A DNA stretch of 64,000 nt from Caprimulgus europaeus (Eukaryota > Chordata > Aves > Caprimulgiformes > Caprimulgidae): positions 558,001-622,000 of the forward strand of contig OU015539.1 in the NCBI GenBank assembly GCA_907165065.1. The letters run 5' to 3'. The notes below the pieces were generated by a model, which was not told the origin of the DNA, searched no databases, and saw nothing but the letters and a program-made list of their open reading frames with translations. The stretch's first letter is position 1. Each line of letters opens with the position of its first letter. A program made the position numbers and the translations under genes. Of the stretch, positions 1 through 64,000 are shown in pieces.

Positions 1-810
1 GCACAGGGGGGAGAATTGCTGCTGTCAGAGCTGGGCTCAGGCAGGAGGTGGGATTAGGCTGGCAGGGCTTTGGCTGCACATTTCCCTCCAGGAGCCGCGT
101 CCACCAGGTGGTGCTGGGCCCCTGCTCAGTCCTCTCGGTTTAGCAGAGCCCTTGGCAGTGAAGGGAGCAGCTCTGCTCAGTGCCTGAGCTCAGGAAGTTC
201 TCAACCTGTCTTTGGCATGGAGACGACATTAAAGAGTCTTTGGTCGCTGTTTCCTCACCCTGCCAAACTCAGTTGTTGCACAGTAAATGGTATTTCTGTG
301 TCCCAGAGTTACAGCTGCAGAGAGCACGGTACCCCTCTGGCCAGAAACCTGCCTCAGTGACCCAGACTTGGCTCTGATGTCCGGGAGGTTTGAGTGCTGT
401 AGTACAGCACACCCGTGGCTTTGACAAGCTGAGACTCAGTGTCCTGGACACAAATGCTTATCCTTGCAGTGCAGTGTGATTAAAAAGGACAGCTCACTGC
501 ACTGAGGTTGGGCACAGAGCTTGTAAGAGGTCTCTTGCTGCTTTGCCTTTCAGTGTGAGGGGGTAGTGGAGCTATCAGCACTCCAAAAATGATCTTTATT
601 TGCTGTCAGGCAAATGAATGCTGGTTCCACCACAGCCTTCTGCTTATAATGGGGAAGTCTGGTTGAAGTTCAGCAAAGCCAACAACATAAACAACCAAAG
701 AAACCCTCTGAACTGTAATTTTTTGTTTCTGCAGTGTTTGGTTTTTTGTTTTTTTTCTCAACACAGACTCAACAGCACCAACCAGTAAATCTCAGTTCTG
801 GTTCTTGCAG
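1..810 (+). other. DNAJC17 intron 1 (right part)
   Basis: No exon, CR1 piece or tandem repeat is recognised. Short ORFs here have no recognisable similarity. DNAJC17 exon 1 and its promoter must lie to the left. Confidence 0.7.
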
Positions 811-880
811 GTTAAGAAGGCGTACCGGCAGAAGGCCCTGTCTTGTCACCCAGACAAGAACCCAGACAATCCCAGGGCAG
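811..880 (+). CDS. DNAJC17: DNAJC17 exon 2 (J domain, HPD motif)
   Basis: Acceptor TTCTTGCAG and donor GTAAGC flank a 70-nt exon. It encodes helix II and the HPD loop ([13 protein letters not shown]), the segment that stimulates Hsp70 ATPase in J proteins. It starts in phase 0 and ends in phase 1. Confidence 0.96.
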
Positions 881-3800
881 GTAAGCTGGGGCTGTGCAGA
901 CACAAACACCCTTCACGTGTCCACGTGTGCAGGCTCCTGGAAGTGGCTCTGCTTCACTCCAGGTCTGTCTCTGCGTGTAATTAAGGGGATGCCTGGGTGC
1001 CTGTCCTGTGAAGTGTACACATGCAGGAGGAAGAGTTATTTTCATCACTACTAGAGATCCCTTTTTTTGAGGTTGAATGCATACATTTTGGTTTTAGAAA
1101 CATCAGTGTTAACTCAGTGCTGCAATTTTATTTGCACCTCTCAATATCTTCTCCCATGGCACTCACATCCCGGACCTTTGGCCGTGCTCTCCCTGTGGTT
1201 GCTGCCTCATCACTGCTTGAATTCATACTCTCAAAGTTCCAACAGCAAGCTTATCAATCCTATTAAGTATGGATAACACCCATCTGTGTCTGTCAGAGAC
1301 AAGACCCTCACCCTGTGGAACTGAGTTTACCTAAGCTGGTAGCAAGGTCTGGCTCTGCAGCTCCTCCGTGTGAGTTCTGTAGCTGCAGCTGGCAGTGAGC
1401 AGCAGCGGGGACTGGAAGGATGCTGTCCATCAGGACACCTCCAGATAAACCTTGTTCTGGATCTTGCACCTTCCAGTTTGATGGGCTACAGTCCTATAGA
1501 TTGAAAATTTATAACTGTAGTACAGAGAAAATATTTCCACCATTAAAACAAAAAAAAAGCAGCAGTGAGAGCAAAGCTGGGGGCTTTGGTATCTGCAGGA
1601 GGTTGAGAAGTGATTTGAAGTGTGTGGGGAGGCCTCCAGCTTACATGGGTTACCTTCCAGGAACAGGGTCAACAATACTGATGTAAAATGCAAAGTTTGA
1701 ATCTCAGGCTGAAAAGCTTTGGGGCTGAAAAGGGAGAACTTGTTGGTAAGTGTGTTTCACACTCACTGCAGGGTGAGGAGTGCGCTGCTGCAGATGGTTC
1801 TGCTGAATTCACATCTTCAGGGTTTCTGTTAAAATGAGTGTCCCAGTTTTTGTCTCTTCATTTAGGCTGAAGTTTGTGTAACAAATGTTGTCCTTTGAGT
1901 TGAGGTGATCCTGGTGATGGGTTGGTTTACAAATGCTTTGGAAAGATGATTCTTCTTTCTGATGCTCTGCAGGTCTCTTCCATAAGGGGTTGTCCCTGGT
2001 GTTCCATCTCCAGGCCGCCTGCAGGGTTTCCTGCATCTTACCCTTTTTTCTTCTAATTCCCAGCGGAAGTCTTCCACCAGCTGTCTCAGGCCTTAGCTGT
2101 GCTGACAGATGCAGCAGCCAGGGTAAGGATCCCTGTCCCGTGTGATGTGGGGTTGTGTGATGTTACTCTCTGCAAGGAGAAGTGTTGGCAACTCTCCTCC
2201 TCTCTGTGTTGCTCTCTTCCCCAGCTCTTGAATGCCAGTCTCATCTGTTGTTATTCCCTGTAGTTCTCCATGAGATCAAGGATAAGAACTTGGACAAATG
2301 TTCTTTTTCTGCTTCAATGTGCTGAGAGTAGCTGTGTCTGTTTGCTGCAAGGGTGACACACCATTGTTAGACTGGGGCATCTCTCATTTAAAATAAATTA
2401 CAACCACCACTGATTGAGGACACGTTAAATTCTGTGACAACAATACATTTGCAGTTGCCTTGAAGTCAAGGTCTGACAAATAAATAATGTCCAGAAGTGA
2501 TTGGTGAGGCTCAAAGCTTTTCTTTCCATGGGGCACAGGAGACTTGGAAACAGAAAAGCTGAATCATTGTCACAGCCTCTGTCCTTCTGCTGCGAGAGTT
2601 TTGCAGGCTGCCAGATGGAGCTTGGACTCTCTTCTTGCTGTGAGGAGCTGGTTGAGTGGGTACTGCTCAAGGCCTGAAAGTCATCTGGACATGTGAAGGG
2701 AAAGAATAAAAGCAAAATAAAACAGAGCAGGTAACTCTGTCCAGAGCAGCTTGTGAGAACAGACATATTAAAATTGGAGATGATAAGATTTAAAAACATG
2801 AAATAACTCTCCTCTTTTCAAAGACTGGCAAAGCTTGTAATCTCCCCTCCAAGGGGCAATTAAGCTTTTGGCATCCAATAACTTTTTTGGCTTCTACATT
2901 TTAAAAAGGAAAAAGCATTTAGCAAGCCCTTCCCTTGCAGGAAGGAAAAATACCAGCTTTTCTAGTCTCTAGCACAAGAGCAGCACTTTCCTGCACAGCT
3001 ATTCTGCAAGTGATATTTGTGCCTGTCTGTGCTTTACCTGGGACAGAAAGGTTCTGTGTGGGTTGGTGAACAGATTAGCAACTGGTTTGAACAGGGGGCA
3101 GTGAAGATGCCAGTTTACCTCAGTTCTTAAATCTGTGGTGCTAAATGATTGTGATGTGCTATTTCTGCTGAAAAGTCCTGATGCTCTTTGATCCAACATG
3201 TTCATGTGAGTCAAATATCTGTCTTGTGAATAAATCTGTCATATAAAATAGACCTTTTTAATTGTAAAACTCTGCTCTGAACCAAACCTGATCTGTTACC
3301 AGTGCCCCTAAAGCTACTTTGGCATGTTCAGAATATTCTTCCCACCCCTGAAGGTGGGTCACACTCTCTCCAGTGCGCTTTGCAGTTCTTCCTGGGCTTC
3401 CTCACCCTTCCAGGCTCCATCTGGAGATCCTTGGGCCTCTTCTCACGTTTTCAGGAACTCTGTGTTAACTTCCAACGCTTTCAGGAGGAATGCTAGCAAG
3501 AAGCAGAAAGTGCTTCACCCCTGCTCCCAGTGTTTCAGTGCCTGAGCTCGCCTGTAGTCGCTGCTTTCCGTTTTATCTCGTCTGCTCTGTGCAGTTCCAC
3601 GCTGTCGTGTTGGTTCTTTGGCAGGCGGCGTATGACAGAGTGCGAAAGGCCAAGAAGCAGGCTGCAGAAAGGACACAGAAACTTGATGAGAAAAGGAAGA
3701 AAGTAAAGCTTGGTAATAAAATCACAACTTCACTTTCTCTTGGCTTCATTAGCTGGGTGTTTGCATTTCTGCTGCCACTGGGGTTCACCAGGGATTAATC

Positions 3801-6800
3801 CGCTGCCCGTTTGTGATGGCTGTGGTTCCTTTGTGCACAGTACCTTACAGTGACCATGTGAATCTCCTCCCACAGCCATAGCTGGGGGTGGTCCTGCTCT
3901 GGGAGGGAGTTGGGGGTTTTGATGACTGTTAAGACTGCTGATACAGTCTTGTGCTTGGGCAGAGGGGGGGTAGCAGAGCTATTGGGACTCTTGCTTTGAA
4001 ATGGGTGTAGGTGTAGCCAAGTCTGTGATCTTTCCATCCACCTCTGCTCAGCAGAGAAAGTTCTCTTGGGTTTGTTTTAATTTTGATTCTTTCTCTGCAG
4101 ATCTTGAAGCCAGAGAACGAGAAGCCCAGACCCATGAGAGTGAAGAGGAGGAGATCAGGATAACGAGATCATTGGAACAAGAGGTAATGATAAATTATTC
4201 CATTTCTCTGCTGCTTTGGAGAAGAATTGCTGAAAGTCTTTGCAACCACAACACAAACCACGTGATGATGTAGCAAATCTATAGCAGTCTGTCAGCCTTT
4301 TGGATTAATGAGTCCTGTGAACAGAGGTGTGTAGAAGGCATCTTGTAGCAGTCTGGCAAATGTGTCAGTCTCAGGGGTTTCTTTTTTTCTGCCCTTTTCC
4401 TTTTGCATAGCAGACAATAACAGCTCATTGGTTATATGCTGGCTGGTAGGGACTGTGTCACTGTGAACGTGAGGGGTCTGATTTTACAAGCACTGGAGCT
4501 GGCACAGGGGAACTAGCAGGAGGGTTGCCCCAGGAGATGGGTATAAGACAGAATCTGTCCTTGGCAGTCTTTAGCTGGCATGGAACCGTGCCCTCAGACA
4601 CCTGTACTGTCTCACCTCCGCCGCAGATCATACGCCTGCGGGAAGAAGGCTCCCGTCAGCTGGAGGAGCAGCAGAGACTCATTCGAGAGCAGATCCGGCT
4701 GGAGAGGGAGCAGCGTGTCCCAGGTGAGAGCAGAGAGGGAGCAGCGTGTCCCAGGTGAGAGCAGAGAGGGAGCAGCGTGTCCCAGGTGAGAGGGGAGAGC
4801 AGCGTGTCCCAGGTGAGAGGGGAGAGAGAGCAGCATGTCCCAGGTGAGAGCGGAGAGAGAGCAGCGTGTCCCAGGTGAGAGCAGCGAGAGAGCAGCGTGT
4901 CCCAGGTGAGAGGGGAGAGAGAGCAGCGTGTCCCAGGTGAGAGGGGAGAGAGAGCAGCGTGTCCCAGGTGAGAGCAGCGAGAGAGCAGCGTGTCCCAGGT
5001 GAGAGCAGCGAGAGAGCAGCGTGTCCCAGGTGAGAGCAGCGTGTCCCAGGTGAGAGCAGCGTGTCCCAGGTGAGAGCAGCATGTCCCAGGTGAGAGGGGA
5101 GAGCAGCGTGTCCCAGGTGAGAGCGGGTGAGGCTGGAGCCCTCAGCCCAACTGCGTGCAGGTGGGGCTCCAGCTCTTCAGGCAGAGCTGCCGTGCAGGTG
5201 CAGCCTTCTGACTTGGGCCCATTGCCGTGTGCAGGATCCCACTTGGCACCTTTTTCAGGGCTGAGTTAAGCCTGGTATTTCAGTGGGGTTGGTTTTTCAG
5301 GGCTGAGTTAAGCCTGGTGTTTCTGTGGGGTTGGTTTTTCAGGGCTGAGTTAAGCCTGGTGTTTCTGTGGGGTTGGTTTTTCAGGGCTGAGTTAAGCCTG
5401 GTGTTTCTGTGGGGTTGGTTTTTCAGGGCTGAGTTAAGCCTGGTATTTCTGTGGGGTTGGTTTTTCAGGGCTGAGTTAAGCCTGGTGTTTCTGTGGGGTT
5501 GGTTTTTCAGGGCTGAGTTAAGCCTGGTGTTTCTGTGGGGTTGGTTTTGTATACATGGCCTGCTGCTCCTTTTCTGTCAGTGTTCTAAAGCACTGAACCT
5601 GGATGGTCTGGTGTGGAGCTTCACAGTTAAGCTGGAGGGAACCTCAGGTCCTGCTCATCTGTCCCAATGAAAGCAGTCATGTTGCAGACTCAAAACAGGG
5701 AATGATTCAAGTTTGCACAGAACAGTGGTTGTCAGTGGGTTACTGCTTCTGTTTCCCCTTGCAAATTCTCAGTACTTATCACCCTGAAGAGGCTCAGTGT
5801 GGAGAATAAAGTTCTGGTTAGTTTATGGTTGCTGAGGCTTTACTTTCTGGAACTGGGTTCTCTCGTGTTCCTTGGCCATCCACAGTCTTCACCCCAGGTT
5901 TGTACCAAGACCAGCCACATCTGTCAGGAAATGAGCGACACACTGAACTGGAGAACATCTGCAGTCTGTGCTGCTGTGCAGTGGGTGGTTACTGTGTTTG
6001 AAGTTGTCTCCCTCTAATTCCCAGGGGCTGTTCACTAGGCTCCTTCATACTGGAGGGGATGAGATATTTCCAGAATCCCAGAACCTCATCCTTTGATATT
6101 CCTGAACCTCATTCCCATCCACATGTCTCTCTATTGAATTGCCTTTTAAAATACTCTGTATCTGAGTGAGCTTAAAATACAGTTTTATATTCCAAAAAGC
6201 TCTGTTCTTCTGAAAACGAAGTAGAGTGCTGTTCAGGGTTGAGTTCAGTGGGAAGATTTATTGTCTCTTGCTTCTTACCCCTTCCATTCTGGCAGAGGCT
6301 ATGGTGTAAGGTCTGTTATTTTCTCACAGGAAAAAATGTTAATGAGTTAAAAAAAAACAACAAACCCTAACCAAGTAATAAAAAAAAACCCCAGAAAACA
6401 AGCACCAGAGGTCCAGATGCAGAAACTCTTTTTGGGATCACTGGGAGTTTCCTGTATGACTGTAAGTCATTCAGCCCACCCTACCCTTTCTTAACTTAAT
6501 TTCCCATATCAGGAATTGGGGAGAACACTGAGTATTTGCTTAATGAGATCTTTGAGATCCTTGCAATGAGAGCACATCCTTTTGACATATTTAGTCTTGG
6601 GTTATACTCTCCTTTTTTTTTTGTCTACCCTTAATTTTTCTACATTCATTCCCAGCAGCACAACCCTCTTGCAGGGGAAAAGTGTCCCAGGATCTACCAG
6701 GTCTCGTGGTTGTACCTTTCCTTTGCTGTGCCTGCCTTCTCAGGGTGAATTTTGTGCTCAATGCTCTTTAGCTGAGGAGTTTTCACCCATATCCTTTCCA

Positions 6801-9800
6801 TTTTTTTTTTTTCTTTTCTCCTCTTTAGGCAAGCAAGAAAGAAATGGAGCAGAAGGCAAAATAACTCCCAAACTCAAAGTAAGACATCCTTATAAAGCTG
6901 GGTTTTGGTGAAAACTGCTAGAACATTATGCAGCCTTGGAAAACAGAAGGGATGCTTCAACTCTGCTGAACTGGCATGACCCTTTGTACAGTGGAGGTGA
7001 AGTTCCACTCCTGTCACTGTCTTTAAAATGCCCTTCCTCCCTCACCCTTTTCTCTGCTGTCTGGTCCCAATTTTTGGGCCTGAAATTGAGTTGTCTCTGT
7101 TTCAGGCACAGGAAAACATCTCCTTATTACCCTGATACAGCCATTAGTGTGCTTTCAAATACTCTCTTTTTTTATTTCAGTGAGCAGTGTTTCTCCCTGT
7201 TCCCCCAATAACTTGTTCCCTTTGCACATTCTGGTGTTGCAATCACTGTCTTGGCAGTTCTGGGAGTGTAGCTGTAAATAGCAAACTGGGTTGCTGTGCA
7301 GGTGGCAGGAGCTGTGTTGAATGTGGCAACACGTGTTTGAATGGACAAAACTGACTTGTCATATTTATTTCCCAGCTGAAATGGAAATGTGGGAAGGAAG
7401 ATGAGACGAGAGGGGGATACTCAAGAGATGTTCTGCTGCAGATCCTGCAAAAGGTCCTGTCTGACACTTTCCTACTGCTTGATCTGCCCCTGCTCTCAGT
7501 GGACAGTAGGAGAGGAAGGATAGTAAATTCTGGGAAGCTGCATATAACCCAGAGTGACTCTTGGTTGTGTCCTCTGCTGTCCAGCTTTCAGGCCATTTTC
7601 AGAGCCCAGCAGCATGATCCATTAGCTGTGAGCAGTTCCCCAGCCAGCACCTCTGTCTCATTCCCAGCGGGGACTCCTGCAAACTCCTCCCACTAAGTGA
7701 TTTGTGCCCTGTGTAAAGGTGAGGCTGGCTGTGTGGTTGTGGTGCCTGTTTGCCTTCACTGAAAGTGCTACACATCAGCTGCTGTGGGAAGTTCAGAGAC
7801 AGGAACAGACAAGCCTTTGATCTGATTAATCTCAGTGTGTGGGCTTTATTTTCCCTCTGTGCAAGTGTGTCCTGTGGCTCTGAGCTGAGCAGCCCTCTTG
7901 CACTGGGGCTTGCTGAAAGCAAAGTGTGTAGCTCCATGCCTCCCCAGAATGATTTCCCGGAGGGACAGAAAGTGTGACAGGTTGGGATCAGTAAAGCACC
8001 ATCCAGGACAGAAAGGGTGACAGCTAAAGCTTCATGTCTGTGAGAACACATTGACTCTGTGTTTGTTCCATAGAGGAACTTGGCTTCTCTTCTGGGTCTG
8101 TAATTAGCTTCTCTTTCTTCCTTTGTCTCACCAGTACGGCGATGTGCTCAACCTGTTGATCTCGAGCAGGAGGACGGGGAGCGCAGTCGTGGAGTTTGCT
8201 ACGGTTAAGGCTGCTGTAAGTCTGGCAGAGACCCCAGCTGTGTGTCGTGGAGAGTGGGCAGGAAGGGCTGTTGCAGAAGGGGAGGATTAGCAGACTGACA
8301 GCCTGGAGATGCTGCCTTGTCATTAAGGCAGTGGAGAAGGGTAATGAGAGTCTGAAGGTGCAGATGCATGAAGGGAGTGGCAAAGCTGGAGGCATAAACC
8401 CAGAGCAGATCATGCACATAAACAAGGAGGCTGTGCCTGTCAAAGGCTGAGGAAAAGACACTGCTTTGACAAGCAGGCACTGAGCCATTTCATCAGCTCT
8501 CACTGAAGGTGAATTACCCATTGTGGAGATGGCTAAAGGAGTTTTAGAGGTTGTCTGGCATTTGCAGTTTAAAAGAAATCAAAACGTCTTGACTCACTGT
8601 GAGTTATAACAATTCCTGTGGCTGTGGAAAGAGAACTCATCAGTACTCTTAATTTTAGTAGTTCCCTCAACTTAAAGTTGCACTGTACAAGTCTCTATTC
8701 CTTGTCACTTCTTCTTTCCCTCATAATACAAGTAATTAAAAAAACCCTAAATTTTCTGTAACTCCTCAAAAGTACTGGCAGTGACATCTATGCTTGATGC
8801 AGACAGGGAACTTAAAGGTGCCTCTCACATAGGGCAGCTGTGAAATCTCCATTGTTTGTGTCCTACTTGGCCTTGATGCCAGGCAGGAGATGGAAAAACT
8901 TGTGACTCTTAGTGACCTGTGAGGGAGTGGGGTCTGAAATTCAGGTGGTGATGGAAGAATATTTTCATTGGTAGGAGATGGCTGTGAAGAATGAAGTTGG
9001 CCTGATAAATAATCCTCTAAAGATTTCCTGGCTGGAGGGCCAGCCCCAGAACAATCCCAGCACTGTTCTTTCTGACAGCAGTAGTCAGCCTAGGACTTCA
9101 CAGGTAAGGAGACACAGGCTGCTGTGATTTAAATCTGTTTCTAGAGCAACCTAAACTGAACAGTGTGGTTTGCATTTATGGTAAGGTACATTGGTTCCCA
9201 GAAGAGCTGAAAAGAAGCTCTTGGTGAAAGGCCTGCCTTCCTGATGAGCCTTTTTGTGCTGAAGCAGTGGCTTTTTTAAAGGACCTTTTGCCTGAGTAGC
9301 AGCACACTGAGAACACAAGGTGTTTGGGTGACTGGATCTTCACACAATCTCACTCTCTCTAACAAGTGAAAACTAAGGATGTTCCTTGCTCAGCCCAAAG
9401 CCTCTAGTGCTACTCTTCTGGAATTTTTTCTAACATACTTTGACTGTGGGAATCCTCTGGCTGATAGCTGTGTGAAATGGGTCTCCTGGGAGGTTTTTAT
9501 GGAGAGGCTTAGTTATTGCATTCACAAGAGGATGGAGTTTCAGTGCTGCAAGGAAACCTATATTCTTAGGGTCTGCAGGAGGGAAGAGAAAGCAATATCA
9601 AATTAAATATCCTTGTGCAGACCTTATTGCCTGCTTTGGGTCCTCTTCACCAGTGTGGTTACTTTGAGTGCAAGGGAAATCTCAGGGAAAGGCAGTTGGA
9701 GAATCATAGCCCAGGAGCTGAGCAGATCTCCACACACAATGTAGCAGCAGTGAGGGTCCTGCAGGCACAGCAGATTCAGAGGTGGGCAGTGTTAGAAGGC

Positions 9801-12800
9801 AAATTGGGGAAAAAAGCAGAATCTCATCTGGTTTATTTGAGTATCCCTCAGGAGAGAGAGTGAGAACTGGTTCTGAAGTGCTCATTCATCCCTGAGGGTG
9901 CAGGTGGAGCTCGGTGGTGGATTCTTGCCTCTCTGGGTTCAAAAGCCCTGGCTTTTGAGGGAGTTTATCTTGCCTTGTTTCTATGGCCAAAGCTTGTTAG
10001 TGTGGAACTGCAGTGTCTGCCTGCTGGGAAGGGTTGGCTTGGTGGAGCAGCAAGGGAGGGCAGGCTGAAGCAGCAAGTGGTGCTCCTGCTGTGTGGAGCT
10101 GGTGCCTCACCTGTGTCCAGCACAGCCTTGTCAATCCCATATTAGCTCTGAAACAGTGAGGAGTTGTGGCCAGTGACTTGCACCCTTTCCCAAGCACTGC
10201 ACTGCTGGTGCTTGCCTGTCCTTTCTGCTGCCTTTGTGTGGAAGCAGTTGCAATTTCTTTGGTTGCATTGCAGCCTTACTGTCCAGGCTAAGATCTCCAA
10301 GCTGCTCTGGTTACCACTTTCCCTAGTTCCTACTCCAGACCCTCCCCAAATCCTGCTGCTGCTTCCTCTGGGATGCTTCCAAAATCTGTGATGTGCTAAT
10401 ATCTTCTCTCAACTTTGTCCTCCTGCTCTAGACTATGCAAAGGGAGCTCTTTCAGCTCTCTTTTGCCACTGCCTCAACCTGCTCCCTGCCTCATCCTTTC
10501 ATATCCAGTCTGGCTTCTCAGCCATCAGGGTCCACATTCTTGCTTTCAAACTGCACTGACCTCATTCTGGTTTAAGCTGCACTCACTTCCTATTTGCTGC
10601 TCCCTCTGAATTGCTCCTATTTTTGTCTGAATCCACCCCCATGTTTGCTCCCACTCTGCGAATTCAGCTCCTTCCCTGCTCTGCTTCAGAAAACAGCCAA
10701 AGACCTGCAGTGTTCTCATGGCAACACCCTCACTGCTCATCCCCTCAGAGCTGTGTCTGCTCCCTGCCTGGGGTCATCAGCCAGGGGCTGTGCACCAAAG
10801 TCTTCAAGGAAAGGACAGCCACACAGTAACCAGAGCAGGGCAGCTCTGGCAGCAGCTCCCAGGTGAAGCCAGGCTGTCAGGAGGCAGTCACTTGCAGGAC
10901 ACCTGCCTCTGCAGTCTTGGTGGCTTGTTTTCTTCTACAGCAGTGGGTGCCCATTGTCCAGCAGTTCCTGGAGAGCTGCTGAAGCCAAGCAGGTGAGTTA
11001 TACTTGAACTGCAAAAGCCAGGGTTACCCTGGGCTGTTTGTGAGCAGTGACTGTTTGATTGCTGCAGCTCTGAATGGTTCACAGCACAGCAGCTGTACAG
11101 TGCTGGGCAGAGCCGATTTTGCCACTACAACAGCGTGAAGCACTCACTTCTGGGGAGGTCTCTGTACCCTCAGTCATGGGATCTCGGTGCCAGTGCTCCT
11201 CATTCATTTGAGGCCATTCATTCAGCCCTGCTGAGGTGCTGAGAAAAGCCTTGTCTGGCACTCCTGCATCTTTTCTGAGCTCCTTTGAGGTTTTGTGGAG
11301 TTCGATTCCTATTATCATCTTACAGCCTGGTGTGAATCTGGTAGGTTAAGAGCTGCCTGTGCCTTCTCTGAAGTGTCTCACCTTGCTGTAGCCAGCTTCC
11401 AAAGCTCGTGCTTATCTGGGGGTGTGGAAGTTTTATTTCTTATTTTTCAAAAAGAGCCCTAGAATCTAATCTAGGTATGAACAAGGTAAAAATTGGTCAC
11501 CCAGTAGTTTCTGCAGTGTCCTTCTAACTGCTTGCTCTGACACTACCTAAAATATTCTGAGCCTGGCAGAGCCCTTCCCACCACCCAGCTCACGGGGTGA
11601 AGAGCTGTTCATTTCAACACTGGGTCCTGACCTGGGCTGTGTGCACTCTCCTCAGGGGAAGATAAAGCACCAGCAGCTCTAGCCTTCTCCCAGCCCAGGA
11701 CAGCAGAGCTGCACTGCTTCCCCACCCTTGGGAAAGCCTGGAGTGCCTGGATCTTGGTCCCTGCAGAGAAGGGACCTGTGCTCTTGGTGCCTGGGCTTTT
11801 TCTGGCTTGCTACCAATGAAATGAGGCAACAAGACAGTTCCAGTCACAGATACATTTATTCTTCCATATCTGTACAGCTGATAGATCAGTGCATGCTTCA
11901 AGCAGCAGTTATCTGGAGAAAGTTCTTCTCCTGCTAGTAGGATAAATAAACTGTTGCTGTATTACGAGCCTACATGGATGCTTACCTGATTCCAGGCTGG
12001 AAGTGCCAACTGCACTTGAGTTAGGGGAAAAGAAACCCACAAAAAAAAACCAAAAAACAAAGAACAGCTTTGATTTTTCACATCCAGACATGGTGGGAGA
12101 AGAAACACGAGTTTGTCTCTTGACCCTTGCCGTAGCTCTGGCTCTGTGGTGCAGTGCTGCTGTCTCCTTGCAGGCTGCCTGCTTATCCACAGGTGATGTG
12201 TGCCATATCCCTTTGTGTCCGTGTTCCAGTGTCACAACCACAGCCCCAAAATAACCAGTCTTGCCAAACAATGCCATTCTTCCACGAGGAGGAGATGCAG
12301 AGTCACAAGTGGGCAATTCCCAGGTGGAGAATGGAAACTTGGCCATGAGGTTCCAGCAGGCAGGGCTCCCATCTGAGCACGGAGCGTGTGGACTCTGCTC
12401 CGAGGGACTCCTTGGCAGGGACGAGGACAGTCTGTGGCGGGTGAGATGAGAACAACAGAACAGGCCACACACAACAGGAGTGCTGCAGTGTCCTCCCTCC
12501 TGCTGGGACTAGAGAAACTGGCAGCAGCAGTAAGGACGTGTGCTGTGTTAAATGGTAAATACCTTCAAATGGCGTAATCTCTTGGGTTCTGTTTCCTGAG
12601 GGTCTGCAGAACATCCTCAAGAAGGGAGAGCCCCAGATCCACTTTGAAGGACAGGAAGGGGTCAGACAGGTCAGACAGAGTGGTACCATTCTGGGAACCT
12701 GTCTCTGAGGTCCCGTAGTCTGTAGCCTGGTCCTTGTGGAATTGAGTTTGAGTGGCTTTGTGGTATTGATGAGAAGCACCAGAAAAGGAGATGTCAGAGT

Positions 12801-15557
12801 GAGAATCTGTGTGATCGATGATGTTGGGGCAGCTGGAACTGTCCAGGTAGAGCCGGGGAGGCTTGGGAGGTGCCTGTGCCTTGGCTAGGTTTTGCTCACT
12901 CTGACAGGACAGGTAGTCAGACTTGTCCTTCAGATCCCTCAAGCATTCCCTCTTCTGGCACTGTCCCTCACTGTCCAGAGTGTGGCTGTTCTGGTTCAGG
13001 ATGATGACTTGGTTGCCCAGCTTTTTGTGTCTCCTGAGTGAGAAGCGTCTGAAGAACGTTGTGGACTTAATGGACCCTCTCCGCCAAGTATCCATGCTGG
13101 TGAAGGGCAAAGAGAAGGGAACTGCTGAGTCTTCCCAGTCAGGTGTTGGACTGATGTTGCAGGATCAGCAGCAAGCCACGCAACAGGAACAACCTCTTCC
13201 TTCCCAGTTCCTGTAGCTGGAAGGAAAACAGAGAAGCTGGTATTGCAGGAAATGCAAACTCCACACTACGTCCCCGTGTTAAAGAGCAGTTGGCCTGTCT
13301 TGGATATCAAGGAGTCTCCTTCTTCAGGGGAGAGGAATGGCAGTGTCTGAGCCTGTTCAGTCTGTGCTGCAGGAAGAAGCTGGTGAAGAACAGCAAAGGC
13401 ACACAGTCACCATGAGAACAGATTCCATCTAGAACAGAAGGGCACTTTGGTGCCATGGTAACCAGCCACCTTCATGGTGAGGGCACAGTATAAAAATCTC
13501 AGTGGGTGGTTGGGAAGGGAGACGGTGACTCAGTCCCACTGAAGGAAACCGAAGAAATGCAGTCAAATGGAAACCTAAAGAGCAGCAGAAGTCGGATGTA
13601 AAAGACAAACGTTAGGAAAACTGAATGCAGAATAGACTCACGCTGTGCTGGAGCAGCTCCTGAGTCCAGCAGGCAGAGGAGAAGCTGTGGAGCACCTGGA
13701 GAACCGTGACCACCACCTTCACCAGGGTGCTGGGACGTTGGGAGAAGCAGGTCCAGGGACGATCCAGCCAGGTTGGACCCGGAACACGAGAAATCCCCGA
13801 TGCCTCCTTCTGTTCATGTGCCTCCTGTCACCGCTTCCCCGGCTGCAGCTCCTTGCGCGGATGTGTTTGTTTTGAGCCAAGCCCTTGCTGAGTCAGCCAC
13901 GTCAGGAGCTGGGTTTGCACGATTGGTGATTGCCAGGATTGCAGGAAGTAGGTGTGTGGAGCGGCAAAGCATCAGCCCACACTCTGCCTGCGGAGCAAGC
14001 CGGCTCCCTCAGAGGCCCCCCGGCTGCTGGAGAGCTGGCAGCCTGAGTTCTGACCTGTGGCCCATCTTGGATCAGACTCTGTCTTCTCTTGGTGCTCTCC
14101 CTTCTGCCCCTTGTGATGGCTTGTTGTGTCAGCAGGGCTCCCAAATGAGGCTGGAAATAATCTCTTGCCTGTTTTAAATTGAAATCCAGAGCGTGAGGTG
14201 GTGATTCAGGTTTGTAGGGGTGATTCATCTGCATGAGTCTCAGCTAGGCTATTTCATTCCAACGAGCAGATGACAGTAAGTGTCTGTGGTTAGTGGCCAG
14301 GAGCTTTGAGGAAGCCTAGTTCTGCTGCTGAAGGCTGATACAATCTGGTGCTTTCTCAGACACTGAAGATCTGTGCTGCAAGTACTGAAGGGTTATTTCA
14401 TTCCTGCAGCTCCTAAAATACCAATTATGGCGTATTAGTCCCTTAATTTCCTGGTCTCAGATTCTCATCTGTTGTGGGCTTCTGGTTTGTCCTCGCAGCT
14501 AGATGCTGCCGTTGGAGGAGCCACTTTGCTGGCACGTGATAACAAATTTGCACTTGCCCCATTTTCATGCAGAATCTGATTTAGCTATTCTATTGCTTGT
14601 TCATCCCTTCCATCTTCTATTTAAGATGTCCTTAAATCACTGCTAAGTAGTTCCCAGGAAAATGAGTGCGAGGTTGGGTTTTTTTTTCCACCTTCTGTCA
14701 AGATGCTTTTGTTTCTACCTGAACTGTCAAGCAAATGAGGTGGCTGTTTCCAAGCATTGCAGTGCTTTGATACATCTGAAATAGTAAGGCCACCTACTAG
14801 TGTTAGATGGCTTTGGAAAGCAGAGTGCCAACACCACCCCTCTGCTCGGTGACAGCAGCTCTCGGCGGCTGCCCACGTTCATTAGGCAGAGTCTGCAGTC
14901 ACCGCTCGGTTGATGTGACAGTTGCTGCCACACACAGCAGAAACTCTCTTTTATCAGGTTTGGGAACATACCTGGTGGTTTTCTTACTGCAGTCACTTCC
15001 ATGGCTAAACCACAGCAAGGTTTGATTTGTTGTGGGGTTTTTTTGTGGGATGACCTTTGTAACGGCTGAAGCGTTCGCTGGGCTTTGTGCTCCAGTGTTG
15101 TACTTGCAGAGCCAGCCTGTCATCCAGAATAACCCTCCACAGCCAGGCAAGCTGTGCCTCTCCATCCAGCCTCCTTGTGAGCAGTTTGTAGCTGGAGCAG
15201 CAGGAGGGTAACCCAGGCTCCCTGCCTGTCCCACTCTGTCTCCTCACTCAGCCTGTCACAAAGCTGGCTGTGTTCTCTCGGCCAGGCAGCGTTCACACCG
15301 TACCTCATTTCTGTGGGGCTGTCCTGCTGTGAACCACCTTCCTGACTGGAGCATGCACATTGTGGTTGTGGTTTATGGAGAGGGCCTGGGGTCTGTGCTG
15401 TCCTTGACAGGCTGTGTTTGCTTTCTGCTCCCAGGCATCGGTGGTGTCGGAGCGGGATTACGAGAGCCTGGTGATGATGCGGATGCGCCAAGCGGCAGAG
15501 AGGCAGCAGCTCATTGAACAGCTCCAGCGGGAGGACGAGGAGGAGTCTCACACCTAG
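811..15557 (+). CDS. DNAJC17: DNAJC17, DnaJ homolog subfamily C member 17 (5' partial)
   Basis: Coding exons seen: 811-880, 2064-2122, 3625-3712, 4101-4183, 4627-4723, 6829-6878, 7376-7453, 8135-8215, 8975-9103 and 15435-15557. All junctions are GT-AG and phases join to 285 codons plus TAG. The first exon (about 26 residues in human, start of the J domain) is outside the window. In order the protein shows the rest of the J domain with its HPD motif, a long charged coiled coil rich in K, E, R and Q, an RRM, and a conserved C-terminal helix ([20 protein letters not shown]). The family is nuclear: an Hsp40-type cochaperone linked to pre-mRNA splicing. Human DNAJC17 is 304 aa; this would be about 311. 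Antisense C15orf62 sits in intron 10 and GCHFR converges downstream. Oddities: a minisatellite at the exon 6 donor and a weak exon 8 donor. Identity rests on near-continuous similarity to the remembered human protein. Confidence 0.96.
2064..2122 (+). CDS. DNAJC17: DNAJC17 exon 3 (end of J domain)
   Basis: 59 nt between acceptor ATTCCCAG and donor GTAAGG. It encodes [20 protein letters not shown], helix III of the J domain. Phase closes to 0. Confidence 0.95.
3625..3712 (+). CDS. DNAJC17: DNAJC17 exon 4 (basic linker)
   Basis: 88 nt between acceptor TTTGGCAG and donor GTAATA. It encodes [19 protein letters not shown] and the KRKKVKL stretch, a highly basic helix matching human and a plausible nuclear-localisation region. 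Confidence 0.95.
4101..4183 (+). CDS. DNAJC17: DNAJC17 exon 5 (acidic coiled coil)
   Basis: 83 nt between TTCTCTGCAG and donor GTAATG. It encodes [18 protein letters not shown] and SLEQE. The alternation of acidic and basic runs matches the family's central coiled coil. Confidence 0.95.
4627..4723 (+). CDS. DNAJC17: DNAJC17 exon 6 (coiled coil; donor duplicated in tandem)
   Basis: 97 nt after acceptor CCGCCGCAG. It encodes [19 protein letters not shown] and then LEREQRVP. The first donor, CCCAG|GTGAGAG at 4724, gives the correct phase (1) for exon 7. The last ~20 nt of the exon plus ~10 nt of intron are then repeated 14 more times, so downstream donors of equal strength exist. The in-frame TGA at 4756-4758 argues that the first donor is the productive one. 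Confidence 0.93.
4694..5126 (+). repeat. Minisatellite of the exon 6 / intron 6 donor, 15 copies
   Basis: The unit is about 31 bp: GAGAGGGAGCAGCGTGTCCC then AGGTGAGAG. It duplicates the end of DNAJC17 exon 6 with its donor. GT positions are 4724, 4755, 4786, 4813, 4844, 4875, 4906, 4937, 4968, 4999, 5030, 5050, 5070, 5090 and 5117, giving spacings of 31, 27 or 20 bp. Confidence 0.95.
5258..5548 (+). repeat. 42-bp minisatellite with acceptor-like units, 7 copies
   Basis: Near-identical 42-mers contain GGCTGAGTTAAGCCTGG and end in GGGGTTGGTTTTTCAG. An AG follows a T-run at 5258, 5300, 5342, 5384, 5426, 5468 and 5510, exactly 42 bp apart. Because 42 is divisible by 3, one frame stays open as a 14-residue repeat; this is not evidence of coding. 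Confidence 0.95.
5549..6828 (+). other. Rest of DNAJC17 intron 6
   Basis: Ordinary intronic sequence with short A- and T-runs near 6350-6390 and before the exon 7 acceptor. No other feature seen. Confidence 0.6.
6829..6878 (+). CDS. DNAJC17: DNAJC17 exon 7
   Basis: 50 nt after the pyrimidine-rich acceptor CCTCTTTAG, donor GTAAGA. It encodes [17 protein letters not shown], aligning with the human linker before the RRM. Confidence 0.93.
7376..7453 (+). CDS. DNAJC17: DNAJC17 exon 8 (start of RRM)
   Basis: 78 nt after TTTCCCAG. It encodes [19 protein letters not shown] and LLQILQK, the first strand and helix of the RRM. The donor is AAG|GTCCTG, a poor match to consensus beyond GT, but phase and homology leave no better boundary. 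Confidence 0.92.
8135..8215 (+). CDS. DNAJC17: DNAJC17 exon 9 (RRM core)
   Basis: 81 nt between TCTCACCAG and GTAAGT. It encodes [20 protein letters not shown] then FATVKAA, the RNP-containing half of the RRM. Confidence 0.95.
8975..9103 (+). CDS. DNAJC17: DNAJC17 exon 10 (end of RRM and Ser-rich linker)
   Basis: 129 nt (43 codons) between acceptor CATTGGTAG and donor GTAAGG. It encodes [20 protein letters not shown], closing the RRM, then a Gln/Ser-rich linker ending SSSQPRTSQ that diverges from human. Confidence 0.94.
11855..11860 (-). terminator. C15orf62: Candidate C15orf62 poly(A) signal
   Basis: TTTATT on + reads AATAAA on -, about 700 nt past the C15orf62 stop. It implies a 0.7-kb 3' UTR. 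Other A/T-rich candidates were not excluded. Confidence 0.4.
12565..13095 (-). CDS. C15orf62: C15orf62 homolog, single coding exon
   Basis: An uninterrupted 176-aa ORF. The chosen ATG (MDTWRRGS) aligns with the human start METWRKGS and has a good context (CCAGCATGG); the frame is open five codons further but without an ATG. The N-terminus (1-27) is basic and amphipathic with FFRRFSLRR, consistent with the predicted mitochondrial targeting of the family. A conserved APPKPPRLY...SSSCPN block lies at about 75-91. The C-terminus (139-176) is the best conserved part, with [20 protein letters not shown] and a terminal NPRDYAI. That block resembles the C-terminal homology motif of CDC42 effector (BORG) proteins, which is inference only; function is unknown. 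As in human, the gene is nested antisense in DNAJC17. The middle (95-138) is Ser/Thr/Gln-rich and divergent. Confidence 0.92.
   Translation of the reverse strand: MDTWRRGSIKSTTFFRRFSLRRHKKLGNQVIILNQNSHTLDSEGQCQKRECLRDLKDKSDYLSCQSEQNLAKAQAPPKPPRLYLDSSSCPNIIDHTDSHSDISFSGASHQYHKATQTQFHKDQATDYGTSETGSQNGTTLSDLSDPFLSFKVDLGLSLLEDVLQTLRKQNPRDYAI
15435..15557 (+). CDS. DNAJC17: DNAJC17 exon 11 (C-terminus and stop)
   Basis: 123 nt after acceptor CTGCTCCCAG, ending TAG. It encodes the strongly conserved [20 protein letters not shown] helix and an acidic tail (EDEEESHT). It is separated from exon 10 by 6.3 kb that contains C15orf62. Confidence 0.96.
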
Positions 15558-15625
15558 CAGGAGCGAGTATGGATTCTCCCCACCCTATCATTCTTCATTT
15601 CTAAAGCTGTTTCTTAAATTAAGTC

Positions 15626-15631
15626 AATAAA
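15626..15631 (+). terminator. DNAJC17: DNAJC17 poly(A) signal AATAAA
   Basis: AATAAA lies 69 nt after the stop and is followed by a T-rich run and GTTGTAGG, a plausible downstream element. This implies a very short 3' UTR. Confidence 0.8.
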
Positions 15632-16642
15632 CCTCCTTTTTTTTAAAAAACTGTTGTAGGAATGCAGACTCTGTGTGCCTGCAGCCCTTGTCCCTTCGGA
15701 GAGCAGGGGAAGAAATGGCTGTGTGAGCTGCAGAGTGTATTAACCTGTCAGTCTGTAGTCAGAGCCTAGGACAGGGTGTGAGGGGTGCCATCAGAACACC
15801 AAACCTTGGAGCTTCTTTTCATTCCTGAAATCTTGTTCAGGAGCTGTAGATCCAGAGGCTTTGGCAACAACTGTTTAAACCAACCCACAGAAAGACATTG
15901 GTCTCTTTAGGGAAATGTTTTATTGGTGTTTATTGGATCCATACAGTCCCAAACAAGCCAGTGCTAAGGTTGTACAGAGCTTGTACCCGAAATGCTCACA
16001 GGACCTTTCTAAGGATGTTTTAGGAACGATGTGTTACGCTGGCGTGGCTCGGTAAGAGAAATGTTTGATGCTGCTGCTGCCCACAGTCCCATCTGGGAGA
16101 GAAACTTGCCTTGCTGCCGAGTGAAGGGGCTCTCAGAGAGCTTGGTGTAGCTTTGGCTGCTCCCTGTACATCTCAGGGATGAGACAGGATGGTGTCCATG
16201 CTTGGCCTCCCCTCCCTACCCCCGTGGCCTGGGGGAAGGCATGCCCTGAGCTCTCGGCTCAGCGCGTACCTCTGTGGGGCAGCCCCCAGGAGCAGGCAGA
16301 GGAGTCTCTTATTTGAGCTTCCTCCAGTGCCTGCTAAGGAGGAGATGATTAACGTGTACAGAGATGGTGTTTGCCAGGCTGCCAGTCAGAGGAACGCAGC
16401 CATCTGGTCTCTGAGCACGATTTCGGCTGGGCTGGGCCTACCTTCCTCCCCCTGCTCTTGTGACACAGCAGGGACAGCAAGTTTGTGTTGGGGCAAGTTT
16501 CACCTCAATTCCACCCTCCCCCCCACGCCTGAGCACCTGGAGTCTGGGACAGGAAGGAATGAAGGGGAAAGGTTTGCTGTCGGTCCTGGGTGAGATGATC
16601 CCAGCAGGGGCTTGTCCAGGTGGAACACCAAAGTCTTCCTGG
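15632..16642. other. DNAJC17-GCHFR convergent spacer and GCHFR 3' UTR
   Basis: Between the DNAJC17 signal and about 15,915 there is a short spacer. From there to 16,642 is inferred GCHFR 3' UTR. No repeat is recognised. Confidence 0.6.
15918..15934 (-). terminator. GCHFR: GCHFR poly(A) signals (two overlapping candidates)
   Basis: Two TTTATT hexamers at 15918-15923 and 15929-15934 read as AATAAA on -. They lie about 710 nt past the GCHFR stop and about 290 nt from the DNAJC17 signal, so the two transcripts should end close together without overlapping. Confidence 0.7.
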
Positions 16643-16766
16643 CTATTCCTTGTGGAGGCACCACACCAAGGTCTGGCCCACGCCCGTCATGCTCACCACC
16701 CGGTAACCGCAGCTCTCCAGCTTGTTCAGGACTACCCGCGGGGCGTCGCTCACGTAGTACTCCCAG
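16643..16766 (-). CDS. GCHFR: GCHFR exon 3 (C-terminus)
   Basis: 124 nt after acceptor CTGCTTGCAG. It completes Phe44 and continues WEYYVSDAPRVVLNKLESCG then YRVVSMTGVGQTLVWCLHKE and TAG. It holds the most conserved part of the family. Confidence 0.97.
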
Positions 16767-19700
16767 CTGCAAGCAGGGAAGAGGAGAAATAAAGTGAGGT
16801 GGAGAAGGAAGAGACGAGGATTTCCTTGTGGAAGTGACTCCACCTCACTACTAAACCCAGGTAAGTTACTGCAAGGCCCACATCTGGCACACACTGTGGG
16901 TTGTGGTGCCTCGGTGGCCCAGGGGGGGAAGACCAAACCCTGCAGCTGCCAAACCCAGGAGGAAGCCTGTCCAGAATGGAAGGGTCACGTTAAACCCAGG
17001 TGTGGTTTGGTTGTCCATGTGCTGCTTGGTTCACTGGGCTGGAGCTGTAGCAGAGAGGGTTCGTGGAAAAGGAGGATAATCTGCCTGCAAAGCAAGAAGG
17101 AATGATTCAGGTGTTTCTAAGCAATGAAAAACCCGTGTTTGCCTGTGTCACAGCCTGTCTGGAAGTTGAACATTTCTGAGAGCCTGTGCTTGAAATTTGG
17201 GCACTGGAGAAAAACTGCTGCCTTCAGCCAAGTGCTAAACCTTTGAAAAACCAGAAGCCATCAGCTGCCAACAGAGCTGCCAAATGAGGTGGAGCACAGG
17301 CTCCCCTCAGCCCCGCAGTTCTGAGGGGTTACAGGCTGTGGGGGTTGAGCTGACACTTGGGATCTTTCTCCAGCCCCTCTCCCTCGGGGTTTCCCCTGGC
17401 TCTGTGCGGTCGGGGCAGCAGCCGTCCCTCCCTTGCACACCCCTGGGGCGGCTTCTCCGCAGAAGGCTTGAGGGCTGTGACACTGCTCCCACCCCAGAGA
17501 AAATAGAGATGGTGATTGTGGGGTGGGAGAGCAGCACAATACAGACCCCAAACGGGCTCAGTCAGGTGGGGAAGCGGCAGAGCTGAAATGGCGAGAGGAG
17601 CCTTCAGCGCTGGCTCTGGCAGCCGTCCTGTTCCTGTGCCGCAGTCCTGGATGCAGTTATTTATTCCTGCAGATGGGTAAGTGCAGCTCTGGTGACTCAC
17701 TGTGCCAGATAAGCTGATAATGATGGGCTGCAGGATCATTGGGGATCTGGTTTGGGCACCTTAACAAAGACTCCCCTCATTTTCATGCTAATAATAATAA
17801 AAAAGACCCAAAAGCATTTCCAAAGTTGCTCTTGCTGAGGTTGTGAAACCCTGATGGAGTGGCGAGTGCTTTTGAGGCGTGAAATAACACCAAGATGGGA
17901 AAGCTTTTTCTCAAGACAGACTATACTTTGCTGTAATTATAGATATGGTGTAAAGATAATTTGTATTATTATAAGTGTCTTTGAACTGAATGCTTTCTCT
18001 AAGAGGCTTGCCACATACCCTTCAGATTCACACGTTGGGAGGTGGTAAATATTATTGCCATTATGCAGAGGAAGGAGCCCGGGCAGGGATCGTGTTTGTT
18101 ATTTGTAGGAACCCAAAAACTCGAGTGGCTGAGCTGAAAGCAGGGGGGAAGGTGAATTGCCCAGGGCTTTACCCACAGCTCCAGGCCGGGTGAAACAAAA
18201 GATCGCACACGGCGCGCGCGTACCCAGTGTGCCGCCGGGCTCCATCGGGATGGAGCGGCTGCCAACACTTGCAAAGCCTTTCCTCCCAGCCAAGTGCCAG
18301 CAGGGATCAGAAAAGTCACCTGAGATGGGGGAGGACTGCCACTCTGCACATCGTGACACCTGTGACCCGCCTCCCAGACGTGCCAAAGCCAGCGTGTCCA
18401 GATGAGCGTGCGCAGGGACGGGATCGAGCCGGGGCAGGAGCATCCCTGGCACACAGGTATTTCAGTGGTGGAGCAGATGTTCTCCATGTGCCCCACACAC
18501 AGGTATTGCAGTGGTGGAGCAGATGTTCTCCATGTGCCCCACACAGGTATTTCAGTGGTGGAGCAGATGTTCTCCATGTGTCCCACACACGGGTATTTCA
18601 GTGGTGGAGCAGATGTTCTCCATGTGCCCCACACACAGGTATTTCAGTGGTGGAGCAGATGTTCTCCATGTGCCACGTGCCCCACTGTCCAGCTTCCTCC
18701 AGGACAGGGTTTGGCTCTACCCTGGGCAATAGCCATGTTAAAGTGTTGAGGTGCCTCAGACCTCAATTCCCCAAATCCACCAGCAAGGCACTGGTTTTCA
18801 TTTCAGACCACACGGTGCCGAGAGCCTTTACGGTAAGAGGAGACACTGGGGACGGTGCCCAGATGTCATCCACACGTGCATGTCCACCCGGGTGGACCCA
18901 GAGGAATCCCCTTCCCTGCAGCAGCCAGGGGTTGGGCTTTGGGTCCTTGTCCCTGTACTGGTGACCAGTAAGGCAGAGGCTGGGGCAGAGCCCAGCTCCC
19001 CTCTTGCTAGAGCCCACATTCCCCGGGGTTCTGCCTCTACCCACGGGCTGGGGCAGCACGGCGTGTCCGTGCGCCCACAGCTGACTGAACTTCAGGAGCA
19101 CGGAGCCTGAGAGGATCCTGCTCTCCCTCATTAGGGGTAATTAAGCACTTCAGCTGCACATGGCAGTGCCCTGGCAGGTCCGTACTGCTCAGAGCTTCTC
19201 TTTCAGGCTCCTTCCAAGGTCACGTTTAAGACTTTGGGGTGCTACGGGAAGGACGAGATTTGCAGCGTCCTGCAGCCCTGGAGAAGCCTCACGGCCAGGG
19301 GGGAGGACAACCCTGCTCAGCCACGGTGCAGTCCCAGCCTGGGGTTCCTGGCAGAGCAGCGGCCGGGGCTCAGCTCGCTGGCGTGTCACTGTGCCTCTGG
19401 GGCTGTCACTGGCCACGTTCCACCCGGGTTATTTTCTCCACCTGCTGTTGCTCAAGCACAAATGGGGAAGATGTGCTGTGGGGAGACAGCAGAGGCACCC
19501 TGGGCATAACACAAGCCAAACCGAGAGGCAGGTGGGGCAAAAGGGAGCTCAAAATGCTCCAGGCCACCAGGAGGGAAGGAGGGTGGTGAATCCAGCAGGG
19601 AGATCCCCTGGACAGCTCGGATCCCTTCTCCCAAACAAGCAGAATCTGGCACTCTGCTTCCTTGTGACGCCCCATCCCCTCGCTGGCTGCTGGGGCAGAC

Positions 19701-22438
19701 ACCACGGGGGCGTTTTCCTCCTCTTTGCCTTTCCCACCCGAATCCTGGGGATCCTCACCCGTCTCTCAGGAGCCAGCAGCGCTTCTTCCTTCCTGAAGCC
19801 TCTCCTCCCCTCCCGGGTCTCCCTTCTCCCCTTGCCCCCCCATTGAGGGGGGGACAGGAGGGTCCGTGAGCTGCCTTCCTGCCGCGGCGGGGACCCGGCA
19901 GTGGGGGGGTTCTCTTTAACGGGGGGACCTTCAGTGGTTTTTTCAATCTCCTCTTTCTTTAGAATCTCCCACCCCACCCAGGTTCCAACGCTGCAGGAGC
20001 TGAGGACCCAGACCCCGACGTTTCCAGGCTGGTACCAGGTGGGTGGCTTTTCCCAGCTCCACCGATGGAAGTCTGAGAGCAAACTGGGACTGAGAGGCCC
20101 CTTCTGCTTAAGGCCTGGTTCTCCTCCTACTCCTCCTCTGCGCCGCGGCGTGTGGGCAAGCTGGAGCAGAGCTCTCACCGCTCCTCTCTTGTTTTCATTT
20201 GCATTTGGGATTTTGTTTTGCTTTGTGTCTTGTTTTTCCCAGAGAAAAAACAAGAACTGAGAAGTGGGGGGAAAAAAAGAATAAAAGTTGGCCAAGATGT
20301 AAAGAACACACTGGTGACATCTCCAGGTTGTGCTTTGGTGAAGGCTGGCGTTGAACTCGGTGTGGGCAGAGAGACAGACAGGGACATGGGGAAGCATCAA
20401 ATATCCAAGGGTTGGGCAGACACAGGCTGATGGGCTGGAGTCAGGGGGACACGATGGGCAGCATCTCCAACCCTGGGGCTCAGCAGCCTGAGGAAAAGCT
20501 CCAGGAGCTGTCAGGAGGGGCTGGCTCTGATGCTCGGTGGTGGGGAGAACCTTGAGCTGCACTAGAAGGTGGGACAGGACAGGATGGAGTGTGGAGGAAT
20601 GTGTTGGGTGGCTTGGCACCAGAAAAGGCCAAGGACACGGCTGGGACAGGCACCGTTTGCTTCCAGGCAGCCCAGAGCTGGACATGATGGTGGGAGAGGA
20701 GGTTTGTGTGTCTTTCAGGACTGAGGAGGGCTGATGGCAGATGAAGTTACACAGGAAGAGTCAAACGCTCCCTGTGCCCGCTGTGCTTCAGCCAGGGCGT
20801 GTGTCCGGTAACGGCCAGAAGCATCCGCGGTGTGTAGGGGGTCAGGAAAGGGGGGAGGTGGGACAGTGGCTCAGACAGGGTCAGAACAAGGGAAAAGAAA
20901 GAACTGAGTGAAATCCCAGGTGGTGTTTCCCTGGGTGGGATGAATGGGCAGGGGCAAGGACACGTGTGTCCCCTTTCAGCACCAACCTGGTCCCGGGATT
21001 AAATACGTGGCTGGAAGGTGCCACGGTGAGCACGAGGAGTGGAAGTGTTCCAGACTCTTGGGAAATTAGGGAGAGGAGAGAGTCTACAACTCTGGAGATG
21101 TTCAAACCCACCTGGACACTTTCCTGTGCAACCTGCTGTGGGGAACCTGCTCTGGCTGGGGGGTTGGACTGGATGATCTCCTGAGGTCCCTGCCAGCCCC
21201 ACCAGTCTGGGATTGTGTGTGAGAGCTGCAATGTCACAGGGGAGGACTTACAAGTGGTTTCCCAGCATGTTCCTCTTCGTGGCCCCCAGGAAGCTCATCA
21301 GGGTGGGATCCGAATGCTCGTCGCCCACCATGGTGGGACCAACCTCCTGCAGGGAAAGGCAGCAGAGCAGGTGAGTGATGTGCAGCAGCCCGGCCACCCC
21401 TCCCCGCTCCCCAGCACAGCCCCAGTAAGAGCTTTACTCGGAAGGGAGTGACCACCAGCTCAGCCCAGGAGAGGACCTTGGTGGCTTTGCTCCTGGAGGG
21501 CCACCTGCTGGTGGAGCTCTTGGTGGCTCTGGTCCCCTGGGACCCATCACCGCGGTGTCTGTAGGACAGCACCGAGGCGGCTGGGCAGTCTGACAGCAGA
21601 GGAAGCAGAGGGTTCCTGCTTAGCTGGGGGGGCTGAGCTGGCTGGGGGGGCTGAGCTGGCTGGGGGGCTGAGGACTGGATGCAGCTGAGAGGGTGAAGTC
21701 CCCCCCCGCCAGCATCTACCTGCAACCAGCACCAGCAAATTCCGTGTGAATCCGGAGCCTCAGCCGGATCCCGACCGGCAGCACCGCTGAGGGGAGAGCT
21801 GAGCTGGATGTGCAGCCCGGAGAGGGGGGGAAAGGCAGAAACTGGAGCAGAGGCAGAACCTTCCCTCCCCGCCGTGCCACCCTCCTGCCCCCCCGTGACA
21901 CCCTCCTGCCCCGGACCATAGAATTACAGAACCCCAGACTGGTTTGGGTGGGAAGGGACCTCAAAGCTCATCCAGTCCCAACCCCCCTGCCAGCAGCAGG
22001 GACACCTTCCACTAGACCAGGTTGCTCAAAGCCTCATCCAACCTGGCCGAGAACACTCCCAGGGAGGAGCAGCCACAGCTTCTCTGGGCAACCTGGGCCA
22101 GTGTCTCACCACCCTCACAGCGAAGAATTTCTTCCTCACATCTCAGCTCCATCTCCCCTCTCCCAGTTTCAAACCATCCAGCCCACCGAGCCCCAGTCAA
22201 GCGGGAGGACACGTGCCCGGGGTCGGATCCTTTGGTGCTCACGGATCCTGTGATGTTTCCCGGCTTTGGGACCCGCTGCTCGAGGTGAGTTGGGGGGAAA
22301 GAGCCCAAAAGGGGGACAGGGGCACCGAGCGCTCGGGACCCTCCCCGAGCCCCCCACCCGCAGCAGCGGCACCCCCCCCGTGTCCCCCGTCCCCGGACTC
22401 ACCATGCGGGTCTGGGTGCTGACCAGCACGTACGGCAT
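16643..22438 (-). CDS. GCHFR: GCHFR, GTP cyclohydrolase I feedback regulatory protein
   Basis: Coding exons on -: 22438-22403 (36 nt), 21346-21252 (95 nt) and 16766-16643 (124 nt) join in phase to 84 codons plus TAG, exactly the human length. The start MPYVLVSTQTRM, the middle EVGPTMVGDEHSDP and the C-terminus VVSMTGVGQTLVWCLHKE match the family almost throughout. GFRP is a small pentameric protein. It binds the GTP cyclohydrolase I decamer and confers inhibition by tetrahydrobiopterin and stimulation by phenylalanine, so it tunes BH4 synthesis in the cytosol. The gene is head-to-head with RMDN3 (start codons 3.6 kb apart) and tail-to-tail with DNAJC17. The start region is CpG-rich. Intron 1 is 1.1 kb and intron 2 is 4.5 kb with a minisatellite. 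Confidence 0.97.
18451..18676 (+). repeat. Minisatellite, about 45 bp x 5
   Basis: Units read ACACAGGTATTTCAGTGG followed by TGGAGCAGATGTTCTCCATG TGCCCC. Length varies by 2 bp through the (AC)n part. It lies inside GCHFR intron 2. Confidence 0.93.
21040..21220 (+). mobile_element. CR1 LINE 3' fragment
   Basis: Contains GGAGATGTTCAAACCCACCT and GGGGGTTGGACTGGATGATC, diagnostic of the 3' part of avian CR1 elements. It is 5' truncated, as is usual for this non-LTR family. Confidence 0.8.
21252..21346 (-). CDS. GCHFR: GCHFR exon 2
   Basis: 95 nt after acceptor TTTCCCTGCAG, donor TT|GTAAGT. It encodes EVGPTMVGDEHSDPTLMSFL and GATKRNMLGNH, ending in phase 2. Confidence 0.95.
21620..21672 (+). repeat. 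Short tandem repeat, about 18-19 bp x 3
   Basis: AGCTGGCTGGGGGGGCTG is repeated with small indels in GCHFR intron 1. Confidence 0.8.
21914..22195 (-). mobile_element. CR1 LINE 3' fragment (antisense)
   Basis: Begins CCATAGAATTACAGAACCCC, the reverse complement of a CR1 3' terminus, then GACACCTTCCACTAGACCAG and CAACCTGGCCGAGAACACTC. It ends near the GCHFR promoter region. Confidence 0.85.
22403..22438 (-). CDS. GCHFR: GCHFR exon 1 (coding part)
   Basis: Twelve codons, MPYVLVSTQTRM, ending at a strong donor ATG|GTGAGT (antisense). It sits in a CpG-rich stretch (about 22,200-22,560) typical of a promoter. Confidence 0.95.
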
Positions 22439-22611
22439 CGCCCCGCTCCGCTGCGCTCCACCCGTGGGGGCCGAGCCGGGGGCGGCCCTGAACCCCTGCC
22501 CGCAGCTCCGCCCACGCCCCGCCCGCCCCCTCCGCGGGGAAACCGGGATCGGGGGGGTTAACCCCGGGGCGCGGAGTGGGGGGGATCCCCGCAGGGCCCC
22601 CCCGGGATCCT

Positions 22612-23010
22612 GTAGAATCACTTTGGTTGGGAAAAGCCCTTTAAGCTCATCGAGTCCAACCATGAACCCAGCACTGACCAGTCCCCACTGACCCCTGTCC
22701 CTCAGCACTGTGTCTGCACGACTCTTCAATCCCTCCAGGGATGGGGACTCCACCCCTGCCCTGGGCAACCCCTTCCAATGCCTCAGAACCCTTTCAGCAA
22801 AGAAATTCTTCCTCACATCCCATCTCAACTGCCCTGGGCACAACTGGAGCCCATTTCCTCCTGTCCTGTGCTTTGGTCCTTGGTTGAACAGACCCACCCC
22901 CACCTCTCTGCACCCTCCTCCAAGGGACTTGGACAGAGCCAGAAGGTCTCCCCTCAGCCTCCTTTTCTCCAGCCTCAACAACCCCAGTCTTGGCTTTGCC
23001 TTCCCAGCAA
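22612..23010 (-). mobile_element. CR1 LINE 3' fragment (antisense)
   Basis: Begins GTAGAATCACTTTGGTTGGG, then GAGTCCAACCATGAACCCAG and GCAAAGAAATTCTTCCTCAC. It starts about 170 bp upstream of the GCHFR start codon. It belongs to the same subfamily as the copies at 39,930 and 62,809. Confidence 0.87.
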
Positions 23011-23019
23011 GGGTGAGCG

Positions 23020-23228
23020 GCCGGGAGGTGGTGGACTGGGAGACAGAGGACAGGAGGTGGTGGATAGGGAGGTGATGGACAGGGAGGCAATAAACAAGGG
23101 GGTGATGGATGGGGAGATGGTGGACAGGGAGATAAAGGACAAGGAGACAGTGAAGAGGGAAATGATGGACAGGGAGATAAAGCACCAGGAAATGACAGAT
23201 GGAGAAATGAGGACTGGGAGATGATGGA
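23020..23228 (+). repeat. Degenerate purine-rich minisatellite
   Basis: Repeats of the type GGGAGGTGGTGGAC / GGGAGATGATGGAC of 14-21 bp, imperfect, directly adjoining the CR1 at 22,612-23,010. Confidence 0.75.
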
Positions 23229-24591
23229 CCAGGATCCAGGCAGGTGGGGAGCCCTGGGCCCTGCAGAGCATCCCAGGGACCACCCTGGGGCCCTTCCCAA
23301 GCATCCCCCGAAGCAGAAGCTTTGGCATAACCAGCAGATTGGGAAAAGAGCCCCTTTTTCTACGGGCTGTTGAGCTGTTGTCTGAAAACATGGGGGTTTA
23401 AATTCCTTCAAAAGGTGGGGAGAAGCTCATTTCCAGAGACCAGGACAGAGGTGCTTCCTCTGTAGGTGCTGATGGAGTAACTCTCCCTCAACACCCACCC
23501 TGGCAGTTTGAAAACTATATATAAAGCAGATAATATTCCCATAAATAGCAAACAGTAGTTCCCTGGCCACGAAACTTGCACAGAAACCTCTCCAGGAATT
23601 ATCACCAAGCCGTAACTGGTTCCTACTGGTGCTGCTGATCTTCAGGGACACAGGACTGGGGAGGAAGCAGGAGGAGGATGTTCCTGTGGGGAAGGGCCTG
23701 GGCTGTGCTGAGCAGTGTCCCTCCTGCGTGACCCAGGGCTGGTTTCCCTGCACGGCCCCGAGTTACTGATTAACTCTGAGGGAGAAAATTAACATTTCTG
23801 CTCACCAGGGCCAAGGAAATGCTCCGACAGAGCCAGACCCTGCGAGCTGTGATTAGCAACGTGGTTATTAATTTGTTTGTTGGGTTTGGAGCGATAAAGG
23901 AAAATAACCAACAGTGGTTGATGGTGTCATCTTCCTAAAATGTTCCCCGAATACCCCAACATGTTCATTCCGAGCTGGATGTGGGATGCCTCACTCCAGG
24001 GGTTAAACATCAGCTCGTTTAGATCTTTTCCATCCTGAGGAGGGTCTCCCCAAAATCCCCGCTGCCAGAATGGTCTCAATGTTTACTCATCGCCCTTATT
24101 TTCCCAGATAAACCTGTGCTTGGCTTCTAGTGTGAGAAATTAGCTCGTTATTGCCTCTGTTGCCCAGTTAATGAGATGGAAATGGAAATGCCACCTCCTG
24201 CCCGTTTCACCCGGGTTGTGTTTGATTTCGACAGGAGTCCCAAAATCCACAGCCCCTTTGGACCCCAACGGGGCAGTCTCGCTGTGGTCCCGCGGTCACC
24301 GACCCGCCGGCTGCTGAAAACGATCCAGGTGCTGAATCCAGGTGCTGAATCCAGAGCCCTTGGTCTGTCCCAGGTAAAGAAATTAAAGAAACCAGCAGCC
24401 AGGGCTGTGCCCGCGCAGCAGCCTGCCCAGCTCAGCGCTCGCTGGCCGGGCCGGGCGGGCTCACACGGGACAGGGAAGCGGGAGGGGGGTGGAGGCAGAG
24501 CCTGCGGGCATTTCACTGCTGAATTTCCTGGTGAGACACTGAAATCTGGGAGACAGCCCGAGCGCCCGGCCCCACAGTGCTGTGAGAGCGA

Positions 24592-24669
24592 GCTGCACAG
24601 CACAGCACGGCACAGCCCAGCCCAGCCCAGCACAGCACAGCACAGCACAGCCCAGCACAGCACAGCCCA
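24592..24669 (+). repeat. CAGCA/CAGCC pentamer microsatellite
   Basis: About 78 bp of CACAGCACAGC and CCCAGCCCAGC pentamers between GCHFR and RMDN3. Confidence 0.9.
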
Positions 24670-25592
24670 TCTCAGCAGTACCATCATCATCCCAAAGCCA
24701 CTTATGCCCCGCTGGCCCTGGCTCCGGCCGGTCTGCGTGAGCCCTGGCTGCACACGGAGAGAGACGGGGCCAGAGGGAGCCTCTGGCTTTGGATCCCTCC
24801 CAATAATTCAGGTTAAAAAAAGGAAAAGGTTCTTTGGCTCTGCCAGAGTGAGCGGCTGCGAGGTGCTGAGCGGCTGCGAGGTGCTGAGCTGCTGCTCGGG
24901 TTAAACCAGCACATGGGGGAAAACCCCAGGATGGGGCTCAGGCTGGGGGGGCTGCAGGCGGGGGGGTGAGGTTTTGGGGTGAGGGTGTGGGTGGGGGCGG
25001 GAGCCTGTGCTGGTATCAGCCCCAGCCAGGGACAATCAGCTCAGGGAGTCCAGGGCGGATCTCAGAGCCGCCCTCCCCCCAGCGCGGCTGCTCTCTGCCT
25101 GCTTTTTCCGGAAATTATTTCTTTCTCCAGTCTGGATTTTGTGACTTTCATTAAAGCGCGGCGGGGAGCAGCAGCGAGACACCCAGATACCATCTCCAAT
25201 ATCCGCGGGAGCCGGCGTGCCGGAGCGGCGGGGCCGGGCACTGTCACCCCGCAGGGACGCTCAGCCGCCTCCCCCCGCCTCCGGCAGGGGTCTGTCACCG
25301 CAGCCGTGTCCCCGCGGTGTCACTCGCCGGTCAGAGGGGACGGGGACAGGTCACAGGGTGACAGCGGGCAAACAGGGAGCTGTGGTGCTTGTGCCGACCC
25401 CACCAGACCCAAAGCCCAGTGTCACCCAGTGTGGCCCAGTGTCCCCCCGTGCAGTGACAGCCGGTGACAGCCGCCGCGCTGCAGCGTGTCGTGGGGTGTT
25501 GGTGACACCGGGGGTGGCCGTGGGGCCGTGGTGTGGCTGGAGCAGCTGTCGGGGCGCTGGGGGTGGAGCCATAGGGATTGGGGTAACAGGGG

Positions 25593-25957
25593 GGTAGGTG
25601 CAGGTGTGGGTGCAGGTGGGGTTATATGTGGTGTAGGTGTAGGTGCAGGTTTAGGTGTAGGTGTATGTACAGGTACAAGTGTAGGTTCAGGTGTAGGTAC
25701 AGGTAAGGGTATGCATGCAGGTGTAGGTATAAATGCTGTTACAGGTTCAGGCGCAGGTTTAGGTATAGGTTCAGGTACAGGCATGAGTTCAGGTGCAGGT
25801 ACAGGTGTAGGTGCAGGTATAACTTCAGGTATAGGTACAAGTGAAGGCATACGTAGAGGTGCAGATACAGATTCAGGTGCAGGTGTAGGTGCAGGTGTAG
25901 GTACAGGTATAAGGTCAGGCACAGGTATAAATTCAGGTGCAGGTGCCGGCCCAGGTT
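25593..25957 (+). repeat. Hexamer array AGGTGY / AGGTAC upstream of RMDN3
   Basis: About 365 bp of 6-bp units such as GGTGCAGGTGTAGGTACAGG. Every frame translates as a dipeptide repeat (for example V-G or P-T/P-A), which explains the long ORFs here. It ends 120 bp before the RMDN3 start codon. Confidence 0.93.
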
Positions 25958-25959
25958 CG

Positions 25960-26300
25960 GCTGCCTCTGACGCACCGCTGGGCCCGCCCCCTCCGTCGCG
26001 AGCGATGACGTAGCCTCACGCCATAGGGCGCCTCTCTGGGCGCGTCACCCCCGCGCGCCGCCCGGTGCGGCTGGCGATGGCGCGGGCCGGGCCCGGGCGG
26101 GTGGCGCTGGCGGTGGCGCTGGGTGCGGGGCTGGGGCTGGGCCTCGGCCTGGGGCTGGGGCTGCTCCGGGCGCTGCGGCGGCGGCGGCTCTGGCGAAGGG
26201 ACAGCGGCTGCGAGGCGGAGACCGCGGAGCACCGGAGCCAGGGTAGGAGCGGGGCGGAGGGAGCCCGGCACCCAGCGGCCCTGCCGGGCGGGAGAGCGAG
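25960..26300 (+). promoter_or_regulatory. RMDN3: CpG-rich RMDN3 promoter / first exon
   Basis: GC- and CpG-dense sequence (CGTCGCGAGCGATGACGTAG, GCGCGTCACCCCCGCGCGCC) surrounds the RMDN3 ATG. A CRE-like TGACGTAG lies near 26,005. No TATA box is seen. The transcription start was not placed. Confidence 0.6.
26077..26242 (+). CDS. RMDN3: RMDN3 exon 1 (membrane anchor)
   Basis: 166 nt, donor GTAGGA. It encodes [18 protein letters not shown], then a [11 protein letters not shown] hydrophobic run and an Arg cluster: the outer-membrane signal anchor. The LG run is written by a GC-rich GGGCTG-type tandem repeat. Confidence 0.93.
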
Positions 26301-29300
26301 CGCTGCCCCGGTGTAGAACCACCGACCGGGCTGGCCTGGGAGGGACCTTAAAGTTCCTCCAGTCCCAACCCCCTGCCAGCAGCAGGGACACCTTCCACCA
26401 GACCAGGTTGCTCAAAGCCTCATCCAACCTGGCTGAGAACACTCCCAGGGAGGAGCAGCCACAGCTTCTCTGGGCAACCTGGGCCAGGGTCTCACCACCC
26501 TCACACCAAAGAATTTCTTTCTCGCATCTCAGCTCCATCTCCCCTCTGCCACTTTCAAGCCATCACCCCTTGTTCTGTCACTCCCTGCCCTTGGCCAAAG
26601 TCCCTCCCCAGCCTTCCTGGAGCCCCTTCAGGTACTGGGAGGCCACTGGAAGGTCTCCCTGGAGCCCTCTCTTCTCCAGGCTGAACAGCCCCAACTCTCT
26701 CAGCCTGTCCTCACAGCAGAGCTGCTCCAGCCCTCGCATCATCCTCGTGGCCTCTTTGTAGAAGTGTAGTTAAAATTTACTCCTAACTGCCATTGCCGAG
26801 CTGTGCAGTGTGGGTATGTGCTGGTGTCAGAGAAGGGACTGATAAACCAGCTGAAAAACCCCAAACCTCAGCCAGGCAGCAGTGCTCAAGCCCAAGGCTC
26901 GTGTCCTCCATCTTCTGAAAACAAAACTGTACGAAGATTTCTCAGGTGAAATCCTTTCCCCTTTGCATCTAACGAACTTTTTCTCCTCTTGTTTTCTTTA
27001 AGTCGTGTCCCAGGTGCCAGTTCCTGTGGAGGGGGGAGATGGGGCCGTGTACACCCCTCTCCTGGCGCACGCCGGGCAGGTGGATGTGCTGGAGCGCCTC
27101 GACTTCGTGTTGAGAAACATTTCTGAGCTAAGGAGAGAAGTGGAGGAGCTCCGGAACAGCCTGCAGCACCTGGCTGCAGAGATCGTGGGTGAGGTCAGGT
27201 ATGGACCCTGCCCCTCGCTGCCTTCCTCTGCTGTCGTGCTTATTTGCTGCATCCCATGGTCAAACAGCCAGGATTGTGTTAAACTGAAAGTCCAAAGGTG
27301 GAAAAAATGTCTCTCTGGTTTCCACTGGCATTACAGCTTGATCTCCAGTGAGATGAGTGCCAAAACATGTCTCTGTTTAGCCAGAGTTTTTTGGGTTTGT
27401 TTTTTTTCCTCTGTGATATGAAGTACTGACACTGGCTTCATACACTGGACAGGGGAGGTCATTTGTTCTGTAAGTGTTTGTCTCTTGAAGCTGCTGTTTC
27501 CTCTGGTTGCTGCCAGCTGTGGGAAACTTCTGATACAGAATGAAAACTCCTCCATTCTGCATGTTTGAGGTTTCTTGGCCTTTGTTCAGTGAGGAGATCA
27601 GAGGGTTGCACGTGATGTGATTCTTCCTTTGCACAGGGACCAGGCCTGGGGTCAGATTTGCTTCAGCTGCAGGACACAGGGTTTGCTCTGTGGCAGCGGG
27701 GTGTTTGTGTGAGCCAGGGCAGGTCACCCCTGGATGCCTCGGGTACAGAGTGAGTTGGATGGACTGTACTGGAGAGGAGAAGGGCAGTGAGGCAGCAGCA
27801 ATTGCACTGCCAGGTGTTTATTTGTTTCTCCTCTTGCCTCCCTGGCAGGTCCCACCTGGAGGAAGCCCAGAAGGTGACTCGCCGGCGGCGGTTTCCCTTC
27901 CCCAGGGAGAGAAGCGACTCCACCGGCTCCAGCTCCATTTATTTCACGGCCGGCTCGGGCGCGGCCACCACGGACGATGGGGAGAGCGAGGGCGGGTAAG
28001 CAGAGCACCGCCTCGGGGGCGGCCTCACGGGCTCGGTCAGCGGAGCACCGCCTCGGGGGCGACCTCAGGGGCTCGGTCAGCGGAGCACCGCCTCGGGGGC
28101 GACCTCAGGGGCTCGGTCAGCGGAGCACCGCCTCGGGGGCGGCCTCAGGGGCTCGGTCAGCAGAGCACCGCCTCGGGGGCGGCCTCACGGGCTCGGTCAG
28201 CAGAGCACCGCCTCGGGGGCGGCCTCACGGGCTCGGTCAGCGGAGCACCGCCTCGGGGGCGGCCTCACGGGCTCGGTCAGCGGAGCACCGCCTCGGGGGC
28301 GGCCTCAGGGGCTTGGTGCCCTGTTGCTGGCATCTCAGCAGGGTCTGACATAAAGGAGGGGGCTGTTCTCCCCATCAGATGTCTGTCATCCTGGTTTTAT
28401 TTGCTTTTATTACAGTCAGTCTAATACTGCCAGGGCCAGATTGGGAGAAGTGCAGCGATTCCAACTTCTAGAGAAAGGAGGGAAATAAAAAATAACCCAA
28501 TAAATAGTTTTTTAACATTTTTTTTTTAAGCAATAATTTGATTAGGGAAACTTGCAGGAAGAAGGGAAATAGAAGTCCAGCCTGGGACTCGAGTGAGACA
28601 GTTTATAAATAAGAATTCCATACCATAATTTATTTCAGAATGTTTAGAAAACTTCAGAAAATTAGAAATATATTCCAATTAACCAAAATGTCTTTGGCTG
28701 GAGGATTCCTCACAGGTTTTTCTCAGTGTGTTGCACTGATCAGTTGGGTTCCTTAAGTTCTTATAGTTAAAAACAGGTGAAAGTACCACATAGTTTAAGA
28801 ACATTGGTAAAAATTACAATATAGTTGCAAGTATTGCTGTACTAATTAGAAAGTGAGAGCTAGTGCATACAGGTGGGTGAGTGCCACCTTGCTGTGCCTT
28901 AATCAGACAAATTCTATAGCTTGTGTGTTCTGAAGCCTGCAGCGCTGGCCAGCTACGATTCCCAAGGAAGCTGAAATGAAATGTAATTTAAACAGAGAAG
29001 TTTGGACTCGATGATCTTAAAGGTCTTTGCCAACCTAAATGATTTTATGATTTGAAGTTAACTGTAGTGCTGAGAGCCAGGCAGGCAGGAGTTGGCCATG
29101 ACTTGCTGTTGGGTGGCAGCTAAATGACCAGCCAGCTGGTACAAACTGACCCTCGATAGCAGGGGTTTGTCCTTGGGGGACAAAGCAGCCGTTGTGGAGA
29201 GCAGAGGACGTGGGTGTGCAGGAAAGGAGGCTTTGTGACTGCCAGGAAACCCTGACAGTTTAGCATTTTATGTTTAGAAGCTGGAATTGTGAACCAGGAA

Positions 29301-32300
29301 GGAGCTGGTGTGGTCTCACTGGGGTTGTAGAACAGCTTCATTCCTCTGAAGTGGGTGGGGCAGTGGGTGAGTGGCGGCGGTGTGAGAGGGAACGAGGCTG
29401 TGTAACACATCTCAAAACTGTGTGGTTGGTTCTGAAGACCAGAACTTGCTCTCTAGGTAGAATTAGAGAATCCCAGACTGGTCTGGGTGGGAAGGGACCT
29501 TAAAGCTCATCCAGTGCCAACCCCCCTGCCAGCAGCAGGGACACCTTCCACTAGACCAGGTTGCTCAAAGCCTCATCCAACCTGGCCGAGAACACTTCCA
29601 GGGAGGAGCAGCCACAGCTTCTCTGCCCAACCTGGGCCAGGGTCTCACCACCCTCAGCAAATGCTAACAGGTGTGTTGAGTCATCAGGGTGCCAGTGTGT
29701 TTAGTTAGAACAGCATGCTGAAAAGGAGGGTCTTTTCCAACAGACACCAGCCCTGGCTGCTGTCTGACCATTACATGATAGAGGCTGACAGCAGTTCTCA
29801 GGTTCAGAGGAGACGTCCTGCTTAGGGGACCTCAGCTGAACTGTGGAGCAGGGATGTATTCTCCTGCAAAACCTCACAACTTTATTGGGAACCTAGTGAT
29901 GGTTGGTGGAGTTCTTACATTGTATTTAAAATCTGTGATGAGGTTTAATGACCAGTGTGGAGAATTAGTGGATAAGCAGCTCTCGTCTGATTTAAAAAAA
30001 AAAGGGTAGTATCTAATGTCTCACTGGTATGTGTTCTGTCCAAAGAAGTACAATGTTAGTCTGCTCAGGACCAGCTACCCTTAGTATTCAGTATTGTCTT
30101 TTAGAGATTTAAATACTAACATTTTCCCCTAGAAAATCAGGGTAGGAAATGTAAATTTGGGAAAAGACTGTTGAAGCTTTTTTGCCGCCACTGGGAGGAA
30201 GAACGAGACTGTTCTTAACGGATACATTTCAGCTGTGTGCTTGGTTTTGGCAGTTGTGTTCTTCTAATGAAATTCAGAAAGAAGAACTCCCATTTCAGCT
30301 GTATTTTGTAAACCACAGGGACATAAACATCTTCTCTGATTTCATATACAGTCCACAAAAATCATCCCGAGCTTCCAGGAGCTCCGGGGCTGCTTCGATT
30401 CTCCGTCCTGCTTTGGCACCACGTTGGTCTTTGGGGCTTCTTTGCTCCTCTTTCCATGTGTTTTTTTGTTCCAGAGAGTATGTTTTCATTTTTGTTCAGG
30501 ATGTGTGCTAGCCAGAGGCCTCAACATACTAAAGCATTTAAGAACTTTCCATTGTTGTAAACTCGAGAAAACAGGCTGATAACATCTCAATCCTTTAATC
30601 TCTCTGCAGACTCCGGGTTTATGAAGTTATATACGGCATTACTTTGGAACTGGCAGTGTCTTGCATCAGCTCTCTTGGAGAAAACACATTTTTGTGGTGG
30701 AGGGAAAAAAAAAGAGTGCACAGGAGCCATCCATTGTGTTTTAAAGACCATATTGTGTTTCAGGAGCCTTTGTTTTTCAGCTGAGGTCTGCCGGTGCCGT
30801 GTCGCAGTGACAGCGTCCCCGCTGCGCAGCCCACAGCTCTGCTGCACAGTGGCTTAGGGTGGGAATAAGAGAATGGAGGAGTTTGTGTGTAAGCACCAAA
30901 AATGAGGTAGTCTAGAGAACTAATAACAGCATGAATCTTAAGAAAACATCAAGAAATTGAGCTTTTAATCTGAGGTGGAGCTGTGCTGGTGTCGCCTGCC
31001 ACTGTGTTGCTGTATAATCCGTTAATTCAGTGCCGCCTGCACCATCCCCGCCGCGTCTCCTTGTGGTGCTGCTCTCCTGGCGTCGCAGCGACAAGGCTGG
31101 CTCTGACTTTATTTATTCCTTATCTGCAAGTGCTTCAGGACAAAGTGGTGCATTTTAAATTCATGGCTGGGGGTTGGAGGCTGTGGTGAGCCAGGGTGTC
31201 TGTTTGCCCTCTGTCAGGGAGGGAAATGCTGGAGCATTACTGATGCTTCTCAGAAAGTGTCTTGTTATCTCTGTGGGGCCAAGTGACTGTAACGGCCTCT
31301 TCAGAGCTGTGGTCACGTATCTGTGTCTCCAGAAGAAGGCAGCTTGGCACTCTGGGCTGTCCCTTGGGGGGGAAGTTCAGCCAGGACAGAAGGACCTGTG
31401 GCTGTAGTTCTGAATGCCCCCAGGCTGCTGGGACTTCTCCTCTTAGCAGAACTTGTAACGTTGGCCTGGGCAGAGGTTAACTGGGTAACGATTAACAAGG
31501 ATCCCTCAGGACTGGGTGTTTGTGGGATTTGAAGTAGCTTGCTTCCAGAAGAGAGCTTTCTATTTGGATAAGCCACCAAAATCTGAATATAAAAGTGCAT
31601 GTTATATTAAATTACTGGCTGGCTTGCACTTATTCTTCAGTTAAGAGCTCGCAGATAAATGTGAGCGGGGACAATTAGAGTCTAATTTAAAAAGCAATGA
31701 ATTCTGTAAGTGGAAACCCCACTGCAGTGGTATTGGTCAGTATAAAATGCTATTTTAAATCTCCAGCTTAGGTGCCTGTGTATGATTTGGGGGAGCTTAA
31801 TTTTAGCCATTTTCTGAAACTTTGGTTTCAGCTTTATCCTGGTTCATTTGATTAATTTAGGAGCTAATTGTTGCCTGGGGTTTTGTACTTGTGGTGTCTT
31901 TCTGTGGCTCATCTGCTGTCTGCTTGCTGGACTTCTGCTGCATGTGAAATAGTTGTGATTGCTCTCCTACTCCTTTGCACCTTTTCACGTGTCAGGGGAC
32001 AAGCTGTTTCAGATTCAGCGCTCAGGCGGGATGACAGAGGCAGTAGATATTGCCAAAACAGCCATTGTGGCTGAAATTTCCTGGAACAGCCCAAAAACCT
32101 CAGTTTATATTTTCCACATGCACGAGTATGTTGGATTTTTTGCTGAAATTCCCTTCTGTAATCCATTCATTGCACTGAGCTGTCCTGGCTGTGTTCTTAG
32201 CTGTTTAATTCTTACACTGATGTTGGGAGGCCGAAGTGGACCTGTTACAACCCACAAGTGAGATGTGGACACTCGTGACTGAGTTCTGATCAACTCTGGG

Positions 32301-35300
32301 GGGGCTTCTTGCTTCAGCTTTTTGAGGTTGTGTGTATTGCCTGAGAAATGGTGATTGCTGTGTTATTTGGGACACTTGTATTCAAATATTCAAGTATTTG
32401 AGATACTTGTGTCTCCAGGGTAAAGGGAGATGCCCTTTTCCCTCTGTTAAGGAGGTTTTTCTGTGCTGTGTGGAACTGTCAGAGGCTGGGCAGCATCTCC
32501 TCAAACTGATCTTGCATTGTGGTTTGTTTTTCTCCAAGGTACACCACAGCCAATGCTGAGTCTGATTACGACCGGGAGTCCGAGAGGGAGAGCGAAGAAG
32601 GGGAGGATGAAGTGAGCTGTGAGACGGTGCGAGCTGTGCGGCGGGATTCCCTGGATCTCGTCAGCGAGGAGGAGACACAACTGACCCACGACTCCTCGCT
32701 GGAGGAAGGGCTGGGGCAGCTCCTGCAGCAGGCTGACCGCCTGCACGGCGGGGACGAGCAGGAGAGGAGAGAGGGGTTCCAGCTGCTGCTCAATAACAAA
32801 CTGGCGGTAAAGGTTGCCTTCTTCTGCTTTCCAGCAGTGATTTGTGTTCTCAGCTAAATGGCTGGGAAAGGAAATTGCACATCTTAGCAGAGTCCAGGTC
32901 CTGCACCACAATGGGGCCAGCTCCTGGTGGCCTCTTCCCTCGGGAGCAGCTTGGGAGCGGGCTGGAGGCCAACACGGCTCAGGCTACAGCAGCAGCCAGT
33001 TCCCAGTCACTCTCTTGCATTGGAACTCCATGTCTCTTCATGTCATCACTTTCCCTGAGTGAACACACTGTACATGTGTAAAATAACAGTACCATGTGTG
33101 TGCAATAAACAGGGCAAACGTTTTGAGAGCGTTTCCCTCACTGCATGTGCAATGGATTGATTCTATTCAGGAAGCTTGGTCTTTCTGAGGACTGCCCAGC
33201 ACACGTGGGTGGTGGCTCATGACATAAATCAGCTGCATGTTCAAACAGAAGGGTTGGGCAATGCTTGTGTGTGTGTTAGTTAATGAGATTAAAGACCTGG
33301 GTGGTGCTGCAGTTTTGTCACCTTCAAGCACGTGTCTTGTAGGGGCAGCGTGCATTGATCCCCTGGCTGGTGAGTGTTGGGGGTGGGGAGACACTGGCCC
33401 AGGTTGCCCAGAGAAGCTGTGGCTGCTCCTCCCTGGAAGTGTTCAGGGCCAGGTTGGATGAGGCTTTGAGCAACCTGGTCTAGTGGAAGGTGTCCCTGCT
33501 GCTGGCAGGGGGGTTGGGACTGGATGAGCTTTGAGGTCCCTTCCAACCCAAACCAGTGTGGGGTTCTCTGACCGTGGCAGGGGCAGGGGTAGCTGTGCTG
33601 TGGCCGTGTGCCCCTGGCCACGTGTGGTGGATGCAGCCAGCGTGGACGTGTGTCTTGCTGTGACCGCTGTGAGCTCCAGCAGCCGGGGCAGACGTGCCTG
33701 TGCCTGCTGCAGCTGCCCTCTGGAGCCCTCACCTGGGGACTGCACAGCCAGCACAGAAACCTCTGCTTACCAGCCTTGTAAAGAGCAAAATGGGTTTGGT
33801 CTTTGAAGCGGGGGGGTCCCTTGTTAGAAGGCAGCAACAATTAGATCTGCACCAGTGGTGTGGCTTTGGAAGCTTTACTATAAACTTGGCCATCCAGTTT
33901 GCTCTGTCGTGGTTCTGCTTCAGCTCCTGTAGAGTTGGGGCCTTTCAAGTTTCACAACATATCTGTGCAGCTGCTAGTATGTGCCCCCACTTGTTGTTTG
34001 TTTTTTCTCACGCCCTTGTTGAGTGGCAGGGTGGGTTTTGATGTCTAACATTTATGTTTTTCCTGCAGTATGCAGACCAGAAAGACTTCCTTTGGCGCCT
34101 GGCCCGAGCACACAGCGATATGTGTGAAATCACAGAAGACCCAGATGAGAGGAGATCGTACGCAGCTGATGGTAAGGAATTGTGTGTCTGAGGCAGAGGA
34201 AAGGGGATGTTCTGACCTTACACTTCACAGTTACAAACTCTACACTTGCAAACAACATAGTGGATTTTTTTTTTCCTTGTAATGTGTTTTTTTCAGGTGA
34301 GCAGCTAGCAGTACTGCCATGGTATGTGTTCAAATTTTTTTCCTTATGAAAGATAGTATACCAAGGGCTAGGTAAAGGTGTAAAAGTTTATTTTTCAAAC
34401 CTGTCATCTGTATGCCTGGCTGAATTTCTTATCTCTGACCACTTATTTGCAGGGAAAGAAGAGTTAGAAATTGCCCTAAAGAAATGGGATCAAAGTGCTG
34501 AGTGCCATCAATGGTATGTGACTTTTTACTTCTTGCTTTTAACAAGCGTAGGAAAAGGACTTGGAGATTGCTGTGAGCTGAGCTGCATTGAAAAAAATGA
34601 AAGAGAAAAAAAAAGCTTATTTGCTCTTATTTGGAGTGTGCTACATTGATGTTATTTGCATCTACATCTTGCTTTTAATTCTAGAGAACAGCTGCAGAAA
34701 GGGCAGCGGGAGAAAGGAAATAGCAGAGCAGCGTGTGGGAGTCGTGGGATTTATTGGAAATGAATGTGTAACCACCTTTATCAGCCACAGAAATAGTTAT
34801 TTTCTGCCATGAGCAGAACAGGAAATTACTCCCTTTCCAGCTCTGTATGGGTCATGGGATGGTTGCAAGCTGTTTTAATTGCAGTCTTTTTATGCTAATT
34901 GAATTTACCCTGAGAAAAAGGTTCTTGCTCATGAGTTGATGGTTAGTACCTGAAAGGACAGATACAGGTGAGAGCTGTAGGATAAAACAGTTCCACAAGA
35001 CACTAGAGGTTGTCCTCCCTTTACTCGAGTAATGGGTGCATTTCACCCTGCTGTCTGTGTGGCAGTGTTTAGGAAAATATAAAAAGCTAAAATAAATGGA
35101 AGAGGAGATTCCCTCTCTGCCAGCGTGGCCCCCTCGCCTGCAGCAGGGAGAGGCGCGGGGCGAGTGCAGAGCCGTGACCGAGCTGTCCTCCCTGCCTGCG
35201 TCTGCTCTTGTCTGAGCCTTGGTTCCTTTCTTTCCATACCATCCTCTGGGACAGATCCCATGATTTAACATTCTCTATGTAGAAAAAACCCTGCTTACTC

Positions 35301-38300
35301 GGTTTGGAACTGCCAGGAGAGGTTTTAAAGCTTTTTTTGATTTTGATTTGCTGCCCTGGCTCTTGGGTTCCGGAGGAGTGAACAGAGAGTGATTATTCGC
35401 GCTTCCTTCGTAAAGTGCAGTTTTATTCTGTTGTATTTCTCTCTCTAGTATCTGTTTCCCTTGCTGAAGAGTCCTAATCTGTTGTTATCTCTTTTCAAAG
35501 GGAATAATTTTACTATCTCTCATCACCCACGTTGTCTTTTCCATATTATTCTCTTTCTACCATATCTTTTTTCAGACAAAGGTAGAGGAATTGAGTGCAG
35601 AACACAAGTTGTGGGAGCACCATGGATTTGTGTAATACTGACATGATGATCCTTTCCAGTCTTATCTCCATTGTCTTTCTCTTCTCCACAACATACTAAA
35701 TGGACATTTAAATAGGAGTATTCCCAGTGATTTTAGTGTCTCTTCTGTGTGGCGCAGGCTGTGTGAAGCCTGTGATGGTGTGGGTGTTGTTAGGGCCTGT
35801 GTGTGGTTTTTTTCCTGTGTATGGTACTTCACATTGACTAATTTTCTATTTTATCAATTGCCACTTCATGCTTAGGGGTTGTTTAAGATGCAGTTGTGCT
35901 GGTTTTTGGTGCTTATTCACTGTTTTCTATGCTCTGTTATTTGCTTCTCTTGCACAAATAGTTCCCTGTTTTATTGGCTCTGAGGTGTGATGCTTGTCAA
36001 GCAAGACAGAGGATACTTTGCACACAATCATCACTGCAAGGAAAACTTTTTGTTTCCTCTCTCAGTGCCTCGTAGCTATTGCAGTGAAGACTGACATTTT
36101 AAAGCAGCAAACAAAGAAAATAACTTTGTGAACGAGGGGGGATTTCTGAGCAGAGCGTGACTGGCTGCAGCCACGGCGCGTTCTGTGGCTGGCTGCTCCG
36201 GAGGCTTTGGCAGCAGGGTTTCTCAAGAGTGACAGAGAAAGCAGTAAGTGTCTGGGACTGTGTCTGGACGAGCCTTGGGATCTGCCCAAGTACGAAGGAG
36301 AGTCCTTTCATGGCTCTCCTGGGTCTTCTTGACATTAAATGTGGTCCAAAGCTGTTATTGTAGTGGCTTGCTCTGGGAAGTCAGCTGCTCCCAAGGGAGC
36401 CGTCTGTGCAGAGCCGGTGGAAACCGAGCTGGGGTTTGATGGGAGCTGCACAGACAAGTCAGCCCTTGTGCTGTGGGACTGGGCTCTGGCTCTGCTCTCC
36501 TGTAGGCACGGCTCAGGAATACAGAAACACCTCGGGGTGGTGTTGGGCCTTTGGTGTATTTAGTACCTCTGGAACAGATCTGTGTATCGTAGGCTGATTG
36601 ATGCTATAGTGACTGTTCTCAATGCCTCTGCACTCCTGTCTGACAGTGACCTGACTCTTAGTGTTGATACAGACATCAAAGTCATTCTCTGCTTTAATGG
36701 TGAAAGGCCTCTGAACGCAGATATTGTGTCCAACTAAACAGATTCCTTCCTGAGCTGATTTCAGCTCTGGTCTAGGGGGGCAGAGGAAGCTCCTAAGTCT
36801 GTTCTGGGTTCCCTTCAGGGGGGGATGGAAGAGGCATTGATCGTTGCACAAACCTGTATGTTTTGCTGCTTAGACATGACTATGTGACATCCTCACAAGT
36901 GAAGTGAGAGAAACAACTCTGGGTTTGTTCCAGTCCCCTGCCCGTTTCGGTGGGGCTCTGCTGTTTGCAGCCCAGCTGCAGGCACGAAACAGCAGCTTTA
37001 GGGGTCAGAGCGGAGAGCGAGCTCTGCGTTTGCCTTGGCTTCCACTCCTGCTGTTAAAGGAAATATTGGGAGTAAAACCAGAGCAGCAAGGGATTTCAGA
37101 GGTCCATCTGGGAAAAATTATGCAGGTGCTGTATTACCAGCTTTGGTTGAGTTGAATATTTCGCACTGGAAATTAAATGCTGACTGCTGAAAGCTGTCAC
37201 TGCAGCGGGAGCAACAAGCTTTGGCCCTCTTGGAGAGGTTATGTACGTGCTAGAGAAGCAGGAGGAGGATGTGTTCTTGGGTTGGATGAGCCTCCAAAAT
37301 GTGCCCTCTCCTCTGAAGTCTGTCACTTTGTTGAACTTCTTGCATGCTTGGTAGCCCCTGGATTGTGTACCAGCCCTTTTAAATTCTGTTGGTACATCTG
37401 GCTGCACCCCTGGGTAGACACCAGTTTCTTTGAAAAGTGATGACCTTGTGGATATGACTTGAAGATAGCTTTAATTTTAACAACTGGCAGCATTCCAAGA
37501 TGTAACTCTGTGGATTACTGCCCAGATCTGGCCAGTGTTGAGCGATGTCTGGATTTATGAGCCAAGTGTTTCCTGTTCCCCAGGTGGATTAAACAGGGAA
37601 GTTACTGACAATACAGATTAGGGGCAGAAGAAACTCTTAGCAAATAGGAACAGGCATTAGAAGATGTTTCAGAACTTAGAGGAGGAAAAATACCGTGCAG
37701 CTAGAGACACCTGGCAGCATCCCCCTGCCTCAGGAGGACCCCTCCCTTCATCAGGGGTGTCAGTGCCTTGAAACGTCACCATGTCCCAAGCCACGGAGGA
37801 TCTGGGAGTGGGGGACACCAGAGAGGAGCCAAGTGCTGAAGAGAAAGTACTGAAAAGGATGAGCAGGGACAAAAGAAATCTCAGCAGGGATCAATATTCC
37901 CTCCTTCTCTTGGAAATAGTGAACTAACTTGACATTTACAGTCTGTGGTTTGCTTTGTATTTGTTAGGGATAAAGAGAAGTTCTGAGAACTGAGTCCTTC
38001 AGAGGATGAGTTCATCAGTGGAGAGCTCTCATAGCACAGCTGATAGTGCTGCAGATGTGGGAAACAGCTCCTGCACTACACTACAGAGGCTTCATTTTGC
38101 AGCTCTTCTCACCAGTGCTGATGCAGGTGACACCTCCCTTGGAAGCACTGGTGGTTCCTGCAGTCCTTTGTTTTTAACAGTCTGAACATCTTGCCCAGGT
38201 GTGCCCAGGCTCCTTGCTCGTAGCTCTTGAGAGGACAGCTGAAACCACGAGTCTTCTGAGTAAAACCAGAGGTTTAAATAACCATGAGGTCACTCCATAA

Positions 38301-41300
38301 AAATGGTGTTCTGCACCATAAATGCCATTTGTATCCTCAGACTTCACAGGGGATGAATGCAGTTTGTTCTGTGAAGAGAACACATGTGCTCCCTCCTGTC
38401 ACCTCCGAGGCAGACTGGAGATCTTCAGCAGATAAAACCACCACAGGAGCTGAACAGAGTGGGAGACACCTTCTGTGTCCCAGCTGAGGCAGCTAGTGAA
38501 GGTTTTAACTTCTTTAGGATCAAGGAAAGGTGGATTGCAGTGGAGGTGGGGAAGGGGACATTTCAGCCTTTCTTTCTGTGGCACTCATTTGAATTTTGAT
38601 TTACATTGCTGATGAAAATGACCTTTGGGTTTAGCCAGGTGCCTGAGTGAACTCCTCACGAGCTAACACGTGGCTTAACGTAACTTGCCAGGTCTCCTTG
38701 GAACCTGGATATGTTCATAGGCACGTGAATTAAGGATGAAGCAGAGCACTGATCCAGGAAAGTGTTGGGTTTATAGTATTTAAGGAATCAGGAAGGCAGA
38801 GTTCAGTGTGATCTCCCAAAAGCCATCTCACTCATCTTCCTGCAATGGCACATGCTGGGTGTGCTGAAACTGTCCCTGACCCCCAAAAACTTCCAGTGAT
38901 GGGGCTTGTCCTGTCCCCATCTCCCCCCTTTCTCCTGTTTTATCTAGTAGTGCATTTTATTTTATGGATTTATATATATATTTTTTAAAATATATATATT
39001 ACAATAATAATATCTCTAATACATGTAGCTATATGGATTTTTCCTGATATCTACCTAGGCTTTATCTTTACTTCTGTCCTCTCTAGACATGGGGAAAAAA
39101 GTTTCACACAAGGAGCTGTTTGTAAGAGAACACAGGAGTTGTTGCATTCATCTGATCATTTTTGAAAGCAAGCAGACCTGCTTGTCACAGCCTTTGAGTG
39201 TGGTGATGCTCTGCAAACGCCCCAGGTCACTGCTGTCCTCTGGATTCTCTCCAGCTCATGCATTTCTTTTTCTTTTTAATTTATTACTCAAAAATTGTAT
39301 ATAGTACTTTAGCAGAGGCTTGCAGGTCCAGGATCATACCATTGCCTTGGGCTGCTTGTGATCTGCTGTAGCCTTTAAATGTAATTCTCTGCTGGCATCC
39401 CCCCCATTAACTGATGAATTTTCTAGCATATGCTGCTCTGCAGCCCATTTAAATTTCATCTCCACTGTATTACCCACCTTAATGCAGTTATTTAATAGCA
39501 TCAGGGATGTTGTCAGGGGATTGTTTCTGCCACTCCATTCAGTGTCCCTTCGCTCACTGTGGTTTTCAGAGGACAGTTCATCGTGGAGCAGCTGGGGTAG
39601 AGGAGCCTTGGGTAATTGCTTCACTCCACAACAGTCATGCTCTCTCTGGTGGCTGCTTTTCAAAGCTGATTGCACAGACCTCCAGCAGTGAGCCTCCCAG
39701 TTCACCCTGTGTTTGCTTACAGGAGTTTCACAAAAAGGATGCCAGTGACCCTGACACTTGATAAACACCAGGCTGTCTCTTTTGTCCTCTTTTGTTTCTC
39801 CAAAAGGAGGAAATTTAGATTACTTTGATATTTGTTCTTATCTCTCTTATTGGCAAGACTGGGAATGTAAGTTGCTAGAAACTTCTGCATCCCATCTGTT
39901 GCTGAGATACTGAGATGGCAGTAACCATTAACCTGGAGGAGGCTGAGGGGAGACCTTCTGGCTCTGTCCAGCTCCCTGAAAGGAGGGTGCAGAGAGGTGG
40001 GGGTGGGTCTGTTCAACCAAGGACCAAGGGACAGGACAAGAGGAAATGGGCTCCAGTTGTGCCCAGGGCAGCTGAGATGGGATGTGAGGAAGAATTTCTT
40101 TGCTGAAAGGGTTCTGAGGCATTGGAAGGGGTTGCCCAGGGCAGTGGTGGAGTCCCCATCCCTGGAGGGATTGCAGAGTCGTGCAGACACAGTGCTGAGG
40201 GACAGGGGTCAGTGGGGACTGGTCAGTGTTGGGTTCATGGTTGGACTCCATGAGCTTAAAGGGCTTTTCCAGCCCAGGCCATTCTGTGATGAACAATTCT
40301 GTGACAGTGGCTGTTGTAAGCACAGAAATTAAAGACACCCCCAAGCCTCTGAGCAGCCTTTCTGTGTGCAGCTGGGAGGGCTCTGAGTGGTCATCTGAAT
40401 TCATCCTGAGAGCTGCACTTCTCTGTCTTCCAAATCAAGTGGTGCTGTTTGAAGTGATGTCCTTCCCGAGGCCTTTCGGGTGCTGCAGGAGTTGCTCATG
40501 GGCTGGTGCTTTTGTCTTGGTGTATCTTGGTCAAATCAAACAGTCCTTGTGGAGCTGATGGCGCTTGGGAAGGTTGAGGCTTTGGTTGTGGAGCAGGCTT
40601 TGGTCACGAAGGGCTTCAGCTGCGTGTTCTTGTTGGTTCCACCAGAGCCAAGCTGGGGAGTTTGGTCCTTGGCAGACACGAGCCAAAATCTGTCTCTAGT
40701 GTGCAGTAACAAAAATAAAAGCTAAAAAACTACAGTACTGTCTCGATTTAACCAAATAAAGTTGTTTTTGTATAAAAGAGCAAAGACCTTCGTACAAATG
40801 TCTGGGCATTGGGGGATGTTACGACTTGGTGGTGGAATCGTGTTGTACTGCTGTAACTGTGTCTCTCGTGGATGCTACTCACGGGTCAGACTCACTGGAG
40901 GTCTCCTGCAGTTGTGTGAGGAACGCTGGAGCTGTCCCCAAAGCCTCACCCAGAGCCGTCATGAGAAGCCTACCGAGAGCTCCTGGCATCGCTTTGCTCC
41001 CGGTTGCCATCTCGCTTCAGCCAGAAAAATGCTTTCTGCTCCTTTTTCCAGCGAGTTGTGTAAGCATGGGACAGAGGACAGCTACTCAGAGATGGAAGTG
41101 GGATAGAGGACAGCTACTCAGAGATGGAAGTGGGATAGAGGACAGCTACTCAGAGATGGAAGTGGGGTAGAGGACAGCTACTCAGAGATGGAAGTGGGAC
41201 AGAGGACAGCTACTCAGAGATGGAAGTGGGACAGAGGACAGCTACTCAGAGATGGAAGTGGGACAGAGGACAGCTACTCAGAGATGGAAGTGGGATAGAG

Positions 41301-44300
41301 GACAGCTACTCAGAGATGGAAGTGGGATAGAGGACAGCTACTCAGAGATGGAAGTTTGGAACAGGGAATTTTAAGAATTGAGAATTTGGGGTTTTTTTTA
41401 TTTTCTCCCCATACATACATACATGGGTACAGACCTGCAGTTAAAATCAATATATCAGTCTCTGGATAAGGAGATGTGATGTTTAATTATGGTGTATTGA
41501 GGAAGCAATAGTTTACACAAGCAAGTAAAATAATTATACTAGTAAAAAAATAAACAACAACCTGCAGACAGAAAGAGGAGAAACGAAGAAAGCATCCAGA
41601 TTCCCTGTACACATCTGTAGCATGTCTACGTGGTGGTTTCCTTTTGGAATAGATAAAAAGGTAGAGAAAGTGCCAAGAGGGTGACAATAATTATCAGTAT
41701 AAAAGAAAGCCCAGAGGAGCAGTTAAACAGGGATTTTTCTGCCTGGAGGAAGGCGAGCTGGTCCTCAGGCCTTGGTGCAAGCCGGTGGTTGTCCCGGCCG
41801 TCGGTAAGCGAGGGCTCTGCCTGTCCCCATCTTCCGCTGCTTCCAGCAGTGCACACGGAGATGGGGTGGTGGGCTGGGGTCCCTCTGGTTTGATCCAGCA
41901 TAGCTGCTCCCACGGGGCAAATACTTTCAGGCTTCATCAAGTGCCATGCCAGGAAAAAGAATATTTTAGTAAGAATGGCAGGTTTGTTTTCTGTAGAATA
42001 ACTCCTCATCTCCGCAGCGGGCAGCTCAGACCGGCTGTGTGGGTGCGATGCTGGGGTTGGTGTCTGCATCACCGCTTCTTTTTCATTTACTGACTGTCTT
42101 ATGCAGAAAGGAGCAGCAGCACACTCAGCTAGCGAGTCTGAAACGGTTAAGAGAGATAAAAAGATGTATTTGGGTTGGCAAAGCAGCCTGGCTGTGGAGC
42201 TGAGGGTGCTGGGCTGCCCAGAGCTCTGTGTTTTGTGTTCAGAGGCCAAAGGTCCTGCTGCGAGGGGAGTCAGCCAGAGTGCAGCTCCAGGGTGAGGGTT
42301 CTGAGCTCGGGGGTTTAACTGCAGGAACAGTCTCTCATCTGCTTCCACAGAGTTCATTTTCCAGTGAACGGGGAAGTCCTTCCTGAGCCGAGATTCCTCT
42401 GGGAACTTGCAATTTGATCAGCTTCAGCAGCTTAATGAGTAGTTCTGGTTAATAATTAGGCGATATCATAACAGAAGGTTTCGGTAACTGCGGAGACCTC
42501 GATCCAGACAGTGCTCCAGAGGCCCCGTGTTGTTCACAGAAGATGGAAATCCCCTTCCCTAGCTCACTGTTTTCAATCTCTCCTGTCCCTGCGGGTCAGC
42601 CCCCCGCACTCAGCCCTCTCGCGACGTCGGTCCCGAGGCGTCTCACAGGGCGCGTTGGAACGCCGAGCTCCGGCCAGCCAAGCTAAACCAACCGGGAGAT
42701 AAAGGCAGAGAACCACGCTGGTGCTGCCAGGAGGGGAGGGGAGCTGGGATCTGGAGACCCCCAGAGCCTCAAACCCCAGAAGTGCAGAGTCTCACATGTG
42801 AAAATCACCCGGAGGCGGGTGGCCCTGGGGCTCGGGCGCCAGCTGAACAGGAAGGTTCATGCCAAGGGCTGGGCCAGCAGGGCTGGGTCGGGCAGAGCCG
42901 TCTGTTCCTGAGACCCCAGTGAAAAACCAGTTCAGGCCTCTCTTCGCTTTTTATTTTCATTAGTTTATTTCATGACACAAAAATTGGACTATTTACTGCT
43001 TATTTTCTGTAACATTTCACCAGAGTGTTAAAAAATATCTGATATTTATATTTCTTGACAGCTGCGTATTGCACCACTTGACATTAATGTGGTGGTGGGT
43101 GGAGGGATCAGACTGCAGTAGCTTAGTGTCCCATCGGATTTATTGCTGCCTTCAAGGAGCTCCTGAGGCTTTCCCTGGGGTAGGATGGGGTGGAATACAG
43201 GGAGGTTATGCAGTGGTTTAGGTTCCATTTTAAAAAGGTGTGTAGTTTCTCAGTTTTGTTTCAAAACCTTAAACTTGACCTCGTTGTATTTCATGCCTGC
43301 CACACATTTGGGAGCCTAAACAATGGGGTTATAGGAGCTGTAGTCTGGCGAGTTCCCGTGGGCTAGGCAGGGCTGCAGGCTGCCTGATTGAGTGTACAGG
43401 AGTATTTTATCTTGTGTTCTTAGAAAATAAGCTTTTTATTGGCTTGTATTTCTCAACCCTAGTCATGTTGTGGTTAGGGATATTTAGCTGGTGTTGGTTG
43501 TGAAACAAGCTGGGGAAGAGCATCATAAAAACACTCACTTTGCCGTCTGCAAGTGACAGATCACGGCAGTGCAGCTGTGAGCTTTTTCAGCTGGGGGAAA
43601 AGGGTTTTACCCAGTTAAGACACTGGTCTGGTAATCTTTTCCATTATCATGAAAAATAAGAATTTTAGAACTGAACCAGAGTTTTTTCAGAAGAAAATGA
43701 ACATGTTGAAGGAATGAGGCTTAATGACAAAACTGTAAATATTCAGGAGATGCAACTTTGCGTTGTAACTCACGCACTGGAAATTGAGTTCAGGCAAGAG
43801 CAGTGAAGTGTGAAATGTTTTGTGGGTTTTCTCGTGGCACTGAAGAAAGTGTTCTGGAGATTCAAACATCTTCTGACAAATTCCTGCACGAGCATCTGCT
43901 GTGGTTAACCACGGCCAGGGATGGTTTGGGATAGCGTGGCGGGATGAGACGCAGTGTCCCAGCAACATTGGGCTGTGGGTGTAGTAGGAGAAATCTCAGG
44001 GGAGGTTTCCTTGCATCTTTCTTCTGTTAGGTTTATTTTTTGAAAGGTGAGACTGGTGTTACTCATTTATCCATCCATTCCACCTAATCTTTTTGAGCCA
44101 AACTTGGAGAAGCCTCTTCCATTCCCACAGCTCTCACCCCAGTGGATGGCAGAGGTTAAAGACTGAAACTTCACTTGCTGTGCTCTGTGTACCTGCAGTG
44201 CCCTTGCACACCTCCACCATGGGTTGTTTCTGGTTAGTGATGCAGGGAGAGGGGCTTTGAGCTGCTGTGGTGCGGGGAGGTGAGCTGGGAGGGTGCAAAC

Positions 44301-47300
44301 CCACGGGTAATTAACCTCCCACAACTCTCACAGCTCATGGAATCACTGATTTTGCCAAGTACTGTGCTCCTCAGGGTCAAAATTTACAGTCTCTTACTGG
44401 GCAAAACTCAATGGCTTTGCACTTGTGACACTGAAACCGTGCTGTTTTGTTCCCCAGTCTGCTGGCTGCGTGGGGCTGCAGGGTGTGGGTGGGTTTCAGT
44501 GTTCTCCCTCGAAGCAGACAGCCGCTGCGCTGTCGGGGGGTGTTGCCTGCGGAAGATCGCTGCCCACCTTGGGGAATGAATTAGAGCTTTTTGTAGCTCT
44601 GGCTGCTGTAGTGTTTGCTCTTCATCGCTCTGTGCTCTGGCACAGTCTCAGAAATTCAGGAGGTAGAAGTGTGCTGCTCCTGTTGTACGTAGAAGGAAGC
44701 TTTCCAGCCATCAGGGCAAGGGATTGTCGTGTCACATCACACTCCTGCTGACTTGCTGGCCAGCTAATGCCTTCTCCTGCATTCAATTTTTACTGGCTAT
44801 GTCTCTTCCCTGTGAAACACCTACAGTATTCCTTGTTTTCCCCAGTAAGTTGTGAAGCTTTAATGCACTTAAATACCTTCCTTCTGATCAACAGACTGTA
44901 AATGTGCATTTAAAAGCGACAGTGTGATGTCAGGCAGTGTCTCCTCGGTGTAGGTACGCCATCCTCTGTGGGCAGCTGTCGGAGCGTGAGAGCATTCAGA
45001 AGCGCATTCAGACTGGATATGTTTTTAAGGTGAGTGAAAAGGACATGCTGGGTTTTGTGTAAATACTGAGCAATAGTTATTTCTATCGTAATAAGTGAGG
45101 AAAATTGGTTCCAGCTCTTATTAGGAATGTGATGGGTCTCAAAGCAATGCTGTGGGTGGGTGGTTTGGACTGAGGCAGGTGATTCCAGCCAGGTGTGATG
45201 GGGTGACTGGCCTGGCTCTGCACTTTTGCACACTATAACCTCAGGGGGTGGGGGAAAGGAAGAAAAGTCTTGCAAATAAAATGTATGTCTATGATGAGAC
45301 TGAGAACTTGAAATCTGAAATTACTATGTGGTAATTTCACATTTCTTATTAGATGCAGCACCACCTCTTCTTCAGTGAGTGCCTGTGAGCATGCCTGCAC
45401 CCTCCCAGAAATGCAGAGTAGTTATTTTTCAAAGAGGATTGAATCTGCCTCAGATTCCTTTATTTGCCTTTCATCCACAGTGGGGATGTTAGAGGGGGAG
45501 AGGTTGCACCTGGACAGTTACTACAGAACATGTAATTATTACTTCGTCCACTGTTGATGTGACCAGTAAGTTGGTCAAGTCAAAGCTCTGAAAAGGTGGC
45601 AGAATAAAGTGAAGAGCAGCTTCATTTCTTGTCTCTGATAAAATCCTGTTTTTTTGTGTTCACTGAAACCATTTTAAGAAAATGCAGAACCTCTTTGGAG
45701 CTGTAATTTTATTGATTGCTGACTTAAATTGTGGACTTCTCTTTCCACACTTGTTCACCTGCTTTTGTGGATATTGTATTTGCTTGTACAGCAGTGTAAT
45801 GTGTGTTGGTGATGATTTTCCACAGGAACACATTGATAAAGCCATTGAGCTGAAACCAGAGGATCCAAACTCTTACTATCTGTTGGGCAGGTGGTGCTAC
45901 CAGGTAAAATAGTTTATTAACACTGCTGTTTTCTTCCACCTCGGAATGTAATTCCCTGTTTGAGAGAGAGATGCAGGTGGACTCAAACCACCAGCCATAA
46001 GGACTGGGGACACTCTTCAGTTGCTGAACTCAGGTGTTGTGTCAGAAGGTGCAGGTGTGGCGATGTGGTGGGTGCTGGAAGGAAATGGTTTAAAAGTTGC
46101 AGCTGTGTGGGATCTGGCAAAGTCTTCATCTCAGTCCTGAAACAGCGTCAAGAAGAACACCTCAGCAGTGAACACTAGGAATGCAGTGCATTCAGAAACC
46201 TCTTGCAGTGTGACAGCTCATGTTCTTGTACATGTAGCACCTCAGTGCTTTCATAAAAGCACTGATGAAACCATTGCCTGGACACGGTGACACTCAGAAT
46301 CTCTCAGCTTTCCATCCAAGCTGTTCTCTTAACTGTGATTGAGAAGCTTTAAGCAGCCCATCTCCCTCTTGTCTGCCTCCTGTTCAACCTAAAACCTGTA
46401 CCTTCGTGCTGCTGTTGCCACTCAAAGGGCTGCATTGTAAATGGTGCAGGTTTTTAGTAAGAGTTTGTGTCAGTTCACAGCGAGAGAGGGGTGCAGAAGC
46501 ACTGGGTGGTGATCAGGACGAATGCTGGCTGACCCAGCCCACTGCTCCGTGCTGCCCATCGAAGGGCAGGAGGTAGAGGAAAGGTTTAGGGGTGTTGAAG
46601 ACATGCTGAAGTTTTAAAAGCATGAAGGCTGCAGTTTCATGTTGGCAATGCCATTTGCTCTTGCTGCTGTAGCACTTTTGTCCCCGAGTCAACAGAAGGC
46701 TTTACAAGTACTTGATGTGCCTCTGCGAGAGAATAAAAGCTGCTGGGGGTTGTGCTGTTTCATTTATTTATTGCCACTATTCTACTCTTCATTTTTCCTC
46801 TGTTTTTTGTCTATTTCCCAGAGCTGTTTGTTAAAAGTGTTATTTCTGAACTGCTCTGAAGGGTTTGGGGCTCCAGACTCTGATTTTTAGTCACTGCAGG
46901 CAGCATGAGAGGCGAAATGGCAAAGGGTGGATTAGGAAAAGCACTAGCTGCAAACCAGCTTACTGTTCCCCGAGCTTCACTCAGTGAAAACAAACTGCCT
47001 CAACCCCTTCAGCACATGTGGATGTGATCAAGGACATTTCAGGGCTGGCAAGAGCTTCTGCACACAGTATCTCTCTCTAATCCTTTGCATGTGTTTCCCC
47101 TGCCCTTGCTGCACAAAGCCTTGGAGGCATGAGCAGCAGCGTGCCGGCTGCTTTATATTTCTTGACAGGGAAAAGCTTGGAGTCAAATACCATAAATCAG
47201 ATTTAGTGCCTATAAAAAGAAATAAGAGTTTGCAGTAACTATCTACTTTTCAGTTTATACAATGTGAAAGTGCTTCCTGCTGTCAAAAAATGAAGTCACA

Positions 47301-50300
47301 TTGTGGAGATTGTAGCTGAGATAGTTGACACTGGTAATTAGAGAGGAGCAATGAGCTGAACTAGTGGAAGCTCTTTGCTCTTTATTCTGTTGTGGGCTTT
47401 CCACTCAGCCTTACTGCGCTTAGAGTTGCTGAAGCTATGAAACAAAACCAGATGTGTGCAGAAATATGTTAGTGCTGCTGCTGGTCTGCATTATAAGAAT
47501 TGTACAGTGTTAAACAAAGGAGATTTTATCAGAAGTTACAGTCCTTGCCCCCGCTGAAATTTCAGGGCGTTTCTTAGAGAGGAGAATAAGATTTCATGGA
47601 ATGATTACAATAGCTACCTTTCCTCAAGAAGTGAGTGTCTGCTGGGGGGAAGGCTTTAGTGTGACTCTCCCAAGGGATCTTTGTGGGGTGAGAACATGTT
47701 CTTGTACAAGGCTGGGAGACGGGAGGGCTCCATACGTGCCTTTGCTCCGACACAGAGGTGGGAGCTGCCAGGGACTGGTGTGGTTGCACGGGGGTCTGGG
47801 ACCACCCACCCTGGTGCATGCCTGTACCAGTCAGTTGTAGAGACAGATCTGGCTTTGAGCATCATGCCTGTGGCAGCTGGTGTGTGGAACTGCAAAAGCA
47901 AATCAGGTTTAATTCTGTGGCTGGATTCTGATCCCGAATCTGCCGACACGACCCAGATCTTTGACCTTCTCCCAGGTGCATGAGCAGCTACGAAGAACTG
48001 GCTCATTCCTGCTCTGTGTGCTTTAGTGTGTGCTCTGTCTGTAGCAGGTGTGACAGTTTCCCTTGCTGTCTCTGCAGGTTTCCCACCTGGGCTGGCTTGA
48101 GAAGAAGACTGCTTCTGCCTTGTTCGAGGCCCCTCCTACAGCCACGGTACAGGACGCGCTGCAGAACTTCTTACGGGTAATGAAGCCGATAAGCAGGGGG
48201 ATCAGTGACCTGACAAGTGCAGTCAGGAGTGTGGCACTGGGGTGCTTGTGTTCTGCTTAACCTCATCACTCCCCAAGTGCTCTGTCACACACCTCCATTG
48301 ACCAGAACCTGTGGAGGAACAGCTGGTGAAAGCAAGGATTTTGGAGCCTCTGTTACAGAGCAGCCAGACAGAAGGAGGTGATTTTGAAGACGTCAGAACT
48401 AGATCCAAAGTGTTCAGAGTTGGTTTTAAGGGTTTTGGTTTTGCTTCTGAAAGCTGCATAGCGGGGTGATTCATTGCTTGATACCATGTGCATATGGCCT
48501 GTACTCTTCCACCGTCTGCAGGATCTGTTTGAGCTCATCCCTGGGAACTTGCACAGATCCTCGTGTCATTTTGCTTTCTCTCTGGGTATTTTATTAAAAG
48601 GTTGATGACATCAAACTTCTCCAAACTGAACATTTAAAGGTGACTGCTTCTGAGTTTCCAGGGACACATTGCTTATGTATTTCTAGAAAGAAGTTCTTAG
48701 GAGTCCTTCTTCTGGTGTGGGAATCCTGCCCTCTGAATGGCTTTTTTTGTCCTCCTGATGATGCAGATGAATTTAAAACATGGCCTGAGTTGCATTTTTG
48801 ATCATGCAGCTCTTGTTGCAAGGGTCTGCACAAGATGAATGAGTTAAACAGACCATCTTTGGCTGTGCCTGTGGGAACTACTCTTAAGCACCTCTGATGA
48901 AGTGTTACAGGAACAAATTGCTCTACCACTCTATAACTCAGAGACTGGGCCAGCAGTTCTGCAGAGCGTCAAGGAATATCATACTTACTTCAATTTCTTA
49001 TAATGTTGCCAAAATGTAGCTGTTTGAGAGGAAAGTTTGTGATATCTACCCTAGGCAATGTACTTTTCAGCCAAAGCAGTTAAGTCATTTCAGAGATAAG
49101 TTTGAGGCAAAGTCACTTTTACTGATAAGTTTAGCGGTGCTGGGGTTTGAAACAGGAACTTGCACTTTTCTGAGGTTTAGTTTTGGTCAAATACAGAGAG
49201 AATTTTAAAAGGCCACAAAACCATCCCTCTGGAAGCTAATGATCCCCTGGACAAGTGCCCTTGCCCTGTGCTCAGCAGAATCCATTTCAGTGTTCAGCCA
49301 CAGCTGGCATGCTCTGGGGAATGGATGTCTGCTGGCACGTTGCAGCTCTGGGTTAGGCAGAAGCTGAACTAGGTCTAAGGCCAAAGAGCAGGGCTGAGAG
49401 GAGGAACCCTGTCTGTGGTGTGCTCCAGGTATCTTGGTGGGGCATCTTGGGGAGTTTGAATGCAGATGGGATAGGGGTCAAGCTGGGGGTTCATTGTAGG
49501 CACATACTGGAACAGAGTTGCTTGGAGAGCGATGACTGTGAGTGAGGTGGGTGGAAGGAAGCAGAGGGATGTTGGTGACTTGGGGAACTGGGAATTAGTA
49601 GCTGGGAAGGAGAAGATAAAAACTGGGGGAAGATTGCTGAGGTTTGGCACCAGCATATGCAGGAGGAGCCCAAGGGGATGAGACTGAGTGGGCAAGGAGG
49701 TGAAAGAGAGAGCACAGAGGTCATTGAGCTGCTGCTGGGGGCTCGACTCCAGCACCGCGCCGCTCCCCATGGAGCTCACAGTGGGTGAGAATATCAATGT
49801 TGTTTGTTGAGTCCCAGCTGCTTTGTGAGAATCCCAGAACTTTGCTAACCCAGCCAGGCAGCCTAGGGAAGATTCTTACCCTGATCTGTGTACTTACAAA
49901 AGTAGGATTTAGTAATCTATTTTTTAAATTATTTTTAAGGAGATGCAACAAGCCTGATACAGGCATTAGCTGTGTCCTTTGCATATCCCAGTGTTGCTTT
50001 TCTCTGCCTGTCCCACCCTCTCCTCTGTTCTTTGTAGGTTGAGGAACTGAGCCCAGGATTTTCCAAAGCAGGAAGAGTGTACATTGCCAAGGTAACCACT
50101 CACTTGTTGCTTTCTTTAGTTCAGTCATATGCTCCCAGGATAACAAATATTTGTATTTATTTGTATTGTCTTTGGCTGTAAGGTGCTCAGCACGTGCAAA
50201 TGACTCCATGCAGAAGCAAGACTTGATAAGAAGATAACATTTCTAAAAAAGGCCAAATCACCTAGTGCAGAGGCTTTAAAATTCAGGGAGGATTTTGCCT

Positions 50301-53128
50301 TTGAGTCATGCACTGGAGCATCCTTGTTTTTTAACAGATCACATTGTATATAAAGCAACACTGGTAACTTGTAAGCCTCAGGCTGGAGGTTTAATCCACC
50401 ACCACCATGGATTTCTGTGGTTCATACTGAAAGAGAATCATGGGGAAGGGGAAGGATAAAGTATGTCTCTATTTTACCAGTGCAGATGGGAGTCTTGAGC
50501 AATGGTTAAATACACCACGAGCGCCCAGAACTGCAGCTCCAAAGATCTTTTTGTTTGCATTGAGGGAATAATTGGTTTTGATCTTTTAAATGTTAAAATT
50601 GCTGCTTAGAGTCTAGAAATATTTAAAGCCTGAAGAGCTTTAGAAATATCAGGCAGAGTGGGCGTAGCAAAGAGTGGCTGTAACCATTCTCTGTGAAATT
50701 CCTCAATTCCCAAGGTCCCAAAGAATGTGAATTTCATCAGGGCAGCCTGATAGGATCTGCCTGGTCTGGAGTGCTTTACAACTGGAACCTGGGTGCAGAG
50801 TTCATTTCACCATAAGCATCTTATTAAAGGAAAACAAAGGTGATGGCAGAGGAGGGAACCCAGCAGGAGGTCTGGTAGCCCTGACAGCAGCTGGATTACC
50901 TGGAGGGGTGACAGTTTCTCTGCTGCTGAAGAAGAGTTCACCATGAAGAGTATTTCACACCTATTGTGAGACCTGGGAGGGCTGTAAATATTAGCTGTTA
51001 CAGTCCTGGCAGTTGAACCTCATTTTTAACAGCCTGGGGAATGTGAGATTCACAAGATGATGTGCTCTCAGCACAGAGGTTTTATGAGGAAAGCGGTGTG
51101 AGGTCTCGTGGCTGTGTCAGTGGAAATAGAAATAGAGCTTGGAAAATGGAGCAAATCCCAGGCAAACCTTAAAATCTCCAAACAAAAAAGCCCAATCTCC
51201 CTACCCAAAACAAACCAAAAAACAAGCAAAAAGGAAATCCAGTGTTCCATAATCTGCTGGTGATGATGATGCTTTGTGAATGAAGGGTACTGCAGGGAAT
51301 GTCAGAGGCCTGAAACTATGAAGTGCAAGCGGTTCGGGGGCAGAAAAGCTCTTTTTGTCAGTCGCCAGGGTCCATAACTGCTTGATTACATTTGCTGCCT
51401 GTTTTTTCCCATTTGACTCTTCTCATGTTGCCATTTTTTTCTCCACAGTGCTACAGGGACCTGGGGAACAACTCTGCAGCTGCTCTCTGGATGAATCTTG
51501 CTTCAGAGCTGCCAGTTAACACCAAAGAGGTAGCAGTCTCCGAAAGCACCCGGTGGTGATGCGCAGAGATAAAGTGGTTTCACAGATCAAACTGTTTTCT
51601 AAAAGATGTTCCAGCTTGTAAGCCCAGGTTTTGAAGTATTTTGTTTCTTAGCCTGGGCTCTTTTCTTCCCAGGACACCATTTCTGGGGAAGGTTTATTGG
51701 TTTGGGCACTGCCATGCCTGACACCTCAATTCAGCTGGGGCCACTTAAGCCATAGGGCTGGCACAGGTCTAATGACCTGTGTGGCTTTGGGGGGAGCTGA
51801 GATGTGACTCTTGGTGCCAAGTGAGCTCCTAAGCTCCCCCAGACTGGAACTCACTGTGCTGAGCCATCAGGACTTTGTGTGAGCTGCCCAGCAGTAATTT
51901 TTGTTAATATCTAGGATAGTTCAGCTCTTTTATTACTTTTACAGAGTTTTGGAGAGCAGACTGTGCTGTGTTCTAGAAACTGCCATGTGGTGTTGTGCCC
52001 CAGCTGGGAGCTCTTTTGCTCTTTCCTTTTCCTTTGCACTTTTCCTCTTAAGCAGAACCTGTAGAGAAGGTGCCCTCAGGTTACTGCCAGGTCCTGTAGA
52101 TCTTACAGCTTCAGCCTCAGTCTGATGGAATAAACATGCTGGTGGGAGGCAGAACTACAGAAATACGCAGCATTTTCTTGCAACTTTTTTTTTTAAGGCC
52201 ATAGTTAGTTTTTAGGTTGCTGTAGCAAAAGTCTTGTGCTGAGATTCAGACCATAAGTGTGCAAGAGATCTTGGCAAACCATCTGGCAAGGAGCTGGCTT
52301 GTCTGTGCTACCAGTGGCCAGCATTACCTAAACCCCTTGGCCACTGTCTGCTTCCAAATCTGGGGACACCAGGGCAGGGAGCAGAATTTATTCCCTTCTT
52401 GCTGAAGGCAATATTCTAGCTCTGCCTGCTGAGGAGCTTGCTGCTTGGAAATCTCTCTAGACAGAACAGCATGTCTGATAAGTAGAGAGAGGGTTTTTTC
52501 CAAGAGAACAAGAAATAGATGTCTTGGAGGCACAAGAGTTTAATCAGAAAAGCATTGAGGTTTTTCAGGAAAGGACCAGGAGAGAGCTACAGGCAGGGAA
52601 GTCATGAGCAGTTAATTCTCAGTTAATTCTGTCTGCTGCTCTGAAATTAAAGGTGGGAGTCGAGCAAGGAAGCCAGTGCTGCAGTGGCTTTGGTTAAGTC
52701 TTGGCAAATGTTGGTTCTCATCATCAGTCAAATAACTTCCATCATGTTGACAAGGAAAAACAAAGGCATTTATCCAACCTCTGGAGGTCAGTGAGGGAAC
52801 AGGGGTTTGAGTTCTGCTCTTCTGGTCGTCAGCTCTCGACTTGCAGAAGGGAACAGGAGAGCAGATCTCTTTGGCACTTGGAAAACTTAACTGGGCTCCA
52901 AAGACAGTAGTGCTGAGGGGGAAGTGCAGGGCAGGAAAAAAGAGTAGGAGGACAAATGTGAGGCTGGGGGTCTGCTTAAAACCTGGAATGGGGTTGGAGA
53001 AGAAAGGGAAAATCCTCTTTTTCAGTTGTTCCAATTGGACTGTGTATTTCTCTGTTCTCTTACTGCATTTCCAGGATGCAGAGAGCGAGAGAGAGCTTGA
53101 AGAGATGCGGTTGGCCTGGCAAGAATAG
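26077..53128 (+). CDS. RMDN3: RMDN3 / PTPIP51, regulator of microtubule dynamics 3
   Basis: Twelve coding exons: 26077-26242, 27003-27198, 27849-27995, 32539-32806, 34069-34171, 34453-34513, 44954-45029, 45826-45903, 48078-48176, 50038-50091, 51449-51529 and 53075-53128. Total 1383 nt, 460 aa (human 470), all phases consistent and all introns GT-AG. In order: N-terminal hydrophobic Gly/Leu anchor (about 8-30) followed by RRRR; coiled coil (about 84-118); Ser-rich segment with FFAT-like IYFTAGS (151-157) and acidic stretch (to about 197); C-terminal TPR-like domain (about 230-440). The family protein sits in the outer mitochondrial membrane. It binds ER VAPB through the FFAT motif and transfers lipid, tethering ER to mitochondria. 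The ATG (GGCGATGG) was chosen for its context and its match to the human start. It is divergent from GCHFR. Confidence 0.97.
26314..26764 (-). mobile_element. CR1 LINE 3' fragment (antisense), about 450 bp
   Basis: Contains CTTCCACCAGACCAGGTTGC and CTCTTCTCCAGGCTGAACAG, CCCCAACTCTCTCAGCCTGT, a continuous CR1 segment extending further 5' than the other copies. It lies in RMDN3 intron 1. Confidence 0.88.
27003..27198 (+). CDS. RMDN3: RMDN3 exon 2 (coiled coil)
   Basis: 196 nt after acceptor TTTTCTTTAAG, donor GTATGG. It contains [36 protein letters not shown], closely matching the human coiled coil. Confidence 0.96.
27849..27995 (+). CDS. RMDN3: RMDN3 exon 3 (FFAT region)
   Basis: 147 nt after CTCCCTGGCAG, donor GG|GTAAGC. 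It encodes [38 protein letters not shown]. The 40-bp minisatellite starts 5 bp into the following intron. Confidence 0.96.
28001..28316 (+). repeat. 40-bp GC-rich minisatellite, about 8 copies
   Basis: Units read CGGAGCACCGCCTCGGGGGC, GGCCTCACGGGCTCGGTCAG, nearly identical. The array begins 5 bp after the exon 3 donor. It lacks stops, so ORFs run through all frames; not coding. Confidence 0.96.
28990..29054 (+). mobile_element. CR1 3' terminal stub
   Basis: TTTGGACTCGATGATCTTAA and GTCTTTGCCAACCTAAATGA, followed by TTTTATGATT, is the last ~60 bp of a CR1. Confidence 0.75.
29460..29660 (-). mobile_element. CR1 LINE 3' fragment (antisense)
   Basis: AGAATTAGAGAATCCCAGAC then CCACTAGACCAGGTTGCTCA; same subfamily as the 21,914 copy. 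Confidence 0.85.
32539..32806 (+). CDS. RMDN3: RMDN3 exon 4 (acidic linker and start of TPR domain)
   Basis: 268 nt after TTTTCTCCAAG, donor GCG|GTAAAG. It encodes [30 protein letters not shown], then [29 protein letters not shown]. Confidence 0.96.
33104..33109 (+). terminator. Candidate intronic poly(A) signal in RMDN3 intron 4
   Basis: AATAAA about 300 nt after exon 4. Reading through the exon 4 donor stays open for 17 codons (stop at 32,855-32,857), so a short TPR-less transcript is conceivable. Confidence 0.25.
33385..33572 (+). mobile_element. CR1 LINE 3' fragment
   Basis: TTGGATGAGGCTTTGAGCAA and GGGGGGTTGGGACTGGATGA, the sense-strand counterpart of the 21,914 and 29,460 copies. Confidence 0.85.
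34069..34171 (+). CDS. RMDN3: RMDN3 exon 5
   Basis: 103 nt after TTTTTCCTGCAG, donor GTAAGG. It encodes [34 protein letters not shown]. Confidence 0.96.
34453..34513 (+). CDS. RMDN3: RMDN3 exon 6
   Basis: 61 nt after TTATTTGCAG, donor GTATGT. It encodes [20 protein letters not shown] and is followed by the 10.4-kb intron 6. Confidence 0.94.
39930..40308 (+). mobile_element. CR1 LINE 3' fragment
   Basis: CTGGAGGAGGCTGAGGGGAG, GGAAGAATTTCTTTGCTGAA and the ending TTCTGTGATGAACAATTCTG mark a CR1 with its 3' end. The array of diagnostic blocks matches the copies at 22,612 and 62,809. Confidence 0.9.
40714..40760 (+). terminator. Paired AATAAA motifs in RMDN3 intron 6
   Basis: AATAAA at 40,714-40,719 and 40,755-40,760, the second followed by GTTGTTTTTGTA. 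They could mark an intronic 3' end, but no upstream coding exon is recognised. Confidence 0.25.
41068..41355 (+). repeat. 32-bp minisatellite, 9 copies
   Basis: Unit GGGACAGAGGACAGCTACTC, AGAGATGGAAGT, almost perfect (A/T alternation in GGGACA versus GGGATA). 288 bp = 9 x 32. Confidence 0.96.
41626..42357 (-). other. 243-codon antisense ORF in RMDN3 intron 6, unrecognised
   Basis: A continuous ORF from a real ATG (AAAATGA context). I recognise no family. The C-terminus is a strongly hydrophobic segment (about residues 213-237, including [18 protein letters not shown]) followed by QKETTT, like a tail anchor. The rest is Ser/Pro/Ala-rich. A TTTATT at 41,397-41,402 reads AATAAA on -, about 225 nt past the stop, and a CpG-rich patch lies 230 bp upstream. 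It may still be a chance ORF. Confidence 0.25.
42590..42850. promoter_or_regulatory. CpG-rich patch inside RMDN3 intron 6
   Basis: CTCTCGCGACGTCGGTCCCG, AGGCGTCTCACAGGGCGCGT and CGCCGAGCTCCGGCC stand out from CpG-poor surroundings. Could be an internal promoter or enhancer; purely compositional evidence. Confidence 0.35.
44954..45029 (+). CDS. RMDN3: RMDN3 exon 7
   Basis: 76 nt after CTCGGTGTAG, donor AAG|GTGAGT. It encodes [25 protein letters not shown], a TPR-like helix pair. Confidence 0.95.
45030..48077 (+). other. RMDN3 introns 7-8 (excluding exon 8)
   Basis: No repeat, RNA gene or nested coding region recognised. Confidence 0.6.
45826..45903 (+). CDS. RMDN3: RMDN3 exon 8
   Basis: 78 nt after GATTTTCCACAG, donor CAG|GTAAAA. 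It encodes [26 protein letters not shown], the best TPR-like unit. Confidence 0.95.
48078..48176 (+). CDS. RMDN3: RMDN3 exon 9
   Basis: 99 nt after GCTGTCTCTGCAG, donor CGG|GTAATG. It encodes [33 protein letters not shown]. Confidence 0.95.
50038..50091 (+). CDS. RMDN3: RMDN3 exon 10
   Basis: 54 nt after TTCTTTGTAG, donor AAG|GTAACC. It encodes [18 protein letters not shown]. Confidence 0.95.
51449..51529 (+). CDS. RMDN3: RMDN3 exon 11
   Basis: 81 nt after TTTTTTTCTCCACAG, donor GAG|GTAGCA. It encodes [27 protein letters not shown]. Confidence 0.94.
53075..53128 (+). CDS. RMDN3: RMDN3 exon 12 (C-terminus)
   Basis: 54 nt after TTACTGCATTTCCAG, ending TAG. It encodes [17 protein letters not shown], an acidic tail about as long as the human one but differing at the very end. 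Confidence 0.92.
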   Translation, partial: DAESERELEEMRLAWQE

Positions 53129-54654
53129 ATGTGTGAAGGCTCCTTCCCCTCGGTGCTGCACAGTGGGATTCCAGTTGTGGGTGTTGTGATCCTGACAGCT
53201 TTGGCTGCACTTCATGGATGAGCCTCAGAAGTTGACAGGAGAAAACACACAGCAGCCTCATCTGCACATCCACAGAAGATCTTGGTGGAATTTCATTGGA
53301 TGAAATTGTGTGTGATTTCCCTTCCTGCAGCTCTGCATAGGTGTGATCGTAAAATTCCTTAAAAAAAGTCACATTCCTAAAACAGGTGTGAGGGTGGATA
53401 GGTAGAATTTGTGATATAAAAATATTTGTGATTTTATATATATATATATCTCATAGATATATGTGAGATGTATACTTTGTGATATAAAAATATAAATACA
53501 CAAATATGTACATATTTATCTATACACACAGATATATTTTCTATCACAGACTCTACCTGCTGACCAGCCTGAACCGCAGGCCCGCTCGCTCTGAGCTCTC
53601 AGCTCATTCCTGAGGAAGTCTTCAGCCTAAATTGTTTTGAGATGAACTGTCTTCTCTTTTCCTTACTAATTAATTGAGGCAGCTGAGATAACTGATTGGA
53701 CACTTCCACAGATGCTGAGGGGTGAGAAGGTGTTTGAGCTGCTCTGCTCGGCTGTGAGCTGCCGCTGGTTCTCAGCAGCAGGAGGTTCTCGCTGCCCTCA
53801 GCCTCTTGCTGCAAATGGGCACTGACACTGCAGAGAAAATACTGACCTGAAGTGAGTGAGTTGTGAAAAAAATTGGTGGTGGCCTCCAAAACACTCTTGT
53901 TGGTCCTTCCCAACGATGCCAAAACTTCCTTACTGGTTTTCTCCTGGGAGGAAACCAGCCCTGCTCATCTAGTGAGTTATTGCCAGGGGACCAAGGGGAT
54001 TCCCTCACAACACAAGCTTTATTTTTAAGAGGTGCATTGCTTTTATCAGAGATGTGAGTAATAAGATTTTAAACTTTAGAACTTGTCCCAGTGATGTTAC
54101 TCCCGTGGGACTGGGAACTTGTGTCCCTCTGAGCTACGCTGCTGTGGCTGAGATGTGATACCTGTGTCTGAAAAGGAGTTGTTTGTCCATGGAACGCTGG
54201 TGACAGGAGCAGGAACCTTCTGGGGCAAAGCTGGCGCTTCCCTGTAGTGTTCTGCTGCCAGTTCTTGACTCATCAGGTGACACCTGATGGTGCAGGTGAC
54301 CTTTGCTCTGACAGCTTCTGGGTACCAAAGAGAAGAACTAAACTGCACTGACACAAATGATGAAGCAAAAATTCCCCCAAGGCTTTTGTGAGATCCCTTC
54401 AAGTTTCAGCTGGCAGCTACCTGGACCCCTATTTTTAAGGTTAGTTGTGTCTCAGCAGGTTGTGTAGTGTTTGTGAAAGCAGTGCAAGAGTAGCAAAGCT
54501 TTTCTTAGTCATGTTTGTAGTCCCTTGCACATGCTGATGGGTTTTTATTTCATGAAGATAACACTGGAGGGGAAATCTGTAGCACACCTGAGCTTTAAAA
54601 CTTCCCATTTTTTAGATTTGGCACCTTTTAGCTTTTTTTCTTTTCCTTGTTCAA

Positions 54655-54660
54655 ATTAAA
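54655..54660 (+). terminator. RMDN3: Candidate RMDN3 poly(A) signal ATTAAA
   Basis: The first convincing hexamer after the stop, about 1.5 kb downstream. Earlier weaker variants in the AT-rich stretch at 53,400-53,540 cannot be excluded. Confidence 0.3.
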
Positions 54661-54914
54661 CTCTAAAATTTTGGTGCTGAGCTCATCTCATGAGATCCAG
54701 GCAAGTGTGCAATTAGCTTTATTTGCTTGAAACAATAACGATTGCTACTTGCAAATAGAGAGCTGAATCCTGACAGGCTGAGCTTGAGCCCTGTGCTTTT
54801 GTGCAGAGCTCCCCTCGCTGTGAGTGGGCTCTTGATCACTGGGGAGTTGTTATTTAATACATAATACACACTCTGCTTGGAGTTCTTCACTGGAATGATG
54901 AAGCTGCCTTTCTT

Positions 54915-55036
54915 ACTTGGTGTGAATCTGTCTTGTTTTGAGTATTTCCCATTTTTACTTGCTGTGAATCTGTCTTGTTTTGAGCATTTCCCATTTTTAC
55001 TTGCTGTGAATCTGTCTTGTTTTGAGCATTTCCCAG
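54915..55036 (+). repeat. 42-bp tandem repeat, about 3 copies
   Basis: Unit ACTTGCTGTGAATCTGTCTT, GTTTTGAGCATTTCCCATTT, TT. It makes an antisense ORF with a repeated NKTDSQQVKMGN-like segment, not considered coding. Confidence 0.9.
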
Positions 55037-56663
55037 AGGATGACTTTCTTTTTTAATTATTATTTTTTCTTCTAAACATCCAATCTTTAAATTTCTGCAC
55101 AAGTTTTTTAGCTGTTTTCTTTTCGATTGCTTAAGCCAAGCTGGGAAATCTGCGACAGTGAGATCCAGAAGACGATGATCCACAACTTGATTCTCTCATG
55201 GAAGACTTGCAGGGTGTTTTTCCTGGAGGAAAACGTTCCTAGCTCCCAAACAGCCGTGTAGTTAGCTGTGCCTGCATTGCCTTCCCTGCCAGCACGTCCC
55301 AGGGTGGTGTCAGTCAGTCATGTTTACTGTTCCCTGTGTTGCTCAAACGTTGCTGCCTTCCAAAAAGTAAATGTTTTCAGGGGATGTAAGGGGAAGAGGG
55401 TGAAAAGGAAAGATTTACGCTGCCAGGAGCCACAGCTTTACTTGCAGACTCCTTCACGCCTTCACCTGCTGTTTGACTTGTCCAGACATGAACTGCTTAG
55501 AGGAGTCTTTAGGTTCTGTGTTTTCTGGAGATAATTTTCACTCTGTTTTGCCACAGATTTAAACTCTCCTTTGATTTTATTTTTGGTTTTGGGGGGGGAG
55601 TGTCTGTCAAAACAACAAGAGCTTGCAGGCTTGAGAAAATAATTCCCATTTGCTGTTCTTTAATCTGCTGCTTGGGATTGTGCACGGGGCCAGGGCTGAG
55701 TGTTTCATCCCGCTCATGCTCGTTAAGTCTTTCAGAGGAACGTGCTGTGGTAATTTTTTAATTGCTGAGGTGCTGTGTGGGTTGGCAGCACCTCTCCAGA
55801 CAAGCAGCCTCTGTTCCAAGTCCTCACAACAGTGAGTAAGAGCCCAGCTTTGGGTTACAGACCAAAGAGCACGTTGGGAAACTGCTACCAGAAATCGTGG
55901 CTCTTCCCCAGAGAAGCTGAAGTCGTTTTTGGAGTGAAGGTGACCTCCTGGCCTGGAGGAAGGGTGGTAATTAAATGATGGTCATTGTGCTCATCCCGGG
56001 TCCATTCTCGGGTGATGTCACACGGGTGCAGCCTTTCAGCCCTCACTTACTGTGTCTCAGCCCCCTGGTGAACGCTTTAAGCTTCCCGTGCATCTCCTTG
56101 CTTGCCTTATGGGGTTTTGGGGGTTTTTTGTTGTTTGTTTTTCAAACAGGCTTCAGTTTGGGCTGAAAAGAGCAGGGTCTGGCGTTTTGCTCCCACGTAT
56201 CCTTGGTGTGTGTGGGCTCGTCCCTCTCCCGGGGGATCTGAGGCCGCGGGCTCGGTTGGGGTTGGTGCAGGGAAGGTTTCGTCCGGCAGCGCAGCTCCTG
56301 CGGGCAGAGCGGGGCCGGGGCTGGGGCTTTGTGTCTCGCCCGTTCCGTTCTCCCGGCTGCTGGAGCTGCTGGAGCCCCGGTAACGGGGCTGGGACGGCGC
56401 TGGGGGCGGTGACGGGACTCACAGAGCCTTTCAAGCCCAGATAAAAGCTGTGTTTTGCCGGTTTCAGTCTGATCTCCGGGAAGTTAGGACATAATGATCA
56501 AAAGAACCTTTTTCACTTTGGTTTTCCCTTTTTCTGGCATGTTGTGAATTAGAAGAACGTGATTAATTAACATAATTTAATACTCATAGCACAGCGTGCA
56601 GGTTGGTGTGGGTGTAGGGCAAGGCTGTGTAACTAAAACATTTCCCAATCAACAGGGCTTGGG

Positions 56664-56916
56664 ATTTTTATTTTATTTTATTTTATTTTATTTTATTTTA
56701 TTTTATTTTATTTTATTTTATTTTATTTTATTTTATTTTATTTTATTTTATTTTATTTTATTTTATTTTATTTTATTTTATTTTATTTTTATATTTTATT
56801 TTTTATTTTTTATATTTTATTTTTTATATTTTATTTTATTATTTTTTATATTTTATTTTATTTTATTTTTATATTTTATTTTATTTTATTTTATTTTATT
56901 TTATTTTTTATTTTTA
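56664..56916 (+). repeat. (TTTTA)n microsatellite, about 250 bp
   Basis: Roughly 30 perfect TTTTA units then imperfect TATTTTA and TTTTTATA variants. Ends at GCCATAAGC. Confidence 0.98.
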
Positions 56917-57992
56917 GCCATAAGCTGTGCAGTCTGCTCTCAGGCTCTTGCTCTGCCGTGTGCGTGTGGGAAGGGGAAGCCGTTCCCTCTGTTTGCAGGG
57001 GAGGAGGCTGCACTTCAGTAGCTGTCAGAGAACACAGAAATCGAGACTTTGATTAGTAAAGTCTTAATTAAACTTAGATTAGCACGTGCTGTGCAGCCTG
57101 ATCCCAAAGTACAATGTGAATTCCTCAGACACCTGCACTGTCTGCGTTCCAGGACCAAAATAAACTGATTTCCCTGGCACAGTTTTGGTAGAGAGACTCT
57201 GTCCTGTTCCCATCCAGCTGAGTTCTGGACTTACCCCAGGGTGAGGCACTGATTTCCTGGAGCTACTCTTGATGATTTTCACACGTATTTACCTGTGGTT
57301 TAATTATGGTACTAAAGAATAACTGAAGCTATTTAATGTATCCTCACTGTGCTGTTCAGTTTGAAATAAAGTGGTTATAAACTGTAAGGAGAAGGGGATC
57401 CTTCTTGAAGTTCCTGTGTTGCTCTTTGCTTTTTAAGCCAAGGTGAGGAAACCCAGCAGCCAGGTGGAGAATCCTCTACCTGACATCGCTGTGCTTGTGC
57501 GCGTGGCGGCTCTGCAGAGGCGGCAGGAGATCGTGAGGAGGTTCCGTGCAGCGCTGCTGTCCTGTCACTGTGTGTATGTGATAGCGGGGTGGCACCTGGA
57601 GCAGGTTTGTGTGTCAGTACCACAGCTCCTGCCTGCGTTTGCCAGGTGCACCAGCGCAGCAGGGCCAGGCTCTGGCCAGCGCCGCGGGGAGCTGGATTGA
57701 AATCAAGGTGGCTCAGCCCTTGTGGCCCGGGGTGAGCGTTCTGCACCCAACCTGGGCGATCCCAGAGGCCATTGTCAGCCTCCCCTGGACAAAAGCCGTG
57801 AGCAGGGAGGCTGGCAGGGTGCCAGTGTTGGTTCTGGGGGCTTCAGGCTGCCTGAGCTTCAGGTCAGTCTATTTCAAACGACTTGATGGAGAGAAGGAAA
57901 GTTCTGCACATCCACTCAGTTCAGGAGTGAAATGCAGCAGCTCTAGAAAGGAGCAAGTAAAGCAGGAAACAACACTGGGGAAGGGTTCAGAG

Positions 57993-58412
57993 GGGACACT
58001 GTGAGGAGAGGCTGAGGTCACTTGGATTGTTCAGCCTGGAGAAGAGGAGGCTGAGAGGAGATCTCCTGTCAGTCTGGAACTTCCTCCCAAGGGGAAGAGG
58101 AGGGGCAGGCGCTGAGCTCTTCTCTCTGGCCACCAACGCCAGGAGCAGAGGCCATGGCAGGAAGATGTGGCAGGGGAGGGGGAGGTTGGCCATGAGGAAA
58201 AGGCTCTTGAGGCAGAGGGTGGTGGAGCACTGGCACAGGCTCCCCAGGGAGGTGCTGATGGCCCCAAGCCTGACAAGATCCCAGCAGCATTTGGCCAAGG
58301 CCCTCAGGGACATGGTGTGAATGTTGGGATTGTCCTGTGCAGGGACAGGAGTTGGACTCCAGGATCCTGGTGGGTCCAACTCACAACATTCAATGATTCT
58401 GTGGTTCTAAAT
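57993..58412 (+). mobile_element. CR1 LINE 3' fragment, about 420 bp
   Basis: Contains TTCAGCCTGGAGAAGAGGAG and GGTGGGTCCAACTCACAACA, ending AATGATTCTGTGGTTCTAAA. More diverged than the copies at 22,612 and 62,809. Confidence 0.85.
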
Positions 58413-60417
58413 CTCTGACTCTGGGACCATCAAGAGCTTCTGAATGACTTCTAAAAGTGACATTTTGCAACACTTGAGTGTTAACTTGGCGATCGAGGGA
58501 GCGGGGGCTTGGAGCACAGTTGGGAACGTGGTTTTAGCACCTTGGACATCCCGGAGGGGGTCAGCACTGACCCTGCAGCCTGGGACAGGGTCAAATCCAG
58601 GACCAATTCAGTTGGTTTCCATTCAGAAGAGCAGCATTCCAGAGCTGTGACCACCTCTGCCATGTGCTGGGAAACTTCTGACTCAATATTGGAACAGAAA
58701 GGTCAGCACTGCGTCCTCCGAGGAGCGGGACACTCATCCCACCTCCCACCCCGGCTTGTTTCTGCTAAACCCAGATTGCTTTGGTTCAGTGACACTTGTA
58801 ATTCCTTGGAAATCCCCTGGCAAAACCTGACCTGGGCAGACCCTGCTGGGTTTGAGAGACAACCTGCGGTGGGAGGACTGCAGGCAGTGGCTTGCTGCCT
58901 TGTTCCATGGACCTCAGTTGACCTGGGTTATGTTTGTGTGTTGTGTGCAGAGCACGTCGTAAAATCAGAGAAAATATCGATCTTGGGGGATGTTTTCACT
59001 GTGAAGGAAAACTGAGGTTAAAACTGGGGAGGAGGGAGATGGGACCCGAGGCTGAGCAGCGTTCCAGCTCGCTGTAGCCCGGCCAAGCTGCTGGTTGTGC
59101 CCATGGAGCAGCCACGGCGATGCTGGGCGTGAAAACGGGGTCTCAGTGACTTCAGCAGCCAGAGGTTGAGTTCTCTTCATCAGAGGTGTTTAACTTTTAC
59201 TTTCTGAGAAGGACCCTGAAGGCAAAGAAGATAATGCAGGATTGTCCTCTGTCTCTGGAGAGTCCCGTCGTGATCAGTGTGTCCCACAACAAAAATCAGC
59301 TGCTTGTTTACTGGCCTGGTGTCAGCTTGACCGTGACGTGGATGTTGGAGGTGTTTTGGATCAGGTTTGGACAGTGAAGCTGTTCATGAAAAGCCGAAGG
59401 GGCTCTGGGAGTTGTCCCGGCCCCGCGCTGGTCGCTCCCGTGCCGGCAGTGAGTGGTGTCCAAGGGGAGGTGAACGCTGGGCTGGTTCCTGCTCTTGGGG
59501 AAAGGCTTTGGCCCTGCACTGGGGCTCTCGGGTGCCTTTGCTCAGTGCCAGTGGGTGCTCTGCAGCGCTGGGGTGGCCGAGGGGCCGCGGTGGGAGCAGC
59601 GGTACCTGCCCGTGCGCGGGGCCGGCTGTCGCCACGGCCGAGGGGCGGGGAGGAGCTGGGGCACGGGGGACTGTGAATGCACAGCGCGGTCCCCAGCACC
59701 CCGCTCCCTATCCAGAACAAAACCGGCGTTTCCTGGCAGCCTCTCTCCTTGCACAGGAGAAATGAGGTGGGCAAAGGATTGCAAAACCATTCGAGTAAGT
59801 GCTGGAAGCCCGGCAGCATTTCAGGGCCATCACCTACACCCCAACCTTCATGGCTGGGCTTGGGGAGCCCCAACTCTCAGTGCCTCGTGGGGTGGGTAGG
59901 AGCTGGGGCTGCAGAGGTGAGCTGGCCAGGGAAGCAGGGCTCGGGAAGCCGCCAGTCTGTGCCGTGTGTTGGGTGGAAGTGGGGTGAGAAAACCCCCCTA
60001 AAACCTTCCCAAACCTCCCCCCACCCTCAAACTGGCACAGGGAGACTTGCTCATGGCTTCAGACTGGTGGGATCGTCCTCCCACACCCCAGCAACTGCTC
60101 CTTAAAGGCTTCTGAAGCTCCATCAACCAGACCCCCCCAGGCTCCCTTAGCTCCTGCGTGGCTTTCCTTGCCATTGGGCTGTGCGTCCCCCCCAGGGACC
60201 CTCCTCCAGCTTCTGCTGCCAGGGGGGAAGCAAATTACTCGGTGCTGCACCCTGGGGCAAAATGGGGGGTCCAGGCCTTGCAGGGGGGTCCCTGCAGGGA
60301 TGTGTTTTGGGGTGGGAGAGCTCAGGGGATGCAGGACAGGGACTTGGGTGCAAATGACACTTCCAGCCACCCCCCACCCCAAGAAAACGAGCAGAGCCCG
60401 GTCCCGTGTCAAAGGCG

Positions 60418-60423
60418 TTTATT
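60418..60423 (-). terminator. CYP1C1: CYP1C1 poly(A) signal
   Basis: TTTATT on + reads AATAAA on -, 110 nt past the stop codon. Confidence 0.65.
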
Positions 60424-60532
60424 GCTGGGGGGACGCGCTGCCCTTCACCTGGATCCATCCCCCGCACCCCGACCCCCCCAGCTCCAACCCAAGGGGCTGC
60501 AGCACGGCCGGGACCCACCGCCCGTCCCCGGC

Positions 60533-62095
60533 TCAGGGCTGGGGGAGCTCCGGCCGCCTCTGCCGCACGCTGACGGTGAAGGGCCGCGGCTTCAGCGCCA
60601 GCCCGTGCACACAGTCCATGGTGAGGTGCTCGGCCGGGTTGGCGTGGAAGGAGCACTGGTGGAGGAGGATGGCGGTGAAGAGGAAGAGCTGGAGCTTGGA
60701 GAGCTGGTCCCCGATGCAGCGCCGCTGCCCGGCTGAGAAGATCATGACTCTGCCCGCCCGGTCGCGGTCCAGGCACCGGTGAGCGTCCAAGAAGCGCGTG
60801 GGGTCAAAGCGCTGTGGGTCAGGCCACTTACTGCTGTCGTGGTTCACCGACCACTGGTTGATGAAGACCACCGTGTCCTTGGGGATGTGGAAGCCCTCGA
60901 GCTCCACGTCCTCCGTGGTTGCGTGCGGGATGGTGATGGGCACAAAGCTGCTGTAGCGCAGCGTCTCGTAGATGAAGGCTTCCAGGAGGGGCAGGAGGGG
61001 CCGGTCCTCAGCCGTGGGCAGCCGGGAGCGTCCCACCACCCTGTCCAGCTCGGCCTGGAGGTCCTGCTGGAGCCGTGGGTGCTTCAGCAGCAGCAGAAGG
61101 ACCCATGAGAGCGCCGTGGACGTGGTGTCCTGCCCCGCGCCAAAGATGTCGGTCATGGCCCCGTCCACGTCCTCGGGTCCCAGCCCCTTGGGGGCTTTGT
61201 CTCCCCGCTCCACGGTGGCGATCATGATGTCGCTGATGTCGCGGAGGGCGCGTGGGTCGAAGGTCTGGCGGTGCTGTGCCACCTTGGCGCACACGAAGCC
61301 GTGCAGCTCCCGGTTGAGGGCTCGGAAGTCGCGGAAGACGCGGCGCACGGGGTTGGGGAAGCGCAGGAGCCAGGGCAGCACGTCCACCATGCTCCCTGCT
61401 CCCACCGTCTGCCCGAAGCGGTCGTTACGGTCCAGCAGTGCCGTGAACTCGCCGTCGGCGTGGCCATAGCGGCGGCCGAAGCAGAGGGCGCAGAGGACGT
61501 TGGCGTTGGCCACCACCAAGAGCGGGGCGGGCTCGAAGTAGGCGCCGTCCCGGCTGCGCCGCAGGAAGAGCCGGACGAGCTCCTGCGCCTCGGCCGCCAC
61601 GTGCCGCTCCACCTCGGCCGCCGTGGAGCGAGCGCGCAGGGCGGCGTGGGCCAGGCGCCGGCGAGCCCTCCAGCGCGGACAGCAGGACCCGAAGGCCACG
61701 CTGCGCCCGCCGGACACCAGCCGGAAGGACGGGAAATCGGGGCGGCCGGCGAAGCGGGCCCCCAAGCCCACCAGCGCCCGCCGGATGACGGCCTCGCCCG
61801 TGAGCACCACGACGCGCCGGCGGCCCAAGCGCAGCTGGAAGACGGGGCCGTAGCGTTGCCCCATCTGCCCCAGAGCCAGGTGGGGCAGGGGGCCCAGCTG
61901 CAGCGCGTTGCCCACCAAGGGCCAAGCGAAGGGTCCTGGCGGGCTCCGGCTGCGTGAAACCCCCCACTCGGACCCGGGGCGGCGGGTCCCGACAAGGAGG
62001 AGGATGAGGAGGATGAGGATGAAGATGAGCGGGATGAAGGACACCGGGAGCAGCAGCCCCGCGGCCGCCCCGTCGGGTCCCCCCGCCCCGCTCAT
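60533..62095 (-). CDS. CYP1C1: CYP1C1-like cytochrome P450, intronless
   Basis: A single uninterrupted 520-codon frame ending TGA. Start chosen at MSGAGGPDG because it is followed by the hydrophobic ER anchor (about 13-36) and has a good context (CGGCCATGA); the frame is open 116 codons further, but that part is low-complexity. Landmarks: PPGP hinge 52-55; I-helix AGQDTT 320-325; ExxR as ETLR 377-380; PQRF 427-430; heme loop FSAGQRRCIG 453-462 with Cys460 as thiolate ligand. It resembles CYP1B1 strongly (for example IPHATT and IPKDTVVFINQWSVNHD). CYP1B1 has an intron in its coding region, whereas CYP1C genes are intronless, so CYP1C1 is the better call. Expected role: ER-bound haem monooxygenase of aromatic and xenobiotic substrates, commonly AhR-inducible. 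Very GC-rich compared with the left half of the window. Next gene is RMDN3, convergent. Confidence 0.88.
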   Translation of the reverse strand: MSGAGGPDGAAAGLLLPVSFIPLIFILILLILLLVGTRRPGSEWGVSRSRSPPGPFAWPLVGNALQLGPLPHLALGQMGQRYGPVFQLRLGRRRVVVLTGEAVIRRALVGLGARFAGRPDFPSFRLVSGGRSVAFGSCCPRWRARRRLAHAALRARSTAAEVERHVAAEAQELVRLFLRRSRDGAYFEPAPLLVVANANVLCALCFGRRYGHADGEFTALLDRNDRFGQTVGAGSMVDVLPWLLRFPNPVRRVFRDFRALNRELHGFVCAKVAQHRQTFDPRALRDISDIMIATVERGDKAPKGLGPEDVDGAMTDIFGAGQDTTSTALSWVLLLLLKHPRLQQDLQAELDRVVGRSRLPTAEDRPLLPLLEAFIYETLRYSSFVPITIPHATTEDVELEGFHIPKDTVVFINQWSVNHDSSKWPDPQRFDPTRFLDAHRCLDRDRAGRVMIFSAGQRRCIGDQLSKLQLFLFTAILLHQCSFHANPAEHLTMDCVHGLALKPRPFTVSVRQRRPELPQP

Positions 62096-64000
62096 GGCCG
62101 TGCTCGCTCTGCTCCGGGGCCGCTGCTCGCAGCCGCTTTGGAGCCGCCTCCGAGGGGGCTGAGCCGCTCCCTCCCCCGGAGCTGAGCACGCCCGGGCCGG
62201 GGGGAGCGGGGGCGGCCCGACGGGGCAGCCGGGGACGGGCAGAGCCGCGGGGAGAAGGGGAAGGGAGGGGGTTGGAAAAGGGGGGATAGAAATGGGCCAG
62301 AGGGGGTTGGAAAAGGGGGAGAGAGTGGAGAAAAGTGGGGGTGGGAAAGGGGGTGCTGAGCTCTGCGCAGGCTGCAGGGAAGGGATCAGCAGCCAAAACT
62401 TATCGAGGTGGAGGAATTTGGATATTGACTTATTTTTCCCCAAAAAACAGGAGCTGCCACCCCCCAGTCACAGCACAGCGATGCTGGGTGTCCCAGTCCC
62501 TCCTGGACCCTCTGGCATTCCCATCCCTGAGCTCCCAGCACCGTCCCAGCAGAATTTGGGCTCCCGGTGGGTTTTGGTGACTCTGGTGATGGACATCGAC
62601 TGATCCTGCCCAGCCCATGGTCCTGAGCATCACCAGGGGCCTGAGGTGAGGCTGCGGGTACCGGCCGGGGTGGGATGCGGGGATGTGGGGATGGGGGATG
62701 TGGGGATGTGCAGCTGCATTTCGGGTTTGCTGCTTTACTGGGTGGCCCAAAATCTCAGTCCCCTTTTCTCCTGTCACCCCCCCAGTGCAGCACCCACACC
62801 TGGACAAAGTCACAGGATCATGAAGGTTGGAAAAGCCCTTTAAGCTCCTTGAGTCCAACCATGAACCCAACACTGACCAGTCCCCACTGACCCCTGTCCC
62901 TCAGCACTGTGTCTACACCACTCTTCCATCCCTCCAGGGATGGGGACTCCACCACTGCCCTGGGCAACCCCTTCCAATGCCTCAGAACCCTTTCAGCAAA
63001 GAAATTCTTCCTCACATCCCATCTCAACTGCCCTGGCCACAACTGGAGCCCATTTCCTCCAGGAGTGCCTGGAAAGGGGTGAAGAGGGTGATTTTTAGCA
63101 GGAGAGGTGGCATTTTTCTCACATGTCACTCAGCGATGTCCCCTGGGATGCTGAAGAAGACCTCACTGAGCCAAACGGGAATAAACAGGGTGCCACTGGG
63201 ATTTCTGTGCCCGCTGTCACGGGGGACACAGCACCATCCCCTGGAGCTGCTCTGCTGCCTCTGGCTGGAGTGAAGCTGGGTGCTGCTGGTGATGCCCCTA
63301 AAGGAAAAACCAGATTTCTTCTGCAAAAGGGATGCTGGTGTTGGTGGGTATAAAAACAGAGCAAGCAGGGGGTGTGGGCTGGGAAATGAGGTGTTTGTGT
63401 CCCCCGAGGAGCTGAAGCCCAGAGCCCTGCCGTGGGCAGACGGGGGGAGCTGGGGGTGATGCCTGGGTCTGCTCCTGTGGGGACCCCGAGCTGTTCCCCC
63501 AGCACTGGGGTTCTGCTGCTGCAAGTTTGTTGTTCCAAGAGGGATTTTTTTTGTCATTATGGCATTTTCCTGTGAAATTGAGATTTCTGGAGGTTGGGTG
63601 AGAGGTGGGTGCTGGGGAAGAGGCATTTTCCTGGGGGATCCCAAGGGAACAGCCACACAAAATCAAATCTCGTGTGTATGTGAGCCAAAGTGCCGGGTGC
63701 AGGGCTGAGACAACACAGTGAGGAGCCTGTCTGTGTGTCCCTGTCTTTCTGTCTGTCCCTCCACCAGCTCCACAGCCCCGGGATGCAGCTCGGCACTGGG
63801 GCTCATGTTGGCTCTCGCGTCTCCTGCTCCAGGAGTTGACCTGGGCGTCGCGTCAGGATCCTGCTGGGCCACGGGAGAAAAACCTTCCTGGGGGAAAACC
63901 TCCAATGTCCTCGTGGCCGCAGGAGAGCAGCGGTACCTGGGGGGACCAAGCTGCGGTTTTCAGGCTCCCCTGACACAGGAGGCCGTTCCCAGCACACGGG
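62096..64000. other. CYP1C1 5' flank
   Basis: GC-rich for about 250 bp, with GGGGGTTGGAAAAGGGGG-type repeats at 62,268-62,350, then ordinary sequence and one CR1. A single GCGTG core (antisense, at 62,187-62,191) lacks the full TNGCGTG AhR-element consensus. No further gene recognised. Confidence 0.6.
62809..63062 (-). mobile_element. CR1 LINE 3' fragment (antisense)
   Basis: Starts CACAGGATCATGAAGGTTGG and contains GAGTCCAACCATGAACCCAA. By eye it differs from the 22,612 copy at only about ten of 230 positions. Confidence 0.88.

Follow-up and report, generated by a model that had tools for sequence, protein, structure and literature searches.

The window analysed here, a stretch of 64,000 nt of Caprimulgus europaeus DNA (contig OU015539.1 of assembly GCA_907165065.1, positions 558,001 to 622,000 of the forward strand), carries a minisatellite of 425 bp that straddles the junction of exon 6 and intron 6 in DNAJC17, where the splice donor of that exon is repeated in 15 identical copies. 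By its sequence this array falls within the definition of a "mirage", i.e., a minisatellite lying over an exon-intron border. We put at roughly 70% the probability that it is a mirage minisatellite whose later donors the cell tolerates as decoys and which regulates little or nothing.

A donor-bearing minisatellite in an intact DNAJC17 gene

The host gene lies on the + strand and runs from exon 2 (811) to a stop codon in exon 11 (15557), with exon 1 outside the window. Conceptual splicing of the ten exons inside the window yielded one uninterrupted reading frame that ends at the exon 11 stop, and the resulting partial protein matched Pfam DnaJ (4.5e-15) and RRM_1 (2.5e-05, starting at residue 164) and had PDB 2d9o, DnaJ homolog subfamily C member 17, as its closest solved relative (3e-43). 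Judged on this open frame, its two domains and its relative, the gene is an intact DNAJC17, as the first-pass annotation had named it; the exon 6 donor at 4723 and the acceptor at 6829 that it had assigned were likewise recovered by conceptual splicing. The features to which the text refers are the following, with the basis of each in brackets:

2122, + strand: end of DNAJC17 exon 3 (conceptual splicing)
4627..4723, + strand: DNAJC17 exon 6, 97 nt, ending in phase 1, acceptor 6.7 bits and donor 10.9 bits (conceptual splicing)
4702..4723, + strand: exonic share of the repeat unit, 22 nt, encoding the tail of ...EREQRVP (TRF and motif positions)
4723..4724, + strand: donor 1, the sole donor of the 15 giving the full-length protein (conceptual splicing)
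4724..5126, + strand: share of the minisatellite lying in intron 6, with another 14 units and a partial tail (TRF and motif positions)
4754..5117, + strand: donors 2–15, identical CAG|GTGAGA, all 14 predicted to lead to a premature stop (conceptual splicing)
4756..4758, + strand: in-frame TGA, ending translation for donors 3–15 or upon intron retention (translation)
5251..5596, + strand: second intron 6 minisatellite, 42-bp unit (about seven copies at 5251–5548), with seven acceptor-like TTTTTCAG|G sites (TRF and matrix)
6829..6878, + strand: DNAJC17 exon 7, acceptor 12.8 bits, the highest score among the ten (conceptual splicing and matrix)

TRF placed the array at 4702–5126, so that the 15 copies and the end at 5126 reported earlier stand and the start moves from 4694 to about 4702. 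The motif CCCAG|GTGAG occurs 15 times within 4719–5121 on the + strand, once in every copy as had been claimed; elsewhere in the window it is absent from the + strand and occurs once on the − strand. The donor 9-mer CAG|GTGAGA (CAGGTGAGA) is the same in 15/15 copies, with the last exonic bases at 4723, 4754, 4785, 4812, 4843, 4874, 4905 and 4936 for donors 1–8 and at 4967, 4998, 5029, 5049, 5069, 5089 and 5116 for donors 9–15. The corresponding spacings are, in order, 31, 31, 27, seven times 31, 20, 20, 20 and 27 bp, in agreement with the three values given previously. The full unit of 31 bp spans the junction, as had been noticed, and its composition of about 20 exonic and 10 intronic nt can be refined to 22 and 9 nt: 9 intronic nt (GTGAGAGCA in copy 1) are followed by 22 exonic nt, with shorter forms of 27 and 20 bp.

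The intronic part comprises nine units of 31 bp, two of 27 bp and three of 20 bp, plus the short partial tail. These 14 units fall into eight distinct sequences (order BBCFGADDAAEEHC), and the nine 31-mers share a mean identity of 93% with five variable columns. The 20- and 27-bp forms could be explained by deletion between GAGAG..GCAG stretches within the unit. Since the exon's own GGGAGC version recurs in the first two 31-bp units only and is absent from the other seven, the exon end is suggested as the founder, and the array was thus probably founded by the 3′ end of exon 6. In 5000 first-order Markov shuffles of 4650–5150 the array 10-mer reached a mean of 0.05 copies and a maximum of 2, against the 15 observed; under a looser statistic, the top count of any 10-mer, 2000 shuffles gave a mean of 2.9 and a maximum of 12, again against 15. 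The GC content of the array (0.65) is exon-like (0.62 in exon 6 vs. 0.46 in the remainder of intron 6). An Rfam search returned no match at the gathering threshold.

Intron 6 also holds the second minisatellite listed above, so that a donor array is followed by an acceptor-like array in one and the same intron. The first of its TTTTTCAG|G sites scored 9.6 bits and the six others 5.6 bits, and unrepeated AGs elsewhere in the intron scored up to 11.9 bits (vs. 12.8 for the true acceptor at 6829). The window as a whole looks dense in minisatellites: merging 35 TRF rows by hand gave 17 arrays (period at least 10) between 4702 and 62710, eight of them at least 100 bp long, which together cover 4.3% of this one window. 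With the array itself counted in the coverage and under uniform placement, 0.8 of the 19 DNAJC17 junctions would be expected inside an array and one was observed, so the position of the array needs no special cause.

As to the rest of the locus, the protein implies an exon 8 donor (AAG|GTCCTG at 7453, within 7444–7461) that scored −0.2 bits, the lowest of the gene's nine; it may reflect an error in the sequence or a variant, or else be a site with unusual support. Within intron 10, an open frame on the − strand (12565–13164) matched Pfam BORG_CEP (Cdc42 effector, 5.8e-08) and is presumably the counterpart of C15orf62. Downstream and also on the − strand, GCHFR exons were located as three tblastn stretches (E values 1e-19, 7e-12 and 0.012), with a human sequence as the query, and one exon matched Pfam GFRP (3e-19). 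Further on, a CYP1-type P450 occupies 60533–62467 on the − strand as a single open frame of 644 residues (Pfam p450, best PDB match CYP1B1) and is, judged by its position, likely CYP1C1. This arrangement of DNAJC17, GCHFR and the P450 fits the order CYP1C1 – FAM82A2 – GCHFR – DNAJC17, which the consulted sections of PMC3229566 describe as common to chicken, mallard, anole and Xenopus (FAM82A2 itself was not identified here); the same sections report that CYP1C1 was not found in quail or zebra finch. A pattern search for DNAJC17-like loci gave 11 matches in viral_contigs and 86 in genome_contigs with none confirmed in either, as expected for collections of viruses and prokaryotes.

Predicted outcome and choice of the 15 donors

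Each of the 15 donors was joined in silico to exon 7 and the product translated. Donor 1 alone restored the full reading frame. Use of donor 2 adds 31 nt and shifts the frame, so that translation stops 262 nt before the last junction, and use of donors 3–15 leads into the TGA at 4756–4758 (368 to 699 nt upstream of that junction), which would also be met upon retention of intron 6. That this TGA stops translation from the third donor on had been recognized in the first-pass annotation; the frameshift makes donor 2 unproductive as well, bringing the donors with a predicted premature stop to 14 of the 15 rather than 13. As a rule, nonsense-mediated decay acts on stops more than 50–55 nt upstream of the last junction, and by junction position alone the transcripts from all 14 later donors are predicted decay substrates.

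The same translations dispose of the earlier proposal that cycling of the frame buffers productive splicing. The copies in the right phase (5, 8, 11, 14 and 15) all lie beyond the TGA, so their spacing is irrelevant to output, and since only donor 1 restores the full frame, the other 14 are unable to substitute for it. A coding expansion via the array was rejected as well, because the normal frame stops within the second copy.

Splice sites were scored with a position weight matrix and not with MaxEnt, so that all bit scores given here serve as a rough ranking only. All 15 array sites scored 10.9 bits (the gene's nine donors range from −0.2 to 11.4), and the exon 6 acceptor scored lowest of ten (6.7 bits, in a range extending to 12.8). 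Good unrepeated donors lie just past the array at 5126 (9.0 bits) and 5160 (8.7 bits). RNA structure was rejected as the selector of donor 1, as its predicted openness was lower and not higher: 10 of the 14 other copies were predicted to be more open than donor 1 at a folding span of 100 nt, and all 14 at a span of 200 nt.

Since introns 5 (443 nt) and 6 (2105 nt) both exceed about 250 nt, exon 6 would be recognized by exon definition. According to the consulted sections of PMC9225289, human exons with both flanking introns above this length and with near-equal donors favor the upstream donor, and in five minigenes that combined a pair of identical donors (CAG/guaagu) with introns of 365 nt, only the upstream donor was used. 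These minigenes paired two donors with a strong acceptor (MaxEnt 12.56), whereas DNAJC17 offers 15 donors behind an acceptor that ranks lowest of ten in our matrix. Without the equal-strength filter, moreover, the majority of events favor the downstream donor in each of the four intron classes described there, and PMC6002489 states that of two comparable donors the intron-proximal one is favored. A study cited in the latter puts the U1 footprint at about 35 nt, in which case at most 8 of the 15 array sites could be occupied simultaneously. Exon definition was judged the better fit because the frame that runs through donor 1 has remained intact, and an intact gene leads one to expect at least some productive splicing from donor 1.

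On the tolerated-decoy reading, slippage or unequal exchange would have duplicated a 31-bp segment over the exon 6/intron 6 border, after which the array would have expanded downstream into intron 6. Exon 6 would be recognized across the exon, its acceptor at 4627 pairing with the nearest donor at 4723, and the 14 later copies would bind U1 transiently at most before being removed inside the intron. Low-level aberrant splicing from the decoys may occur, the products of which mRNA decay should clear, and copy number would be expected to vary. Such an array is probably near-neutral and mostly ignored by the cell, and not a regulator. Counting against certainty are the lowest-scoring acceptor, the exon-like GC content, the lower predicted openness of donor 1, the downstream donors at 5126 and 5160, the rule of PMC6002489 and the unfiltered events in the consulted part of PMC9225289.

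Alternative readings of the array

The first-pass annotation had also suggested that the array titrates productive splicing, which is possible though on balance unlikely. Donors 2–15 would then see sizeable use followed by decay, and the length of the array would set DNAJC17 output, perhaps with feedback by DNAJC17 as a splicing cofactor. The premature stops predicted for 14 of the 15 donors, placed 262–699 nt ahead of the last junction, would suit such a role, as would the preference for intron-proximal donors in PMC6002489 and among the unfiltered events of PMC9225289. Moreover, the consulted sections of PMC5958099 describe an influence of DNAJC17 on splicing efficiency and those of PMC13388955 an exon skipping upon its knockdown. 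However, it is exon skipping that the latter text stresses as the effect of DNAJC17 loss, with alternative 5′ sites tallied in its figure 5B, and the strings "autoregul" and "nonsense" are absent from its wording. The exon-definition minigenes predict donor 1, and the lancelet data in the consulted parts of PMC3087553 and PMC3902484 suggest that regular splicing is undisturbed by mirages; both lead one to expect little decoy use.

The importance of the gene has some bearing on this. Knockout of DNAJC17 is lethal to mouse embryos prior to implantation (PMC5958099), and human cell lines depend on the gene (PMC13388955), yet according to the consulted sections of PMC13388955 viability and splicing are rescued by alleles without the RRM and by alleles without the C-terminal tail. 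With the RRM dispensable in human cells, essentiality alone is compatible with decoy use, which leaves some weight for titration and for a second reading in which the array, via donors 3–15, would supply RRM-less DNAJC17 in amounts tuned by its length, a reading that we consider very improbable. The predicted product would retain the J-domain and coil, 133 residues in the partial protein, add 10 new residues, end about 20 residues short of the RRM match and lack both RRM and tail. In human cells the RRM inhibits activation of HSP70 by the J-domain (PMC13388955), so any decoy-spliced mRNA escaping decay could yield a de-repressed chaperone, and more copies would yield more of it. The sections consulted of that paper contained no allele lacking both the RRM and the C-terminal tail.

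An assembly error, by which the copy number in the window would be wrong or the array absent from the real chromosome, appears improbable. Tandem repeats are frequent sites of such errors; however, 425 bp fits well inside one long read, and the eight distinct units in interleaved order are unlike one block miscopied. A wrong copy number would be likelier than an invented array.

Finally, it is most doubtful that each CCCAG|GTGAG serves as both acceptor and donor, with stepwise removal, or re-splicing from donor 1, restoring the normal message. AGGT is present in each of the 15 repeat units, as in dual-specific arrays, and splicing from donor 1 to a later AG would by sequence logic regenerate the same donor and leave the mRNA unchanged. 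As acceptors, however, the copies scored 1.8–1.9 bits against 6.7–12.8 for the ten real ones, which makes dual use unlikely, and single units of 20–31 nt are below the usual size of a vertebrate intron. A role as recursive splice sites is improbable as well, given that 0/15 copies match Y5+N0-4YAGGT, the motif by which such sites are searched for (intron 6 has a single match elsewhere, at 5897). Tandem AGGT arrays do act as donors and acceptors in UBC, as described in the consulted part of PMC10809524. The DNAJC17 array resembles UBC and VCX3A in carrying AGGT in a tandem unit and hence an array of potential sites, but UBC units are coding and a multiple of three in length, whereas the 31- and 20-bp units found here are not multiples of three and score poorly as acceptors.

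Relation to known border repeats

The term mirage is applied to lancelet Adh3, the globins BflGb6 and BflGb9, and TnC (troponin C), with similar border repeats in PGBD5 (PMC3087553 and PMC3902484, as consulted in part). Units in Adh3 measure 10–72 bp, and the length of the cluster differs from one haplotype to another in a globin, whilst in Adh3 it changes somatically. The DNAJC17 array corresponds to these in that it covers donor 4723 and bears a splice signal, CAG|GTGAGA, in 15/15 copies. It differs in being located in a vertebrate, at a donor, and in having 15 identical donors, as the lancelet repeats described there hold AG/GT in many but not all units. Moreover, the lancelet cases are backed by length variation and RT-PCR, whereas the DNAJC17 array is known from the sequence of one haplotype.

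Tandem duplication of an AGGT-bearing segment is also the classic Rogers model of intron gain, exemplified by ATP2A1 and by 24-bp arrays in fission yeast (PMC4974935, in the sections consulted). The DNAJC17 array is likewise a tandem duplication of such a segment, but its founder is an existing donor, so that no new intron is needed and the old intron begins with copies. Primate-specific genes, in turn, contain internal minisatellites averaging about 30 bp per unit, some of them at exon-intron borders and able to alter splicing (PMC2812944, in part). The location at a border is shared with the DNAJC17 array, although the primate cases described lie in recent segmental duplicates and were reported to form novel introns. 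Among the open-licence papers listed, no earlier report of a DNAJC17 donor array was found.

The array represents a known kind, of which it is a real, clean and probably near-neutral example. Its 15 identical donors behind one acceptor amount to a natural experiment in which the spliceosome has to choose among equal sites; exon definition predicts the first donor and the intron-proximal rule the last, with the full protein obtainable from the first only. The host gene, moreover, is the counterpart of one on which human cells depend. The array would extend the phenomenon named in lancelets to a bird gene, with the human boundary repeats in the consulted part of PMC2812944 as a vertebrate precedent.
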